DNA of 64,000 nt from Bacteroidota bacterium (GTDB lineage Bacteria; Bacteroidota; Bacteroidia; Chitinophagales; Chitinophagaceae). Position 1 is the stretch's first letter, and each line of letters starts with the position of its first letter. Location: assembly GCA_005798905.1 (NCBI GenBank), contig SYIK01000005.1, forward strand, positions 62,001 to 126,000, in the 5' to 3' direction. Both the position numbers and the translations under genes were made by a program. Shown piece by piece: positions 1 to 64,000 of the stretch. The notes below the pieces were generated by a model. The model was given only the letters and a program-made list of their open reading frames with translations, had not been told where the DNA came from and did no database searches.

Positions 1-1351
1 TTTCTTTCCCATTTAAAATAAATTTTCCCTCTTTTTGATAGAAATCATTTTTCTCATACGATTGAATTGCTCTTCTGTAAATAGCATAATTTTCTTTTGT
101 AATTTTAATAGTAGCTCCTTTTTTAGGAATCCAAACCGGCCCAAAATTATCTCTCGACCATTGATGATATTCATCGTGTGGGAAAGTTGGTCCTCCGCCA
201 AATTGATAATTATAGTCAACGGAAATTTCTTTTATCAAACCTGATGCTTGCATTTTATCTTTTGCAACTGCAGACAATAACATTCTAAATTGATTTGGTT
301 TATCGCCCATGGTATAATCTCCTTTTTCTGCATCCAAATCATATTCTTCTTTCATAATATCTGGATCTAAATAAGGAATATTTACAGTTACTAAATAGTG
401 CATTTGAGAATTGGGCGGCAATGGTTGTTTTTCTCCATTTATATAAACACAATTATCACGAATTGAAAGAAATTCGCCAGGTAATCCAACACATCTTTTT
501 ATATAATTATCCGTTTTGTCGATTGGATGGACTGCAATTGGAAATTCATTTGGATTGTTTAAAATAGTTGCTGCATCTGCATCTCCGTATTCAGCAGCTC
601 GTTGAATATCATAATAAGGTTGTGCCGATTGAAATCCTTCGCGATTAATTACTGTATCACCTGCTGGAAAATTAAAAACAGTAGCATCGCCTCTTTTTAC
701 CGAACTCGGCCACCAACGAGTGTATGGAATTTTAATGGCTTCGGAATATGATTTTGAATTACTGTAAGGAAGATAATTGTGAACGAAAGGAATAGACAAT
801 GGCGTATTGGGAATTCTTGGCCCGTAACTAAATTTACTTACGAAAAGAAAATCATTAACTAATAAAGATTTTTCCATTGAACCCGTTGGAATGGTATATG
901 CTTCAAAAACAAAAAGTCGAAGTAAAGTTGCAGCTACTATTGCAAAAACACCGGCATCCACCCATTCTCTAAATCCAGATTTTATATGTTTCTTAACTGC
1001 GTTTACTCCCAAAAATTTAACATCGGAAGAATAGGCAATAAACGGAAAATAAATTGGAGCCAACAAAGCAGCTCCCGTGTGGTGTAAAAAAGAATGACGG
1101 CCAAAAAGTTTTGCAAATTCAATAAAAATTCCGGGACTTATAAACCAGCCAACAACAGGAATAAACTGCCAAAAAACCCAATGCTTAGGCCTTTGAGCAA
1201 GTTCTTGCATAATCCATGTATTATAAAATGGAACAAATGCTTTCCAATTTGCAACACCTGCTTTTTGAAACAATTTTGAAAATCCAAAAGCAGGAAGTAA
1301 AACAATAAGAATACTTATTAAATAAACAATAAAAACATGCTGAAGTGGCAT
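1..1351 (-). CDS. lepB: Signal peptidase I, C-terminus beyond the window
   Basis: Membrane-bound serine protease (family S26) that removes signal peptides from exported proteins. The frame is open from an ATG at 1351 to the window edge (450 codons seen). The N-terminus is hydrophobic with about three membrane segments (residues 5-24, 58-76, 95-108) before the transmembrane anchor at 133-150. The catalytic dyad is visible: Ser158 in PTGSMEKSL and Lys219 in VKRGDATVF. The RCVGLPGE box follows. The GDNRxNSxDSR box is not seen and should lie past base 1. The extended N-terminus with extra membrane segments is usual for Bacteroidota paralogues. The gene follows pdhB on the same strand with an 84-base gap. 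Confidence 0.93.
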   Translation of the reverse strand, partial: MPLQHVFIVYLISILIVLLPAFGFSKLFQKAGVANWKAFVPFYNTWIMQELAQRPKHWVFWQFIPVVGWFISPGIFIEFAKLFGRHSFLHHTGAALLAPIYFPFIAYSSDVKFLGVNAVKKHIKSGFREWVDAGVFAIVAATLLRLFVFEAYTIPTGSMEKSLLVNDFLFVSKFSYGPRIPNTPLSIPFVHNYLPYSNSKSYSEAIKIPYTRWWPSSVKRGDATVFNFPAGDTVINREGFQSAQPYYDIQRAAEYGDADAATILNNPNEFPIAVHPIDKTDNYIKRCVGLPGEFLSIRDNCVYINGEKQPLPPNSQMHYLVTVNIPYLDPDIMKEEYDLDAEKGDYTMGDKPNQFRMLLSAVAKDKMQASGLIKEISVDYNYQFGGGPTFPHDEYHQWSRDNFGPVWIPKKGATIKITKENYAIYRRAIQSYEKNDFYQKEGKFILNGKE

Positions 1352-1435
1352 TTTAAAAATTTTAGTATTTCAAAAATATCATTTAAAATTTCGAATGAAG
1401 CATATCGAACTAAATGAAAATGTTAAAAATAAAAT

Positions 1436-2425
1436 CTATTTGTTTTGATACATCACTTCTTTTACCAATTTTACTGTTCGGGCAACATCGGGTAATGCCA
1501 ATGAAATTAAATTGGGAGCATAGTGTAAAGGTGCGTCTGCAGCAGTTAATCTTCGAATAGGCGCATCTAAATAATCAAATCCTTCTTTTTGAATACGATA
1601 AGAAATTTCTGAGGAGATAGATGCAAATGGCCATTGCTCTTCGATGATTACAAGTCGATTTGTTTTTTTAACGGATTCTAAAATTGTCATCCAATCCAAC
1701 GGACGAATCGTTCTTAAATCAATAACTTCTGCACTTATATTTTCTTTTTCTAATTCAGCAGCTGCATCAAGTGCAACTTTCATCATTTTATTCCACGATA
1801 CAATTGTAACGTCTCTTCCTACTTTTTTAATGTCTGCTTTTCCAATAGGAATATAATATTCTTCATCAGGAATTTCCATTTTATCACCATAGCTCACTTC
1901 GCTTTCCATAAAAATAATCGGGTCATTTTCGTAACGGATTGCTTGTTTTAAAAGTCCTTTAGCATCATAACCATTACTTGTGGAAACAACTTTTATTCCC
2001 GGAATATTTGCATAATAACTTTCAAAAGCTGTGGAATGCTGCGCCCCCAATTGACCTGCAGAACCATTTGGTCCTCTTAAAACTATCGGACAATTAATTT
2101 GCCCTCCGCTCATTGCCAACATTTTAGAAGCTGTATTTAAAATTTGATCCATGGCAAGAACAGCAAAATTCCAAGTCATAAATTCTACAATTGGCCTTAA
2201 CCCATTTTGAGCAGCACCAACTGCAACTGCGGTAAAACCTAATTCTGAAATCGGTGTATCAATTACACGTTTTTGACCAAACTCAGCCAACATTCCTTGG
2301 CTTACTTTATATGCGCCATTGTATTCTGCAACTTCCTCTCCCATCAAAAATACGCGTTCATCTCTGCGCATTTCTTCACTCATTGCTTCGCGCAACGCTT
2401 CTCTGTATGCAATTAATCTTGCCAT
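1436..2425 (-). CDS. pdhB: Pyruvate dehydrogenase E1 component, beta subunit
   Basis: Beta subunit of the thiamine-diphosphate E1 of the pyruvate dehydrogenase complex, which decarboxylates pyruvate and passes the acetyl group to E2 lipoate. At 329 aa it has the normal length for the separate beta chain, with the transketolase pyrimidine-binding fold (MGEEVAEYNGAYKVSQG, about residues 28-44; DTPISELGF) followed by the transketolase C-terminal domain (VIDLRTIRPLD). The alpha subunit is not adjacent. A TATTTTTG -7-like box at 2448-2455 lies just upstream, but no clear -33 element is present. A branched-chain 2-oxoacid dehydrogenase beta subunit is the only close alternative. Confidence 0.93.
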   Translation of the reverse strand: MARLIAYREALREAMSEEMRRDERVFLMGEEVAEYNGAYKVSQGMLAEFGQKRVIDTPISELGFTAVAVGAAQNGLRPIVEFMTWNFAVLAMDQILNTASKMLAMSGGQINCPIVLRGPNGSAGQLGAQHSTAFESYYANIPGIKVVSTSNGYDAKGLLKQAIRYENDPIIFMESEVSYGDKMEIPDEEYYIPIGKADIKKVGRDVTIVSWNKMMKVALDAAAELEKENISAEVIDLRTIRPLDWMTILESVKKTNRLVIIEEQWPFASISSEISYRIQKEGFDYLDAPIRRLTAADAPLHYAPNLISLALPDVARTVKLVKEVMYQNK

Positions 2426-2491
2426 TTTATTTTAAAAATTTGAGTCGCAAAAATAAGTTCACAACGGGAGAAAACCTAAACTGAAAATTGG

Positions 2492-3670
2492 TTATAAATT
2501 TTCAATAACAATTGCACTTGCTCCACCTCCACCGTTGCAAATTCCGGCTCCGCCATATTTTGCATTATTTTGTTTTAAAACATTTAATAAAGTAACAATA
2601 ATTCGTGCACCACTGCAACCCAACGGATGGCCAATTGAAACAGCTCCTCCATTTACATTTACTTTTGAAGCATCCAATTTCATGCGACGTGTATTTTCAA
2701 TTCCTACAACGCTAAATGCTTCGTTCAATTCCCAAAAAGCAATATCTTCCATTTGTAAACCTGCTTTGGCAACAGCTTTTGGAACGGCAATGGATGGAGT
2801 TGTGGTAAATTTTTCAGGAGCTTGTTCGGCGTCGGCATAGCCTACTATTTTTCCGATAGGTTTCAAATTCAATGATACTGCTTTTTCTTTACTCATTAAA
2901 AGTAAAACCGCAGCGCCGTCATTCATTGTGCTTGCATTTGCAGCAGTTACTGTTCCTTCTTTTAAAAATGCTGGATTTAAAGTTGAAATTTTATCAAACT
3001 TTACATTGAATGGTTCTTCGTCTTTCGAAAAAACAATAGGCTCTCCTTTTCGTTGTGGAATTTCAATTGGAATAATTTCGTTAGTAAATTTTCCGGCCTC
3101 CCAAGCATGTTGACTTCTTTTATAACTTTCAATTGCAAACTCATCTTGTTCTTTACGACTAATATTGCAATCTTTTGCACAAAGTTCGGCGGCAAATCCC
3201 ATTGCTTTTCCATCGTACACATCCGTTAATCCATCTTTTGCCAATCCGTCAACTAAAGAAACATTTCCGTATTTATTTCCCCAACGCATGTTTTCAGAAT
3301 AAAACGGAACATTACTCATACTCTCCATTCCTCCTGCAATAACTACATCGGCATCGCCTAAAGAAATACTTTGTGCTGCTTGCGAAATAGCTTTCATTCC
3401 ACTTGCACAAACTTTATTAATTGTGGTGCAGTTTACACTATCGGGCAAACTGGCAAACTTAGCTGCTTGCCTTGCGGGTGCTTGTCCCAAATTGGACTGA
3501 ATAACACAACCCATCAAAACATCGTCAATTAATTTCGGATCAATATTTGACTTTTGTAATGCTCCTTTTATTGCAAACGCACCTAATTGTGTAGCCGAAA
3601 AAGATTTTAATCCTCCACCAAAACTTCCAATTGCTGTTCGTACCGCTGCTATTATATAAACTTCTCTCAT
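2492..3670 (-). CDS. Acetyl-CoA C-acyltransferase (thiolase)
   Basis: Thiolase of 392 aa that cleaves 3-ketoacyl-CoA or condenses two acetyl-CoA. All catalytic residues are visible: the nucleophilic Cys88 in NKVCASGMKA, His348 in the GHP motif, and Cys378 in the C-terminal GICNGGGGAS. Sequence alone does not separate degradative FadA from biosynthetic AtoB/PhaA. It lies upstream of pdhB on the same strand with a 66-base gap, so the two acetyl-CoA enzymes may be co-transcribed. A TAATTTTG box (3692-3699) lies before the start without a clear -33 element. Confidence 0.93.
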   Translation of the reverse strand: MREVYIIAAVRTAIGSFGGGLKSFSATQLGAFAIKGALQKSNIDPKLIDDVLMGCVIQSNLGQAPARQAAKFASLPDSVNCTTINKVCASGMKAISQAAQSISLGDADVVIAGGMESMSNVPFYSENMRWGNKYGNVSLVDGLAKDGLTDVYDGKAMGFAAELCAKDCNISRKEQDEFAIESYKRSQHAWEAGKFTNEIIPIEIPQRKGEPIVFSKDEEPFNVKFDKISTLNPAFLKEGTVTAANASTMNDGAAVLLLMSKEKAVSLNLKPIGKIVGYADAEQAPEKFTTTPSIAVPKAVAKAGLQMEDIAFWELNEAFSVVGIENTRRMKLDASKVNVNGGAVSIGHPLGCSGARIIVTLLNVLKQNNAKYGGAGICNGGGGASAIVIENL

Positions 3671-3794
3671 TTTATTGAATTTTTAAGATAGCAAAATTAC
3701 AAATTGTACATTCTATTTTTTATTATTTAATTGAAATGTTGTGTTTAAATTTTTGAATTGCATTTCATTTTCTGTTTATTGGAAATCCACAAGC

Positions 3795-3811
3795 TATTCA
3801 CAATGTGAATA
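3795..3811. repeat. 17-bp palindrome TATTCACAATGTGAATA
   Basis: Perfect inverted repeat with 8-base arms around one central base, in the 220-base gap between the divergent thiolase gene and the 266-aa membrane protein gene (start 3891). Its size and symmetry are those of a dimeric regulator site, but no regulator can be assigned. The rest of the gap is AT-rich and shows nothing else I can support. Confidence 0.4.
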
Positions 3812-3890
3812 AAAATTTAATTACTTATTTTGAAAATAAATTAGCATATTATATAAAAATCTTATATTTAGTATCTAAAACAAACTATTT

Positions 3891-4691
3891 ATGAAAAAAA
3901 TCTATCAACAAGTTCTCGATTTCCCGGGTCAAATTAACGATCGCGTGTTAGGTGCGAAACTTAGCGGCATGGCAGATGGCTTCGATTCCAATAACGGAAT
4001 CAGATGTTATTTTAAATCTGTTTACCAATTGTTAGCATTTCTAGTTCTTTTATCTTCCTTATGGATGACAGCCATTGCTGCTGCTGAATTCCTTGGTGGA
4101 GATGGCGACATGCTTTCTAAAGTAGGCAGTGTTGTTACTGCAGCTATTTGTTTATATGCTGCATTCCCTTTAACTCAAATTATTCGTTCAAGAGGCGATT
4201 CTTTGGGATCTGGTTCTAATGGAGTTGTACATTTTCTTTTGCACGATTTTGTTAAAGCAAATATTCGCTTAGTTGGAGAAGTTACTGCATTAACTGCTTT
4301 AGTATCTGCTGTTGTAGTTACTTTAGGTACATTGTTAAATGGTGCAAGTCTTTTCAATGAAGCTTCTGGAGCACTTTCTGCTGTTAATAGTTTTATTGCA
4401 CCTACTTATAGCTGGGCAGTAACTGCTATGAATGGTATATTAGAGCATGTTTTTAGTTGTTTAAAACTTGATGTTTCTTTAAACTTTAATGATTACACAT
4501 CAGCTGAAGCAATGACTGCTGGAGGTTGGAATGCAGCAGGTCTTGAAACTATGATAAAATCATATCTTGAGGTTATACAAGTAGCCGCAGCTTTCTATGT
4601 TATTCTTGCTGTTTATGGCTATTTATATTCTTTGGGTAACACTTTATTGAAATGGATAAGCAATCCATCAGTACCTTTCAGAACTAAATAA
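3891..4691 (+). CDS. Unrecognised membrane protein (266 aa)
   Basis: I do not recognise a named family. The protein has a soluble N-terminal stretch of about 40 residues, hydrophobic segments at roughly 45-68, 76-100 and 126-150, a Ser/Ala-rich middle with an amphipathic region, and a last membrane segment near 232-255. It has no signal peptide, lipobox or catalytic motif that I can see. The start is an ATG and the gene stands alone between a 220-base gap with a palindrome and a strong terminator, so it is probably monocistronic. Codon use is a little less AT-rich than its neighbours, which may mean good expression (inference). Confidence 0.75.
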   Translation: MKKIYQQVLDFPGQINDRVLGAKLSGMADGFDSNNGIRCYFKSVYQLLAFLVLLSSLWMTAIAAAEFLGGDGDMLSKVGSVVTAAICLYAAFPLTQIIRSRGDSLGSGSNGVVHFLLHDFVKANIRLVGEVTALTALVSAVVVTLGTLLNGASLFNEASGALSAVNSFIAPTYSWAVTAMNGILEHVFSCLKLDVSLNFNDYTSAEAMTAGGWNAAGLETMIKSYLEVIQVAAAFYVILAVYGYLYSLGNTLLKWISNPSVPFRTK

Positions 4692-4713
4692 GTTTCCATT
4701 TCACTTAATTTTT

Positions 4714-4745
4714 AAGAGTCTCAAAATTGAGACTCTTTTTTTATT
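4714..4745 (+). terminator. Rho-independent terminator after the 266-aa membrane protein
   Basis: Perfect 11-bp stem (AAGAGTCTCAA / TTGAGACTCTT) with a 2-base loop, followed by a T-run. It lies 23 bases after the stop at 4691 and separates that gene from the next. Confidence 0.9.
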
Positions 4746-4775
4746 TATTTTTTTGTACTTTGAAATCAAAAAAAA

Positions 4776-5012
4776 ATGGCATTATCACATCATCGCAAAA
4801 AACATAAGGAACATTTGAATAGATTTCAAGAAAGTAGAAAAGCTTCAAATAACAAAGTAAGTGGCAATCCTAAACTTATTTTTACAATAATTGGAGCCAT
4901 CCTTCTATTTCTTTTATTTTATTTAGGAGGTAGTGAAAATATTTACTTGCTTGCAAGTGCAACAATTGTTGGTGGATTTGTTGGAAGAATACTTGGAAAA
5001 AAATTAGAATGA
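4776..5012 (+). CDS. Small two-helix membrane protein (78 aa)
   Basis: Small hypothetical protein with a basic N-terminal 30 residues rich in His, Lys and Arg (HHRKKHKEH), then two hydrophobic helices at about 33-52 and 55-72. The second is glycine-rich (GGFVGRILGKK). The ATG start follows the terminator directly, and the GMC oxidoreductase starts 48 bases after its TGA stop. It could be co-transcribed with that cassette, but nothing shows a shared function. No family was recognised. Confidence 0.6.
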   Translation: MALSHHRKKHKEHLNRFQESRKASNNKVSGNPKLIFTIIGAILLFLLFYLGGSENIYLLASATIVGGFVGRILGKKLE

Positions 5013-5060
5013 TTTTAAACTTTTTTTTTAGCAATTTTGATTTAAACATAGAAATCATTC

Positions 5061-6809
5061 ATGGATACATTTGAAGTAAAAAAATCAAGTAAAGTTTACG
5101 ATGCAGTTATAGTTGGTTCTGGTGCAGGCGGTGGAATGGCTGCATATGTTCTTGCTAATGCAGGATTAAAAATTTGTCTGTTGGAAGCCGGCGCAATGTA
5201 TGATCCACAAAAAAATATTACCCAGTTAAAAAATCCTTGGGATAGTCCGAGAAGAGGCGCCAGTACAAAGTTTCGTCCATTTGGTGATTTTGATGCTTGT
5301 TATTATGGTTGGGATATTGATGGCGAACCTTATACAAAATCTGAAGGAACAAAATGGGATTGGTGGCGTGCAAGAATGTTGGGAGGAAGAACAAATCATT
5401 GGGGAAGAATTTCACTTCGTTTTGGTCCACACGATTTTAAAAGAAAAAGTATTGATGGCTTGGGAGATGATTGGCCGATTGGTTATGAAGACGTAAAACC
5501 ATTTTACGATCGCATTGATAAAATGATTGGCATTTTCGGAACCAACGAAGGATTGGTTAACGATCCAGACGGCTATTTTTTACCTCCGCCAAAACCACGA
5601 TTGCACGAATTGATGATAAAAAATGCAGCAACGCAATCTGGTGTAAATGTCATCCCCTCGCGACTTTCAATTATTACAAAAAAAGAAGAACAACACGGCG
5701 AAAGAGGTGCTTGTTTTTATTGCGGTCAATGTAATAGAAACTGCAGTATAGCAAAAGCAGATTTTTCTTCCAGCAATGTTTTAATTTATCCGGCATTAAA
5801 AACAGGTAACATTGATATTGTTGCAAATGCAATGGTAAGAGAAGTGCTTACAAATAAAGAAGGTTTAGCAACGGGTGTTTCATACATTCTCAAAGATGAT
5901 ATGAAAGAATATCAAGTGAACGGCCGAGTTGTAATTCTTGCCGCAAGTGCTTGCGAATCTTCGCGAATTTTATTGAATTCAAAATCGACTCGACATCCAA
6001 ATGGACTTGCAAACGAAAGTAATGTTGTTGGAAAATATTTGCATGATTCAACCGGCGCTGCAATGGGTGGTATTCTTCCACAATTATTTGACAGAAAAAG
6101 ATACAATGAAGATGGCGTTGGCGGTTTACATGTGTATTCTCCTTGGTGGTTGGATAACAAAAAATTGAATTTTCCACGCGGATATCATATTGAATATTGG
6201 GGAGGAATGAGTCAACCGGCTTACGGTTTTGGTTTCGGAATGGAAAATTTGAATGGTAAATTTTTAGTAAAGGGAGAGAAAAAAGAAGCTGGCGGTTATG
6301 GTAAATCATTAAAAGAAGATTACCGCTATTTTTATGGAGCAGGTGTTGGAATGGCGGGGCGTGGCGAAGCAATTCCGCGAGAAGATAATTTGTGCGAAAT
6401 AGATTCTAATGTGGTGGATAAATATGGAATCCCTGTGTTGAAGTTTAATGTAAAATGGAGCGATTATGAAATTCAACAGGCAAAACACATGAAAGAAACA
6501 TTTAAAGAAATCATGCACAATATGGGCGCAGTGGTTACTTGGGGCGCAAATGACGGCCCCGAAAATGATTACGGATTGGAATCTCCAGGAAAAATTATTC
6601 ACGAAGCCGGAACAGTGCGAATGGGAAATGATTCTAAAAAATCAGCGCTTAACAAATGGAATCAAGCACACAATTGTAAAAATTTATTTGTTGTAGATGG
6701 TGCATCTTTTGTAAGCCAGGCAGATAAAAATATTACTTGGACTATTTTAGCTTTGAGCATGCGTGCAAGTGAATATATTATTTCTGAAATGAAAAAAAAT
6801 AATTTGTAA
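5061..6809 (+). CDS. GMC-family FAD oxidoreductase (gluconate/glucoside dehydrogenase type)
   Basis: Flavoprotein of 582 aa that oxidises a sugar or polyol hydroxyl. The N-terminal dinucleotide-binding fold is seen at about 14-44 (IVGSGAGGGMAAY ... LLEAG). The C-terminal GMC domain carries the HEAGTVRMG histidine and the DKNITWTI segment. A Cys-rich CFYCGQCNRNC motif near residue 220 resembles the Fe-S-binding cysteines of three-subunit FAD sugar dehydrogenases (family knowledge). The next gene is a subunit-3 protein 10 bases downstream, which supports a dehydrogenase complex. No signal peptide is visible, so export, if any, would have to depend on a partner. The substrate is unknown; glucoside 3-oxidation is a reasonable guess. 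Confidence 0.88.
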   Translation: MDTFEVKKSSKVYDAVIVGSGAGGGMAAYVLANAGLKICLLEAGAMYDPQKNITQLKNPWDSPRRGASTKFRPFGDFDACYYGWDIDGEPYTKSEGTKWDWWRARMLGGRTNHWGRISLRFGPHDFKRKSIDGLGDDWPIGYEDVKPFYDRIDKMIGIFGTNEGLVNDPDGYFLPPPKPRLHELMIKNAATQSGVNVIPSRLSIITKKEEQHGERGACFYCGQCNRNCSIAKADFSSSNVLIYPALKTGNIDIVANAMVREVLTNKEGLATGVSYILKDDMKEYQVNGRVVILAASACESSRILLNSKSTRHPNGLANESNVVGKYLHDSTGAAMGGILPQLFDRKRYNEDGVGGLHVYSPWWLDNKKLNFPRGYHIEYWGGMSQPAYGFGFGMENLNGKFLVKGEKKEAGGYGKSLKEDYRYFYGAGVGMAGRGEAIPREDNLCEIDSNVVDKYGIPVLKFNVKWSDYEIQQAKHMKETFKEIMHNMGAVVTWGANDGPENDYGLESPGKIIHEAGTVRMGNDSKKSALNKWNQAHNCKNLFVVDGASFVSQADKNITWTILALSMRASEYIISEMKKNNL

Positions 6810-6819
6810 ACTACTTTTT

Positions 6820-7479
6820 ATGGATCGTCGGAAATCATTAAAAATTATTGTAACCAGTGTTTTTGCTTCAGGTGCTGTAGTTGCCGGTTGTAATACCTCA
6901 GATAAAAATGCTAAAACTCCGAAAACAAAATTCAATCTCGATCGTGCAAAAGAAGAATTAGAAAGAGAAAAAAAATTATTGGCAGAACCAGATTTTTTTA
7001 CTGCGCATGAAATGACAACCATTTCCATTCTCGCCGATATTATTATTCCAGCTGATGAAATAAGTGGAAGTGCAAGCGAAGCAAAAGTTCCAGAATTTAT
7101 TGCATTTATTGTAAAAGACATGCCAAGTCATCAAGTGCCAATGAAAGGTGGTTTGCGTTGGTTGGATATGCAATGCGTTAAAAAATTTGAAAAATCTTTT
7201 GTGGATTGTTCTCAAAAACAACAGTTGGAAATAGTTGATACCATTGCATTTCCCAAAAAAGCAAAACCAGAAATGAGCCAAGGCGTTTCATTTTTTAATT
7301 TGATGAGAGATTTAACTGCAACCGGATTTTATACTACGCAAATAGGTGTAAAAGATATTGGCTACAAAGGCAATACTCCCAATCAATGGAATGGAGTTCC
7401 AAATGAAGTATTATCACAATACAATCTTTCTTACTCCGAAAAAGAATTAAAAGAGTGTATCAATTTCGAGATTAAATAA
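6820..7479 (+). CDS. Gluconate 2-dehydrogenase subunit 3 family protein
   Basis: Small subunit that accompanies GMC-type sugar dehydrogenases. The N-terminus has a twin-arginine-like start (MDRRKSLK), a hydrophobic stretch, and a lipobox-like VVAGC ending at Cys24, so the mature protein may be a lipoprotein carried through Tat. Residues from about 65 match the subunit 3 pattern (LADIIIPADE, then a conserved DMPSHQVPMKGGLRWLD segment). At 219 aa the length is normal. Its start follows the GMC stop by 10 bases, and the Gfo/Idh/MocA gene begins 17 bases after its own stop, so the three are almost certainly one operon. Confidence 0.85.
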   Translation: MDRRKSLKIIVTSVFASGAVVAGCNTSDKNAKTPKTKFNLDRAKEELEREKKLLAEPDFFTAHEMTTISILADIIIPADEISGSASEAKVPEFIAFIVKDMPSHQVPMKGGLRWLDMQCVKKFEKSFVDCSQKQQLEIVDTIAFPKKAKPEMSQGVSFFNLMRDLTATGFYTTQIGVKDIGYKGNTPNQWNGVPNEVLSQYNLSYSEKELKECINFEIK

Positions 7480-7496
7480 TTAAATAGCCTTTCATT

Positions 7497-8921
7497 ATGA
7501 AAAATAATTCTCGTAGAAAATTTATTAGAAATACATCAATTGCAGCAAGTGGGTTTTTTATTATTCCACGCCATGTTTTAGGTCGTGGATTTATTGCACC
7601 AAGCGATAAACTTAATATTGCAGGCATTGGTGTAGGTGGAAAAGGGAAAAGTGATCTTGCAGAATTTGTTAAAGGAGGAAAAGTAAATATTGTTTCGCTT
7701 TGTGACGTGGACGATCGCGAAGCCTCTGCAGCACGTAAAAGTTATTCAGCGGCAACTTATTACCATGACTTTAGAGAGATGTTTGAAAAGGAACATAAAA
7801 ATATTGACGCAGTTTCCATTTCAACTCCAGATCACACACATGCAGTTGCAACACTTGCAGCCATGCAGTTGGGCAAACATGTTTATACACAAAAACCACT
7901 AACACACGATATTTACGAAGCAAGAATTTTAACCGAAGCTGCTAAAAAATATAATGTAGTTACGCAAATGGGAAACCAAGGGGGTTCTGGAGATGGAGTT
8001 CGTAAAGCAAAAGAAATGTACGATGCTGGAATGATTGGAAGAGTTACAACTGCTTTTGCTTGGACTAATCGTCCCGTATGGCCACAAGGAATTTCAACAC
8101 CTTCCGGCAAACACGAGATTCCAAAAGAATTAAATTGGAATTTATGGTTGGGTCCATCTAAAGAAATTGATTACAATCCTGCTTATCATCCTTTCAATTG
8201 GCGCGGTTGGACTGCATTTGGAACTGGAGCATTGGGTGATATGGCCTGTCATATTATGGATCCAATTTATCGTATTCTTCCAATTGTTTATCCAGATTCA
8301 GTAGAATGCAGTATTGCAACCACTTGGCGCGAAATGTGGAATGATACTCAAAACCAAGATGCATTTCCAGCATCTTCTATCATTCATCTTAATTATCCAA
8401 GAACGGACGGAAATGGGAATATTAAAGTTTCTTGGTTTGATGGTGGATTATTGCCACAGCGTCCCGATGAACTTTTACCAGACGAAGCATTTGGAAATTG
8501 GGATGGTGGAGTTTTACTTGTTGGAACAAAAGGAAAAATGTTAATTGATTGCTATGGACAAGATCCGCAACTTTTACCAACCAAATTAATGAAAGTAAAA
8601 AAGATGCCAAAAGAAACAATTAAACGTGTACCGGAAGGGCACTATCAACAATGGGTAAATGCTTGTATAGCAGGAAAAGGGAATGCAGAAACTAGTTCTC
8701 CGTTTGAATATGCTGGTCCTTTTACTGAAAGTATTTTAATTGGAAATCTTGCCATTCGTAGTTTTCTTATGAAAAATCCAAAACTTACCGGATGGGGAGA
8801 TAAATGGTTGGGACGCAAAAAATTACTTTGGGATACAGCAAACATGCGTGTTACCAACTTTGAAGAAGCAAATCAATTTGTAAAAAGAGATTATAGAAAT
8901 GGCTGGAATTTAACTTTATAA
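7497..8921 (+). CDS. Tat-exported Gfo/Idh/MocA family oxidoreductase
   Basis: NAD(P)-type sugar oxidoreductase of 474 aa. The N-terminus is a clear Tat signal (SRRKFIRNTSIAASGF), predicting folded export with bound cofactor. The Rossmann motif IAGIGVGGKGKSD follows at about residues 40-53. An EKP-like motif is present as YTQKPLTHD, and the second domain carries GALGDMACHIMD with the usual histidine. It is the third gene of the cassette. In Bacteroidota such exported members act on keto-sugars or glycosides, so this enzyme may reduce or isomerise the product of the GMC dehydrogenase (inference). Confidence 0.88.
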   Translation: MKNNSRRKFIRNTSIAASGFFIIPRHVLGRGFIAPSDKLNIAGIGVGGKGKSDLAEFVKGGKVNIVSLCDVDDREASAARKSYSAATYYHDFREMFEKEHKNIDAVSISTPDHTHAVATLAAMQLGKHVYTQKPLTHDIYEARILTEAAKKYNVVTQMGNQGGSGDGVRKAKEMYDAGMIGRVTTAFAWTNRPVWPQGISTPSGKHEIPKELNWNLWLGPSKEIDYNPAYHPFNWRGWTAFGTGALGDMACHIMDPIYRILPIVYPDSVECSIATTWREMWNDTQNQDAFPASSIIHLNYPRTDGNGNIKVSWFDGGLLPQRPDELLPDEAFGNWDGGVLLVGTKGKMLIDCYGQDPQLLPTKLMKVKKMPKETIKRVPEGHYQQWVNACIAGKGNAETSSPFEYAGPFTESILIGNLAIRSFLMKNPKLTGWGDKWLGRKKLLWDTANMRVTNFEEANQFVKRDYRNGWNLTL

Positions 8922-8932
8922 TTTTTATACAA

Positions 8933-9682
8933 TTACCTTCCTGCTTCGTCGAGCAATTTGGTATTATTTTTCAAAATTTTTAAAACCAAATAAATAACTA
9001 CGGATAAAATCGTAGCCTGGTAAAGTGAATAATTATAATCAGTTTCTTGATTTATCCATTTACCTAAAAAATCAAAAAGAGAGAAAATTATAAATACGGC
9101 AACAAGTCCGTTTTTTTCTTTTTTCAAAACTTTCTTCCAACTAAATGTAAGATTTGACTTTGTAAAATTTTTACATTTTGGGGAAAATGCCGGTGTGCGA
9201 GATGCCCATTCCAAATACGTGGCTCCAAATTTTTTACGCAAAAATTGTTCTTCTGAAAACATGATGCGCTCGTAATAAACACAATAAAAAAAACAGAATG
9301 AAATAATAAACCAAAAATTTTCAGTCAACAAAGCCGGCCCTAACCACATAAAAAAATTACCCAAATAAAGTGGATGGCGAACAGTGGAATAAATGCCACT
9401 TGTATTTAAGGTTTCTGCAAGTTGACCTTCCACATTTCTACCCGATGTATTTTTTGGAGTATATCCAACTGTATAAATTCGAATCAATAAACCAAACATA
9501 CTAATTGACAAAAAAATCCATTGCAAAATAGCTTTATTAATATTTTCCAAAAATGAAAAAATGTTGAAAAAGTTTGGAAAAAGAAAAACAACTAACGCAA
9601 CAAATAAAATTACAATTGGTAAATAACCGCGGTATTTAAAAAGCCAATTCCCTTGATCTTCCATTTCTTCTTGTAATGCCAT
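8933..9682 (-). CDS. Isoprenylcysteine carboxyl methyltransferase-like membrane methyltransferase
   Basis: Integral membrane methyltransferase of the ICMT/PEMT type (249 aa) using S-adenosylmethionine. Hydrophobic segments lie near 20-40, 48-66, 120-140 and 205-235. The family signature is visible: GIYSTVRHPLYLGNFFMWLG (near residues 96-115) and, later, EEQFLRKKFGATYLEW. The substrate cannot be read from sequence; lipid or isoprenoid carboxyl groups are known for the family. It converges with the sugar-oxidation cassette with a 12-base gap and no hairpin terminator between them. Confidence 0.75.
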   Translation of the reverse strand: MALQEEMEDQGNWLFKYRGYLPIVILFVALVVFLFPNFFNIFSFLENINKAILQWIFLSISMFGLLIRIYTVGYTPKNTSGRNVEGQLAETLNTSGIYSTVRHPLYLGNFFMWLGPALLTENFWFIISFCFFYCVYYERIMFSEEQFLRKKFGATYLEWASRTPAFSPKCKNFTKSNLTFSWKKVLKKEKNGLVAVFIIFSLFDFLGKWINQETDYNYSLYQATILSVVIYLVLKILKNNTKLLDEAGR

Positions 9683-9761
9683 AATTACAATTTGTTAATT
9701 AAAAATAATTACAAAATTAATGGATTGCTGCTCTTGATAAATATAAACAGTAAAAGAAAAA

Positions 9762-11897
9762 TTAAATCAATTCTTCTTTTACTGTTTTCGCATGTTCATC
9801 AATGAGTTTTCTTTGAAGCTCAGATGGCACAGGTGCATATTCCAAAAAAGAAGTACGAAATTTTGCTCTTCCTTGCGTAATTGAACGCAAAGAGGAAGAA
9901 TATCCTTCCATTTCAGCCAATGGAACTCTGGCTATAATTTTTTGAAAATTGCCTTCAATATCTATTCCATCAACAATTGCTCGACGAGTTTGCAAATCTC
10001 CCATAACTGCTCCAGTAATATCTTCCGGACAAAGTGCTTCTACATGATTTATGGGTTCTAATAGCTGTGGATCGGCTTGTTGAAATGCTTGACGAAATGC
10101 TTGTAACCCAGCTATCTTAAAAGAAATATCATTACTGTCAACTGGGTGCATTTTGCCATCATAAACACATACTCGAATATCTCGAGCATAAGAACCAGTT
10201 AATGGCCCATTTGCCATTTTTTCCATTACACCTTTTAATATTGACGGTAAAAAACGAACATCAATTGCACCGCCAACAATGCAATTGTAAAAAACCAATT
10301 TTCCACCCCAATCCAACTCATGCATATTTCTACTGCGTACATTTAGACCTATAGGTTCAAGCATTCCATCTTGCCAGGGTTCTATTCGTAAAAATACTTC
10401 ACCAAATTGTCCCGAACCTCCACTTTGTTTTTTGTGGCGGTAATTTGACTCAGCCATTTTGCGAATCGTTTCTCGATAAGGAATTTTTGGTTTCTGAAAT
10501 CTAATTTCCAATTTATGGTTGTGTTCAATCTTCCATTTAGCAACTGCCAAGTGCATATCGCCTTGACAATGAATTAATGTTTGTTTCAATTCGGAAGAAA
10601 CTTCTACCAAAATTGTAGGATCTTCTTCCTTTAATTGATGTAGAGCTTGTGAGAGTTTTTCCTCCTCTCCTTTTTTTATAGCTTCGATAGCAACAGTCAT
10701 ATTTGGAGAGGGAAATTTAATGCGATGCAACTCGTAGTTTTTTCCTCGCTGATGCAAGGTATTATTGGTATGAGTGTTTTTTAATTTTAAAGTAGCTCCC
10801 ATATCGCCAGCAGACATTTCATTTGTTGCAGTTCGTTTATTTCCTTCTACTAAAAATAATTGAGTAAGTTTTTCTGTAACTCCGGTTGTTTCATTTTCCA
10901 ATTCCATACCACTTTTGATTGTTCCGGAAAAAATCTTGAAAAAAGATAATTCTCCAACATGCGGTTCGTTCACCGTTTTATAAATAAAAATACAAGCAGG
11001 TCCGGTTGCATCGCAATTAAGTTTTTCTCCTTTTTGGGTTATTTGTGGCGGCATTTCATTTGCACTTGGACAAACATTATCGATAAATCCCATGATCCTA
11101 CCACTACCCATATTTTTTTCTGCAGACAAACAAAAGAGTGGAAATAGGTCGTGATTGATCATTGCTCTTTTTAATCCATTTTTAATTTCATCTTCATCTA
11201 ATTCTCCTTTTTCGAAATATTTCTCCATCAAAGATTCATCGTTGCTGGCAACTGCTTCAATCAGTTCTTTGTGTAAATTTTCTGCTTTTATTTTTTCCGA
11301 TTCCGGAATGGGTAATTTTTCCGGTTTTCCGCCTTTGCTGTTGAATCGATACATTGTCATTCGTAAAACATCAACAATTGTATTAAAACCAGTACCAACT
11401 TGTAATGGGTATTGTATTACCGTTACTTTGTTTCCAAAATGCGATTTTGCTTCACGAAGAGTTTTTTCATAATCGGCAGATTCGTCATCTAATTTGTTGA
11501 CAACAAAAATCATGGGAGTTTTAAACTTTTCGGTGTATTCCCAAATTAAATCCGTTCCTACTTCTACTCCCATTATAGCATTCAAGAGCATTAGACCCGT
11601 ATCGGCAACACGCAATGCAGAAATTACTTCTCCAGAAAAATCATCATAGCCTGGTGTGTCTATAAGATTAATTTTATACCCTCTCCATTTAGCATGAAGT
11701 AGTTTGCTAAAAATAGAATTACCACGCTCTTGCTCCAGTTCATGGTAATCTCCTGTTGTGGTATTTTCTGCAATATTCCCTTTTCGAGAAAGAATTCCAG
11801 CTTCGAAAAGCATAGATTCTGCTAAAGATGTTTTACCTGAACCTGCATGCCCAAGCAAAACAATATTTTTCACATGTGAAGTATCAAATTCCGGCAT
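9762..11897 (-). CDS. Elongation factor G-like GTPase (EF-G2 type)
   Basis: Translation-factor GTPase of 711 aa with EF-G domain order. G1 is GHAGSGKT at 16-23, G3 is DTPGYDDF at 80-87, G4 is NKLD at 134-137. Domains II to V follow, with the GQFGEV-like GSGQFGEVFLRIEP in domain IV. The residue that is His in canonical EF-G (DTPGH) is Tyr84 here, as in actinobacterial EF-G2 paralogues (established knowledge), so this is probably not the main fusA product. It is not in a str operon: neighbours are a methyltransferase and a 126-aa helical protein, which starts the same unit 44 bases upstream. A role in translation under special conditions is inferred. Confidence 0.85.
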   Translation of the reverse strand: MPEFDTSHVKNIVLLGHAGSGKTSLAESMLFEAGILSRKGNIAENTTTGDYHELEQERGNSIFSKLLHAKWRGYKINLIDTPGYDDFSGEVISALRVADTGLMLLNAIMGVEVGTDLIWEYTEKFKTPMIFVVNKLDDESADYEKTLREAKSHFGNKVTVIQYPLQVGTGFNTIVDVLRMTMYRFNSKGGKPEKLPIPESEKIKAENLHKELIEAVASNDESLMEKYFEKGELDEDEIKNGLKRAMINHDLFPLFCLSAEKNMGSGRIMGFIDNVCPSANEMPPQITQKGEKLNCDATGPACIFIYKTVNEPHVGELSFFKIFSGTIKSGMELENETTGVTEKLTQLFLVEGNKRTATNEMSAGDMGATLKLKNTHTNNTLHQRGKNYELHRIKFPSPNMTVAIEAIKKGEEEKLSQALHQLKEEDPTILVEVSSELKQTLIHCQGDMHLAVAKWKIEHNHKLEIRFQKPKIPYRETIRKMAESNYRHKKQSGGSGQFGEVFLRIEPWQDGMLEPIGLNVRSRNMHELDWGGKLVFYNCIVGGAIDVRFLPSILKGVMEKMANGPLTGSYARDIRVCVYDGKMHPVDSNDISFKIAGLQAFRQAFQQADPQLLEPINHVEALCPEDITGAVMGDLQTRRAIVDGIDIEGNFQKIIARVPLAEMEGYSSSLRSITQGRAKFRTSFLEYAPVPSELQRKLIDEHAKTVKEELI

Positions 11898-11941
11898 AAA
11901 AAATTATTACAGAATAATAGAAATTGAATCAATAACTACTT

Positions 11942-12322
11942 TTAAGAAGTAGCCGAAAGAAAATTAGAAAAGGCTTCTTTTAATTTTAAAAGCGTTTCAT
12001 TTAACATTTGATATTGTGCTAATAAATGCTCGTGTGCGATTAAAGTTTCATCTTGCAAATCACCGTTATTGGCAGAATGCTCAAAGCTTACTCTTCTCTC
12101 ATGGGCTTTGATTGCCTGTTTCAAGTCGTGAACATTAATCAATTGAATAAGAAATTGATTTTGAAAATGCTCGACATCTTTCAATTGATTTCGCGATAAA
12201 TTGTTTCCAGCAACATGTAGAAGTTGTTGTTTAGAAGAGTTAATACCATCACGATGACTACGTAATGAATGCCTCCATGAACCGCAATCCATGGTAAGCT
12301 GTGAAAAATCTGTCTGAATCAT
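11942..12322 (-). CDS. Helical hypothetical protein (126 aa)
   Basis: No family recognised. The composition is almost wholly helical, with long amphipathic stretches, many Gln/His/Leu, and no signal peptide or membrane segment, which suggests a small cytosolic coiled-coil or four-helix protein. It sits 44 bases upstream of the EF-G2-like gene on the same strand, so co-transcription is likely, and divergently from dnaG with a 199-base AT-rich gap. That gap contains long A/T runs but no promoter with both elements. Codon use resembles neighbours, so I accept it as a real gene. Confidence 0.65.
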   Translation of the reverse strand: MIQTDFSQLTMDCGSWRHSLRSHRDGINSSKQQLLHVAGNNLSRNQLKDVEHFQNQFLIQLINVHDLKQAIKAHERRVSFEHSANNGDLQDETLIAHEHLLAQYQMLNETLLKLKEAFSNFLSATS

Positions 12323-12521
12323 TGGATTTTAATTTATAGTGAAGAATAAAAAATCTAATCTCGATTCGAAGTGGATTGTTACACTAAATCTACTCTTTTT
12401 TTTTTATAAAATACAAATAATCCAAATTTTTATAAAAAAAATCAAAAAGGATCTTGTTCTGAACTAAATCAGATACATTAATTTTACGACTTTCGTATTA
12501 AAATCCAACAGCAAACAGATT

Positions 12522-14552
12522 TTGATTACTCCACAATCCATACAACAAATACATGACCGACTTGATATTGTAGATATCATTGGTGGGTTTATAAAGCTAA
12601 AAAAACGAGGTGCTAATTATTTGGGACTCTGCCCTTTCCACAACGAAAGAACTCCTTCTTTTACCGTTTCACCTTCTAAAGAAATTTACAAATGCTTTGG
12701 ATGCGGTAAAAGCGGAAATACCATCAGTTTTTTGATGGAACATGAAAAATATAGTTACCCCGAAACCTTAAAGTGGTTGGCAAATAAATACGGAATTGAA
12801 ATTGATGAAATTCAACAATCAGATGAACAACGCCAACAACAACAAGTTGCTGACAGTCTTTTTATCTTGAATAGTTTTGCACAGCAGTTTTTTTCCTCAA
12901 CTTTATTTGAAACCGAAGATGGAAAAAATATTGGATTAAGCTATTTAAAAGATCGTGGGTTTCGAGAAGATATTATTAAAAAATTCCAACTTGGGTTTTC
13001 ACCCATTCAGCGCGACGGATTTGTTTCGGAAGCGCTTCGTAAACAATACAGTTCGGATATTTTGGTAAAAAGTGGATTAGTCATAGCTAAAGGAAATGAA
13101 TTTCAAGACAATTACCGAGAGAGAATAATTTTTCCCATACACAATCACAGTGGGAAAGTACTTGGTTTTGGAGCACGTCTTTTAAAACAAAACGATAAAG
13201 CACCGAAGTACATCAATACTTCTGAAAATGAAATTTATGTAAAAGGAAAAATTTTATACGGCAGTTATTTTGCTCGACATGCAATTGACAAAGCAAGTGA
13301 ATGTTTGCTTGTAGAAGGTTATACAGATGTTATTTCCTTGCACCAAGCAGGTATAGAAAATGTAGTTGCTTCTGGTGGTACGGCACTTACGATTGAACAA
13401 CTTCGATTGATAAAAAAACACTCCAACAATCTTACCATTATTTATGATGGAGATGCGGCCGGTATAAAAGCAGCAATGCGTGGTTTGGATCTTGCATTGG
13501 AAGAAGGGTTGAATGTAAAACTTGTACTCATTCCGGATAATGAAGATCCGGATAGTTATTGTAATAAAATTGGCGCAACAAATTTTAGTTCATTTATTCA
13601 AAAAAATAAAAAAGATGTTGTTCTATTTCAATTAGAAGTTGCATTAAAAGAAGCAGGTAGTGATAGTGCGAAAAAAGCAGAAGTTGTAAACCGTGTTGCA
13701 GAAACAATTTCGAAGGTTAATAAAATTGAAGATTTTACAAAGCAGCAAGATTACATAAAACAATGTGCTGAGTTGTTGAAAATTGATGAAGCTGGTTTAC
13801 ATATTTTGGTTAATAAATTTATTCGAAATCGAATTTCGTTTCAAGAAAAATCAATTCCTTTTGACGAAGCAAAACACCACGAAGAAAATGCACAAAAAGC
13901 CGCTTCTAATAATTATGATGAAGCAACTTTTAGTTTACTTTTTAAAGATGAACTACAAGAAAGAGAATTTGCCAGAGTATTAATTGAACATGGTACTAAA
14001 ATTTGGAAAACCGATACAATCGCAGATTACATGTTAGATGAAGTTTCAGATGAAACTCTTTTTGATAATAAAAAAATATTAAAATTTGTTTTAACCTACA
14101 AAGCTATCTTACAACAAGGTCGAGAATCTATTACAAAAAATACATTCCTATATCATATCGATACCGAATTAAGTGCCTTAGCTGTTTCATTAATAAATTC
14201 CCCTTATGACGAAAGTGAACACTGGAAAAAAACGTTCAGTAAAAATACAGGCTACCAACAAAAAATATTTGAAAAAGAATACGAAGAGTTTGTAAAATTA
14301 ATCGGCGATGGACAAGAAGAAAACTTGATGAGTTATTTAAAATTAGGCGAGGATAATACAAAAAATGAAGTAGAGTCAGCTGTTATTTTTTTTAAACTTA
14401 GAAAAATAAAAAAAATGTTGCTCGAAAATCATCAAGATTTAGAAAAAGAACATTCGGAATTAGAAATTTCAGATCTTTTGAAAATACATCTACATTTAAA
14501 AAAGATGGAAATGGAAATTTCTGCAAAACAGGGAAGCGTAATTATCCGTTAG
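12522..14552 (+). CDS. dnaG: DNA primase
   Basis: Makes RNA primers for replication. At 676 aa it has the expected domain order: an N-terminal CHC2 zinc finger with Cys37, His40, Cys58 and Cys61 (LCPFH ... CFGCG), the catalytic core, and the Toprim domain with the acidic motifs LLVEGYTDV and YDGDAAG. A helicase-binding C-terminal helical region follows from about 450. The start is a TTG at 12522. It gives the usual N-terminus (MITPQSIQQIHDRLDIVDII), and no upstream ATG is in frame. It is followed by a convergent small gene 9 bases downstream. Confidence 0.96.
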   Translation: MITPQSIQQIHDRLDIVDIIGGFIKLKKRGANYLGLCPFHNERTPSFTVSPSKEIYKCFGCGKSGNTISFLMEHEKYSYPETLKWLANKYGIEIDEIQQSDEQRQQQQVADSLFILNSFAQQFFSSTLFETEDGKNIGLSYLKDRGFREDIIKKFQLGFSPIQRDGFVSEALRKQYSSDILVKSGLVIAKGNEFQDNYRERIIFPIHNHSGKVLGFGARLLKQNDKAPKYINTSENEIYVKGKILYGSYFARHAIDKASECLLVEGYTDVISLHQAGIENVVASGGTALTIEQLRLIKKHSNNLTIIYDGDAAGIKAAMRGLDLALEEGLNVKLVLIPDNEDPDSYCNKIGATNFSSFIQKNKKDVVLFQLEVALKEAGSDSAKKAEVVNRVAETISKVNKIEDFTKQQDYIKQCAELLKIDEAGLHILVNKFIRNRISFQEKSIPFDEAKHHEENAQKAASNNYDEATFSLLFKDELQEREFARVLIEHGTKIWKTDTIADYMLDEVSDETLFDNKKILKFVLTYKAILQQGRESITKNTFLYHIDTELSALAVSLINSPYDESEHWKKTFSKNTGYQQKIFEKEYEEFVKLIGDGQEENLMSYLKLGEDNTKNEVESAVIFFKLRKIKKMLLENHQDLEKEHSELEISDLLKIHLHLKKMEMEISAKQGSVIIR

Positions 14553-14561
14553 AAATAATTA

Positions 14562-15005
14562 TTAAATCGTTGTTATAACAACTTCTTTACGTATTTTTTT
14601 TTCGCTAATTGGAATTACTAAAGGAGCTTTTTCATACAAAGTTGCAACCCAAATATGATCTAAGGCAACTTGTTCCAAGTTTTCAAACCCTTCTGCAAAT
14701 AGATTATCCCAGCTACCTATCTTATTAAGATCTGTAGCAATTTTTGAGGTGTTTTTAGGAGATGCTATCCAAAATTTAGATTTCACATTCAAAGAAGGAA
14801 TTACTTCTTTTAAAATACTGTTCAATTGATTTTCATTCACTACAAAAATTAATGCAAAATCAATTTTACGTGATTTCAACAAAGGCGTAACATTTTTTGC
14901 AAAAGAAAGTTTACTGAACTGCTTTTCGACAGAAGAAGGTAATCCTTGAATTAGTAAGTTTTTTTCGTCGGATAATTTCAACTTTTCACAAATTGTAAGT
15001 GCCAT
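14562..15005 (-). CDS. DUF3052-like small protein (147 aa)
   Basis: Small cytosolic protein. The pattern ALIFVVNENQLNSILKEVI ... KFWIASPKNTSKIATDL ... DHIWVATLY resembles the DUF3052 pattern (hydrophobic strand, then W-x-x-x-P-K, then a terminal W-S/V-A segment). Function is unknown for the family. It lies 40 bases downstream of plsY on the same strand and converges with dnaG. A 14-base palindrome GTTGTTATAACAAC (14569-14582) overlaps its last codons but lacks a T-run. The family assignment is from memory and moderate. Confidence 0.6.
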   Translation of the reverse strand: MALTICEKLKLSDEKNLLIQGLPSSVEKQFSKLSFAKNVTPLLKSRKIDFALIFVVNENQLNSILKEVIPSLNVKSKFWIASPKNTSKIATDLNKIGSWDNLFAEGFENLEQVALDHIWVATLYEKAPLVIPISEKKIRKEVVITTI

Positions 15006-15045
15006 AAATTTTCAATTTCAAATAAAAAAATTATAAACCTAAATT

Positions 15046-15693
15046 TCAATCATCTGCTTGGCTTTTGCGACTTTTTCTTTTAGGAATTAAAACTTTGCTT
15101 TCACTTCCTTTTAATATTCGACCAATATTTTTTTGGTGAGTCAAGATTACCATTAAGCCAACTACTATAGCAAAAATTCGATATAACGTTTCTGGTTCGT
15201 TAAAAATAAAAAGGATAAATACGGGGAAAGCAATACTTGCAAAGATTGAACTTAAAGATACAAACCTTGTGAAATAAAGTGCTAATAAAAATACTCCAAC
15301 ACAACAAAGTGCAACGACCGGTTGTATTCCAAGAGCCATCCCAAAAACAGTTGCTACTCCTTTTCCTCCTCTAAAATCGGCCCAAAGTGGAAAAATATGA
15401 CCTAAAACAGCAGTAAGCCCTAATCCTATTTGAAGATTTGTCATCTGTGTTTCATGATTTAAATAAAAAGGAAGTAAATAAACTAACTTAACAGCTACAA
15501 CTCCTTTAAAGGAATCTACAGCCATTACGAAACTTCCCCAAAATGAACCAAGTAATCGGAATGTATTTGTAGCTCCAGCATTACCACTTCCATAATCACG
15601 AATATCAAATCCAAAAAAATACTTACTTACCCAAACAGATGTTGGAATACTACCAAATAAATAAGCAAGTACAATCAATAGAAGTTCACTCAT
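15046..15693 (-). CDS. plsY: Glycerol-3-phosphate acyltransferase PlsY
   Basis: Membrane acyltransferase that transfers acyl from acyl-phosphate to glycerol-3-phosphate, the first step of phospholipid synthesis. The PlsY motifs are all present: GSIPTSVWVSK near residue 15, GSGNAGATNTFR near 37, and GGKGVATVFG near 110, within about five to six membrane segments. I choose the ATG at 15693 (MSELLLIV, 215 aa) over an in-frame TTG at 15702, because the membrane segment then starts at the normal place. The C-terminal tail is basic (KRKSRKSQ). The stop is TGA. Confidence 0.95.
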   Translation of the reverse strand: MSELLLIVLAYLFGSIPTSVWVSKYFFGFDIRDYGSGNAGATNTFRLLGSFWGSFVMAVDSFKGVVAVKLVYLLPFYLNHETQMTNLQIGLGLTAVLGHIFPLWADFRGGKGVATVFGMALGIQPVVALCCVGVFLLALYFTRFVSLSSIFASIAFPVFILFIFNEPETLYRIFAIVVGLMVILTHQKNIGRILKGSESKVLIPKRKSRKSQADD

Positions 15694-15717
15694 TCTAAAC
15701 AAAAAGATTTAGAGGTG

Positions 15718-15744
15718 CAAAGGTAATCAAGAATATTAAAACAA
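15718..15744 (-). promoter_or_regulatory. Candidate promoter of plsY
   Basis: TACCTTTG (complement of 15718-15725) matches the Bacteroidota -7 element TAnnTTTG, with a TTG 16 bases upstream (15742-15744). The spacing is one base shorter than usual, so this is tentative. Confidence 0.4.
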
Positions 15745-15749
15745 TAACA

Positions 15750-16592
15750 TTAATTTAATTTACAATTTGTAACAATATGACTTTCAATAACTAAACAAAT
15801 CCAATTTAATTTTTTTAAAGATTTTGTTACAACAAAATTAAATTTTAATAGAGATTGAGTTAGCTCCATTTCATCCGATTCCAATAATCCACTCATTAAA
15901 ATAATTCCTTTCTCATTCAGTTGAGAAGTTAATAAGTGTATATTTTCAAGAATTACATTCTTATTTATGTTGGCTAAAATTATATCAAATTTCTGATCGC
16001 TTTTTGGCGTATATTTTTTTTCAATTGATATTTTAGAACAACAATTCGACTGGACATTTTCTATTGAATTTTCAATGCAGCATTCATCATTATCAATTGC
16101 AAGAATTTCTTTTGCGCCTAACTTTTCTGCGAGTATTGCAAGAATTCCGGTGCCTGTTCCAAAATCTAACACTGATTTATTTTCAAAATCAATCTCTTTC
16201 ATCTGTTGCAACATCATATAAGTTGTCGCATGATGCCCAGTTCCAAAACTCATTTTTGGTGTGATTATTATTTCGTGAACTACATTTTGAGACGGTTCAT
16301 GAAAATTAGCTCTAATTTCAAGAAAATCAGCAATTCGAATTGGATGAAAGCTGCTCTCCCATTGTTTATTCCAGTTTATATTTTCAATTTCCTCAATTAG
16401 ATATTTAACTTTAAATTGATTTACAATACCAACTAATTCATTTTCATTAAATACAGATTTTTGGATGAAAGCTTTTAAATCAGAATTATCTTCTTCAAAC
16501 CCATTGAATCCAATATTTGCTAAAAGTGCAATTAAAATTTCTCTTGTTTCAACAGAAAGATTTGGAAATGTTATTTGAATTGAATTCTCCAT
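15750..16592 (-). CDS. prmA: Ribosomal protein L11 methyltransferase
   Basis: SAM-dependent methyltransferase that methylates ribosomal protein L11. The N-terminal substrate-recognition domain (residues 1 to about 105) is followed by the methyltransferase fold with motif I LDFGTGTGILAILAEKLGA near 145 and the catalytic-pocket motif ILANINKNVI near 205. MSFGTGHHATTYM precedes motif I, as in PrmA. At 280 aa the length is normal. It lies downstream of pnp, from which it is separated by a strong terminator, and upstream of plsY. Confidence 0.93.
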   Translation of the reverse strand: MENSIQITFPNLSVETREILIALLANIGFNGFEEDNSDLKAFIQKSVFNENELVGIVNQFKVKYLIEEIENINWNKQWESSFHPIRIADFLEIRANFHEPSQNVVHEIIITPKMSFGTGHHATTYMMLQQMKEIDFENKSVLDFGTGTGILAILAEKLGAKEILAIDNDECCIENSIENVQSNCCSKISIEKKYTPKSDQKFDIILANINKNVILENIHLLTSQLNEKGIILMSGLLESDEMELTQSLLKFNFVVTKSLKKLNWICLVIESHIVTNCKLN

Positions 16593-16594
16593 TT

Positions 16595-16629
16595 TAATAA
16601 AAGAAACGCCCTGAAAATATCAGGGCGTT
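16595..16629 (-). terminator. Rho-independent terminator of pnp
   Basis: On the minus strand a 9-bp GC-rich stem (AACGCCCTG / CAGGGCGTT; 16605-16613 and 16621-16629) with a 7-base loop is followed by a T-rich run. It starts 5 bases after the pnp stop. Confidence 0.9.
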
Positions 16630-16633
16630 GTTA

Positions 16634-18796
16634 TTAATTTTCACTTGTTCCATCAGTTCTTTCAGGCCTTGGAATTAATGCTTTTCTTGAAAGTTTAAAT
16701 TTCCCAGATTTTGGATCTGTTCCAATCAATTTCACTTTTACTTTATCTCCTTCATTTAAAATTCCTTCTAAAGTTTCAAGCCTTTTCCAACTTACTTCAC
16801 TGATATGAACTAAACCTTGTTTGCCTGGTAGAAATTCTACGAAAGCACCAAAAGGCATTATTGATTTTACGGTAGATTCGTAAACATCACCAACAACCGG
16901 TACGGCTACAATTCCTTTAATCCAAGCTTCTGCTTTTTGTACACCTTCTTTATTTACACCAAACACGCTCACTTCGCCCATATTGTTAGCTTCTTCGATG
17001 TTGATAGTTGTTCCGGTAACACGTTGCATTTCTTGAATTACTTTTCCACCAGGTCCGATAATAGCACCAATGAATTCACGATCAATGTATAATTTAAGCA
17101 TTCGCGGCGCATGCGATTTCACCTCATTATTTGCTTGTGGAATGCAATTATACATTGCATCTAAAATATGTAAACGACCCCGACGAGCTTGTGCCAATGC
17201 TTGTTCCATCACTTCCATTTTCAATCCGTCAACTTTAATATCCATTTGAACACCACAAATTCCATCTCTTGTTCCGGTAACTTTAAAATCCATATCCCCC
17301 AAATGATCCTCATCTCCAAGGATATCGGTAAGAATGGCGTATTTATCTCCTTTAGAAATCAATCCCATTGCTACGCCTGAAACGTGTTTTGGAACAGGAA
17401 TTCCTGCATCCATCAATGCCAAAGACCCAGCACAAACAGTTGCCATTGATGAAGAACCATTTGATTCTAAAATATCACTAACCACCCTTACTGTGTAAGG
17501 GAAATCTCCTTTTGGCATCATTTGTTTTAAAGAACGCATTGCTAAGTTTCCGTGACCAATTTCGCGGCGACTTTGGCCTCGCATCATTTTTACTTCACCA
17601 GTAGAAAATGGAGGAAAATTATAATGTAAATAAAACTTTGAATCAACAGATTTTGCTGCGCTCTCAACCAATAAATCATCTAATTTAGTTCCCAAAGTAA
17701 CTGTTGTAAGCGATTGAGTTTCACCTCTTGTAAATAAAGATGACCCATGAGGAGAAGGTAATACATCAACCTCCATGTCCAACGGACGAACTGTTTCTAA
17801 TTCTCTTCCATCTAATCTTACTTTTTCATCCAAAATCATATCACGAACTACATAATATTGAAGATCACTATAATAAGTACTCATGAATTTCTTGGTAGTA
17901 TCAGGCAAATTTTCACCCTCAGCCAAATTCAAATCTTTCTTTAAATACTCAGTAAGTTCTGTTTTTATCGCATCAAATTTTTCGCTTCTAACGTGTTTTG
18001 CAAATTTTCCTTTTGCTACTTCGTAAACTTTTTGTTTTGCAAAAGCATCCACTTTTGCACGAAGTGCATCATCTTGAACTATTTTTTTATACTCTCTTTT
18101 ACCGGCAACACCCACAGAAGCACGTAATTCTTCCTGTGCTTTTATTTGAATTCGAATTGCATCGTGTGCAATTTTCAATGCTTCAACTAAATCTGCTTCG
18201 CTACATTCATTTGCTTCACCTTCCACCATCATTAGGTTTTTTTCGGTTGCAGCAATTATAAAACTCAAATCAGCTTTTTCAATTTCTGAACGAGTTGGAT
18301 TGACAATAAACTTTCCGTCAACTCTTGAAACTCTTACTTCAGAAATAATTTCATTAATAGGAATATCAGAAACAGCAATTGCTGCAGATGCGGCTAAACA
18401 AGCCATTGCATCGGGCATAATTTCTGCATCGCTTGAAATAAGACTAATTAAAACTTGCACTTCACATAAATAATCTTCCGGAAATAATGGACGAAGTGCG
18501 CGGTCAATTAATCGACTTGTCAAAACTTCATAATCATTCAATCTAGCTTCTCTTTTAAAAAAAGAGCCCGGTATACGACCAGCTGCTGAAAATTTTTCTT
18601 GATAATCTACAGTTAATGGAAAGAAACCCTGTCCTTCTTTTGCTTCTTTATTTGCAACTACAGTTGCAAGCAGCATACAGTTCCCCATTGAAACAGTAAC
18701 TGCTCCATGAGCTTGACGCGCTAAGCGTCCAGTTTCAATTGTGACCATTCGGCCATCTCCAATATCAAATATTTTACGAATTGGTTGTTGTAACAT
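16634..18796 (-). CDS. pnp: Polyribonucleotide nucleotidyltransferase (PNPase)
   Basis: Phosphorolytic 3'-5' exoribonuclease acting in mRNA turnover. At 720 aa it has the full order: first RNase PH core (FFKREARLNDYEVLTSRLID), alpha-helical linker, second RNase PH core with MRGQSRREIGHGNLA and the catalytic-region ILGDEDHLGDMDFK, then a KH domain (IGAIIGPGGKVIQEMQ) and an S1 domain (YESTVKSIMPFGAFVEF). It follows rpsO on the same strand. That order is ancient and widely conserved. The 144-base rpsO-pnp gap holds a terminator and a second hairpin. Confidence 0.97.
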   Translation of the reverse strand: MLQQPIRKIFDIGDGRMVTIETGRLARQAHGAVTVSMGNCMLLATVVANKEAKEGQGFFPLTVDYQEKFSAAGRIPGSFFKREARLNDYEVLTSRLIDRALRPLFPEDYLCEVQVLISLISSDAEIMPDAMACLAASAAIAVSDIPINEIISEVRVSRVDGKFIVNPTRSEIEKADLSFIIAATEKNLMMVEGEANECSEADLVEALKIAHDAIRIQIKAQEELRASVGVAGKREYKKIVQDDALRAKVDAFAKQKVYEVAKGKFAKHVRSEKFDAIKTELTEYLKKDLNLAEGENLPDTTKKFMSTYYSDLQYYVVRDMILDEKVRLDGRELETVRPLDMEVDVLPSPHGSSLFTRGETQSLTTVTLGTKLDDLLVESAAKSVDSKFYLHYNFPPFSTGEVKMMRGQSRREIGHGNLAMRSLKQMMPKGDFPYTVRVVSDILESNGSSSMATVCAGSLALMDAGIPVPKHVSGVAMGLISKGDKYAILTDILGDEDHLGDMDFKVTGTRDGICGVQMDIKVDGLKMEVMEQALAQARRGRLHILDAMYNCIPQANNEVKSHAPRMLKLYIDREFIGAIIGPGGKVIQEMQRVTGTTINIEEANNMGEVSVFGVNKEGVQKAEAWIKGIVAVPVVGDVYESTVKSIMPFGAFVEFLPGKQGLVHISEVSWKRLETLEGILNEGDKVKVKLIGTDPKSGKFKLSRKALIPRPERTDGTSEN

Positions 18797-18845
18797 TTTT
18801 TAAATTTTGTTATTATTAATTAGATTCTGAAAATTTATAATCCAA

Positions 18846-18863
18846 CTTAGCTATTTTGCTAAG
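18846..18863 (-). promoter_or_regulatory. Hairpin in the pnp leader region
   Basis: Inverted repeat CTTAGC / GCTAAG with a 6-base loop, extendable by one wobble pair, about 50 bases before the pnp start and without a T-run. In Escherichia coli a pnp-leader hairpin is cut by RNase III for autoregulation. The analogy here is positional only, and the stem is short. Confidence 0.35.
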
Positions 18864-18903
18864 CAAGAACTTAAATTTAGAATGCTATAAATTATTCGGT
18901 TGA

Positions 18904-18935
18904 AACAAAAAATTCCTCCAGAAAATGGAGAAATT
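18904..18935 (-). terminator. Terminator after rpsO
   Basis: On the minus strand AATTTCTCCA pairs with TGGAGGAATT (one internal mismatch, 5-base loop), followed at once by a run of T. It starts 5 bases after the rpsO stop. The stem is weak enough that part of transcription may continue into pnp. Confidence 0.75.
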
Positions 18936-18939
18936 AAAT

Positions 18940-19209
18940 TTATTTTCTTAGACCAAGTTTTTCTATCAACTGGCGATAACCTGTAAGGTTATGTTTTTGC
19001 ATATAAGTCAATAATCGCTTACGCTTACTTACTAATTGCACCAATCCACGCTGAGTAGAAAAGTCTTTTTTGTTAGTTTGAAGATGACCGGAAATTTGAC
19101 TAAGTCTTTCAGTCAATAAAGCGATTTGTCCTTCAATAGATCCGGTGTTCGATTCTTTACCGCCAAATTCGGTAAAAATAGTTTTCATTTTTTCTTTTGA
19201 TAGTGGCAT
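18940..19209 (-). CDS. rpsO: 30S ribosomal protein S15
   Basis: Primary 16S rRNA-binding protein of the small-subunit platform. At 89 aa it has the typical length and signature: EGQIALLTERLSQISGHLQ, then the conserved LVSKRKRLLTYMQK segment and C-terminal YRQLIEKLGLRK. It has a strong consensus promoter 50-80 bases upstream and a terminator immediately downstream. Confidence 0.97.
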   Translation of the reverse strand: MPLSKEKMKTIFTEFGGKESNTGSIEGQIALLTERLSQISGHLQTNKKDFSTQRGLVQLVSKRKRLLTYMQKHNLTGYRQLIEKLGLRK

Positions 19210-19260
19210 CTTTTAATTTTTTAAATTCATCCGATTAATAACATCCTATTTAAGTGGCCG

Positions 19261-19291
19261 CAAAGTTACGTTTTTAAGCGATAAAAACAAA
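19261..19291 (-). promoter_or_regulatory. Consensus Bacteroidota promoter of rpsO
   Basis: TTTG (complement of 19288-19291), 19 bases, then TAACTTTG (complement of 19261-19268) is an exact match to the phylum consensus TTTG-N19-TAnnTTTG. Transcription would start near 19254, leaving a leader of about 45 bases before the ATG at 19209. It is the best promoter in the window. Confidence 0.8.
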
Positions 19292-19335
19292 TAATTTCAC
19301 AATTTTTACTTTAGATTTGAACGCAACTCTGTTTT

Positions 19336-19470
19336 ATGATTGACAAGCCATTTTCCGAGAATTCAAAAACAATTTTCAAACCTCATTTACCTATCATGGA
19401 TCGATGGGTAAATCTTGCCGAAATTTCGCTCGAAGAAATTTTTAATCCATTTGCACTTATTGCATCCTGA
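19336..19470 (+). CDS. Possible small ORF (44 aa)
   Basis: An ATG frame of 44 codons ends in TGA at 19468-19470, directly before an in-frame ATG (19471) of the following kinase gene. The predicted peptide begins MIDKPFSENSKTIFKPHL and has no membrane segment or family that I recognise. It could be a real small protein, a translated leader of the kinase gene, or chance. The region is otherwise a 290-base divergent gap. Confidence 0.3.
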   Translation: MIDKPFSENSKTIFKPHLPIMDRWVNLAEISLEEIFNPFALIAS

Positions 19471-19503
19471 ATGCGATCGAATTCATTAATTAGTTTAAAC
19501 CTA

Positions 19504-20574
19504 ATGGAAAAAATTCCCATTTACATTTTAAAATCATTTTTATTTAATGCTGCCGAATTTTCTATTTCGGAATTGGGAAACGGATTGATTAATTCAACTT
19601 ATCAAATTTCGAATTTCAAACAAACAATTGTTCTTCAAAAAATTAATTCAAAGGTTTTTACATCTCCCAAAATTGTCATTGATAATTACATTTCAATTTT
19701 TAACTTTTTACAACAAAGAGAAATTCCGACCCCGCTCCTTTCAAACAAACAATTATATTTTACAATTGATGAACAAGGTGATTTTTGGCGTGCTTTTGAA
19801 TTTATTAATTTTTCAACGACAATAAATTTAATTGAAAACAAAGACCAAGCTTTTTCTGCAGCATATAGTTTTGGCAATTTTACTAAAGCACTTTCCAATT
19901 TCCCTTTTTCAGAAATAAAAGATACAATTCCGAAATTTCACGACCTAAGTTTGCGATTTGATGAATTTGAAATTGCTATTGAAAATGCTTCAACAATAAG
20001 AAAAAAGAATTCAGACTTAATTATCATCGAGTTAAAAAACAGAAAGTCACTCATCCATTTTTTTGAAACATTTAGTAAAAATAAAGCCTTTAAAAAGCGA
20101 CTAATGCATCACGATGCAAAACTTAGCAATCTGTTATTTGATTCAAGAACTAATAAAGTGATAACACCAATTGATCTTGATACAACACAAGCTGGTTACT
20201 ACTTTTCCGATTTGGGAGACCTGATAAGAACTTTGACATGTACCGAATCGGAAAGTTCAATAAAATTTAATTCAATCGATATTAATAGTCAATATTATGA
20301 TTCACTTGTTGCAGGCTATTTGGAAGCAATGGGAAATGAATTATCTCAACTTGAATTGAAAAATATTCATTATGCTGGCTTGTTAATTATTTACATGCAA
20401 GCAATGCGTTTTTTAACTGATTATTTAAATGATGATATTTATTATCGAACAACTTATCCAAATCAAAATTGGGATCGTGCAAAAAACCAATTGATATTGT
20501 TGCAGAAATTGGAATTCTATTTATTCTCAACAAATAAAATAAATGATTACTTATCCACTTCTGCTTTAAAATAG
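19504..20574 (+). CDS. Aminoglycoside-phosphotransferase-fold kinase (sugar kinase-like)
   Basis: Small-molecule kinase of the APH fold. The N-lobe is typical (ISELGNGLINSTYQI, then IVLQKIN with the ATP-binding Lys). The catalytic loop is HHDAKLSNLLFD and the metal site is PIDLDTTQAGYY. The layout matches N-acetylhexosamine 1-kinase (NahK-like) proteins, though aminosugar specificity is inferred. I choose the ATG at 19504 (MEKIPIYIL, 356 aa); an in-frame ATG at 19471 would add 11 residues. Its 3' end overlaps the convergent GSCFA gene by 28 bases. Confidence 0.8.
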   Translation: MEKIPIYILKSFLFNAAEFSISELGNGLINSTYQISNFKQTIVLQKINSKVFTSPKIVIDNYISIFNFLQQREIPTPLLSNKQLYFTIDEQGDFWRAFEFINFSTTINLIENKDQAFSAAYSFGNFTKALSNFPFSEIKDTIPKFHDLSLRFDEFEIAIENASTIRKKNSDLIIIELKNRKSLIHFFETFSKNKAFKKRLMHHDAKLSNLLFDSRTNKVITPIDLDTTQAGYYFSDLGDLIRTLTCTESESSIKFNSIDINSQYYDSLVAGYLEAMGNELSQLELKNIHYAGLLIIYMQAMRFLTDYLNDDIYYRTTYPNQNWDRAKNQLILLQKLEFYLFSTNKINDYLSTSALK

Positions 20575-21557
20575 TTTAAATCTTCTTGTAAGTTCAAATA
20601 GGAATACCGCTGCAATATCGACTTAATATTTTCAACTTGTTTATTTAGAAACTCTTTGTGTGAATTGGTGGATGGATGAAATGGTTTGTGTTTTTTGGCA
20701 ATAGCAATTTTTTTTAATTCTTCCATTAACCCCAACTGCTCTTGGCTCATATAAGTTTCTACAAATTTCTGTAAAACAAATTCGGTTGCCATAAAATTTG
20801 GATGAACCAAATCAATATCATAAAAACGATAATCGCGCAAAACATCAATCAATAATTCATAAGATGGAAAATAAGAAATCGTTTCATATTTGTTAATTAG
20901 CGAATGAACGCTTTCAATTAACCGCGCTTTGCTTCTGTTGTTTTCTACAACTCCATCGCGAACATGACGAACAGGACTTATGGTGAAAATGATTTTTAGT
21001 TTTGGATTAAACGCATTTAATTCTTTATTTAAATTTATTAGCAAATTATTTATTTCATCAACTTCCAAAAGCGATTTTGTAAACCAATTAGCAGGTGCAC
21101 GATGACAATTTGCAACACAACCTCCTACTGAAAGATTTGCCAATTGCGCATTTGATGTAAGTTTATAACAGAAAGCAGAACCCAATGTAACTATTAACCA
21201 GTCAGCATTTTTTAAAAAATGATGAGAATTGGTTTGAGTAGTATTAATATTTTCTAAACAAGCTTTTTTATCAACATGCGAAAAGCGTGAATGATGATTC
21301 CAACTATGCCATACTTCATTTAATTGAAATAAATTATTTTCATCAACTTTTTTGTTTTTGATTGTTGCAATTAATGTTTCGCAAACACTTTGTGGATTAA
21401 ATAAAATTCCACTTGGATTTTGAAACACAGAAATTTTTGCTTCTGCCAAAGAATTTCCAATATATTCTGTAAAACAAGATCCAATTAAAAATATTGCATC
21501 TCGATAAGTAATTTTATTTTCACTTTTTTTTATAGAAATGGGTAACTGAAATTGCAT
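20547..21557 (-). CDS. GSCFA domain protein
   Basis: Member of the GSCFA family (336 aa), common in Bacteroidota. The name-giving motif appears near residue 27 as IGSCFTE. The NPSGILFNP segment, DWLIVTLGSAF and FTISPVRHVRDG are also family-like and suggest an SGNH/GDSL-type esterase fold with Ser in GSCF. The biological substrate is unknown. It has no signal peptide. It is the last gene of the minus-strand group that includes the HMG-CoA-lyase-like enzyme (24-base gap) and overlaps the convergent kinase gene. Confidence 0.8.
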   Translation of the reverse strand: MQFQLPISIKKSENKITYRDAIFLIGSCFTEYIGNSLAEAKISVFQNPSGILFNPQSVCETLIATIKNKKVDENNLFQLNEVWHSWNHHSRFSHVDKKACLENINTTQTNSHHFLKNADWLIVTLGSAFCYKLTSNAQLANLSVGGCVANCHRAPANWFTKSLLEVDEINNLLINLNKELNAFNPKLKIIFTISPVRHVRDGVVENNRSKARLIESVHSLINKYETISYFPSYELLIDVLRDYRFYDIDLVHPNFMATEFVLQKFVETYMSQEQLGLMEELKKIAIAKKHKPFHPSTNSHKEFLNKQVENIKSILQRYSYLNLQEDLNYFKAEVDK

Positions 21558-21581
21558 AATTGATTGTAGAATTAAATTTCT

Positions 21582-22439
21582 TTAATTAAAAAGTTCAGTT
21601 GCCAAAAGCACACTTTTTAAAAGTGCGTTTTTATTTATCGATTTGGAAAATGAATTTGTTTCAAGATGTGCAATCATTAATTCAGTTGGCATATTTCCTA
21701 CTAAATTATCAGCCGCCATTGGACAACCCCCAAAACCTTTCAACGCTCCATCAAATCGTTTACAACCAGAATTTAATGCCGCATCAAATTTTTCTTCCCA
21801 ATTATTTAGAGAAGAATGAAGATGAAGTCCAATTTCTATTTCCGGCATTTCAGCAATCAAATAACCTGCTAGTTTATTAATTTGATTTGTTGTTGCAACA
21901 CCAATTGTATCTGCCAATGAAATTATTTTAATTCCCATTGATGCAAATTTATTTGCCCAATCAAAAACAATTTCATCATCAAACTTATCACCATAAGGAT
22001 TTCCAAAAGCCATTGAAAGATAAACTACAAGCTGCTTCTTATTTTGAATACAACAATTCTGAATTGCGTCCACAGTTTTTAAAGAATCAAGAATAGTTGA
22101 ATTTGTATTTCGTAATTGAAATGTTTCAGAAACAGAAAAAGGAAAACCCAAATAAGTTATTTCATCAAAAGCAGCAGCATCGTTCGCTCCGCGAATATTT
22201 GCAACAATTGCCAATAATTTAGAAGAAGAATTAGTTAAATTCAATTTAGGAATTATCAGTTTTGTATCTGCCATTTGTGGAATAGCTTTTGGAGAAACAA
22301 AACTTCCAAAATCAATTGTGTCAAAGCCAACTTGAAGAAGACTATTTAAGTAGTTGATTTTTTTTTCAGTTGGAATATTCGATTTCCAACCTTGCATTGC
22401 ATCTCGCGGACATTCAATTAATTTAATTGAAGTGTTCAT
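21582..22439 (-). CDS. Hydroxymethylglutaryl-CoA lyase-like enzyme
   Basis: DRE-TIM metallolyase of 285 aa, probably cleaving HMG-CoA to acetoacetate and acetyl-CoA (leucine breakdown). The N-terminal ECPRDAMQG corresponds to the family's GPRDGLQ, and GFGGCPMAADNLVGNMPTE carries the lid cysteine. The metal segment reads GLHLHSSLNNW, where classical enzymes have HxHDT, so the motif is divergent; I recall similar Bacteroidota forms. Its stop-side neighbour is the GSCFA gene. Its start overlaps the end of rlmB by 4 bases, which implies translational coupling. Confidence 0.75.
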   Translation of the reverse strand: MNTSIKLIECPRDAMQGWKSNIPTEKKINYLNSLLQVGFDTIDFGSFVSPKAIPQMADTKLIIPKLNLTNSSSKLLAIVANIRGANDAAAFDEITYLGFPFSVSETFQLRNTNSTILDSLKTVDAIQNCCIQNKKQLVVYLSMAFGNPYGDKFDDEIVFDWANKFASMGIKIISLADTIGVATTNQINKLAGYLIAEMPEIEIGLHLHSSLNNWEEKFDAALNSGCKRFDGALKGFGGCPMAADNLVGNMPTELMIAHLETNSFSKSINKNALLKSVLLATELFN

Positions 22440-23203
22440 AATTGATTGCGTTGTTTCATTGCTTCATAAAGTATAATTCCGGTTGCAACTGAAACATTGA
22501 ATGAATCAAAATCTCTTCCCATTGGAATTTTAATTTTATGATCACAAATTTTTTGCAATGCAGGATAAACTCCATTTTCTTCGCTTCCCATTATAATTGC
22601 ACATGGCTCGATAAGGCTGCAATCGTGTATGGTGTTTTCAGCTTTCATTTCACTAGCAAAAACTTTTATACCATTTAAGTGAAGTTCATCAACAGTTTTC
22701 ATAAGACTGTTCACTCTGCAAATTGGTATTTTTTCCAATGCTCCGGCAGAAGTTGCAATTGCATCATCATTTAAGGCTCCAACTCCTTTATCTGGAATAA
22801 TTATAGCATGAACGCCACAGCAGAAAGCCGTTCTAGCAATTCCGCCAATATTTCGAATATCCGTAATCCCATCTAAAATTAAAAAAAACGGAGACTTCCC
22901 TTCCTCTACAACTTGCGAAATAATATCCTGCAATTGATAATAATGAACTTTAGAAATAACGGCAACACATCCTTCGTGATTAGAAATATTAAATCCATCA
23001 AGTTTTGCTCTGGGAACATAACTGATAGGTACTAAATATTGCTGCGCTAATTTTTTAATTTCATTAATTCCTTGGTGAATCGCTTTGGGGTCTAAATATA
23101 TTTTATCAAATGCTTGCCCATTTTGCAACGCATTTATAATTGCATCTCTTCCGAATACGAGTGTACTTTTTTTGGGACGTTGTTGGCTTTTCATATTTTT
23201 CAT
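22436..23203 (-). CDS. rlmB: 23S rRNA 2'-O-methyltransferase (RlmB/TrmH family)
   Basis: SPOUT methyltransferase that methylates the 2'-OH of a guanosine in 23S rRNA (position 2251 in E. coli). The N-terminal L30e-like substrate domain (LVFGRDAIINALQNG) is followed by the trefoil-knot domain with ILDGITDIRNIGGIARTA, IIMGSEENGVYP and IPMGRDFDSFNVSVATGI, which are the three family motifs. I take the ATG at 23203; another ATG at 23194 and a TTG at 23209 are also in frame. It overlaps the lyase gene by 4 bases. Confidence 0.92.
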   Translation of the reverse strand: MKNMKSQQRPKKSTLVFGRDAIINALQNGQAFDKIYLDPKAIHQGINEIKKLAQQYLVPISYVPRAKLDGFNISNHEGCVAVISKVHYYQLQDIISQVVEEGKSPFFLILDGITDIRNIGGIARTAFCCGVHAIIIPDKGVGALNDDAIATSAGALEKIPICRVNSLMKTVDELHLNGIKVFASEMKAENTIHDCSLIEPCAIIMGSEENGVYPALQKICDHKIKIPMGRDFDSFNVSVATGIILYEAMKQRNQL

Positions 23204-23213
23204 ATTCAAAGAA

Positions 23214-23249
23214 ACAAAAAAACCTGTAAGTTGAAAAACTTGCAGGTTT
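23214..23249 (-). terminator. Rho-independent terminator of metK
   Basis: On the minus strand an 11-bp stem with one wobble pair (AACCTGCAAGT / ACTTACAGGTT) is followed by a T-run. It lies between the metK stop and the rlmB start. Confidence 0.88.
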
Positions 23250-23270
23250 TAAAATTAGATTTATTTAAAA

Positions 23271-24548
23271 TTAAAGTCCGAATGCTTTTTTTACACTATC
23301 CACCATATCTACTTTTTCCCAAGTAAACAATTCTACTTTAACTGTTTTTTCATTTTCTTTTCCTTTATTGAAAACCTTCGTTACAGTTTTTGGAGTTCTT
23401 CCCATGTGTCCATATGCTGCAGTTTCGGAATAAATAGGATTGCGCAATTTTAGTCGTTGTTCGATTGCATAAGGGCGCATATCAAATATTTTTTCCACTT
23501 TCTTTGCAATTTCACCATCGCTCATTTTTACTTTTGCAGTTCCATAAGTATCAATAAATAATCCGCAAGGTTTCGCAACGCCAATTGCATAAGAAACCTG
23601 AACCAACACTTCGTCACATAAACCTGCTGCAACTAAATTTTTTGCAATATGTCTTGTTGCATACGCTGCGCTGCGATCTACTTTACTTGGATCTTTCCCA
23701 CTAAACGCACCGCCTCCATGAGCTCCTTTTCCACCGTAAGTATCTACAATTATTTTTCTTCCTGTCAAACCTGTATCGCCGTGTGGGCCACCAATTACAA
23801 ATTTTCCGGTTGGATTTATATGATAAGTAATTTTATCGTTAAACAATTTTTGAATAGACGATTTTAATTGTTTTTTAACGCGAGGAATAATTACTTCAAT
23901 AATGTCTTTTCTAATTTTAGCCAACATTATTTTGTCCGTATCAAATTCATCGTGTTGAGTTGAAACAACAATTGTATCAATGCGAATTGGTTTATTATTA
24001 TCGTCATATTCAATCGTTACTTGACTTTTAGCATCGGGACGCAAGTATTTTAATTCTTTCCCTGCACGTCTTGTTTTCGATAATTCAAGCAATATTTTAT
24101 GCGCTAAATCAAGCGCCAATGGCATGTAATTGTCTGTTTCTTTTGTTGCATAGCCAAACATCATTCCTTGGTCGCCAGCTCCTTGTGCATTTGCTTTTGC
24201 TTCAAAATTTAAAACTTTTGTACTTCTGTCAATGCCGCGATTGATATCTGCGCTTTGCTCGTGAATAGCTGAAAGTATGCCACAACTATTTGCTTCAAAC
24301 ATGTACTCAGCCTTGGTATAACCAACTTCGCGAATTACTTTACGGGCAATTTCTTGCACATCAAGGTATGTTTTTGATTTTACTTCTCCAGCTAAAACAA
24401 CCTGACCTGTTGTAACTAAAGTTTCGCAAGCCACTTTGCTTTGCGAATCGTACGCTAAAAAATTATCAATTAATGCATCACTAATTTGGTCAGCTAATTT
24501 ATCCGGATGACCTTCAGAAACACTTTCAGATGTAAATAAATAAGACAT
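23271..24548 (-). CDS. metK: S-adenosylmethionine synthetase
   Basis: Makes SAM from methionine and ATP. Family motifs are visible: [13 protein letters not shown] at the N-terminus, [13 protein letters not shown], and [19 protein letters not shown] in the last third. At 425 aa it is longer than E. coli MetK (384 aa), as often seen in Bacteroidota, partly through the segment around residue 200. It has its own terminator. Upstream lies the DUF4270 lipoprotein gene with a 38-base gap. Confidence 0.97.
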
Positions 24549-24586
24549 AATTATGGGTTATAAGTTTTGGAAATAAAATTAAGGAA

Positions 24587-26044
24587 TTAGATTTTAGAAT
24601 AAATAATTCTTAATCTCATTTTTTGTGTTGCGTGATTTCCTCCACCAAGCCGAACTCGACCAATTCCCATGGAAGGATTTATTTGAATAAAATCAGAAAT
24701 AATTGCGCCAACATTATTGGCGTTATCTATTTTAATTTCATTTTGAACATATCGATGGGCAAGCAATCGGAAGTTATTAAGCGGTTCTTTTTTAGTCATC
24801 ACATTTTGTACATAGCGACTAATATTGAATTTCCACTGACGAATATTGTTTCCAGAAGCATCAACTGCATTTTTACCGAACATACCAAAAAGTTGTTGTC
24901 CAAGGCCGGTATTGTCCGGCACATAATCGTACGGAAAAACTTTATGTTTACCGCGCAAAGAATCAAATACATCTAAATACAATGCAAGCGGTGTTGTAAA
25001 AGTTTTATCGGAAACATCATAAACTTGTTCCATAATTAAATCGGCACGATGAACAATTCGATTAGTAAGATTTTTTAAAGCTGGAATTTTAATTGTGGAA
25101 TAACTACCTGGTGCATTTATTAAATAAACAAAATCGTCGGGAGTTGAGCCGCCTTGGGAGTTTAGCAAGGGCGTCCCAGCAATATTTCTATCAATAAAAT
25201 TGTGATTAGATGAAATATTAGTGAAATTAAAATAAGCAACAGTTGTATCTCTTTTGCCGTTTTTAGTGTAGCGGTAATAAATTGCCAATTTGGTATTTGG
25301 ATTATTCGACAAACCAAATGACATTAATGCATTTCCGCCAAATGCTGGATCAGTTTCAACAGCAAATCCTTTTACATAAGTTTTAAATGCAGAATCAGAA
25401 GCATAAGCGGTAAGTGTGTCATAACCAGTAAGTAACCGTTGTCCAAAACTGTTGGATAAACGAATCCTTAACTGATTTATAGTTGTATCTTTATAGACTT
25501 TTATACTATCATTTAGTTCGTAAGGATTTACATCTTTAGTAGCTAATAATTGCCCATTAGTAAAGTACTGCTGACGAACTTGATAAAGTGAATCAACCTT
25601 AAAAACATTTGATTGATCCAATTCAAAAACCTTAACTCGCTGCTTTGTAATCGTATCTCCGTAAACTCCGGTATAACCCAATACCAAAACGCAGGAATCA
25701 AAATGAAGACTATCAGGATTAAGAATTTCGGAAAATTTGAATTTGTAAAACGTCGGTTTTAACTCCAGATAAATTTTAGCATTTGTTTTACCAAAAATAG
25801 GATCAGAAGAAATCGTTCCTAAAAAATGATTATCAAACCTATTCATTCCAAGAGAATCATTTGCAGCTGTAAAAAACTCATTAAAAGTCTCGACAGTTAA
25901 AGTAGTATCGAATGTTGTAACGCCATCTGGAATGATATCATCGCCAATTTCAGTATACTCATTTATCTTTTTACAAGAAGAAAAAAATAAAATAAATGTT
26001 AAAAACAAAGAGGAAACTGTAAGTGTATATTTCTGCACGATCAA
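24587..26044 (-). CDS. DUF4270 family lipoprotein
   Basis: Outer-surface or periplasmic lipoprotein of 485 aa found through the Bacteroidota; function unknown. A hydrophobic signal (residues 8-22) ends in the lipobox FSSC, followed by the family's opening IGDDIIPDGVTTFDTT. The body is beta-rich, with repeated strand patterns and the C-terminal RLRIIYSK typical of the family. The start is a TTG at 26044 (MIVQKYTL); a GTG lies at 26038. It follows the GT5 gene on the same strand with a 43-base gap, and this pairing is usual in the phylum. Confidence 0.85.
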   Translation of the reverse strand: MIVQKYTLTVSSLFLTFILFFSSCKKINEYTEIGDDIIPDGVTTFDTTLTVETFNEFFTAANDSLGMNRFDNHFLGTISSDPIFGKTNAKIYLELKPTFYKFKFSEILNPDSLHFDSCVLVLGYTGVYGDTITKQRVKVFELDQSNVFKVDSLYQVRQQYFTNGQLLATKDVNPYELNDSIKVYKDTTINQLRIRLSNSFGQRLLTGYDTLTAYASDSAFKTYVKGFAVETDPAFGGNALMSFGLSNNPNTKLAIYYRYTKNGKRDTTVAYFNFTNISSNHNFIDRNIAGTPLLNSQGGSTPDDFVYLINAPGSYSTIKIPALKNLTNRIVHRADLIMEQVYDVSDKTFTTPLALYLDVFDSLRGKHKVFPYDYVPDNTGLGQQLFGMFGKNAVDASGNNIRQWKFNISRYVQNVMTKKEPLNNFRLLAHRYVQNEIKIDNANNVGAIISDFIQINPSMGIGRVRLGGGNHATQKMRLRIIYSKI

Positions 26045-26087
26045 AAAGATTAGTTGTAAAAAATCATTATTAAACTAGGTAATTCTT

Positions 26088-26903
26088 CTATTTATTTGCA
26101 AGATCTTTAAACAATTGTAAATAGTCTGTTAAATCTGAATCAGGATTATATAATAAAGTTTTCTTGCCCCGAACCTTGGTAAATTCATCCTGTAGTTTTT
26201 TATCAATTTTTTCGGCACCAAAAGTTATTACATCTGCGTAAGTTGCACCTCCACGGAATAAAGCCACATTATTCGTCTCCTTAAAAACTTCTAAATCCTT
26301 TTCTTTAATCGTTGGATGAATAAGTGCTTTTTTCAAAAACCCATTTCCGAGTTTCTCTTTAAAGGAGGTTTGGCCAATTGTGAATACAATTTTACTTTGA
26401 GAAAAAACAGGTTCTTTTTTGTAAACAGTTTTTAAATAAACTGGTATTAATCCTGTCATCCAACCACTACAATGAATTATGTCTGGCGGCCAACCAAATT
26501 TTTTAACGGTTTCTAGAGCACCTTTACAATAAAAAATTGTTCTGAGATCATTATCTGCATGCCATTTTTCATTTTCATCATGAAAAATAGTTCGTCTTTT
26601 AAAAAGATCCTCGTTGTCTAGAAAATAAATTTGTAACCGAGCATTAGGAAGTGAGGCTACTTTGATTTGCAATGGCAAATCATCGTTATCAATTGAGACA
26701 TTAATACCAGATAAACGCACGACTTCGTGCAAACGATGACGTCGTTCATTTATAACTCCAAAGCGAGGCATTATACAGCGAACTTCTAAACCTTCTGCAT
26801 TGGATTTTATTGCAAGCCGATTAACGATTTCACAGAACTCAGTTAACTCCAAATAGGGCGACATTTCGTTTGCAATAAATAAAATTCTTTTTTTTGATAT
26901 CAT
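26088..26903 (-). CDS. Glycogen/starch synthase catalytic-domain (GT5) protein
   Basis: Resembles the N-terminal GT5 half of glycogen synthase: FIANEMSPYLELTEFCEIVNRL at the start, PDIIHCSGWMTGLIPVYLK in the middle. The C-terminal GT1 half that holds the ADP-glucose site is absent, so at 271 aa this is about half of GlgA. This short form is common in Bacteroidota and its activity is not established. I choose the ATG at 26903 (MISKKRIL); a TTG at 26924 would add seven residues. Downstream is the DUF4270 gene. The 200-base divergent gap to the flippase-like gene has a TATTTTTG box (27065-27072) but no good -33 element. Confidence 0.8.
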   Translation of the reverse strand: MISKKRILFIANEMSPYLELTEFCEIVNRLAIKSNAEGLEVRCIMPRFGVINERRHRLHEVVRLSGINVSIDNDDLPLQIKVASLPNARLQIYFLDNEDLFKRRTIFHDENEKWHADNDLRTIFYCKGALETVKKFGWPPDIIHCSGWMTGLIPVYLKTVYKKEPVFSQSKIVFTIGQTSFKEKLGNGFLKKALIHPTIKEKDLEVFKETNNVALFRGGATYADVITFGAEKIDKKLQDEFTKVRGKKTLLYNPDSDLTDYLQLFKDLANK

Positions 26904-27103
26904 GTAGGTTGTTTTTACACCCAAACAATTAATTCAAATTTTTAAGACGACCGCAAAGGTAACAATTTTGAAGCAAAATTTGCAATTCTATATCAACAAC
27001 TCATTTCTTCAACATACATTATGAATAATTTTATGTTATATAAAAGCAATTGTAACATCTACCCTATTTTTGTTTATCCCAAATTTTCATCTTCCTACTT
27101 TCT

Positions 27104-28114
27104 ATGATAAAAAAAAATTTCAATTTACTTCAATATTTAGCATTTTTTGGATTTGGCATATTCCTTATTTGGTGGTCTGCAAAAAACATCAACGAAGCAG
27201 GCTGGCTTGAAATTAGAAACTCCCTTTTAAAAATTAAATTTTGGTATTTTTTACCCGTAGCTGTGTTATTAATATGTAGTCATTGGTTACGTGGACTTCG
27301 GTGGCGCTTATTAATAGAACCGCTTGGCTTTCAACCCAAAAAATCAAATACATTTTTTGCAGTTATGATTGGCTACTTAGCCAACCTTGCTATTCCACGA
27401 CTTGGCGAAGTATTAAAATGTACAATAATTACACGCTACGACAAAGTTCCGGCTGATAAATTAATAGGAACGATGTTGCTGGAAAGATTAATCGATGTTA
27501 TTTGTCTTTTGCTAGTTTTTTTATTGCTTTTGTTTTCCCAATCACATTTAATTAATTCCTTTTTACAAAAAGTATTCTTACTTCAAAACGAAAATTCTTT
27601 TGAATTTGGAGTGAATTCATTTGTTTTTTTACTTTTATTTTTTTTACTTCCCATCATTACTTTTATTTTTTTTAAAAATAAATTTTCAAACAATCTTCTA
27701 ATTGTAAAACTTAAAAAAATACTATCAGGTGTTTGGCAAGGATTTTTAAGCATTCGGAATGTTAGTCAAAAACGTTTATTTTTTATTCATACTTTTTTAA
27801 TTTGGTTTTTATATTTATCAAGTACTTACCTTGGATTTTTAGCATTGGAAGAAACAAGCCTTTTTGGATTTAATGAAGCACTTGCAGTGTTAGTTTTTGG
27901 TAGTGTTGGTATAATTCTTACCCCCGGCGGATTTGGAGGATATCCGTTTATGGTGCAACAAACATTGATGATTTACGGATTGAATGCAAATATTGGTTGG
28001 GCATTTGGAATGATTACATGGATAGCACAAACGTTTGTAGTAGTATTTTTTGGATTGCTTAGTTTTGTACTACTTCCTTTTATTAATAAAAAGAAAAATG
28101 GACTTTTCAAATAG
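27104..28114 (+). CDS. Flippase-like membrane protein (lysylphosphatidylglycerol synthase TM / UPF0104)
   Basis: Integral membrane protein of 336 aa with about seven to eight helices. The family marks are present: SHWLRGLRWRLLIEPLGF, IGYLANLAIPRLGEVLKC, and LTPGGFGGYPFMVQQTL near the end. Relatives are the membrane part of MprF and related glycolipid or phospholipid flippases; the substrate here is unknown. The next gene, rfaE2, starts inside its last codons (17-base overlap), so the two are coupled. A link to envelope glycolipid export is inferred from that neighbour. Confidence 0.82.
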   Translation: MIKKNFNLLQYLAFFGFGIFLIWWSAKNINEAGWLEIRNSLLKIKFWYFLPVAVLLICSHWLRGLRWRLLIEPLGFQPKKSNTFFAVMIGYLANLAIPRLGEVLKCTIITRYDKVPADKLIGTMLLERLIDVICLLLVFLLLLFSQSHLINSFLQKVFLLQNENSFEFGVNSFVFLLLFFLLPIITFIFFKNKFSNNLLIVKLKKILSGVWQGFLSIRNVSQKRLFFIHTFLIWFLYLSSTYLGFLALEETSLFGFNEALAVLVFGSVGIILTPGGFGGYPFMVQQTLMIYGLNANIGWAFGMITWIAQTFVVVFFGLLSFVLLPFINKKKNGLFK

Positions 28115-28586
28115 TATTGCTTCTAAGATTTGTGAATTATCAAGGATGCTTCAACACGTTGCTGAATTGAAATTGAATAAAAAAACAATCGCATTTACCA
28201 ACGGTTGTTTTGACTTACTTCACGAAGGACATGCTTATTCTCTTTCGCAAGCAGCGCAAGAAGCAGATTTTTTGATTGTTGCGATTAACTCTGATAATTC
28301 TGTAAAAAAGTTGAAAGGAACCAATCGACCAATTAATAATGAAAATACAAGAGCGTTGCAAGTTGCTTCGCTTTCGATGGTGGATGCAGTAATAATTTTT
28401 GATGCGGAAACTCCATTTCAATTAATTGATTCAATTTTACCCGATGTGCTGGTTAAGGGTGGAGATTATACAATTGATCAAATTGTTGGAGCAAAAGAAG
28501 TAATAAATGCTGGTGGAAAAGTAGTAATAAATCCTATCTTAAATGGTTTTTCTACTACAACATTAATTGAAAAAATGTCAAAATAA
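28098..28586 (+). CDS. rfaE2: D-glycero-beta-D-manno-heptose 1-phosphate adenylyltransferase
   Basis: Nucleotidyltransferase that makes ADP-heptose for lipopolysaccharide core. It corresponds to the C-terminal half of HldE as a stand-alone protein of 162 aa. The signature is clear: FTNGCFDLLHEGHAYSL, AINSDNSVKKLKG, VKGGDYTIDQIVG and GFSTTTLIEKM. I choose the ATG at 28098, just before the usual N-terminal helix; an earlier in-frame start at 28050 would lie deep inside the flippase gene. The heptokinase (RfaE1) is not in the window. Confidence 0.93.
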   Translation: MDFSNSIASKICELSRMLQHVAELKLNKKTIAFTNGCFDLLHEGHAYSLSQAAQEADFLIVAINSDNSVKKLKGTNRPINNENTRALQVASLSMVDAVIIFDAETPFQLIDSILPDVLVKGGDYTIDQIVGAKEVINAGGKVVINPILNGFSTTTLIEKMSK

Positions 28587-28591
28587 CTTTT

Positions 28592-30115
28592 ATGAATTTT
28601 TTAAAAGATCTTGGAATAAAAGAAATTAATGCAGGTGTTTCAACGGGATCAATTTGGATTAATACAAAAAAAGAAATATTAAATTCTTTTTCGCCGGTTG
28701 ATGGAAAATTAATTGGATCTGTTCAACTTACAACAGTTGAAACTTATGACAAAGTAATTATTACTGCAGCAAATGCATTTTTAGTTTGGCGACAAATTCC
28801 TGCTCCAAAAAGAGGTGAAATCGTTCGTCAAATTGGCGATTCGTTGCGGCAGAAAAAAGATTTTTTAGGAAAACTCGTTTCCTACGAAATGGGAAAAAGT
28901 TTGCAAGAAGGATACGGCGAAGTACAAGAGATGATTGACATCTGCGATTTTGCAGTTGGGCTTTCGCGTCAACTTTACGGTTTGAGTATGCATAGCGAAC
29001 GTTCGCAACATAGAATGTACGAACAGTGGCATCCACTTGGAATTGTTGGAATTATTTCAGCATTTAATTTCCCGGTTGCTGTTTGGAGTTGGAATGCAAT
29101 GTTGGCATTAGTTTGCGGTGATGTTTGCGTTTGGAAACCTTCCGAAAAAACACCTCTTTGCGCTATTGCTTGTCAAAATATTATTTCAGAAATTTTTATA
29201 AAAAATAATCTTCCAGAAGGAATTTGTAGTTTAATTATTGGCGATAAATCCACCGGCGAATTGATGGCAAACGATAAAAGAATTCCATTGATTTCCGCCA
29301 CCGGATCTTCCAAAATGGGAAAAGCTGTTGCAACAGCTTTGGGTGCTAGACTTGGAAAAAGTTTGTTGGAATTAGGTGGAAACAATGCAGTCATCATTTC
29401 TAATAAAGCAGATTTGGATATTGCAATTCGCGGTTCCGTTTTTGGTGCAGTTGGAACAGCTGGACAAAGATGCACCACTACTCGTCGTTTAATAATTCAT
29501 GAAGAAATTTATGATGCTGTAAAAAATAAATTAACGAATGCTTACAAACAAATAACAATCGGAAATCCGCTTGAAGAAAAAAATCTTGTTGGTCCTTTGA
29601 TTGATAAAGATGCTGTATCAGCTTATTTAGCTGCAATTGAAGCATGTAAAAAAGAAGGTGGAAAATTTGTAGTTGAAGGCGGAGTTGTTACAGGCGAAGG
29701 ATTTGAAAGTGGTTGTTATGTAAAACCATGTATTGCTGAAGCAAATCCAAATTATAAAATTGTACAACAAGAAACTTTTGCTCCAATTCTTTATTTATTA
29801 AAATATTCAACTGCGGAAGAAGCGTTGGCTATTCAAAACAATGTACCACAGGGGCTTTCATCTTCTATAATTACAAATGATTTAAAAGAAGCTGAACAGT
29901 TTTTATCTTCTTCAGGCAGTGATTGCGGAATTGCAAATGTAAATATTGGAACAAGTGGCGCAGAAATTGGTGGTGCTTTTGGCGGAGAAAAAGAAACCGG
30001 TGGTGGAAGAGAAAGCGGAAGCGATGCTTGGAAAAATTACATGCGCCGACAAACAAATACAATTAATTACAGCAACACATTGCCACTTGCACAAGGAATT
30101 AAATTTGATATTTAA
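28592..30115 (+). CDS. Aldehyde dehydrogenase, ALDH7 (alpha-aminoadipic semialdehyde) type
   Basis: NAD-dependent aldehyde dehydrogenase of 507 aa. The glutamate motif LLELGGNNAVI and the nucleophile motif GTAGQRCTTTRR (catalytic Cys) are present, along with FNFPVAVWSWN at the cofactor site and ETFAPILYLLKY. These, and EIGGAFGGEKETGGGRESGSD near the end, are typical of antiquitin/ALDH7, which oxidises aminoadipic semialdehyde in lysine breakdown. The gene begins 5 bases after rfaE2, so it shares its transcript although the functions differ. Confidence 0.92.
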   Translation: MNFLKDLGIKEINAGVSTGSIWINTKKEILNSFSPVDGKLIGSVQLTTVETYDKVIITAANAFLVWRQIPAPKRGEIVRQIGDSLRQKKDFLGKLVSYEMGKSLQEGYGEVQEMIDICDFAVGLSRQLYGLSMHSERSQHRMYEQWHPLGIVGIISAFNFPVAVWSWNAMLALVCGDVCVWKPSEKTPLCAIACQNIISEIFIKNNLPEGICSLIIGDKSTGELMANDKRIPLISATGSSKMGKAVATALGARLGKSLLELGGNNAVIISNKADLDIAIRGSVFGAVGTAGQRCTTTRRLIIHEEIYDAVKNKLTNAYKQITIGNPLEEKNLVGPLIDKDAVSAYLAAIEACKKEGGKFVVEGGVVTGEGFESGCYVKPCIAEANPNYKIVQQETFAPILYLLKYSTAEEALAIQNNVPQGLSSSIITNDLKEAEQFLSSSGSDCGIANVNIGTSGAEIGGAFGGEKETGGGRESGSDAWKNYMRRQTNTINYSNTLPLAQGIKFDI

Positions 30116-30156
30116 TTCCTTGTCAAAATAAATATTCAACTAATAAATAATAAAAA

Positions 30157-31806
30157 ATGATTTCGAGATTTTTAATTCCCGTTACAATTTTTCTGTCAAT
30201 TAATTCATTTGCACAAACAGAAGCTTCCACTACAAATGGTTGGCATTTGAAAGATAATGTTACTGATAGTTTTTATGGAATTAGTTTGGATAAAGCTTAC
30301 GAATTTGTAAAAAACAAAAAGAGCAAAACAGTAATAGTAGCTGTCATCGATTCCGGAATTGACACGCTTCACGAAGATTTAAAACCTGTGCTATGGCGCA
30401 ATCCAAAGGAAATTCCTAATAACAATAAAGACGACGACAAGAATGGTTTTGTGGACGATATTTTCGGATGGAATTTTATTGGCGGAAAAAACGGAGCGAA
30501 TGTTACTGTCGACTCTTACGAAAGAGATAGAGTTTATTTTAAGTTTAAAAACCAATTTGAAAATAAAAAAATAAATATTGATTCATTAAATAAGAATGAA
30601 AAATATTTGTATGAAATGTGGTTGAGGGCAGAAAGTGAAAAACTTTCCGCTGAAACAAATAGTGTGGATATGGGAATGTTAATCATGCTACTTTCTACTT
30701 TACAAGAAAGCGATAGCACATTGAAAAATATTTTCAAAAAAGAAATTTTTACAGGAGTTGAATTGAATCAATTAAAACCTGAAGACATCGCTGTAAAAAA
30801 AGCACAATCTGTTTTTTTGAATTTGATGAAAATGAATAATGCGTTGGAAGCAACCAACAAAGAATTTGTTGATGGGCTTTCAGAATACATTGAATCTGAA
30901 AAAAGAAAAACGGAATCTAAAACCAATGCACCAAAATCTTACCGTTCGGATGTAGTTGCAGATAACTATTCCGATTTCAACGACAAAAATTATGGTAACA
31001 ATAATGTTTTTGTTGATAACAAATCTGCATTTCATGGCACGCATGTTTCTGGAATTATTGCTGCAAAAAGAAACAATAATTTAGGAATTGATGGCATTGC
31101 AGACAATGTAAAAATCATGACACTCCGCGCAGTTCCTGATGGTGATGAACACGATAAAGATATTGCGTTGGCTATTCGATACGCAGTAGATAATGGAGCC
31201 CAAATAATCAATATGAGTTTTGGAAAAAGTTTTTCTCCAGAAAAATATTGGGTTGATGAAGCCGTTGAATATGCAAATAAAAATGGAGTTCTTTTGGTGC
31301 ATGCTGCAGGTAATGATGCAAAAAATATTGACTCTGTTTCAAATTTTCCCAACCCTATCTCTCAAATTCAAAATAAAAAAGCAACTAACTGGATAACAGT
31401 TGGAGCAAGTGGAGATAATAAATTAGGAGGAATTGTTGCTAATTTTTCCAATTTTGGAAAACAAGAAGTGGATGTTTTTGCTCCTGGTGTAAAAATTTAT
31501 TCTACCATTCCTGGTGGAAATACTTACGGCAATGCACAAGGTACAAGTATGGCTTCGCCTGTTGTGGCAGGATTAGCTGCTTTTGTGTTATCGTACTTTC
31601 CAAATCTTAGTGCCGAACAATTGAAATATGTTATTGAAAATTCTTCATCAGTTGTAAATACAAAAATTATAAAACCAGATACCGGTGTAGAAATGAATTT
31701 GAATGAAATAAGTAAAACTGGCGGTATCATAAATGCTTACGAAGCCATCAAATTAGCAGCTCAACTAAAAGGTGAGCGAGTTTCAAAACCACTTAAAGGA
31801 TTTTAA
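30157..31806 (+). CDS. Secreted subtilisin-like serine protease (S8)
   Basis: Exported endopeptidase of 549 aa. The N-terminus is a signal peptide (about 1-20, ending SFAQ). The triad is Asp65 in AVIDSGIDT, His296 in FHGTHVSGI, and Ser464 in GTSMASPVV. The Asp-His spacing is about 230 residues rather than roughly 35-70, because a helical, charged insertion fills the gap. No propeptide domain or C-terminal sorting domain is evident, so it is probably periplasmic. The gene follows the ALDH by 41 bases and precedes the DinB gene by 28. Confidence 0.9.
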   Translation: MISRFLIPVTIFLSINSFAQTEASTTNGWHLKDNVTDSFYGISLDKAYEFVKNKKSKTVIVAVIDSGIDTLHEDLKPVLWRNPKEIPNNNKDDDKNGFVDDIFGWNFIGGKNGANVTVDSYERDRVYFKFKNQFENKKINIDSLNKNEKYLYEMWLRAESEKLSAETNSVDMGMLIMLLSTLQESDSTLKNIFKKEIFTGVELNQLKPEDIAVKKAQSVFLNLMKMNNALEATNKEFVDGLSEYIESEKRKTESKTNAPKSYRSDVVADNYSDFNDKNYGNNNVFVDNKSAFHGTHVSGIIAAKRNNNLGIDGIADNVKIMTLRAVPDGDEHDKDIALAIRYAVDNGAQIINMSFGKSFSPEKYWVDEAVEYANKNGVLLVHAAGNDAKNIDSVSNFPNPISQIQNKKATNWITVGASGDNKLGGIVANFSNFGKQEVDVFAPGVKIYSTIPGGNTYGNAQGTSMASPVVAGLAAFVLSYFPNLSAEQLKYVIENSSSVVNTKIIKPDTGVEMNLNEISKTGGIINAYEAIKLAAQLKGERVSKPLKGF

Positions 31807-31834
31807 TTCATTTTTTAATTAAAATAATTTTATT

Positions 31835-32344
31835 ATGTCACGGCCAGATTTAAACCTTGTTCCTGAATTTTATCGGAATTATATTCAGCAAGTAAAAGAA
31901 GAAAATTTATTTGATGCTTTTCGAAATAACACCAATGAAATTGTAAATTTCTTATCAACGATTTCTTCCGATAAACAAAATTATAGCTATGCTGAAAACA
32001 AGTGGTCGATAAAAGAAGTGATTCAACACATCATCGATTCAGAAAGAGTTTTCAGCTATCGTGCACTTCGATTTGCAAGAAAAGATACTACCCCACTACC
32101 CGGTTTTGACGAAAATTTATTTGCCAAAAATGCGAAAGTAGAAAATAAGAATTGGGGAAATTTAATTGATGAACTAGTTACTGTTAGAAAAGCTACAGAA
32201 TTTCTTTTCAATTCGTTCGACGATGATCAACTATCAGAAATAGGAATTGCTAATAAAAACAAAATAAGTGTTTTAGCAATTGGATTTGTTTGCGTTGGAC
32301 ATTGCAAACATCACATCAATATTATTAAGGAACGTTATTTGTAA
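31835..32344 (+). CDS. DinB family protein
   Basis: Four-helix-bundle protein of 169 aa of the DinB/YfiT superfamily, often a metal-dependent thiol S-transferase or hydrolase. The metal-histidine pattern is seen: an early helix with WSIKEVIQHIIDSERVFSYR, and a C-terminal VGHCKHHINIIKERYL. The role here is unknown. It is the last gene of the plus-strand group from 27104 and converges with the tail-specific protease, with only 4 bases between stops. Confidence 0.85.
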   Translation: MSRPDLNLVPEFYRNYIQQVKEENLFDAFRNNTNEIVNFLSTISSDKQNYSYAENKWSIKEVIQHIIDSERVFSYRALRFARKDTTPLPGFDENLFAKNAKVENKNWGNLIDELVTVRKATEFLFNSFDDDQLSEIGIANKNKISVLAIGFVCVGHCKHHINIIKERYL

Positions 32345-32348
32345 TTCA

Positions 32349-34478
32349 TTAGTTTTTTTTCGCAAATGCCAAATTTCGTTGTGTAGCCATATCAACCGTA
32401 ATTGCTGACACATGATCAATATAAATATCTTTACGAAGATTTTTTAACCATTGCTCAAAACGATCTTGTTTCCCTTTATCATAAGTAAATCGATTTGCAT
32501 CTTGTGGCAATGAATAGATGTCAATTTCTTGTTGACTTTTTCGCACATCATCCAATTGTTTTATTGCATTGCGAATTGTTTTTTGTTCTTGTTGGTATTT
32601 TTCCAATTTTAGAAAAAATTCTTTTCTGTTTTGCTTGGAAAGCCATTCAGTAGTTTCTTTAATTAATTTAAATGTTGAATTTGTATCTAGTCGTTGACCA
32701 CTTAAATTTTTAATCGCTTCCAATTCATACCCAGAATTCCATTTTTTTATTAAAACTTTTTCTATTTCATCCCAAGGCAATGCATCAGTATTATTCATTT
32801 CTCGCAACTCCAAATATTCATAATTATCAGGAAGAACAATATCCGAAACAACGCCGCGTAATTGTGTTGAACCTCCATTAACTCGATAATATTTTTGTAA
32901 AGTGAGTTTTAAAGTTCCCATATCAGAACTTGATGTTTGATAACCCAAAGCTGGATCAATTCCAATATTGCGCTGAACAGTTCCTTTTCCATAAGTTGAA
33001 GTACTTCCAATCACAATACCGCGTTTGTAATCTTGAATTGCAGCTGCAAAAATTTCAGATGCGGAAGCGCTAAACTCATTCACCATAACGGTTAATGGGC
33101 CATCGTACAACACTGCACGATCTTTATCTTCTAAAATAATTGGTTTCCCTTCCCTATCTTTTACTTGAACGACCGGTCCTGTTTCGATAAATAAACCCAC
33201 CATTTGAACTACATCATAAAGTGATCCGCCGCCATTATTTCTTAAATCGAGAACAATTCCATCAACTTTATTTTCTTTTAATTTAATTACTTCTTTTGCA
33301 ACATCAATAAAGCAACGATTTCCTTTTGGATCATTAAAATCGGCATAAAATTCCGGTAAAAAAATGTATCCAATTTTTTTGCCATCTTTATTTACAATCG
33401 CACTTTTAGCAAAAACTTCATCTTGTACAATTCTATCTCTAATCAACGTAACTGCTTTAATTGATCCATCTTGTTTTTTTACGGTAATTGTAACTTCAGT
33501 TCCTTTTTCTCCACGAATTAATTTAACCGCATCTTCAACAACAAAACCAGTCAATTCAACAGCCTCTTCTTTTCCTTGCGAAACTTTATATAAAATATCG
33601 CCTACTTGTAATTCACCAGACTTCCAAGCCGGCGTGCCTGCAAGTAATGAACTAATTTTAATATTCCCTTCATCATAAATCAAAGCAGCGCCAATTCCAA
33701 AATAGCGCCCACTCATTTGTTCATCAAAATATCTTTTATCAACCGGCGGGAGAAATTCCGTGTGCGGATCCATTGCGCTTGTAATTTCACTAACAAATAA
33801 ATTGAATTTATCGTCTTCAGAAAACTTAAATCGATAACGATCAAAAGTTCTGTTCATTGATTTAAGCACTTTTTCGCGAGCTTCTTTTTCTAATTCATTA
33901 TTTGTTTTTGAAATATAATCAGTTCGATCTTTATTTTTTTCTTTGATCTCCAATGCCTCCGCATATCTTTCCAATGTTTGAAATTTCAACCACTTCCTCC
34001 AATTTTCTTTTCGTTTGTTTTCCGAAACTGAAAACTGATTTTTTTTAACATCAATTTGAATCTGTTCATCCACTGAAAAATCGAAAGGTTGCTCTAATAG
34101 TTGCGCGTACAACAATCCTGCTTCTTCAATTCTTTTATTAAAAATTTGACTTACAGAAAGAAAAAATTCAACATCAGCGCCAAGCATTTCATCGTCAATT
34201 CTTGTTTCATATTTTTTAAGCGATGTAATATCGCTTTGGAGAAAAATATTTTTATTAGGATCTAGCACTTCAAAATAGCGGTGATAAATATTTTTTGAAA
34301 AATTATCGTCAATTTTTTTAGGACTAAAATGACCCGCTGTTAGCATTTCGGTAATACTTTGTAATATTTTTTCATACTTGCCGGGTTGGCTTTGTTTATT
34401 AAATAATATAGCACTTGAAAAAACAATGCCACCAACAATTAATAAAACACCTAAAAAAATTCGCTTAATGTAATTCAT
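32349..34478 (-). CDS. prc: Carboxy-terminal processing (tail-specific) protease, S41
   Basis: Periplasmic S41A protease of 709 aa. An N-terminal membrane or signal segment (residues 7-26) is followed by a helical N-domain, a PDZ domain (FGIGAALIYDEGNIKISSLL ... AWKSGELQVGD), and the catalytic core with LRNNGGGSLYDVVQ, the serine in NEFSASASE, and the lysine in TYGKGTVQ. The C-terminal helical DUF3340-like region (DALPWDEIEK) is that of Prc. Length fits Prc better than short CtpA. It is preceded by the tRNA-His gene on the same strand. Confidence 0.93.
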   Translation of the reverse strand: MNYIKRIFLGVLLIVGGIVFSSAILFNKQSQPGKYEKILQSITEMLTAGHFSPKKIDDNFSKNIYHRYFEVLDPNKNIFLQSDITSLKKYETRIDDEMLGADVEFFLSVSQIFNKRIEEAGLLYAQLLEQPFDFSVDEQIQIDVKKNQFSVSENKRKENWRKWLKFQTLERYAEALEIKEKNKDRTDYISKTNNELEKEAREKVLKSMNRTFDRYRFKFSEDDKFNLFVSEITSAMDPHTEFLPPVDKRYFDEQMSGRYFGIGAALIYDEGNIKISSLLAGTPAWKSGELQVGDILYKVSQGKEEAVELTGFVVEDAVKLIRGEKGTEVTITVKKQDGSIKAVTLIRDRIVQDEVFAKSAIVNKDGKKIGYIFLPEFYADFNDPKGNRCFIDVAKEVIKLKENKVDGIVLDLRNNGGGSLYDVVQMVGLFIETGPVVQVKDREGKPIILEDKDRAVLYDGPLTVMVNEFSASASEIFAAAIQDYKRGIVIGSTSTYGKGTVQRNIGIDPALGYQTSSSDMGTLKLTLQKYYRVNGGSTQLRGVVSDIVLPDNYEYLELREMNNTDALPWDEIEKVLIKKWNSGYELEAIKNLSGQRLDTNSTFKLIKETTEWLSKQNRKEFFLKLEKYQQEQKTIRNAIKQLDDVRKSQQEIDIYSLPQDANRFTYDKGKQDRFEQWLKNLRKDIYIDHVSAITVDMATQRNLAFAKKN

Positions 34479-34576
34479 ACTATTTCCGTTTCATTTATGA
34501 GTTATAAAAATAAGCTAAAACAATTTTTATTAAGTTAAATAAAAACTAAATGCCTCTCAAAGAGAAGCATTTAAAG

Positions 34577-34651
34577 GGTGACCAATGGGGTTCGAACCCA
34601 CGACCCTCAGAACCACAATCTGATGCTCTAACCAGCTGAGCTATGGCCACC
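34577..34651 (-). tRNA. tRNA-His (GTG)
   Basis: Full cloverleaf on the minus strand: 7-bp acceptor stem plus the extra G-1 pairing with C73, which is the identity mark of tRNA-His; D-arm AGCTCAGCTGGTTAGAGC; anticodon stem TCAGA/TCTGA with loop TTGTGGT (anticodon GTG); T-arm GTGGGTTCGAACCCCAT (stem with the GTTCGAA loop). CCA is not encoded. The 350-base region between prc and the outer-membrane gene holds this tRNA, its promoter, and nothing else I can support. Confidence 0.95.
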
Positions 34652-34664
34652 GTAAAGTAGTTTG

Positions 34665-34696
34665 CGAAAGTAAATAATTTGAAGAAGTCTTCAAAA
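34665..34696 (-). promoter_or_regulatory. Candidate promoter of tRNA-His with an overlapping palindrome
   Basis: TTTTG (complement of 34692-34696), 19 bases, then TACTTTCG (complement of 34665-34672), one base off the -7 consensus. The start would be about 7 bases before the tRNA. An 18-base palindrome with 8-base arms TTTGAAGA / TCTTCAAA (34678-34695) lies over the -33 element. Confidence 0.55.
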
Positions 34697-34828
34697 TAGA
34701 ATTCACATAATTGAAATAAAATTTTAATCGTCTTCAAATTTCCATTTATAATACTCCTCTTACCTTCTGTCATAATTAATAGTTGATATAGATTAAAAAT
34801 GTAGAAATTTGTACCCATTTTTAATCCT

Positions 34829-37462
34829 ATGAAAAAAATAATTTCTTTATTTTTCTTACTGTCTTTATTTATAATTTCTTTAGCACAATTCCCCAATGCT
34901 GGTGGCGCAAGCAGAATGGGTAGCACGCAAATGGCGGGAAGGTTTTACGGTAAAATAGTTGATGCCACTTCCAATAAAGGAGTTGAAGCAGTATCCATTC
35001 AACTTTTACAGAATAAATTCGATTCCGTTTCTCGTAAAAGAAAAGAAGTAATTATTGCCGGCATGTTGACAAAACAAAATGGAGAATTTACGCTTGAAAA
35101 TGTTCCACTTTTTGGGCAATTCAAATTGAAAATTTCTGCAATTAGTTATGTTACTATAGAAAAAACAGTTGCTTTTGATATTAAAATGAATAACACGGGA
35201 AGCCCGGACATGAGCCAACTTTTAAACTCAATCGATAAAGATTTAGGAAATATAAAAATCGAACTTGAAGAAAAAACGTTGAGCACGGTTACGGTTAATT
35301 CATCCAAACCACTTTTGCAATTAGGAATTGATCGGAAAATATTTTCTGTCGATAAGAGTATTGTAGCAACTGGTGGAACCGCTGTAGATGTAATGCGCAA
35401 TGTACCATCGCTTACAGTTGATTTGGATGGAAATGTATCATTGAGAAATAATGCCCCACAAGTATTTGTTGATGGTCGTCCAACAACAATGCAATTGGAT
35501 CAAATTCCTGCAGATGCAATTGAATCGGTTGAAATAATCACTAACCCTTCTGCAAAATTTGATGCTTCTGGTGGAACTTCCGGAATCTTAAATGTTGTTT
35601 TGAAAAAAAATAAAAAAGTAGGCTTCAATGGAAGCGTAAGAACCAATATTGATTCAAGATTAAAAATTGGTGGCGGTGCCGACATTAATATTCGTCAACA
35701 AAAAATTAACCTTTTTGCGAGTGGAAATTATTTTCAACGCAAATCAATTAGTACAGGAAATACAGATCGATTAACAACAACAGGATTCCCAATTACGCAT
35801 TTATACCAAGATGATTATAGTGAAATGTCGAGCAAAATGCGTTTTGGAAGAACCGGACTTGATTATTTTATCGACAACAGAAGTACTTTATCAGCCAATA
35901 TTAGTTTTGCTGGTGGTTCATTTTCCCCTCTTACAGAAACTGATCTATTAACCGATTCACTTTTTCCAATTATAAAATCAAATTTTACGGAAAGAAATTC
36001 AACCACATCAGGAAATTTTAATCATATTGGACGTCAATTGAATTTTAAACACAATTTTCCAAAACCAGGAAGAGAAGTTACCGCTGATATTACTTTCAAC
36101 TCGCGCAGCAATTCAAACACCAATAATATTGAAACCATCAATTATACACATCTAAGCAGTTTTGTACCTTTCTTTAATCAACAGCAAAAAGGCGCTGGAA
36201 AAGGTAAAAATATAATTATACAAAGCGATTTTATAAACCCAATTACTGAAAAATCTAAATTAGAAATTGGTGGTCGATTTGCATTAAACACATCTAATAG
36301 TACAAATGCTTTTTATATGGTTTCACCAATCACTGGGGAGCTAATCTTGCAACCTTCTACTGCAATTGATTATGAAAGTGAAGAGCGTATTTATGCTGGA
36401 TATGTTACATTTTCAAACCAACTAAAATTGTTTAGTTATCAATTAGGTCTTCGCAGTGAAAGTTCCACCTATCGCGGAAACCTTATCAAAACAAATGAAA
36501 TATTTAACAACGATTTTCCGGTTAGTTTTTTCCCGAGTATTTTTCTTAGTAAAAAGCTAAAAGCAGAACAAGAATTACAAATCAATTATACACGAAGAAT
36601 TAATCGCCCCAACTTTTTTCAGCTTAGTCCATTCACCGATTCATCCGATTTTTTAAACATCAATAAAGGAAACCCCGGATTGAATCCAGAATTTACAAAC
36701 TCGTTTGAACTCAGTTACCAAAAATTATTTAAAAATAATAATAACTTACTTGCTTCTATTTATTACAAAAACACTGACCAATTAATAACCCGCTTTCAAC
36801 AAAAACTTACCGACCCTAATAATGGGAAAGATAAAATTCTAAATACTTACATCAATGCAAATTCAAGTTATGTAACCGGACTTGAAATGACACTGAAAAA
36901 CAAGTTGGCAACTTGGTGGGATTTAACTTCCAATTTCAATCTCTTTACTTCCAAAATAGATATAAGCGATTTAAACCAACCTGAACAAAAACAATTTGCA
37001 AGTTGGTTTGGAAAAATTAATAACACCTTCAAACTTCCTAAAAATTTCACCGTTCAACTTTCGGGAGAATATCAATCAAAAACCATTTTACCTCCCGGAG
37101 GTAGCGGAAACAAAGGCGGCGGTGGTGGATTTATGGGTGGAATGGGAATGTATGGACAAGCAACTTCTTCACAAGGGTTTGTTCGTGCAAATTATTTTAT
37201 GGATGCTGCTATTCGTTTAGATTTTTTAAAAACAAAGACAGCTTCTATTTCGCTTAATGTTAATGATATTTTTAAAACAAGAAAATCTGCTATTCATTCC
37301 GAATCGCCATATTTTATTCAGGATGTAAATCGCCAACGCGATCCGCAAATATTTCGCCTAAACTTCAACTGGCGTTTTGGAAAATTCGATGCTAATCTTT
37401 TCAAAAGAAAAAATTTAAAATTGGAAAGAGAAAACATGAATAGCATGGATATCAATATGTAA
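34829..37462 (+). CDS. Outer-membrane beta-barrel protein with CarboxypepD_reg and plug domains
   Basis: TonB-dependent-receptor-like protein of 877 aa. It has a signal peptide (about 1-20), then a carboxypeptidase-regulatory-like domain (residues 33-110, YGKIVDATSNKGVEAVSI), a plug domain (VMRNVPSLTVDLDGNVSLR, then VEIITNPSAKFDASGG), and an OMP_b-brl_3 type barrel to the end. This group differs from SusC-type receptors and often lacks a clear TonB box. A glycine-rich loop (SGNKGGGGGFMGGMGMYG) lies near residue 760. The ligand is unknown. No substrate-binding partner lipoprotein is adjacent. Confidence 0.87.
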   Translation: MKKIISLFFLLSLFIISLAQFPNAGGASRMGSTQMAGRFYGKIVDATSNKGVEAVSIQLLQNKFDSVSRKRKEVIIAGMLTKQNGEFTLENVPLFGQFKLKISAISYVTIEKTVAFDIKMNNTGSPDMSQLLNSIDKDLGNIKIELEEKTLSTVTVNSSKPLLQLGIDRKIFSVDKSIVATGGTAVDVMRNVPSLTVDLDGNVSLRNNAPQVFVDGRPTTMQLDQIPADAIESVEIITNPSAKFDASGGTSGILNVVLKKNKKVGFNGSVRTNIDSRLKIGGGADINIRQQKINLFASGNYFQRKSISTGNTDRLTTTGFPITHLYQDDYSEMSSKMRFGRTGLDYFIDNRSTLSANISFAGGSFSPLTETDLLTDSLFPIIKSNFTERNSTTSGNFNHIGRQLNFKHNFPKPGREVTADITFNSRSNSNTNNIETINYTHLSSFVPFFNQQQKGAGKGKNIIIQSDFINPITEKSKLEIGGRFALNTSNSTNAFYMVSPITGELILQPSTAIDYESEERIYAGYVTFSNQLKLFSYQLGLRSESSTYRGNLIKTNEIFNNDFPVSFFPSIFLSKKLKAEQELQINYTRRINRPNFFQLSPFTDSSDFLNINKGNPGLNPEFTNSFELSYQKLFKNNNNLLASIYYKNTDQLITRFQQKLTDPNNGKDKILNTYINANSSYVTGLEMTLKNKLATWWDLTSNFNLFTSKIDISDLNQPEQKQFASWFGKINNTFKLPKNFTVQLSGEYQSKTILPPGGSGNKGGGGGFMGGMGMYGQATSSQGFVRANYFMDAAIRLDFLKTKTASISLNVNDIFKTRKSAIHSESPYFIQDVNRQRDPQIFRLNFNWRFGKFDANLFKRKNLKLERENMNSMDINM

Positions 37463-37479
37463 TTCTGTAAATATTTTAA

Positions 37480-37514
37480 TTGCTCATAGTTTAACAATCC
37501 ATTTTTTATATTTG
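37480..37514 (+). promoter_or_regulatory. Candidate promoter of the glycan cluster
   Basis: TTG (37480-37482), 24 bases, then TATATTTG (37507-37514), an exact -7 match. The predicted start of transcription falls within about two bases of the ATG at 37522, so the mRNA would be leaderless or almost so. The -7 box lies partly within the right arm of the 15-bp inverted repeat. Confidence 0.5.
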
Positions 37515-37526
37515 TTAAACTATGAG
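37483..37526. repeat. Perfect 15-bp inverted repeat over the promoter and start codon
   Basis: Left arm CTCATAGTTTAACAA (37483-37497), 14-base spacer, right arm TTGTTAAACTATGAG (37512-37526). The right arm contains the ATG (37522-37524) and the end of the -7 box. Both arms are perfect and the symmetry stops sharply at the edges. It may be a regulator site or a hairpin that hides the start codon in longer transcripts. It is not a normal terminator, because no T-run follows. Confidence 0.8.
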
Positions 37527-38541
37527 TAACTCAAGATCTGGATATCATTTTGCAATTATTGGCTGTGGAAAAATTGCTACGCGTCATGCAGAAAATATTA
37601 CTCGAATTGGAAAACTAATTTCTGTTTGCGATATTGAAAATGATAAAGCAATTCAACTTGCAACAAACTATAATTGTGCTGCTTTTTTTTCTATTGATGA
37701 ATTGTTAACTTCCGAAAAAGAAATCGACATTGTTGTTATTTGCACGCCAAACGGGCTTCATGCAGCACATTCCATAAAAGCACTTCAGGCAAACAAAATT
37801 GTTCTTTGCGAAAAACCTTTATGTCTTTCAAAAAAAGAGGGAATTCAACTTCAACAAGCCGAAGCAAATTCGAGCGGTAAACTTTTCGTTGTAAAATCTA
37901 CTCGTTATAACCCTGCCATCATTCAATTAAAAGAAATTTTAGATAAGAAACAACTTGGAAAAATTTATAGTTTTCAATTAAATTGTTTTTGGAATCGTCC
38001 CGACAGTTATTACGAAAGCAATTGGAAAGGAACTTTGCATTTAGACGGTGGCGTACTTTTTACTCAATTCAGCCACTACATTGATGTACTGCTTTGGCTT
38101 TTTGGAGATGTAGAAAAAATAAATGGCTTTCGAAAAAATTTAGTACACAACAAAAGTATTGAGTTTGAAGACTGCGGAATTGTATCTGTTCAAATGAAAA
38201 ATGGGATACTTGGTGGAATAAATTGGTCGATAAATTCATTTTTAAAAAATATGGAAGTTTCACTAACTGTTCTTGCAGAAAAAGGAACGTTAAAAATTGG
38301 TGGAGAATTCATGAATGAAATAAAATACCAATTGCTTGATGGATTTGCAATGAAAAACTTAGAAAAAGGAAACCCAAATGACTATGGAACTTATAAAGGT
38401 TCGATGAGCAATCATGACAAAGTTTATGAAAATCTTATTCGTACTTTACAAGATCAAACGATTCCTTTTGCAACAATTGAAGACGGATTAAAAACTGTTG
38501 ATTTTATAGAAACTATTTATAATTCAATCCCAATTTCTTGA
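37522..38541 (+). CDS. Gfo/Idh/MocA family oxidoreductase (nucleotide-sugar type)
   Basis: NAD-dependent dehydrogenase of 339 aa. The Rossmann motif AIIGCGKIATRHAENI is at residues 10-25, the EKP motif in VLCEKPLCLSK near 98, and the second domain carries LDGGVLFTQFSHYIDVLLW. It resembles WlbA/WbpB-like UDP-sugar 3-dehydrogenases of polysaccharide synthesis, which fits the glycosyltransferases that follow. It has no signal peptide, unlike the Tat-exported relative at 7497. Its TGA stop overlaps the TTG start of the next gene (TTGA), so translation is coupled. Confidence 0.85.
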   Translation: MSNSRSGYHFAIIGCGKIATRHAENITRIGKLISVCDIENDKAIQLATNYNCAAFFSIDELLTSEKEIDIVVICTPNGLHAAHSIKALQANKIVLCEKPLCLSKKEGIQLQQAEANSSGKLFVVKSTRYNPAIIQLKEILDKKQLGKIYSFQLNCFWNRPDSYYESNWKGTLHLDGGVLFTQFSHYIDVLLWLFGDVEKINGFRKNLVHNKSIEFEDCGIVSVQMKNGILGGINWSINSFLKNMEVSLTVLAEKGTLKIGGEFMNEIKYQLLDGFAMKNLEKGNPNDYGTYKGSMSNHDKVYENLIRTLQDQTIPFATIEDGLKTVDFIETIYNSIPIS

Positions 38542-39647
38542 CAAAATCCATTAAATCAAAGCAAATTTATTTTACCGTTACGAACGATCTCGTTTACGAT
38601 CAACGGATGAATAGAATTTGCACATCCCTCGCTGAAAACGGCTATAGTGTTGCTTTAATTGGAAGAAAATTAAAAACATCTCTCCCTCTTTCAATTAAAA
38701 AATACAAACAAAAACGTTTGTTTTGTTTTTTTGAAACAGGCAAATTATTTTATGTAGAATATAATTTTCGACTACTTGTATATTTACTTTTTCGAAGAAT
38801 GGATTTAATTTGTGCGATTGATTTAGACACTATTCTTCCTGTACTCGTAGTTTCAAAACTTAAAAATAGTTTGAGAGTTTATGATGCTCATGAACTATTT
38901 ACAGAGTTGAAAGAAGTTGTAACAAGACCTCACATCAAAAAAACCTGACAATTCATTGAAAATATTTCAATTCAAAATTTCAAAAATGGTTATACAGTTT
39001 GCGATAGTATTGCTGATGAATTTAAAAGAAAATATAATGTTTCGTACAAGACAATTCGTAATGTTCCGATTTTAAATTCAACGACAACAAAAATAAACAC
39101 TGAAGATTTTATACTCTATCAAGGTGCAGTAAATGAAGGAAGGGGTTTGGAATACTTAATCCCTGCTATGAAATATTTGGAATGCAAATTAGTTATCGCT
39201 GGCGATGGAAATTTTATGGAACAGTTGAAAAATTTAATCAATTCAAATAATCTAATCAATAAAATAGAACTACTTGGAATGCTTGAACCAAATCAACTTA
39301 AAATAAAAACGAGCCAAGCTTTTATTGGAATTTCCTTAGTTGAGAATTTGGGATTGAATCAATATTGGTCGTTAACGAATAAATTTTTCGATTATATCAA
39401 TGCAGGCATCCCACAAATCACGATGAATTATCCCGAGTATAAAAAAATAAATGAGCAATTTGAAATTGCTTTATTAATTGATGATTTAACTCCCAAAACA
39501 ATTGCAAATGCAGTAAATAAATTACTTGATAACAAAATTTACTATTTAAGATTGAAAGAGAATTGCCTTAAAGCAAAAGAAGTTTTGAATTGGGAAAATG
39601 AAGAAAAACAATTATTGAACTTTTACGAAAACATTTTAAAAAACTAA
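38538..39647 (+). pseudogene. Family-4 glycosyltransferase interrupted by an in-frame TGA
   Basis: One glycosyltransferase reading frame of about 369 codons runs from a TTG at 38538 to the stop at 39647, broken only by TGA at 38946-38948 (codon 137). On both sides the frame is the same and the homology continues: VYDAHELFTELKEV and RPHIKKT before, QFIENISIQNFKNGYTVCDSI after, then IVIAGDGNF-like LVIAGDGNFMEQL and a GT4 C-terminal domain. GT4 relatives have Trp here (KKxW), so a single TGG to TGA change explains it. Either the gene is newly broken, or the TGA is read through, or the base is an error. The neighbouring genes are intact. Confidence 0.85.
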
Positions 39648-39648
39648 G

Positions 39649-40761
39649 TTGAAAAAACTTCACATCATTTGCCACACAGTTCCCTATCCCGCTGACTATG
39701 GAGGCGTAATTGAAGTTTTTCACACTATCAAAAGTTTATGTGAAGCTGGTATTGAAATAACGCTTCATTGCTTTACTTACGAAAGGAATGAACAAAATGA
39801 ATTGAAAAAATATTGTAAAGAAATTTTCTATTACAAAAGACTTTCAATTTGGGAAAACTTTTCCTTTTCCATTCCCTATATTGTCCGCTCTCGAATGAAC
39901 AAACATTTATTATCGAACCTTCAAAAAGACAATAACCCAATTTTGATGGAAGGCATTCATTGCTCTGGATTTGTTCGTCAATTTTTGAAAGATAATCGAA
40001 AAGTAATACTTCGTTTGCACAATGTAGAAACGATTTACTACAAGCAACTTTTCAGATTAGAGAAAAATATTTTTAGAAAAACATTTTACTTTTATGAAAG
40101 TAGCTTGTTGAAATTTTATGAGCAATCACTACCCAAAAATCTTATTGTACTTACACTGTCAAATTCGGATGCTGATTATTATAAAAATTCTTTTCAACAA
40201 ATTTTCACTCATTGGATTCCTGCATTGATTCCTTTTTCTAAAACACAAATTAAAGCAGGTATTGGAACTTATTGTCTTTATCACGGCAATTTATCGATTA
40301 ATGAAAACGAAGAAGCTTCGATTTATTTAATTGAAAATGTTTTTTCAAAAATAGCTTTCCCTTTTGTGATTGCAGGAAAATCTCCTTCAAATAAATTGAC
40401 ACAATTAATTTCGAAATTCTCAAATATTCAACTAATAAATAATCCTTCCGAGGAAGAATTATTCAATTTGATTCAACATGCACAAATAAATATTTTAATT
40501 TCTTTAAATAAAACGGGAATAAAATTAAAACTAATAAATGCATTGTTTAATGGAAGACATTGTATCGTGAACGATGAGGCTGTAAAAGGAAGTGGATTAG
40601 AATCTGCTTGTCATATTTCAAATAATAAAACACTTGAACTTGTAATCAAATTATTTAAAGAACCATTTGACGATTTATCTATTCAAAAACGAGAACAAAT
40701 TTTATTGAAAAATTATACTAACCAAAGAAATACGCAGAAACTTATTGAAGCGATATGGTAG
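39649..40761 (+). CDS. Glycosyltransferase, GT-B fold (370 aa)
   Basis: Probable glycosyltransferase of the GT4-like group. It has a typical opening (LHIICHTVPYPADYGGVIEV), an N-domain with LRLHNVETIYYKQL, then the C-domain with YCLYHGNLSINENEEA and VIAGKSPS, ending in a helical tail. The acidic E-x7-E motif of classical GT4 enzymes is not clear, so donor and acceptor are unknown. The start is a TTG one base after the previous stop. It completes the three-gene glycan cluster; its 3' end overlaps convergent ftsE by 20 bases. Confidence 0.75.
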   Translation: MKKLHIICHTVPYPADYGGVIEVFHTIKSLCEAGIEITLHCFTYERNEQNELKKYCKEIFYYKRLSIWENFSFSIPYIVRSRMNKHLLSNLQKDNNPILMEGIHCSGFVRQFLKDNRKVILRLHNVETIYYKQLFRLEKNIFRKTFYFYESSLLKFYEQSLPKNLIVLTLSNSDADYYKNSFQQIFTHWIPALIPFSKTQIKAGIGTYCLYHGNLSINENEEASIYLIENVFSKIAFPFVIAGKSPSNKLTQLISKFSNIQLINNPSEEELFNLIQHAQINILISLNKTGIKLKLINALFNGRHCIVNDEAVKGSGLESACHISNNKTLELVIKLFKEPFDDLSIQKREQILLKNYTNQRNTQKLIEAIW

Positions 40762-41431
40762 CATTATCAAAAACTTTTCCATTTTCTGTACGAATCATTC
40801 TAGCAGGAAATTTTTGAACAACAATATAATCGTGTGTTGCCATTACAACAGCTGTTCCAAAATCTTTGGCAATATGAAAAAGCAAATTCATTATTTCATC
40901 GGAAGTTTCAGGATCTAAATTACCTGTCGGTTCATCTGCTAAAATTAATTTAGGAGAATTCAGTAATGCCCTAGCCACATCTACTCTTTGCTGCTCACCA
41001 CCACTTAATTCAAAAGGCATTTTAAATCCTTTCGCAATTAATCCAACTTTATCCAACACATCCATTATTTTATCGTTCATTACTTTTTTATCTTTCCAGC
41101 CTGTAGCCGTAAGTACAAATAAAAGATTTTGATAAATATTTCTATCTGTCAACAATTGAAAATCTTGAAAGACAATTCCTAAATTTCTACGCAGATAAGG
41201 AACTTTTTTCCAATCCAATTTTCGCAAATCAAAGCCAACTACGGTTCCTGCCCCTTCAATTAATGGCAACTCTCCATACAATGTTTTTAACAAACTGGAT
41301 TTCCCTGTTCCAGTTTTTCCGACCAAATAAACAAATTCACTTTTGTTGACAGTTAAATTTACATCTTGCAAAACAAGGTTATCACCTTGGTAAATATTAG
41401 CATTTTTTATATCAATTATACTTTCAGCCAT
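40742..41431 (-). CDS. ftsE: Cell division ATP-binding protein FtsE
   Basis: ABC ATPase that works with FtsX to activate peptidoglycan hydrolases at the septum. Walker A is GKTGTGKSS, the signature is LSGGEQQRVDVARAL, Walker B is LILADEPTGNLD, and the H-loop MATHDY follows. The closeness to FtsE (YLRRNLGIVFQDFQLL) is strong. I choose the ATG at 41431 (MAESIIDI, 229 aa); a TTG at 41452 would add seven residues. No ftsX is adjacent, which is usual in Bacteroidota. It ends inside the last codons of the convergent glycosyltransferase. Confidence 0.9.
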   Translation of the reverse strand: MAESIIDIKNANIYQGDNLVLQDVNLTVNKSEFVYLVGKTGTGKSSLLKTLYGELPLIEGAGTVVGFDLRKLDWKKVPYLRRNLGIVFQDFQLLTDRNIYQNLLFVLTATGWKDKKVMNDKIMDVLDKVGLIAKGFKMPFELSGGEQQRVDVARALLNSPKLILADEPTGNLDPETSDEIMNLLFHIAKDFGTAVVMATHDYIVVQKFPARMIRTENGKVFDNATISLQ

Positions 41432-41468
41432 TCTTTGAGATGTTTGATGCAAATTAATGCAATTGCAA

Positions 41469-42638
41469 TTAATATATTATAGTTGAATTCTTTGTTTTGA
41501 TAATTAATTCCTTTTTAACACTCTGTTCCACTCTTCCAATTATTTGTGCAGCTACGCCAAAACTTTCTGCTATGGCAATAATAAGATCTGCATCTTTTTC
41601 ATCTACATATATTTCCAACCTCGTACCCATATTAAAAACCTGATACATTTCGTAGTCATTTGATTTGCTTACTTGTTGAATCAAATCGAAAACAAATGGA
41701 GGTTCAAATAAATTATCTTTTACAATTCGAACATTTTCTGGAATATATTTTAAACATTTTGTTTGTCCTCCTCCACTGCAATGAATTAGTCCTTGAATTT
41801 TATCAATATGTGATTCCATAATAGCTTTTATTATGGGTGCAAAAGTTCTTGTTGGCGAAAGCAATAATTGTCCAACCTCAAAAATTTTGTTTTCAATGTT
41901 TATTTTATCTGTTAATCGATAAGATCCTGAATAAACGAGCGATTCATCAATTCTTTCGTCATAAGATTCTGGATAAGTCTTGGAATAATATTTATCCAAC
42001 ATATCGTGACGAGCACTGGTCAACCCGTTACTTGCAATTCCGCTATTATATTCAGATTCGTATGTTGATTTTCCAAAAGCTGCAAGCCCAATAATTACAT
42101 TATTCGCTTTTATTTTTTCATTCGTAATTAATTTTGATTTTGGCCATCGTGCAGTCATCGTTCCATTTACTGCGATGGTGCGAACTACATCACCTACATC
42201 CGCAGTTTCGCCTCCCATAAAAGTTATGTTAATCCCATAATTTTTCATTTCATTGAAAAATTCTTGAGTTGAATTAATGATTACTTCCAAAACTTCGGCA
42301 GAAATTAAATTTTTATTGCGATCGATAGTAGAAGAAAACAAAATTTTATCATAAATACCTACACAAAGTAGATCGTCCAAATTCATTACAATCGCATCTT
42401 GTGCTATTCCTTTCCAAACAGAAATATCGCCAGTTTCTTTCCAATACAAATAAGCCAGAATACTTTTAGAACCTGCCCCATCTGCATGCATTAAGTTTAC
42501 CCAATTCGCATCGCCACCGATATGGTCAGGAAATATTTTACAAAATGAATTTGAGTATAACCCTTTATCAAGATTTTTTGTAGCTGAATGTACGTCTTCT
42601 TTTTGGGCTGAAACACCACGTTTTGAGTAGGATGACAT
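41469..42638 (-). CDS. purM: Phosphoribosylformylglycinamidine cyclo-ligase (AIR synthetase)
   Basis: Purine biosynthesis enzyme closing the imidazole ring of AIR. It carries the PurM fold marks: HADGAGSKSILAYLYW, MNLDDLLCVGI, FMGGETADVGDVVRT, and GLIHCSGGGQTKCLK with NMGTRLEIYV near the end. At 389 aa it is longer than E. coli PurM (about 345 aa), as in other Bacteroidota. I choose the ATG at 42638; a TTG at 42659 is also open. It has its own promoter, back to back with ribF, and is followed by ftsE 37 bases on. Confidence 0.88.
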   Translation of the reverse strand: MSSYSKRGVSAQKEDVHSATKNLDKGLYSNSFCKIFPDHIGGDANWVNLMHADGAGSKSILAYLYWKETGDISVWKGIAQDAIVMNLDDLLCVGIYDKILFSSTIDRNKNLISAEVLEVIINSTQEFFNEMKNYGINITFMGGETADVGDVVRTIAVNGTMTARWPKSKLITNEKIKANNVIIGLAAFGKSTYESEYNSGIASNGLTSARHDMLDKYYSKTYPESYDERIDESLVYSGSYRLTDKINIENKIFEVGQLLLSPTRTFAPIIKAIMESHIDKIQGLIHCSGGGQTKCLKYIPENVRIVKDNLFEPPFVFDLIQQVSKSNDYEMYQVFNMGTRLEIYVDEKDADLIIAIAESFGVAAQIIGRVEQSVKKELIIKTKNSTIIY

Positions 42639-42656
42639 TTTATAAATTAATTGTTG

Positions 42657-42684
42657 CAAATCTAATTAATTCTATTCATTGCAA
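42657..42684 (-). promoter_or_regulatory. Promoter of purM
   Basis: TTG (complement of 42682-42684), 17 bases, then TAGATTTG (complement of 42657-42664), an exact -7 match. The predicted start is about 10-15 bases before the ATG at 42638. It abuts the ribF promoter. Confidence 0.65.
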
Positions 42685-42685
42685 A

Positions 42686-42716
42686 TTGCCAATTGCAACT
42701 TGATTCTTTAAATTTG
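42686..42716 (+). promoter_or_regulatory. Promoter of ribF
   Basis: TTG (42686-42688), 20 bases, then TAAATTTG (42709-42716), an exact -7 match, 10 bases before the ATG at 42727. The leader would be only a few bases long. Confidence 0.65.
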
Positions 42717-42726
42717 CAACAATTTT

Positions 42727-43671
42727 ATGCAAATACATTATGACACAGGAAATCTGCCTTCCTTTAAAAATGCAGCAATAACCATTGGAACTTTTGACGG
42801 CGTTCATACTGCTCATCAACAAATCATAAATACTTTAAAAGAAGAGACAGCAACTATTAATGGAGAATCTGTCATTATTACTTTTCACCCTCATCCACGA
42901 AAAATAGTGTCTTCGGCAATTTTAGGTGTTCGTTTGATAAATACATTGGAAGAAAAAATTCAACTTTTTAAACAAAATGAAATTGACCATTTAGTTATCA
43001 TACCTTTTACAGATGCATTTGCAAACCAACCTGCCGACGATTATATTCAACACTTTTTAATTCAACATTTTCACCCCAAAAGCGTCATCATTGGTTACGA
43101 TCATCGTTTTGGCCGTGATCGGCAAGGCGATTTTCGTTTGCTGGAAAATGCAGCAACAATTTATAATTTTCGTGTAAAAGAAATTGAAAAACACATACTA
43201 AACCAAATTGCAATCAGCTCTACAAAGATCCGAGAATCTATTTCGCATTGTCAAATTGAAGCTGCGAATTTGCTACTTGGTTACAGCTTTTTTTTCGGCG
43301 GAGAGGTAGTTCATGGCGAAAAATTGGGACGAAAATTGGGCTACCCCACTGCAAATTTGAAAATACATAATGAAGAAAAAATAATTCCTGGTGATGGAAT
43401 TTATGCTGTCTACGTATCTAAGAATGATTCCGAAATTGAAAACAAAGAATCGTTAATGAAAGGAATGATGAGTATTGGTTTCAGACCAACTATTAATGGA
43501 AAATCTAGAGTAATTGAAGTTAATATTTTTGATTTTGATGAAGAAATTTATGGTCAAACTTTAAGAGTTTATGTAAAAAAATATTTGCGCCCTGAAGCAA
43601 AATTCAATTCGCTTGATGAACTAGTTGCACAAATTGGAATTGATAAAATGGAGAGTTTAAAAGTATTGTAA
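42727..43671 (+). CDS. ribF: Bifunctional riboflavin kinase / FAD synthetase
   Basis: Converts riboflavin to FMN and FMN to FAD. The N-terminal FAD synthetase domain has GTFDGVHTAHQQII and YDHRFGRDRQGD; the STKIRESI segment ends it. The C-terminal riboflavin kinase domain has GRKLGYPTANL and the catalytic-region VIEVNIFDFDEEIYGQ. At 314 aa the length is standard. It converges with holA, whose stop is 13 bases away. Confidence 0.96.
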   Translation: MQIHYDTGNLPSFKNAAITIGTFDGVHTAHQQIINTLKEETATINGESVIITFHPHPRKIVSSAILGVRLINTLEEKIQLFKQNEIDHLVIIPFTDAFANQPADDYIQHFLIQHFHPKSVIIGYDHRFGRDRQGDFRLLENAATIYNFRVKEIEKHILNQIAISSTKIRESISHCQIEAANLLLGYSFFFGGEVVHGEKLGRKLGYPTANLKIHNEEKIIPGDGIYAVYVSKNDSEIENKESLMKGMMSIGFRPTINGKSRVIEVNIFDFDEEIYGQTLRVYVKKYLRPEAKFNSLDELVAQIGIDKMESLKVL

Positions 43672-43684
43672 TAATAGCTTTCAT

Positions 43685-44689
43685 TTATTTATAATTTACT
43701 ATCTTATAAATCATTTCTTTCAACAATGAAGCATCTTCTGTGGCAGTCCCATTTACTCCAACGGAACGCAGGTTATAATGATTCAATAGTAAAATAGCTT
43801 GTTCCACCTCACGAAAGCTATACTTTTTGATTGCTTGTAAATAATCATTTACAAAAAATGGATTTACTCCAATTAGCGTCGCAACTGTTTTACTGTCGTG
43901 CGAATTCAACCCGTACATCATAAAGAGTTTGCTGAAAAAAGAATAAAACGTAGGCAATATCAGTTGAATGGGGGCTGACTTTGAATTTTGTTCAAAGTAT
44001 TGAATAATTTTAAAACAGTGTGTAAAATTTTTTGCTGCAACTGCATTTTGAAATTCAAAAACATTAAACTCTTTGCTGATGCCAATATATGTTTCAATAT
44101 CATTTTCATCAATCGTTTTTCTGTTGCCCAAATTCAAAACTAATTTTTGAATTTCATTTGTTATTCTGCTTAAATCATTTCCAATATGCTCCACCAAAAG
44201 CATGAGCGCTTTATTTGTTATTTCGAATCCTTTTGATTTTACAAATTCATTTGCCCATTGTGGAATTTGATTATCGTACAATTTTTTTGATGAAAACAAT
44301 TCTCCTTTTTCCTTTACTAATTTTGAAAATTTTGTTCTGCCATCCAACTTTTTATCTTTAAAGCAAACAATTAAAATGGTGGACAATAACGGGTTTTCAA
44401 AATAAGGTTCTAATTTTTCGATTTCGCGTAGTTGCTGCGCTTCTTTTATAATGACAACTTGTTTCTCGGAAAACATCGGATAACGACGACAAGCATTTAT
44501 TACATCGGCCCACTGTGTGTCTTTGCCATAAAAAATTGTAAGATTAAAATTTGCTTCTTCTTTTTCTAAAATACTTGTTTCGGCAAATGATGAAAGTTGA
44601 TCGATAAAAAACGACTCCTCTCCTTCGAGCCAATAAATTGGTTTGAATTTTTTAATTCTCCACGAATTAATAATTTTTTCCATCGTCAT
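43685..44689 (-). CDS. holA: DNA polymerase III, delta subunit
   Basis: Clamp-loader subunit that opens the sliding clamp. The 334-aa protein has the HolA layout: YWLEGEESFFIDQLSSFAE at the N-terminus, the AAA-like domain with VVIIKEAQQL, and a helical C-terminal domain with LVEHIGNDLSRITNEIQKL and the terminal HYNLRSVGVNG segment. Sequence conservation is low in this family, but the pattern and length fit. The ATG at 44689 and another at 44683 are both possible starts. Confidence 0.9.
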   Translation of the reverse strand: MTMEKIINSWRIKKFKPIYWLEGEESFFIDQLSSFAETSILEKEEANFNLTIFYGKDTQWADVINACRRYPMFSEKQVVIIKEAQQLREIEKLEPYFENPLLSTILIVCFKDKKLDGRTKFSKLVKEKGELFSSKKLYDNQIPQWANEFVKSKGFEITNKALMLLVEHIGNDLSRITNEIQKLVLNLGNRKTIDENDIETYIGISKEFNVFEFQNAVAAKNFTHCFKIIQYFEQNSKSAPIQLILPTFYSFFSKLFMMYGLNSHDSKTVATLIGVNPFFVNDYLQAIKKYSFREVEQAILLLNHYNLRSVGVNGTATEDASLLKEMIYKIVNYK

Positions 44690-44774
44690 AAGCCGCTAAG
44701 ATACAAGCTTTGATTTTTTAATATTGAATGGATTTGCTCGAATATTTTCACATTAAATTACAAATTTTTAACAA

Positions 44775-44802
44775 TTGTAAATCGTTAACCCCACTATCTT
44801 TG
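44775..44802 (+). promoter_or_regulatory. Promoter of the anchored coiled-coil protein
   Basis: TTG (44775-44777), 17 bases, then TATCTTTG (44795-44802), an exact -7 match, 28 bases before the ATG at 44831. Confidence 0.65.
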
Positions 44803-44830
44803 TCGTCTGTTTACTTTAAAAATTAAATAA

Positions 44831-45778
44831 ATGACAAACATCGAAACTTCATCGCAAAACATGCAACCTGGCAATGACAGAAAAAAAATAATCATTTTAT
44901 TTTTGAGCATTGCCTTAGTTGCAACCTGGGCCTACCTTTTATGGAATGGCAGTAAAACGACAACAGAAATTAAAGTTTTACAAACACAAGGAGTACAACT
45001 TGGTTCGCAGCGCGACTCAGTTATTTCTCTTTACAATGAATCACTTTTGAAAATTGATTCTATTTCGGAAGTTAGTTCAGACCTCGCCACAGAAAAAGCA
45101 ACCCTGTTAAAAAATATTGACAGTAAAAAAGCTGAAATTAGAAAAATATTGAACGACAAAAATGCAACAAGAGCTGAATTGACAAAAGCCAATTCGTTGA
45201 TTGCAGAATTGAATTCTGAAATAGCCGTATTTGTTGCGGAAATTGCCCGATTAAAAGAAGCTAACCAACAGCTTGCTTCAGCAAACACAACACTTTCGGA
45301 AGAAAAGAAAGATTTAGAAACAAATCTTTCCTCAACTAAAGCTGAGAAAAAAGTATTAGAAGCTACCGTTGATATTGCTTCCACTTTTAGCGCAAGTAAT
45401 ATTGAAATTGCCGCAGTAAATGAAAGAAAAAGTGGAAAAGAACGCAGCACTTCTTCTGCTAAAAGAACGGATAAATTAGTTGTAAGTTTTGATATTGAAA
45501 ATAGAATTGCAAATTCCGGTACTGCCGATATTTATATTTTGGTAACTGCACCCGACGGAAAAACGATTGCTGGTTCAGCTTTTGGTTCAGGTACATTAGC
45601 AACTCGTAACGATGGTACAAAAACTTATACTTCAAAACTGGGAATTAATTACGAAAAAGGCACAAGAAAAAATATCCAACTCCCACTTTATTTAGGTGAT
45701 TTTGAAAAAGGGAATTACAAAATTCAAGTGTATCACAACGGATTTAAAATTGGAGAAGGAAATAGTTTGTTGAAATAA
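44831..45778 (+). CDS. Membrane-anchored coiled-coil protein (315 aa)
   Basis: Envelope protein of unknown function. After a 17-residue polar start comes one transmembrane helix (about 21-39), then a long coiled coil (about 50-190) rich in Glu, Lys, Ser and Leu heptads. A globular, beta-rich domain (about 205-315) follows, starting KLVVSFDIENRIANSGTADIY. The topology suggests a periplasmic stalk with a C-terminal head. It stands alone, with a consensus promoter and a strong terminator. No named family recognised; I recall similar proteins in other Bacteroidota. Confidence 0.75.
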   Translation: MTNIETSSQNMQPGNDRKKIIILFLSIALVATWAYLLWNGSKTTTEIKVLQTQGVQLGSQRDSVISLYNESLLKIDSISEVSSDLATEKATLLKNIDSKKAEIRKILNDKNATRAELTKANSLIAELNSEIAVFVAEIARLKEANQQLASANTTLSEEKKDLETNLSSTKAEKKVLEATVDIASTFSASNIEIAAVNERKSGKERSTSSAKRTDKLVVSFDIENRIANSGTADIYILVTAPDGKTIAGSAFGSGTLATRNDGTKTYTSKLGINYEKGTRKNIQLPLYLGDFEKGNYKIQVYHNGFKIGEGNSLLK

Positions 45779-45796
45779 ATATATCTCTTCTCATTA

Positions 45797-45834
45797 AAAA
45801 AAGTTGGCTTCGAGTTCCTCAGCCAACTTTTTTT
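45797..45834 (+). terminator. Terminator after the coiled-coil protein
   Basis: Perfect 9-bp stem AAGTTGGCT / AGCCAACTT (45801-45809, 45821-45829) with an 11-base loop. It is flanked by A-run and T-run, so it could work on both strands. Confidence 0.9.
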
Positions 45835-45916
45835 GTTGCTAATTGATGAACTTGAAGTAAACAATTAGAATTCTGAAAGTACAAGGTGACTTAGGTTATT
45901 GATGCCAACTTGTTAC

Positions 45917-45945
45917 ACAAAAAACCCCACAATTTGTGGGGTTTT
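45917..45945 (-). terminator. Terminator of the TonB-dependent receptor gene
   Basis: On the minus strand AAAACCCCAC / GTGGGGTTTT (10-bp perfect stem, 5-base loop) runs into a T-tract. It lies 21 bases after the receptor stop. Confidence 0.9.
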
Positions 45946-45965
45946 AAATTCTAAATTAATTCAGT

Positions 45966-48890
45966 TTAGAAAATATTGTAACCATAACTTACATAAACCA
46001 ACCGGCCAATATAAGGGCTACCGTAACCAGTTCTATTTAATTTATTCATGATATTGGTACCTCCAATTCTGAATACACTTTTATTTTTAGGTATACGGTA
46101 ACTTACTTGAGCATCTACCCAAGTAAACGCAGGCAAAGTACCCGCAATGAAAGTGCCTTCGTATTTATTTTCTCCTTGGTGTTTAGCAACAATATTGAAA
46201 CCAATATTTTTGTACACATTATCGTTTCTTAAACTTGTATTCCAACGCAATTTTGGTGTATTAAAATAGCTAATAAAACCATCAGGAAGATTAGAAAGTT
46301 GATCGCTGTATATATTTCCACTAAACAAATAACCTTTTCCTAATTGAATATCCATCCCAACAGCCCAACCAGAAGCTTTTACTTCGGCTGTACTGTTTTG
46401 CGTATAAGAAAAATTACGAGAAGTAAAAGGATTTAAAACATCAGCAGCAGTACCTGTTGCAGATTGAACAACTGCTACAGAAGTTAAAAAATCAGTATAA
46501 GTGCTTACATAATAGCTTAAATCAACTAATATTTTTTTAGAAAGTAGTCCTTTATAACCAAGTTCAATTGAAGAAACTGATTCAGGTTTTACAACACTAT
46601 GCGTACCTGCTTTCAACTTTGAAGGATCCAAAGTTGTTCTTGCTGCAAGTACACTTGCTGTGGTATAACCTGGATTTGCTTTTAGGTTATAATAAGTTTG
46701 AAATTCTTCCACACAGCCAATCAAAATTCCAGATCCAACATTCAAATTGATATATTGATTTTGGTTTGTTGGAAAACGATAAGCTGTTTGATAAGAAAGA
46801 CGTAAATTACTATTTACCCCAGCATGATAAACAGCAGTTACTCTTGGAGTAAATTTACCTTCAAAATTTTGATGTTTGTCATAACGGCCTGCAGCAGAAA
46901 GAGTAAACTTGCTACCAAGGTCTTTTTTAAGTTGAACAAATCCACCAACTTCTTTAATAGCAATTGTTCCTGCAGTGTCAGAAAAAATTGTTCCGTGCGA
47001 ATTCAAGACATTTTGTTTCCAGTTTCCACCAGCAATAACTTGAACTGTTTCAGAAAAACCAAATGCATCTGAAAAGTTAAGTTGTCCATCAAATGCATAT
47101 AAATCAGATTCATCTAAAAACATAGCTCCTCTAGGTATAGCAGTTTTTCTTACAGTAGTTTTCATTACATCAAATGCTGGAGTACCTGGGACAGGTCTTA
47201 ATAAATCGGCTTGGGAACGAGCAAAGCCATGAGCAGCTAAATCAGCACCTGTAGATGCACCACCAGTAGCCGACCAAGTAGCATATTTCAACCCAAGATA
47301 GTTGCCAATATATTGTGGATACCAAGTTGTACTTGGCTTAAACGCTTCTTGCATTAAACGACCTAAAATGGTTGCATTATAAGATTCACCAGCGTTCTCT
47401 TGTGTTGTATATCCGCGAACAAACCAATTTTTGTGTTTGAATTCTAATTTGTGTTGTGCCATTTTAAAGTTGCGAAGTGAATAACGGTCTGCTCCAGTAT
47501 AAACAGTTGTACCATTTCCAAAATAAGTAGTCCAAAAAGCTTCAATTCCTGGAGTTATTTTATAATGAAGAGATGCATTCATTTTGAAACTTGTATTACC
47601 ATAATCCACTAAATCCTTTTCTTGGTAACCAGTTCTTGCAACACTTTGCGTTGGAGCAACCCAACCACTTCTTAATCCCCAATAAAATGGAAACATTGCA
47701 TTAATTGTTGGCAACAAAGCTGCTGGCATAGCTGCACCTAAAATTCCGTTTACTTGAGCAGGAGTTGCAGTTGCAGGAATAATTGCATTTAACAACGCTA
47801 CAATATTTGGGATGGCACCACCAGTTGCTGCTTGAATTCCTGCACGATAAGCCTCTTGAATACTTTGAGTAATCAGATTAATATTTGCAGATGTTTCATC
47901 TCCGTAAACATTTACTCCATCGTAATTAGGATCCGTTGAAGGTGTTCCTGGAATTACTTTACTTATTACTCCAGTTCTTGATACATTGGAAATATCATTT
48001 GCTGCCCAGTCATTTGCTTTTACTAATTGACCACTGATTTTTACAGCGAACTTATCATTAAAAATTTTTGCCCAACGGAAAGTCCAATCGTAATAAGGAG
48101 ATTTTCCGTTTGAATTAGGAACTCCTCTATGCATAAATCCTTGCTTTACATTTAAACTAAGCCCTTGGTATTTAAATGGATTTTTGCTGTTAATTAACAA
48201 AGTTCCATTCATACCTCCAGACCCATACAATGCAGAAGATGCACCTGGCAATAATTCCATATTGTCAACATCCAATTCTGTAAGTCCAATCATATTACCC
48301 ACTGAAAAGTTAAGTCCAGGAGCTTGGTTATCCATCCCATCAATTAATTGATTGAATCGGGTATTTCCGCTTCCAAGAAAACCGCGTGTTGTAACTGTAC
48401 GAAAGTTCAAACTTGCTGTATGCATATCTACACCTTTCAAGTTGGCAATCGCTTCGTAGTAGTTTGGTGCAGCCACATTTCGAAGTGCTAAAGAACCTAA
48501 TCGTTCGATAGTTACCGGAGACTCCAAAATTCGTTGAGATGTTCTTGTAGCCGCCACAACTACATCTTGACCAAGAGTAGAAGCAGTAGTCAGATCTACA
48601 TCTACTGATTTCCCTGCATCGCTTACATTTACTTCTTTAGCTTCAAATCCAACAGAGCTAAAAATTAGCGTTAAAGGTAGTTTTGCGGAAGTACTAATTG
48701 AAAAATTACCATTGTCATTTGTAAAAGTACCCTGATCTGAACCCTTGATGGTTACAGAAACAGCAGGTACTGATTCTTTTGACGTTGAACTTTTCACTGT
48801 TCCTTTCACAGTTGTAGTTTGCGCATTTGCTGGTATTGAAAATAGAGCAGCAATTAAACAAACTGATAAAAAGCGTAAACAATTACTCAT
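45966..48890 (-). CDS. TonB-dependent outer-membrane receptor (974 aa)
   Basis: Large outer-membrane transporter. Order: signal peptide (1-23, ending PANAQ); CarboxypepD_reg domain (28-110, VKGTVKSSTSKESVPAVSV); plug domain (IERLGSLALRNVAAPNYYEA, with GASSALYGSGGMNGTLLI typical of TonB receptors); 22-strand-type barrel to the C-terminal aromatic end YGYNIF. An Ala/Pro-rich loop near residues 350-390 is unusual. No SusD partner is adjacent, so it is not a classical polysaccharide utilisation pair. The substrate is unknown. It has its own terminator. Confidence 0.93.
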   Translation of the reverse strand: MSNCLRFLSVCLIAALFSIPANAQTTTVKGTVKSSTSKESVPAVSVTIKGSDQGTFTNDNGNFSISTSAKLPLTLIFSSVGFEAKEVNVSDAGKSVDVDLTTASTLGQDVVVAATRTSQRILESPVTIERLGSLALRNVAAPNYYEAIANLKGVDMHTASLNFRTVTTRGFLGSGNTRFNQLIDGMDNQAPGLNFSVGNMIGLTELDVDNMELLPGASSALYGSGGMNGTLLINSKNPFKYQGLSLNVKQGFMHRGVPNSNGKSPYYDWTFRWAKIFNDKFAVKISGQLVKANDWAANDISNVSRTGVISKVIPGTPSTDPNYDGVNVYGDETSANINLITQSIQEAYRAGIQAATGGAIPNIVALLNAIIPATATPAQVNGILGAAMPAALLPTINAMFPFYWGLRSGWVAPTQSVARTGYQEKDLVDYGNTSFKMNASLHYKITPGIEAFWTTYFGNGTTVYTGADRYSLRNFKMAQHKLEFKHKNWFVRGYTTQENAGESYNATILGRLMQEAFKPSTTWYPQYIGNYLGLKYATWSATGGASTGADLAAHGFARSQADLLRPVPGTPAFDVMKTTVRKTAIPRGAMFLDESDLYAFDGQLNFSDAFGFSETVQVIAGGNWKQNVLNSHGTIFSDTAGTIAIKEVGGFVQLKKDLGSKFTLSAAGRYDKHQNFEGKFTPRVTAVYHAGVNSNLRLSYQTAYRFPTNQNQYINLNVGSGILIGCVEEFQTYYNLKANPGYTTASVLAARTTLDPSKLKAGTHSVVKPESVSSIELGYKGLLSKKILVDLSYYVSTYTDFLTSVAVVQSATGTAADVLNPFTSRNFSYTQNSTAEVKASGWAVGMDIQLGKGYLFSGNIYSDQLSNLPDGFISYFNTPKLRWNTSLRNDNVYKNIGFNIVAKHQGENKYEGTFIAGTLPAFTWVDAQVSYRIPKNKSVFRIGGTNIMNKLNRTGYGSPYIGRLVYVSYGYNIF

Positions 48891-49038
48891 AAAAAATAAT
48901 TTGGTTATTAAATTGTGATGGAAAAATAAGCAATGTACCTATTAAATAAAAATTTAATTTTTACTACAATAGGATATTTTGTTGAAATCTTCTAGATGAA
49001 TCAATATTAGTTTCTTTTTTTCGGCTTTATTTTCGGGC

Positions 49039-49965
49039 ATGACTAACTTTAAATTCAAGAATCAAACGGCATTTTACAGTGGAAAAGTAAGAGATGTTTA
49101 TACCATTTCCGATGAATGGTTGGTAATGATTGCTTCAAACAGAATTTCTGCCTTTGATGTTATTCTTCCAAAACAAATTCCATTTAAAGGCCAAGTTTTA
49201 AATCAAGTTGCAGCTTTTATGTTGGATGCATGTAAAGATATTTGTCCCAATTGGCTTACAAGTATTCCTGCACCCAATGTTGCTATTGGAAAAAAATGTA
49301 CTCCGTTTAAAATAGAAATGGTTGTAAGAGGAAATTTGGTTGGCCATGCATGGCGAACTTATAAATCAGGAAAGCGAGAATTGTGCGGAGCAACAATGCC
49401 AGAGAATTTAAAAGAAAATGATTTTTTCCCAACCCCTATTTTAACGCCTTCCACCAAAGCTGATGCCGGCCACGATGAAGATATTTCGATAGACGAAATT
49501 CTTTCAAAAAAATTAGCAACAAAAATTGAATTGGAAAAAATTTGTGAATATGCATTAGCACTTTTTGAAAGAGGTAAAAAAATTGCAACTGAAAAAGGAT
49601 TGGTACTTGCCGATACAAAATATGAGTTTGGAAAAATTGGTGATGAAATTTTATTGATGGACGAAGTACACACGCCCGATTCGTCGCGCTACTTTTTCGC
49701 AGATGGTTTTGAAACCCGCCAAATAACAGGTGAAAAACAAAAACAATTAAGCAAAGAATTTGTGAGAGAATGGCTTATCGAAAATAATTTTATGGGCAAA
49801 GCTGGTCAAACTGTTCCAGAAATGAGCGATTTGTGGATTGATACCATTTCAAAAAGATACATTGATTTATACGAAATATTGATTGGTAAAAAATTTGAAC
49901 CTCAATTGATTTCTGATGAAGAAATATTTTTAAAAATTGAAGCATCACTTAGTGAATTGCTTTAA
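49039..49965 (+). CDS. purC: Phosphoribosylaminoimidazole-succinocarboxamide synthase
   Basis: SAICAR synthetase of purine biosynthesis (308 aa). Motifs: [11 protein letters not shown] at the N-terminus, [24 protein letters not shown], and [10 protein letters not shown] followed by [13 protein letters not shown] with the catalytic acidic residues. The length is that of the longer, yeast-like form common in Bacteroidota. Its last 21 bases overlap the ancestral 3' end of the decayed trhO-like gene on the other strand. Confidence 0.96.
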
Positions 49966-50711
49966 TCTTTCTTTTGCTTTGTTGAAAACATTTCTTCCTT
50001 TATCCACTCCACTTCGTTTTGTTTTTTGTTCTTCAATTGGCAAATGAATAAAATCTTGACAAACAGTTGATCAAAAACAAAATTTTTACCGTGAAATTTA
50101 TTGGGTAAGTTTTTTTCTTTTACTTCATTAATAATGCCGCCTTCTAAGTGAAACACATTTGTAAATCCATTGTGCAGCATAAAAGCAGACACTTTTTCGC
50201 AGCGAATGCCACCTGTGCAATACATGATAATATTTTTTTTCTTGTCGTCCTTCAACATTTCCACTGCCATTGGTAATTGATCTCTAAAAGTATCGGAAGG
50301 AATTTCTAAGGCATTTTCAAAATGACCGACTTCATATTCGTAATGATTGCGAATGTCGATAACAATTGTTTTTTCATCGTTGCTCAACTTATTAAATTCA
50401 GCAGCATTTACATATTTTCCTTTTTGTTGCATACCGAAACTAGTGTCGCTAATTCCATCAACCACTATTTTTTTTCTCATTTTAATATCCAATACATAAA
50501 AACTTTTTCCATCATCATTAATGGCAGTATTAAATCGCAATGTTGATAAATTCAACAAAGAAGTTAAATGATTTTTTACGGAAGAAACGAATTTTTCGGG
50601 CACACTTATTTGCGCATTAATTCCTTCATGTGCTAAATAAATTCTACCAAAAACTTGCTATTTTTGTAAAGATTGATACAGGGTATTTCTGAAAATTGAG
50701 GAATTGTCAAT
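49945..50711 (-). pseudogene. trhO: Decayed rhodanese-family tRNA uridine hydroxylase (trhO/yceA-like)
   Basis: The surviving open part (stop 49962, GTG at 50603) holds the N-terminal acylphosphatase-like end ([15 protein letters not shown]) and the rhodanese domain with the intact active-site loop [11 protein letters not shown]. Three lesions are visible. (1) In frame upstream, homology continues ([30 protein letters not shown]) but is cut by TAG at 50658-50660, and no start is found. (2) After GKNFVFD the conserved Cys-rich zinc segment is missing. (3) The join (about 50066-50072) is out of frame, so the true C-terminus ([13 protein letters not shown] ...) is read in another frame to TGA at 49945-49947. 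The tRNA modification function is probably lost. Confidence 0.85.
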
Positions 50712-50797
50712 AAATAAATAATAAACTCCGGTTGCAGGCCGGACAAAATCCTAAATCGCTACAAATTTAACACAAAGAAATTTTACCTCAATTTATT

Positions 50798-53323
50798 TTA
50801 CAATGCAAGTGAAATAGACCTGCCGCTTGTGCTTAAACCTTTGCCAAACAAGCCCCCGAAGCCAAGTTTTATTCCGTAGGAATTTTCAACCAACGATTGC
50901 CGAGCTGTTACAAAATCGATTCGTAAAACTTTAAAAATATTTTCTATGCCGATAAAATAATCTTGATAAAAATTATTTTTATTTATAAAAAGTGCATTCG
51001 AACCAGCAACTAAATTCCATTTTAATTTATTAAATAATGGAATTTTATTGGTGAGCAATCCATTAAAATGATGTTCGAAATGAGCAAACAAAAACAGCGG
51101 CTCTTTTGTGCTGTATCGATAATAAGATGCTAACCAGAAACTATTTAAATAATGATGAATAATTTTAGTTTGACTTCCATAAAAATGTTGCAAATCAGGA
51201 ATTTCCACTTTTCTATTATTTAAAAATCCACTGGCACCAATTCGATAACGAAACTCTCCTCCTATTTTCAAATTCATTTCATCCGTCATTGTCAATTTCA
51301 ATTTGTCGAAATCAACATCGCTTCCAAAAATATTTTTTATTCCTTTTGTATAGATTAATTCAAACTTCGGCTGATTCGATGGAATTGGTATTTTATAATT
51401 AGGGAATTCTATAAAACGAATTCCAGGTTGGTAATTCAGTTTCAATTGAATGACAAATGCTTGATGCTTTTCAAATGAAAAAGCTGAAAGTTCTGGTGGA
51501 TGATTTGGTGTAAAATTTATACCTTTTTTAAAAAACGAAAAATCAGTAGTATTATTTAGTGGAATTCTGTTTTCAAATAATGCTTGCACATTCCACTTTA
51601 ATCTATTTTCGAATGCATTGTTGTATTCAATTTTTGCAAACTTGTTTTCATAAAGTTTACTATAATTTTCTTTTTCAAATAATGTATGCCGCGAATTGGA
51701 ATTTGCACTTATTGGATTTTCATCGTTGAACTGAACCACTCTTTTCCCTCCACTAAATTTTAAGTAGCGATTCTTATAATTGTATTTTCGAAAACTAAGA
51801 GTAAAATCAGCAAATGAATTGAAATGTTTGTTGCTCATTCCGTATCTATTGCTCCAATTTGTTTCAAAATTTATTTTTCCTTTTTTGGATTTTACTTCAA
51901 ATTTTTGTTCCAAATTAAAAACAACTCCTTCAACCGTATTGTATTCAATTTTTCTCAAAATAGGTTCGATAGAATAAGTAGCAACGCCACTTGTATCGTA
52001 AAATCGAAATTGATCACCGCTCCAAAAAATTCCTTTTAGTGTCATTTTTTTTTCGTGCTTATTTAACGAATCAATATTTCGAGAAGAAGTTGATTTGATT
52101 CGTTCGTCTCTAGAAACGCTGTCTTTAAAATTAAAATTTTCTTTCTCTTCTTTTTCTAATGGAATTGGTCTTAATTGATTCCAAATGGAAGTATCTTTTT
52201 TATTGTATATTGAATCATACTTCATAAACGTTCGATCGAATTTTCTTTTTTCAAATCCAGGATCTAAATTGTAATTAGAATAAACATTCAAAAAAATACC
52301 ATTCATCAAAAATCCAAATTGATTGGCGGTTAAATAAATTACTTGATCTTTTACTTGCCAAATTTCTGGCTCAATTGGAATATGAATTTGTGTAATTCGA
52401 AAACTATCCAACAATTCCAACGCATATTGTTTTGTAGCCAATAAATCTAAACTTGCAATTCGCCAATCGTCTTCGACAATTTCAATATAGCCAGAAAAAA
52501 GCGGTTCGTTTTTTCTTTTTGGTAAAATTTTTATTCGGCTAATCATTTTCCCATCTTCGAAAAAATTTCCTTCAAATTTATATTTATAAAAAGCAAAAGC
52601 GCCGTCAGCAATTGGAGAAATAAAACCCCGTGGGTTTAATGAATTATTGAAAATAGAAATATTATTTTCATAAATATTTGTAAAAAAAGGAAAGCTAAAA
52701 CCCTTGCCACCACCACTTTGGCGCGATGAAACAACTTCGTACTTTATTTTGTTTGGCTTTGCTTTGGAAACTTTTGTAATTGATTCGGATAAAAATAAAA
52801 TTCCTTTTCCATTAGAATCCAGCCCTTCTTTTACAAAATTATCTCTAACAATTTCTTTACCGAATATTTTTTGTGGAATCGTTAACGAACGGATTAAACC
52901 TTTTATATAAACTTCAACTGAAAATGAATCAATCTGCTCGTTATAAAATTTTCTTTTTTTAATTGCTTGTCGAATAATTTCACAAGCTGGATCTTCTCCT
53001 TTTACTACTACCAATTCACTTAAAATTAATTCGCGCAACTGTAATTGAAAATTTAAAACAATGTTTTCGACGGCAACAATAATTTGTTTTTCTTCTCTTG
53101 CATAACCAACGTGTTGACAAATGAAAGTGTACGATCCGGGAGATAATTCAATTAAATAATTGCCATCTTTATTTGCTGTAACGCCTTGTGTTGTTCCTTT
53201 TATCATTATAGAAGCAAATGGAAGAAATTCGCCTTTATTGTCCGTTACAACTCCAGAGATTTTTGCTGCAAAAACGTTTTGAAAGAATCCGAGAAAAAAA
53301 ATAAAAATGCAGATAGCTTTCAT
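50798..53323 (-). CDS. DUF5686 / CarboxypepD_reg outer-membrane protein
   Basis: Outer-membrane protein of 841 aa. Signal peptide at 1-19, carboxypeptidase-regulatory-like domain at about 22-95 (ISGVVTDNKGEFLPFASI), then the DUF5686 region (GEDPACEIIRQAIKKRKFYNEQ near 110) and a long barrel-like remainder ending GRSISLAL. It has no plug domain, so it is not a TonB receptor. Function is unknown; the family is broadly conserved in Bacteroidota and thought to be an outer-membrane barrel. It stands downstream of the small membrane protein on the same strand (39-base gap). Confidence 0.85.
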   Translation of the reverse strand: MKAICIFIFFLGFFQNVFAAKISGVVTDNKGEFLPFASIMIKGTTQGVTANKDGNYLIELSPGSYTFICQHVGYAREEKQIIVAVENIVLNFQLQLRELILSELVVVKGEDPACEIIRQAIKKRKFYNEQIDSFSVEVYIKGLIRSLTIPQKIFGKEIVRDNFVKEGLDSNGKGILFLSESITKVSKAKPNKIKYEVVSSRQSGGGKGFSFPFFTNIYENNISIFNNSLNPRGFISPIADGAFAFYKYKFEGNFFEDGKMISRIKILPKRKNEPLFSGYIEIVEDDWRIASLDLLATKQYALELLDSFRITQIHIPIEPEIWQVKDQVIYLTANQFGFLMNGIFLNVYSNYNLDPGFEKRKFDRTFMKYDSIYNKKDTSIWNQLRPIPLEKEEKENFNFKDSVSRDERIKSTSSRNIDSLNKHEKKMTLKGIFWSGDQFRFYDTSGVATYSIEPILRKIEYNTVEGVVFNLEQKFEVKSKKGKINFETNWSNRYGMSNKHFNSFADFTLSFRKYNYKNRYLKFSGGKRVVQFNDENPISANSNSRHTLFEKENYSKLYENKFAKIEYNNAFENRLKWNVQALFENRIPLNNTTDFSFFKKGINFTPNHPPELSAFSFEKHQAFVIQLKLNYQPGIRFIEFPNYKIPIPSNQPKFELIYTKGIKNIFGSDVDFDKLKLTMTDEMNLKIGGEFRYRIGASGFLNNRKVEIPDLQHFYGSQTKIIHHYLNSFWLASYYRYSTKEPLFLFAHFEHHFNGLLTNKIPLFNKLKWNLVAGSNALFINKNNFYQDYFIGIENIFKVLRIDFVTARQSLVENSYGIKLGFGGLFGKGLSTSGRSISLAL

Positions 53324-53362
53324 ACTTGAAACGAAAATAGGGCTTCAAAAAACAATTAAATG

Positions 53363-53716
53363 TTAATCTTTATTTGATTTTCTTAATAAAGATCCATTAA
53401 GTGCTGAAGTTCCAGAAAGTAAACCACCAACAAAAGCTGTAACAATAATTAATAAAATAGGAGAACCACTCAATGGAAGCAAGGTTGCAATTTTCGTAGA
53501 TAGAATGCTATTGTTTTTCCAATCAATCCAAAAAGATAAAACTCCCCAAAGTAAAAAGAGTCCTAAAAATCCGGATAAAAATGCTTTGAAAGGTTTTTGA
53601 TGAATAAACAATCCTACTAAAAAAGAAATTATAACAAATGACCACCAAAATTCAATATAAATTCCAGCGATAAAACTGAGAATAAATGTCAATAAAGTTG
53701 CAGTAATAATTTTCAT
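53363..53716 (-). CDS. Small integral membrane protein (117 aa)
   Basis: Hypothetical protein with four hydrophobic segments (about 3-20, 22-37, 49-65 and 88-106) and little polar sequence. I choose the ATG at 53716 (MKIITATLL); a TTG at 53740 would overlap the penicillin acylase gene by 14 bases. With the ATG, the gap to that gene is 10 bases, so the two are likely one transcript. The family is unrecognised, although an integral membrane protein next to a penicillin acylase is a pairing I recall from related genomes. Confidence 0.7.
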   Translation of the reverse strand: MKIITATLLTFILSFIAGIYIEFWWSFVIISFLVGLFIHQKPFKAFLSGFLGLFLLWGVLSFWIDWKNNSILSTKIATLLPLSGSPILLIIVTAFVGGLLSGTSALNGSLLRKSNKD

Positions 53717-53726
53717 ACGATTTTTG

Positions 53727-56162
53727 TTAGATTTTATCAAAACTAATTGTCCATTTTATTTCCGAACTTGTAATATCTTTTTCGTGCATAAACCAAAGCT
53801 TGTAATACAAGCCTGCCGTCCATTGATTAACAAATGAATCATAAAATTTACTTCCGGGATTTCCACTTTGTCCACCTGGATAAACTCCGTAAGCTTCAGT
53901 TTCACTGGTTAAATGGACAATCATTTTCCAACTTGGTCCGTGACTGTGTTGCGTTGCATTAATAATATGCTGACCGCCGCCTACCTGTAATCCAGCTCTT
54001 GCAAATGGCAGAATAGTTTTTAGTAAATGATACACTGTAGTGTTCTGAAATTTACTCCATGGTAATTTTTCTTCTTTTTCCAACTCTTGCAATTTGGTGG
54101 TTGATTTTTGCAATGCATCCGTTACCAGTTCTTGTAAATTTTCAATTCTTTCTGTGTTGATATTATCAACAAAAGAAAATGAGCTGTCTTTTAATAATGC
54201 TTCAATTAATGTTTTTTCACCAGGACGAAATTTCTTTGAATTGGCTTTCGAAAATTCATCATTCCAAACAAGCGCTTCCAAACTATCGAACCATATTTTA
54301 AAAACAGTTGGCCCAATTTCATCGTAATTATTTTTAAAATTCCACGCTTTTACAATCGTTAAAAATTGTTTTTCAGATTCATTCAATTTTGATTCATCCG
54401 TATTTTTTAATAAAAGAGGAAGAGCTGTTGCTGCAAATAAATTATAATTTTCATTGTGCAGTTGCATCATATTTTCCGGAGTAATATTTTGCATCGTATC
54501 TAATATTTTATTTATTAGATTACCACGATACAAATCATAATTTCCCGGAATAAAATAAGGATAAGTTTTATCAACCGGGCGCTGATTAGCACTACTCACA
54601 TAGCCTCTTTCCGGATTTACAGAATGCGGATTTTCCTCCTGCGGAATATATCCTTGCCACATATAAGTGCTGTCCCAACCAGGCATTACATAAATGCCTT
54701 GTCTTTCCCACAATGCTGGTAAACGTCCTTGTTGCCAAATGGCAATATCTCCTTTTTTAGATGCAAAAATCATGTTTTGGGCAGGACAAGTAAAGTGTTG
54801 AATTGCTTTGTAATAATCATCATAATTTTTAGCTCTATTTAATTCGTACCACATTAAAAATTCGTTGGAAGGATCGTGTGCTGCCCACCGAACTGCCAAG
54901 TTCTTCACATTTGCACTATCAGCAGGAAATCGTGCATCATACATTACAGGGCCAAAAACAGTGTAAGAAACCGTATCTAAAAAAGATTGTTTGCCTTTGA
55001 TGTTAATTTTTTCAATTCTTAAAGTAGCATCTTTCCATTCGTTATTAAACCAATATTGTTCTCGTTTATCTTCTTTAAATTTTATTTCATAAAAATCTTT
55101 CACATCTCTTTGAGAATTGGTAAACCCAAATGCAATACTATCATTGAATCCAATAATAATTCCAGGAACTCCGGGAAAACTAACCCCATACGCATTCATT
55201 GTAGAGGTGGTTATTTGCATTTCATACCAAATAGATGGTAAAGAAAGTTCCAGATGAGGATCGTTTGCTAAAATAGGAGCCCCACTTTTTGTTTTACTTC
55301 CAGCAACTGCCCAATTATTACTTCCATTAGCAGGATGAGGAAGATTGACATCGACTGGTTGAGAAGTAGATTTTGGATTCAAATAAAGTGAATCTATCGA
55401 GGTTGGAGGAATTGGAGTTATTCCTGGTTTAGAAAAAGGAGTTCCATTAAGAACAATTGCTAAAAGCGAATCGGGAACTTGTGGAAAAAGTAATTTGAGT
55501 TGTTCGTCATTAAAAAATCCTTTTGCAGCAGTCATTGGTAAATCTTCAACAAAGCCAGAAAGTACATCTGCCATTTGCTTCATAAATAAAGCAGTTTTTA
55601 AATTGGTCCACTTTTCGGGTTGATAACCGAGCAATTTATATTCGAGAGGAAGCTGTGCTTTTGTTAGTGAAGCGATATAATAATTTACACCTGCAGTATA
55701 TTGATCAAGATTTATTTTTGTAATTGAATTCGACTCTAATTCATTTAATAAATTTTCTGCGGCAAAAACCATTCCTAATCTCCGTTTTCCTCTATCAAAT
55801 TCAACTCCCTTTTCCCCAATTATTTCACTCACTCTTCCGGCAGCAGCATGGGTTTGAAACTCCATTTGCCATAATCGAAATTTAGCGTGAATATACCCTT
55901 GTACAAAATTGGCATCTCTATCATCAGCAGCAAAAATGTGCGGTACAAGCCGATCATCGAAATATACATTTGCCTTCCCTTGCAAATCCGAAAGTTTAAT
56001 ATTTTCAGAAAAATCTTGATCTACTGGTTCAGCATTTTGCCAAACACCATGTTGTGGGCTTAAAAATTTTCCCAATGCAGGTATTTTACCCCAAGAATTA
56101 TTTAAAAAATAAGTAAGTCCGATTGTTACAATTGATGTAAGTAAAAAAGATAAAATTTTCAT
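53727..56162 (-). CDS. Penicillin acylase family (Ntn) hydrolase
   Basis: N-terminal-nucleophile amidase of 811 aa, made as a precursor that self-cleaves into alpha and beta chains. Signal or membrane segment at 5-21. The nucleophile is Ser281 in NGSNNWAVAGSKT, where the beta chain would begin. Other marks are HLELSLPSIWYE, GFTNSQRDVKDFYEI and the Asn region YVSSANQRP. Family substrates include penicillins, acyl-homoserine lactones and N-acyl amides; which one applies is unknown. Cleavage sites flank a linker of about 240-280. Confidence 0.92.
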   Translation of the reverse strand: MKILSFLLTSIVTIGLTYFLNNSWGKIPALGKFLSPQHGVWQNAEPVDQDFSENIKLSDLQGKANVYFDDRLVPHIFAADDRDANFVQGYIHAKFRLWQMEFQTHAAAGRVSEIIGEKGVEFDRGKRRLGMVFAAENLLNELESNSITKINLDQYTAGVNYYIASLTKAQLPLEYKLLGYQPEKWTNLKTALFMKQMADVLSGFVEDLPMTAAKGFFNDEQLKLLFPQVPDSLLAIVLNGTPFSKPGITPIPPTSIDSLYLNPKSTSQPVDVNLPHPANGSNNWAVAGSKTKSGAPILANDPHLELSLPSIWYEMQITTSTMNAYGVSFPGVPGIIIGFNDSIAFGFTNSQRDVKDFYEIKFKEDKREQYWFNNEWKDATLRIEKINIKGKQSFLDTVSYTVFGPVMYDARFPADSANVKNLAVRWAAHDPSNEFLMWYELNRAKNYDDYYKAIQHFTCPAQNMIFASKKGDIAIWQQGRLPALWERQGIYVMPGWDSTYMWQGYIPQEENPHSVNPERGYVSSANQRPVDKTYPYFIPGNYDLYRGNLINKILDTMQNITPENMMQLHNENYNLFAATALPLLLKNTDESKLNESEKQFLTIVKAWNFKNNYDEIGPTVFKIWFDSLEALVWNDEFSKANSKKFRPGEKTLIEALLKDSSFSFVDNINTERIENLQELVTDALQKSTTKLQELEKEEKLPWSKFQNTTVYHLLKTILPFARAGLQVGGGQHIINATQHSHGPSWKMIVHLTSETEAYGVYPGGQSGNPGSKFYDSFVNQWTAGLYYKLWFMHEKDITSSEIKWTISFDKI

Positions 56163-56309
56163 AGAAGTAAAATATGCGGTAAGGTAATGAAAATGTAATT
56201 TAAGACAAAATCAAAATTTGATTTTTTAAACTAAAGTTGTAACTTACTACAGAATTTATTCCAATAGCTCTTTTTAAATAATAGATTACTCACCCAAAAT
56301 CAATTTTTT

Positions 56310-56792
56310 ATGAAAAAACAACTCCTTTTTTTGTTTTTGTTTACAAGTGGTTTGGTGATTTCTTGTAATGACAAAAAGACTTCGAGCAACAATGAATCTG
56401 CTTCATCCGCAAATGAAGTTGCCCCGATGATTATCCCTGAATCGCCAGACACACTTTTAGCAAATGGTAGAAAAAATATTTTTTTGGTAGGCAGAAGAAA
56501 TCAGACGGGAATTTTTGTTGAACGTGTAATAATGCCAGCTGGTTACAAATCACACACACACACACACCCTGAGGGGGATATGAATATTACAGTAATTAAT
56601 GGTTCAATTAATATAGCTTTTAGTAGCAACGATTCTTTGCTAAATGTAATTACTTACGGTCCAGGAAGTTTTATAATTATTCCTGCGGGTGTCCCTCATT
56701 TTGAGTGGTATACAGAAAAAACGACAATGGATATTTCAGGAATTGGGCCTTTAAAAACAGTTACAATTCCAATTATACATCGTTCACATTAG
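56310..56792 (+). CDS. Cupin-domain lipoprotein (160 aa)
   Basis: Small exported metal-binding cupin. Signal peptide with lipobox VISC (Cys19), a Ser/Asn-rich linker (25-40), then a single cupin barrel. Motif 1 is KSHTHTHPEGDMN with the metal histidines; motif 2 ends GSFIIIPAGVPHFEWY with the last histidine. The HTHTH stretch is encoded by about eight CA units (56551-56567). It stands alone between a penicillin acylase (divergent) and pcm (convergent). Enzyme or storage roles are both possible. Confidence 0.85.
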   Translation: MKKQLLFLFLFTSGLVISCNDKKTSSNNESASSANEVAPMIIPESPDTLLANGRKNIFLVGRRNQTGIFVERVIMPAGYKSHTHTHPEGDMNITVINGSINIAFSSNDSLLNVITYGPGSFIIIPAGVPHFEWYTEKTTMDISGIGPLKTVTIPIIHRSH

Positions 56793-56804
56793 GAATTAGA
56801 ATTC

Positions 56805-57461
56805 TTAGTTTTTTTTTCCTAACAACATTGGGACAAAAGAAAAGTTATCAAAAACTTCTTCTTTCAAAGCATCGTTTTCAAGTTTGGTAATTCGCATCAT
56901 TTGTTGCACACTACCTTCTCCCAATGGCAAAACCATTATTCCTCCCACTTTTAACTGAAGCAATAATTTTTTAGGAACTTCAGGAGCTGCGGCGGTAATA
57001 AGTATTTTATCGAATGGCGCAAAAGTTGGAAGTCCTTCGTAACCATCGCCATAAAAAAATTTAATATTTTTATATTTTTTTAAATAAGTAAAATTCTTTG
57101 TGAGATTGAAAAGTTTTTTTTGTCGTTCGATGGTAAAAACTTTAACCCCCATTTCTGCAAGTACACAAGCCTGATAAGCACTTCCGGTTCCAACTTCTAA
57201 TATTTTTTCAAATGGAGAAATTTCTAATAGCTGCGTTTGATATGCAACAGTATAAGGTTGAGAAATCGTTTGCCCCTCTCCGATTGGAAAAGCACGATCC
57301 TCATAAGCAATATCGTCAAAAGCAGAATCTAAAAAATAGTGGCGTGGAATGGAATTAATTGCATTTAATAATTTTTTATCCTCAATTCCTTTTTGCTGAA
57401 TTGTGTCAACCAATTTTTTTCGAAGTCCTTTATGTCGGTAAGTATCTTCAACCGGAATCAT
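56805..57461 (-). CDS. pcm: Protein-L-isoaspartate O-methyltransferase
   Basis: SAM-dependent enzyme that starts the repair of isoaspartyl residues in aged proteins. The Pcm pattern is complete over 218 aa: IPRHYFLDSAFDDIAYEDRAFPIGEGQTISQPYT overall layout (seen as FPIGEGQTISQPYT near 75), motif I ILEVGTGSAYQACVLAEMG, GDGYEGLPTFAPFDKI and the terminal GGIMVLPLGEG. It is preceded on the same strand by the phosphosugar mutase gene (27-base gap). Confidence 0.93.
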   Translation of the reverse strand: MIPVEDTYRHKGLRKKLVDTIQQKGIEDKKLLNAINSIPRHYFLDSAFDDIAYEDRAFPIGEGQTISQPYTVAYQTQLLEISPFEKILEVGTGSAYQACVLAEMGVKVFTIERQKKLFNLTKNFTYLKKYKNIKFFYGDGYEGLPTFAPFDKILITAAAPEVPKKLLLQLKVGGIMVLPLGEGSVQQMMRITKLENDALKEEVFDNFSFVPMLLGKKN

Positions 57462-57488
57462 AATTATTATATAAATATTTAAAGAGAG

Positions 57489-59216
57489 TTATAGTTTTAA
57501 ATCTGTAACTATTGCATCAATTTTTTGTTGCAATTGGTTATTTACATTTTCGAAATCTAATGCGTTGTTTAAAATTCCATTTACACTGAAATAGAATTTT
57601 ATTTTAGGTTCGGTGCCGCTTGGTCTTGCGCTAATTTTACTACCATCTTCCAAAACAAATTGCAACACATTTGACTTTGGCAAATTGATAACTTTCATTT
57701 CGCTTGTAAGTAAATTCTTGTCAACTTGTGCTTCATAATCTAAAATTTGAACAACTTTCAAACCAGCAATTGTAATTGGTGGATGTTGTCGATAGTTTGC
57801 CATCATCTCGGAAATCAGTTGCGCTCCTTCAATTCCTTTTTTTGTAACGGAAATTAAATGCTCTTTATAAAATCCATATTCACAATAGAGTTGAACTAAT
57901 TTTTCAAATATGCTTTTTCCGTTTTCTTTTTCGAATGCAACCATTTCACACAATAATGAAACTGCGCTTACCGCATCTTTGTCGCGAATTTTATCTCCAA
58001 TCATCAATCCAAAACTTTCTTCGCCACCAATGATATAGTTTTCAAAACCTTCTTTTTCTTTTACTAATTCAGCAATCCATTTAAATCCAGTAAGTACGTT
58101 GTAACAATTGATTTCGTTGGCTTTTGCAATAACATCAATCATATCTGTAGTTACAATCGTACTTACAACCATGTCGTTTGCTTTTGCAATTCCTTTTTTT
58201 CTTCTTGCTTCAATTACATAATTAAATGCCAATACTGCGGTTTGATTTCCATTCAACAAAATCCAATTTCCATTGTTATCTTTTACACCAATTCCCACTC
58301 GATCACTATCCGGATCTGTTCCCAATAAAATATCGGCATCGTATTCTTTTGCTTTGTTTAAGCCAATTCGCATGGCTTCGCTTTCTTCCGGATTGGGGTA
58401 AACAACTGTCGGAAAATTTCCATCCGGTATTGCTTGTTCTTCTACAATATGTACATTGGAAAACCCCATTTGTTTCAGCACTTCCGGAATAATTGTAATT
58501 CCTGTTCCATGAATGGATGTGTAAACAATTTTTATGGAATGATGTTTTTGAATTAATTCTGGATAAATGCTTAGCCCTTTTACCATTTCAATATAGGCCT
58601 TATCCATTTTTTCCCCAAGGATTGAAATGTTGCCTTCATTCCCCTCCCATTTTACATTATCAATTGAATTTATTTTTTCTACTTCGAGAATTACATTTTT
58701 GTCGTGCGGTGGAACCAATTGCCCGCCATCATTCCAATATGCTTTATAACCATTGTACTCTTTCGGATTATGCGAAGCAGTGCAAACTACACCAGCTTTG
58801 CATTTCAGCTGTCGAATGGCAAAAGATAATTCGGGAGTTGGTCGCAAATTTTCGAAAAGAAAAACTTTTATCCCATTTGCAGCAAAAACAGCAGCAGTCG
58901 TTTCCGCAAAAAATTTGCTGTTGTTTCTGCAATCATATGCAATTGCTACACTTATTGAATCAGTTCCATAAATAGCTCGTAAATAATTTGCAAATCCTTG
59001 CGTCGCCATTCCCACCGTGTACTTGTTCATTCTATTAGTACCAGCGCCCATTAGTCCTCTTAAGCCTCCGGTGCCAAACTCTAAATTTTTATAAAACGCA
59101 TCCTCCAATTGAGCATTATTTTCTGCTTGTAATTTTTTTATTTCGTCTTTTGTGCTTTGATTAAAATTACCTTGCAACCAATAATTTATTTTTTCTTCAA
59201 TCAACAAATTCATCAT
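57489..59216 (-). CDS. Phospho-sugar mutase (phosphoglucomutase/phosphomannomutase)
   Basis: Alpha-D-phosphohexomutase of 575 aa, interconverting 1- and 6-phosphate sugars. The active-site serine loop is VCTASHNPKEYNGYK near 145, the metal loop GTDPDSDRVGIG near 295, the sugar loop GGEESFG near 400, and the phosphate loop ARPSGTEPKIKFY near the end. The length and motif details fit phosphoglucomutase-2-like enzymes, which may also use ribose phosphates. A TATTTTTG box (59231-59238 complement) lies before the ATG, without a good -33 element. Confidence 0.93.
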   Translation of the reverse strand: MMNLLIEEKINYWLQGNFNQSTKDEIKKLQAENNAQLEDAFYKNLEFGTGGLRGLMGAGTNRMNKYTVGMATQGFANYLRAIYGTDSISVAIAYDCRNNSKFFAETTAAVFAANGIKVFLFENLRPTPELSFAIRQLKCKAGVVCTASHNPKEYNGYKAYWNDGGQLVPPHDKNVILEVEKINSIDNVKWEGNEGNISILGEKMDKAYIEMVKGLSIYPELIQKHHSIKIVYTSIHGTGITIIPEVLKQMGFSNVHIVEEQAIPDGNFPTVVYPNPEESEAMRIGLNKAKEYDADILLGTDPDSDRVGIGVKDNNGNWILLNGNQTAVLAFNYVIEARRKKGIAKANDMVVSTIVTTDMIDVIAKANEINCYNVLTGFKWIAELVKEKEGFENYIIGGEESFGLMIGDKIRDKDAVSAVSLLCEMVAFEKENGKSIFEKLVQLYCEYGFYKEHLISVTKKGIEGAQLISEMMANYRQHPPITIAGLKVVQILDYEAQVDKNLLTSEMKVINLPKSNVLQFVLEDGSKISARPSGTEPKIKFYFSVNGILNNALDFENVNNQLQQKIDAIVTDLKL

Positions 59217-59250
59217 TTAATATTAAGATTCAAAAATATCAAATTTTAAC

Positions 59251-59284
59251 TTTGTTTAACTAAATCCAATTGAATGTATTTTTG
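59251..59284 (+). promoter_or_regulatory. Promoter of the DUF2279 gene group
   Basis: TTTG (59251-59254), 22 bases, then TATTTTTG (59277-59284), an exact -7 match. The start would fall about 12-15 bases before the TTG start codon at 59305. Confidence 0.6.
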
Positions 59285-59304
59285 AAACAAGAATAATTAC
59301 AAAC

Positions 59305-60237
59305 TTGAGAATACTATTTTTTTACATATTTTTTTGTACCTACTTTTTGAAATCTGTTGGGCAAGACTCTTCAAATATTGTTACGCCTTCCATCTCAAAA
59401 CAAAAAATTAGATTAGCTTCTACAATTAATTTAACTGCATACAGTAGTACCATTATTTTATTAAATAATACTTGGTATAAAAATTATCCAAAAAGTAAGT
59501 TTCACAATTTTAATGATAGTAAAGAATGGTTGCAAGTTGATAAAATTGGACATGCTTGGACTGCATACAATATTGGAAAAGCTCAAACTGAATTATGGAA
59601 ATCCACCGGAATTTCCGACAAAAAAGCAACCATAATTGGCGGATTAAGTGGATCAGGATTTTTAACTGCAATTGAAATTTTAGATGCACATTCGCAAAAT
59701 TGGGGATGGAGTTGGGCGGATATGGGAGCAAACTTTTTAGGTTCGGAATTTTTTGTAGTACAAGAGATTGCTTGGCACGAACAACGCATTCAATTCAAAT
59801 TTTCTTTTCATTCAAAAAAATACAAAGAAGATATTTTGCAAGTAAGAGCAAACAATCTTTTTGGAAATTCTTTCTCAGAAAAAATGCTGAAAGATTACAA
59901 TACGCAAACCTATTGGCTAAGTTTTAATATGCGTTCGTTTTTCAAAGAAAGTAAATTTCCTGGCTGGTTAAATTTCGCCATTGGCTATGGAGCAGATGGG
60001 ATGTTGGGTGGTTTTGAAAACAAATGGAAAGACAAATTTGGAAATGAAATTATACGAATGGACATTCTTCGCAGACGACAATTTTATTTTGCACCCGATA
60101 TTGATTTTACTAAAATCAAAACCAGAAATAAATTTTTGAAAACCAGTTTTATCATTCTTAATGCATTCAAATTTCCATCGCCAACAATCCGATTTGAAAA
60201 ATGGAGCAAAATAAAGTTTTATCCATTTTATTTTTAA
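59305..60237 (+). CDS. DUF2279 family exported protein
   Basis: Exported protein of 310 aa. Signal peptide about 1-20 (ending SVGQD). The DUF2279 segment appears as KIGHAWTAYNIGKAQTELW near residue 78 and GLSGSGFLTAIEILDAHSQ, then WSWADMGANFLGSEFF. The YfiM-like pattern suggests a small helical membrane-associated domain followed by a beta-rich tail. Function is unknown. The start is a TTG, supported by the promoter and by the signal peptide starting at once. The Fe-S protein gene begins 15 bases after its stop. Confidence 0.82.
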   Translation: MRILFFYIFFCTYFLKSVGQDSSNIVTPSISKQKIRLASTINLTAYSSTIILLNNTWYKNYPKSKFHNFNDSKEWLQVDKIGHAWTAYNIGKAQTELWKSTGISDKKATIIGGLSGSGFLTAIEILDAHSQNWGWSWADMGANFLGSEFFVVQEIAWHEQRIQFKFSFHSKKYKEDILQVRANNLFGNSFSEKMLKDYNTQTYWLSFNMRSFFKESKFPGWLNFAIGYGADGMLGGFENKWKDKFGNEIIRMDILRRRQFYFAPDIDFTKIKTRNKFLKTSFIILNAFKFPSPTIRFEKWSKIKFYPFYF

Positions 60238-60252
60238 TAGTAATTTCATTTT

Positions 60253-61566
60253 TTGATTATGTACTTAATTCAACAACTACTTTTTATTTCGCTTTCAGCA
60301 ATTGCTATTTTTCTTTTTTCAAAAAAAATTAGAGAAATAAGCAGAAATATCAATTTGGGAAAAGCAGAAGAAATTTCCGATTGTAAATTGAATCGTTGGA
60401 AAAATGTATTGCTGCTTGCTTTTGGACAAAAAAAAATGTTTCGAAATCCACTAGTTGCCATTCTTCATTTTTTTGTTTATGCCGGATTTGTAATAATCAA
60501 TATTGAAATATTCGAAATTTTTCTCGATGGCATTTTGGGAACACATCGAATTTTTGCAAACCAATTGGGTAGCTTTTATACTTTCTTAATAAATGCTTTC
60601 GAAGTACTAGCAGCAATGGTTCTATCGGGTTGTGTAATTTTTTTAATTCGCAGAAATACACTCAAACTGAAACGATTTATCAGCAAAGATTTAGATGGTT
60701 GGCCGCGAAGCGATGCAAATTATATCTTGATTGCTGAAATACTTTTGATGTCACTTTTTTTTACAATGAATGCAGCTGACCGTGCTTTGCAATTAAAAGG
60801 GAACATTCATTTTTTAGATACGGGCAGCTTTTTAATTTCTGGTCAAATTGCTTCAACCTTTAATTCATTTTCTATTTCAAGTTTAGAAATTATTGAACGA
60901 AGTGCTTGGTGGTTGCATATTGTGGGCATTTTTGCATTTTTAAATTATCTACCCTATTCAAAACATTTACATATTTTACTTGCATTCCCAAATGCATATT
61001 ATGCAAGATTGGAACCGATGGGCAAAATGGAAAATATGCCTTCTGTTCAAAATGAAGTACTACTTGCACTTCAGCCAGAAATGGCAAATGCTAATTTAAC
61101 GGAAACAGAAAAACGGTTTGGTGCAAAAGATGTAACAGATCTTAGCTGGAAAAATTTAATGGACGCTTATACGTGTACAGAATGTGGAAGATGTTCCGCA
61201 GCTTGTCCGGCTACACAAACCGGGAAATTATTATCGCCACGAAAAATAATGATGGACACAAGAGATCGAATTGAAGAAGTTGGAAAACAGTTAGCAACTG
61301 GCTCAAAAAATGAAATCAACAAATCTTTACTTCACGATTATATTTCAGTGGAAGAATTGAGAGCATGCACAACTTGCAATGCTTGCGTGCAAGAGTGTCC
61401 GGTAAGCATCAGCCCGTTGGATATAATTATACAATTGCGCCGTTATTTAATTATGGAAGAAAGCAATGCACCTCAGGAATGGAGTGTAATGTTTGGAAAT
61501 ATTGAAAACAATTTTGCTCCTTGGAAATTTAATCCAGATGAAAGAGATAAATGGAGTGAACAATAA
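60253..61566 (+). CDS. Membrane-bound 4Fe-4S dicluster protein (heterodisulfide reductase-like)
   Basis: Electron-transfer protein of 437 aa. The N-terminal half has about five membrane helices (2-20, 68-90, 110-135, 152-175, 212-235). The C-terminal half has two 4Fe-4S motifs, CTECGRCSAACPATQ near 305 and CTTCNACVQECP near 378. It resembles the fused HdrE/D or GlpC-like proteins that pass electrons between quinones and a CCG-domain partner. That partner is encoded at 62954, separated by an opposite-strand LysE gene and a DUF4190 gene. Substrate unknown. Confidence 0.87.
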   Translation: MIMYLIQQLLFISLSAIAIFLFSKKIREISRNINLGKAEEISDCKLNRWKNVLLLAFGQKKMFRNPLVAILHFFVYAGFVIINIEIFEIFLDGILGTHRIFANQLGSFYTFLINAFEVLAAMVLSGCVIFLIRRNTLKLKRFISKDLDGWPRSDANYILIAEILLMSLFFTMNAADRALQLKGNIHFLDTGSFLISGQIASTFNSFSISSLEIIERSAWWLHIVGIFAFLNYLPYSKHLHILLAFPNAYYARLEPMGKMENMPSVQNEVLLALQPEMANANLTETEKRFGAKDVTDLSWKNLMDAYTCTECGRCSAACPATQTGKLLSPRKIMMDTRDRIEEVGKQLATGSKNEINKSLLHDYISVEELRACTTCNACVQECPVSISPLDIIIQLRRYLIMEESNAPQEWSVMFGNIENNFAPWKFNPDERDKWSEQ

Positions 61567-61577
61567 TTGAAATCGAA

Positions 61578-62270
61578 TTAGTGAATATTTTTTTCTAACC
61601 CGTGCGTAACATCTTCTGGATGTTCCAGTTGATGAATAGAATCTTTTTTCTGTATCATTTTCCAGATTTGATAAATAGCGGTACCGCTAAAAATTGTGCC
61701 CACAATCCAATTTAAAACCGAAGGATTTTTTCCTAAATTTTGCACAATTAGTTGCCCTCCAAAAATAAATACTGCGTAAGCAATTGAAGCACCAATTCCT
61801 ATCCCAATAATATAGGAATTATAATATTCTTTTTTTGGAAGCAATACTTTTTTAGAAAAAAGAACAGTACTCCATCCAAACCAAAAAGGTACTTGCATGG
61901 GATTAACAGCGCACATTAATGCTCCCAACCAAAAACGATGAACAGTATTACTTAAAAATATATTTTCTTTTAGTGTTGGATTCAAAGCTGCTTGAAAACT
62001 AAAATAAGCAAGAGTTATAACGAGTGCCAATGTAATCCATTCCAATACTCTAAAAATATTTTTTTGTTTTCGCATCCAACTTATTGCAACTAGTGATAAT
62101 TGTACATACCCCAACTCTACTATTAAAGCTCCAACCGCAAATAAAATAGCTTGAAAAATCCCATTGTTAACTGAAATTTGCATTGCTGCAACATTTAATG
62201 TGCCAAACGGAAGCGAACTTAAAAGGCTAATCAACAACCCGATAAAAAATATTTTCACCAAAGAATTCAT
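61578..62270 (-). CDS. LysE family transporter
   Basis: Amino-acid exporter-type membrane protein of 230 aa. The LysE/RhtB layout is visible: the opening SLPFGTLNVAAMQISVNNG and six hydrophobic segments, with CAVNPMQVPFWFGW in the place of the family's N-P-K motif. I choose the ATG at 62270 (MNSLVKIFF). A TTG at 62276 is also open but lies within a TAATTTTG box. It is encoded against the two Fe-S genes that flank it. The substrate is unknown. Confidence 0.8.
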   Translation of the reverse strand: MNSLVKIFFIGLLISLLSSLPFGTLNVAAMQISVNNGIFQAILFAVGALIVELGYVQLSLVAISWMRKQKNIFRVLEWITLALVITLAYFSFQAALNPTLKENIFLSNTVHRFWLGALMCAVNPMQVPFWFGWSTVLFSKKVLLPKKEYYNSYIIGIGIGASIAYAVFIFGGQLIVQNLGKNPSVLNWIVGTIFSGTAIYQIWKMIQKKDSIHQLEHPEDVTHGLEKNIH

Positions 62271-62434
62271 CTTCAAAATTAAGTATTAGCAAATGAAAAA
62301 ATAGAAAAAGCCAATGCTAATTAGTTGTACTTTACTCACAAATTTGAAACGCAGTTTCCGTTTATGGATTTTATTTCATTTTTTTTCAATTTCTAATTCA
62401 AACAAATTATTTTTGACAACATAAAATTTTTAGA

Positions 62435-62944
62435 ATGAAAAAAATATTTACAATTTTTACTTTTTTTATCTTATTAAGCACGAATTCAAAGGCAAATTTT
62501 CTTTCAATTCCAGTTACCAAAAAAATGAATGAAAAAAGTATAGCAACTCTTATCAAAAATATTCCTGCTGATCAACTAGAAAAAATGACTTGGAATGACT
62601 TTCAGAAAGTAACTGGTCAAAAGTTAACAATTCAGGAAAAAATTTCATTTAAATATTATAAAAATCAACTTAAAAAAGTATCCGTTAGCAATGGGGAAAA
62701 AAGTAAGACAGCATTAACTTTAAGTATTGTTAGCTTGGCGACAATTTTTATTCCAATTATCTCTATTCCATTAGCAATTGCAGGAATTGTTACAGCTACT
62801 AAAGCATTAAAAACAGACGAAGAAGACACGAAAGCAAAAACAGCAATGGGGCTTTCAATTCTTTCTTTGGGGATAGTTGTTGTTGCTACATTAATTTATG
62901 CTATTTTCATATCGAATTCTCCATTTAGTATTTTCATTTTTTAA
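62435..62944 (+). CDS. DUF4190 domain protein with signal peptide (169 aa)
   Basis: Small exported or membrane protein. Signal peptide about 1-20 (ending NSKAN). A helical segment (residues 28-75) with the WNDFQKVTGQKLTIQEKISF pattern precedes the DUF4190-like pair of helices (about 93-118 and 132-160), where ALTLSIVSLATIFIPIISI and AMGLSILSLGIVVVATLI are typical. The family is of unknown function. A TATTTTTG box (62408-62415) lies upstream without a -33 element. The Fe-S gene follows by 9 bases, so co-transcription is likely. Confidence 0.7.
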   Translation: MKKIFTIFTFFILLSTNSKANFLSIPVTKKMNEKSIATLIKNIPADQLEKMTWNDFQKVTGQKLTIQEKISFKYYKNQLKKVSVSNGEKSKTALTLSIVSLATIFIPIISIPLAIAGIVTATKALKTDEEDTKAKTAMGLSILSLGIVVVATLIYAIFISNSPFSIFIF

Positions 62945-62953
62945 CCACCTTGC

Positions 62954-63733
62954 ATGAAAGTGCCTGTCTTAGCGGATTTAATCGCATCTGGTCAAACTCC
63001 AGAAATATTATTTTGGGTAGGATGTGCCGGCAGTTTTGATCAACGAGCGCAGAAAATAACACGTGCATTTGTTGAAATACTAAAGCATGCAAAAATTAAT
63101 TACGCTATTTTAGGAAAAGAGGAAATGTGTACAGGCGATCCTGTTCGACGAGCTGGGAACGAATTTGTTTTTCAGATGATGGCTCACCAAAACATTCAAT
63201 TACTCAATAGTTATTCCATAAAAAAAATTGTAACCGCTTGCCCTCATTGTTTTAATACTTTTAAAAATGAATACCCTGCGTTGGGCGGAACTTTTGAAGT
63301 TATTCATCACAGTGTTTTTTTACAACAAATGATTGACGAAGGAAAAATTAGATTAAAAGAAGGAGGAAGTTTTTCAGGAAAAAAAATCACTTATCACGAT
63401 AGTTGTTATTTGGGAAGAGCAAATAATATTTACGAAGCGCCACGAAAATTACTTGAAGAATTAGATGCCGATTTAGTAGAAATGAAACGCTGTCGTAGCA
63501 ATGGACTTTGCTGCGGAGCTGGAGGGGCTCAAATGTTTAAAGAAGAAGAAAAAGGTTTTTCTCGGATTAATATTGAAAGAACAAATGAAGCTATTTCCAC
63601 TGAAGCGAATATAATTGCTTCCGCTTGTCCTTTTTGCAACACAATGCTTACCGATGGTGTAAAACTTGCCGAAAAAGAAGAAAAAATACAAGTATTGGAT
63701 ATCGCAGAAATTATTGCCAGCTCTCTTACTTAA
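62954..63733 (+). CDS. CCG-domain Fe-S oxidoreductase subunit (heterodisulfide reductase B-like)
   Basis: Soluble partner of the membrane Fe-S protein at 60253. It has two cysteine-rich (CCG) units. The first is FWVGCAGSFDQRAQK ... TACPHCFNTFKNEYP. The second is TYHDSCYLGRANNIYEAPRKL ... LCCGAGGAQMF ... SACPFCNTML, as in HdrB, GlpC and LldE-type proteins, which can bind an unusual 4Fe-4S cluster. At 259 aa both units are present, with the NH2-terminal one slightly shortened. It probably takes electrons from the 60253 protein (inference). A conserved gene begins 29 bases downstream. Confidence 0.87.
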   Translation: MKVPVLADLIASGQTPEILFWVGCAGSFDQRAQKITRAFVEILKHAKINYAILGKEEMCTGDPVRRAGNEFVFQMMAHQNIQLLNSYSIKKIVTACPHCFNTFKNEYPALGGTFEVIHHSVFLQQMIDEGKIRLKEGGSFSGKKITYHDSCYLGRANNIYEAPRKLLEELDADLVEMKRCRSNGLCCGAGGAQMFKEEEKGFSRINIERTNEAISTEANIIASACPFCNTMLTDGVKLAEKEEKIQVLDIAEIIASSLT

Positions 63734-63762
63734 ATTTCGAAATTGCAAAGTATTTTCGCACA

Positions 63763-64000
63763 ATGAATTTCTCCTACGTACATCTTTTAAATGAAAATTT
63801 TTCACCCAATTCTAGAGTTTGGGTTTATCAATGCAACCGCCAATTCTCAATTGATGAAGCATTAGATATTGAAGTATTATTAGAAAATTTTACATCCAAT
63901 TGGGAAAACCATGGTGCTCCTGTTTGTGGGAGAGGATATTTATTATTTGGCCAATTTATTATTTTGATTGTTGATGAAAAAAATAATCCAATTGGTGGAT
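63763..64000 (+). CDS. Conserved Bacteroidota protein, C-terminus beyond the window
   Basis: Open from an ATG at 63763 to the window end (79 codons seen). The start MNFSYVHLLNENFSPNSRVW, then WENHGAPVCGRGYLLFGQF and a VDEKNN segment, recalls a small conserved Bacteroidota protein often labelled 'ABC transporter ATPase' without any ATPase motif. No Walker motif is seen here. It follows the CCG-domain gene on the same strand, 29 bases apart. Confidence 0.75.
   Translation, partial: MNFSYVHLLNENFSPNSRVWVYQCNRQFSIDEALDIEVLLENFTSNWENHGAPVCGRGYLLFGQFIILIVDEKNNPIGG

Follow-up and report, generated by a model that had tools for sequence, protein, structure and literature searches.

In operators of the thrS type, the leader of an enzyme's mRNA imitates the anticodon arm of the cognate tRNA. 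An anticodon mimic has also been reported in the mRNA of a yeast synthetase (PMC6542539). For the wobble uridine of tRNA, U34, Sakai et al. (2019; PMC6599085) describe two redundant ways of making 5-hydroxyuridine, one by TrhO (YceA/YbfQ), which uses oxygen, and the other by TrhP (YegQ; YrrO/YrrN in B. subtilis), a hydroxylase of the U32 family, which uses prephenate. The same report adds that E. coli without both TrhO and TrhP is temperature-sensitive, that residues E162, C170, and C177 of E. coli TrhP are essential, and that E. coli TrhO binds tRNA-Ala1 and not tRNA-Leu3.

In the window, by which we mean the whole stretch of 64,000 nucleotides that was analysed, the minus strand at 49945-50751 carries a broken trhO. 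We consider it likely that this is a recently inactivated single-copy trhO pseudogene of a small-genome bacterium whose family, to judge from named relatives, is Chitinophagaceae-like, in a genome where a TrhP-like protein of the U32 family would act as the replacement, and that the locus has kept half of a conserved leader RNA that, with less confidence, would control translation. The parts of the gene are as follows (P1 and P3 are helices of the leader, described below).

50067 to 50720, minus strand: trhO remnant, homologous to residues 32-252 of an intact TrhO of 342 aa; it carries the rhodanese CTGGIR motif
50718 to 50726, minus strand: junction left by a net loss of about 120 bp, in which P3 disappeared together with the 3' strand of P1, the start codon, and about 30 codons
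50658 to 50660, minus strand: in-frame TAG (50660-50658) inside recognisable homology
50126 to 50127, minus strand: site of a 9-bp in-frame deletion (three residues), from DNA alignment against all six relatives aligned
50061 to 50067, minus strand: junction of a net 154-bp deletion, which removed the Cys-rich segment and shifted the frame, from tblastn and DNA alignment
49945 to 50061, minus strand: original C-terminus, displaced into another frame, with its stop codon TGA at 49947-49945

When the intact 342-aa TrhO of locus L077 was used as a tblastn query, residues 32-252 aligned with a single frame of the remnant, straight through the TAG, at 66% identity over 221 residues (E 8e-107 in a one-sequence database), and residues 306-341 aligned with another frame at 78% identity. 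The truncated frame scored 191.2 bits against the NCBIfam TrhO equivalog, above the cut-off of 170; this score and the 66% identity over 221 residues indicate that the homology is not due to chance. Further, the remnant shares with TrhO both the N-terminal domain (PF17773, 65.2 bits, with one TAG within the match) and the rhodanese domain (PF00581, 61.9 bits), in which CTGGIR, the CxGGxR loop, is intact. Unlike TrhO, the remnant is a pseudogene: it has no start codon, an internal stop, an out-of-frame tail, and a deleted Cys-rich segment, and the TAG, the lost start codon, and the frameshift leave it with no uninterrupted frame.

Alignment of the DNA with that of L077 and five congeners revealed four lesions in all, namely the deletion of about 120 bp, the TAG, the 9-bp deletion, and the 154-bp deletion. 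The first of these is placed by the alignment and by the tblastn match, which begins at residue 32; its size was worked out as 123 bp from the length of the leader at locus L118 (36 nt from P2 to ATG). The TAG lies in the frame that ends at 'GKNFVFDQ' in the translation of the remnant and was confirmed by alignment with the intact homologue. The 154-bp deletion took away the Cys-rich C-terminal segment that the six aligned relatives have, and the true C-terminus, as had been proposed, sits in another frame, where it overlaps a plus-strand frame that ends at 49965 and had been called purC. The original prediction of a trhO in decay was thus sound in substance and understated the damage. It had listed the TAG, the loss of the Cys-rich segment, and the frameshift as three separate faults; all three are there, but the last two are one event, the 154-bp deletion, and two further lesions, the loss of the start codon with about 30 codons and the 9-bp deletion at 50127/50126, had been missed.

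It is highly improbable that the lesions are faults of assembly or sequencing in a gene that the organism keeps intact. Gaps in the assembly are probable, because the genome is split into 19 contigs and no tRNA was detected for some amino acids: among 28 tRNA matches, those for Val, Ile(GAU), Asn, Asp, Ala(UGC), and Pro(UGG) were missing, probably through gaps around rRNA operons and tRNA clusters. Against such faults, however, four lesions of differing kinds (two deletions of more than 100 bp, a 9-bp deletion, and a nonsense codon) lie in one gene, and the flanking frames read through, the window being otherwise coding-dense (90.6% in ORFs of at least 100 aa by greedy picking, with five gaps of more than 350 bp).

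No second copy takes the place of the gene, as had been thought possible: in the 1.86-Mb genome, which is 99.68% complete, a PF17773 search returned the remnant as its single match. Of 58 relatives, 53 have a PF17773 match, in no case with a stop inside it, and full-length trhO is open in all five congeners. The short form, which the original prediction had named as grounds for rejecting decay if relatives were to share it, was looked for in these five and not found.

To gauge the age of the damage, we considered positions at least 97% identical among 97 intact homologues, each at least 60% identical to L077. Only 4 of 101 such near-invariant positions are changed in the remnant, all conservatively; among the 97 intact homologues the median number of changed columns is 0 and the worst case is 5 of 102. 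Because so few positions have drifted, the decay looks recent. Either the damage is young or the remaining frame is still constrained, and we prefer the former since no route to translation is visible. The original prediction had supposed that the shortened 213-aa protein, read from GTG 50603, might still be made and act as a plain rhodanese. The intact domain and CTGGIR loop and the small number of changed positions speak for this, but a young pseudogene would show equal conservation, the short form occurs in none of the five congeners, and the 3' half of the leader is gone. The start codon and the N-terminal part have been lost, which makes a working short rhodanese unlikely, and we give the idea hardly any credence; the 213-aa frame is merely the stretch left between lesions. 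We return, then, to a recent pseudogene, real and ordinary in kind.

Two observations on other loci are recorded here in their own right. At locus L217 (G417:C327), trhO stands behind a well-scoring leader and is split into two frames near residue 150, which is either another decaying copy or an error in this draft genome of the family. At L077, the gene immediately upstream of trhO encodes a membrane-protein-like product of 115 aa; in the window, within 50798-53740, a look-alike of this gene, judged by eye, occupies 53363-53740, with an 841-aa gene between it and trhO.

The original prediction had advised looking in the rest of the genome for an intact trhO or the alternative trhP. No intact trhO is present; there is one U32 protein (233 bits to PF01136), which scores 182.6 bits with the NCBIfam TrhP model, far below its cut-off of 534, and 172.5 bits with the UbiU model. 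Four of the five congeners gave no PF01136 match and the fifth a weak one, two of the five genomes being 91% complete. The protein shares with E. coli TrhP the equivalents of the three essential residues, E162, C170, and C177, and a chorismate mutase domain is present. On the other hand, it is only about 26% identical to E. coli TrhP over the aligned parts, compared with 32.5% for UbiU and 30% for RlhA, a comparison made with E. coli proteins alone. As far as sequence goes, we therefore call it TrhP-like; it may belong to another U32 subfamily, because it lies below the TrhP cut-off and, in a tree with long branches, does not group with E. coli TrhP. The available text of PMC6599085 assigns no function to this subfamily.

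In a comparison across the order that took in 395 other genomes, a U32 protein occurs in 25 of 36 trhO-less genomes versus 60 of 359 TrhO-bearing ones (Fisher p 8e-11), and the short form alone in 24 of 36 versus 48 of 359 (p 1e-11), in a cross-table made by hand from listings and counting related genomes as independent. The 25 trhO-less genomes with a U32 protein are spread over six families, and some absences may be draft gaps; the other 11 of the 36 had no U32 match, six of them being 82-93% complete. In a tree of 18 of the 33 U32 loci (L032 and L172 left out, and 3 of 16 long forms included), the protein falls into a nine-row clade of short forms from the order (support 80/89), together with those of trhO-less G024, G296, G143, and G079 and of trhO-bearing G029, G229, G173, and G265. 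Within it, the protein groups with those of trhO-less G143 and G079 and trhO-bearing G265 (support 97/95). On long branches, E. coli TrhP pairs with UbiU outside this clade, and E. coli RlhA clusters with three long U32 forms from a single family (support 96/95). These long forms come from family f18 of the order, whose loci L152-L167 encode long U32 proteins of about 630 aa; the three placed in the tree out of 16 suggest that this family makes 5-hydroxycytidine in 23S rRNA.

Since trhO-less genomes carry a U32 protein more often, 5-hydroxyuridine was probably kept despite the loss of trhO. What would have made the loss tolerable is a TrhP-like protein of the U32 family, which would form 5-hydroxyuridine at position 34 of tRNA with no need of oxygen. 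The original prediction had named loss of the modification as one outcome; with a U32 protein in this genome that is missing from four of five congeners, this is not the likeliest one. That 5-hydroxyuridine at position 34 was simply lost as the genome shrank, the U32 protein hydroxylating rRNA or quinones instead, strikes us as rather unlikely. The genome is indeed the smallest of the six of its genus in our sample (1.86 versus 2.2-5.0 Mb), and the U32 protein, under the TrhP cut-off, scores about equally to UbiU. Yet short-type U32 proteins are over-represented in trhO-less genomes of six families, the congeners that keep trhO have no U32 protein, one weak match excepted, and the three RlhA-like long forms tested form a separate clade. 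Replacement by the U32 protein remains the reading we favour. Absence of oxygen is not an obvious cause of the loss of trhO, as the genome has three matches to the COX1 family.

Upstream of the coding remnant, the first deletion has left the following features in place.

50727 to 50751, minus strand: remnant of the trhO leader RNA, within a match to covariance model R1 at 50764-50687 (40.1 bits, E 2.9e-6 in the window)
50751 to 50745, minus strand: 5' strand of P1, in the leader remnant
50743 to 50739 with 50731 to 50727, minus strand: P2 hairpin, in the leader remnant
50738 to 50732, minus strand: P2 loop, CCTGCAA, in the leader remnant
50762 to 50769, minus strand: retained promoter-like sequence, TAAATTTG, upstream of the remnant

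Alignment of the 5' ends showed that this stretch is conserved in the leaders of intact trhO genes. In many intact trhO genes of the family, the leader consists of a stem beside the ATG (P1), a hairpin with a CCUGCAA loop (P2), and a variable hairpin (P3). Many relatives have TATCTTTG at the position that matches TAAATTTG of the remnant. The sequence TAAATTTG is one that we take to be a promoter of the Bacteroidota type (consensus TAnnTTTG).

RNAalifold, given 18 leaders of the nearest type, found unaided a three-way junction of P1 (GAAUUUU with AAAAUUC), P2 (5 bp and a 7-nt loop), and P3, with 11 of 21 predicted pairs compensatory. In the named structure, 97.4% of cells in these 18 leaders are paired and 11 of 17 pairs show two-sided changes. 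Covariation was 0.454 compared with 0.206 after shuffling, a value that none of 500 shuffles reached, and fell to 0.167 and 0.124 when the structure was slid by one position. Each pair of P2 and P3 is changed on both sides somewhere among the 18 leaders; five of the seven pairs of P1 never vary, and one shows a two-sided change. RNAalifold also recovered P1 and P2 from 16 short leaders of other types (9 of 12 pairs compensatory). From 25 leaders of types B and C it returned an extended P2 and another hairpin (8 of 12 pairs compensatory). P1 was not predicted in these 25, where part of its 5' strand extends P2; complementary P1 strands are nevertheless visible by eye. A joint alignment (A1) of short and long leaders was set aside, as it misplaced the 3' strand of P1. 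More distant leaders (L023, L026, L016, L100, and L121) appear by eye to have an extra hairpin and thus a four-helix junction. Single sequences fold only modestly better than their shuffles (z -0.8 to -3.2, n = 7), and the best fold is without the 7-nt loop of P2 in two of the seven (L038 and L066), so the case for the leader rests on covariation and position. With covarying helices at a conserved position before one gene, the leader has the features of a structured leader RNA whose predicted role is cis-regulation.

The model R1 was built from the 18 nearest-type leaders. It has a sense-strand match at 76 of 89 chosen trhO loci (88 of the 110 trhO upstream regions extracted, plus the locus in the window), of which 18 are training rows; this is not a frequency, as duplicates and most loci with no visible leader had been left out. 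The 76 are what remains of 94 matches after 16 that were antisense at the same place and two elsewhere were dropped. When 59 whole genomes were searched, all 16 matches with E < 0.02 were at trhO, five of them training rows; of 11 weaker ones (E 0.02-1), four were at trhO, one was antisense there, and six were elsewhere, and 35 of the 59 genomes had no match. Across the family, 46 of 195 genomes have a match at E <= 0.01 and 149 have none, and all 30 best-match loci examined from the 46 hold trhO. In the genome under study, the truncated leader at 50764-50687 is itself the best R1 match. A second match (G000:C8:170483-170557, E 0.025) is antisense within a coding frame (L195) and was taken as chance. 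Rfam gave no match at the leader in window 50400-51000 or at six loci with intact trhO. The leader is thus a structured RNA with no match in Rfam, tied to one gene in the genomes searched. Literature searches on TrhO, rhodaneses, anticodon mimics, and cis-regulatory RNA of Chitinophagaceae turned up no description of it; large surveys of structured RNAs, of which Weinberg 2017 is reportedly one for bacteria, may contain it.

Alternatively, a transcription factor might recognise the inverted repeats as an operator in the DNA. P2 forms a short palindrome around 7 central base pairs, and 16 of the 94 model matches are antisense at the same place, but the arms vary and yet stay complementary, in P2 and P3 above all, which a protein that reads sequence is not expected to tolerate, and the element lies downstream of the promoter-like TATCTTTG. 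We regard an operator as very unlikely and continue with the leader as RNA. Because P1 ends 4-8 nt before the ATG (16 near-type leaders), we infer, with less confidence than for the replacement of trhO, that the leader controls translation of trhO in the relatives; and as P1 would hold the nucleotides immediately ahead of the start codon in a helix, its formation would be expected to lower translation.

The loop of P2 gives a hint of what might be sensed. Among the 76 sense matches, it reads CCUGCAA in 50, a count that is biased by R1 towards its training loop. The tRNA-Ala(UGC) loops of relatives read CUUGCAC (seven genes), UUUGCAA (three), and CUUGCAA (one), the pattern having been found in 9 of 39 genomes, with the genome under study and its congeners not among them. 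From CCUGCAA, one of these 11 loops differs at one position and ten at two, with position 33 always among them; CUUGCAA differs at position 33 alone. The rarer leader loops UCUGUAA (three) and CCUGUAA (two) differ at one and two positions, respectively, from the genome's own tRNA-Thr(UGU) loop, UUUGUAA. The leader resembles operators of the thrS type: it has a stem with an anticodon-like 7-nt loop, and the enzyme encoded downstream acts on the anticodon concerned; unlike in those operators, the enzyme is a tRNA-modifying hydroxylase, and binding and regulation are putative. The likeness of the loops, together with the binding of tRNA-Ala1 by E. coli TrhO, tentatively suggests autoregulation by substrate mimicry. 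In such a scheme, P2, resembling the anticodon arm of tRNA-Ala(UGC), would let TrhO or a related factor sense the amount of enzyme or substrate: free TrhO would bind P2, and the stem next to the start codon would then shut off translation. Two points count against it. First, U33 is kept in none of the 74 seven-nucleotide loops (two of the 76, of other length, were left out), position 33 being C or A. Second, 12 of the 74 have G or C at position 34. That a new leader RNA subjects trhO to feedback, with P2 mimicking the anticodon arm of tRNA-Ala(UGC), is therefore possible rather than probable.

It is likewise conceivable, though doubtful, that the leader is a metabolite riboswitch or an element responsive to temperature or oxygen and not a substrate mimic. 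The P2 loop without U33 would fit, and an A+U-rich stem that closes next to the start codon in the 5' UTR is a usual anatomy of such switches. Against this, what is conserved at the core is a hairpin whose 7-nt loop is close to the one in tRNA-Ala(UGC), and the good matches sit upstream of an enzyme that acts on such loops.

The pseudogene offers a fresh case in which one of two redundant pathways of wobble-uridine hydroxylation has been lost where a member of the other enzyme family is present, and through it one could test whether TrhO and this U32 subfamily are interchangeable. The leader RNA is what deserves further study. If its hairpin is a true anticodon mimic, a tRNA-modifying enzyme would be governed by anticodon mimicry, and this would show a means by which a cell gauges its need for a tRNA modification.
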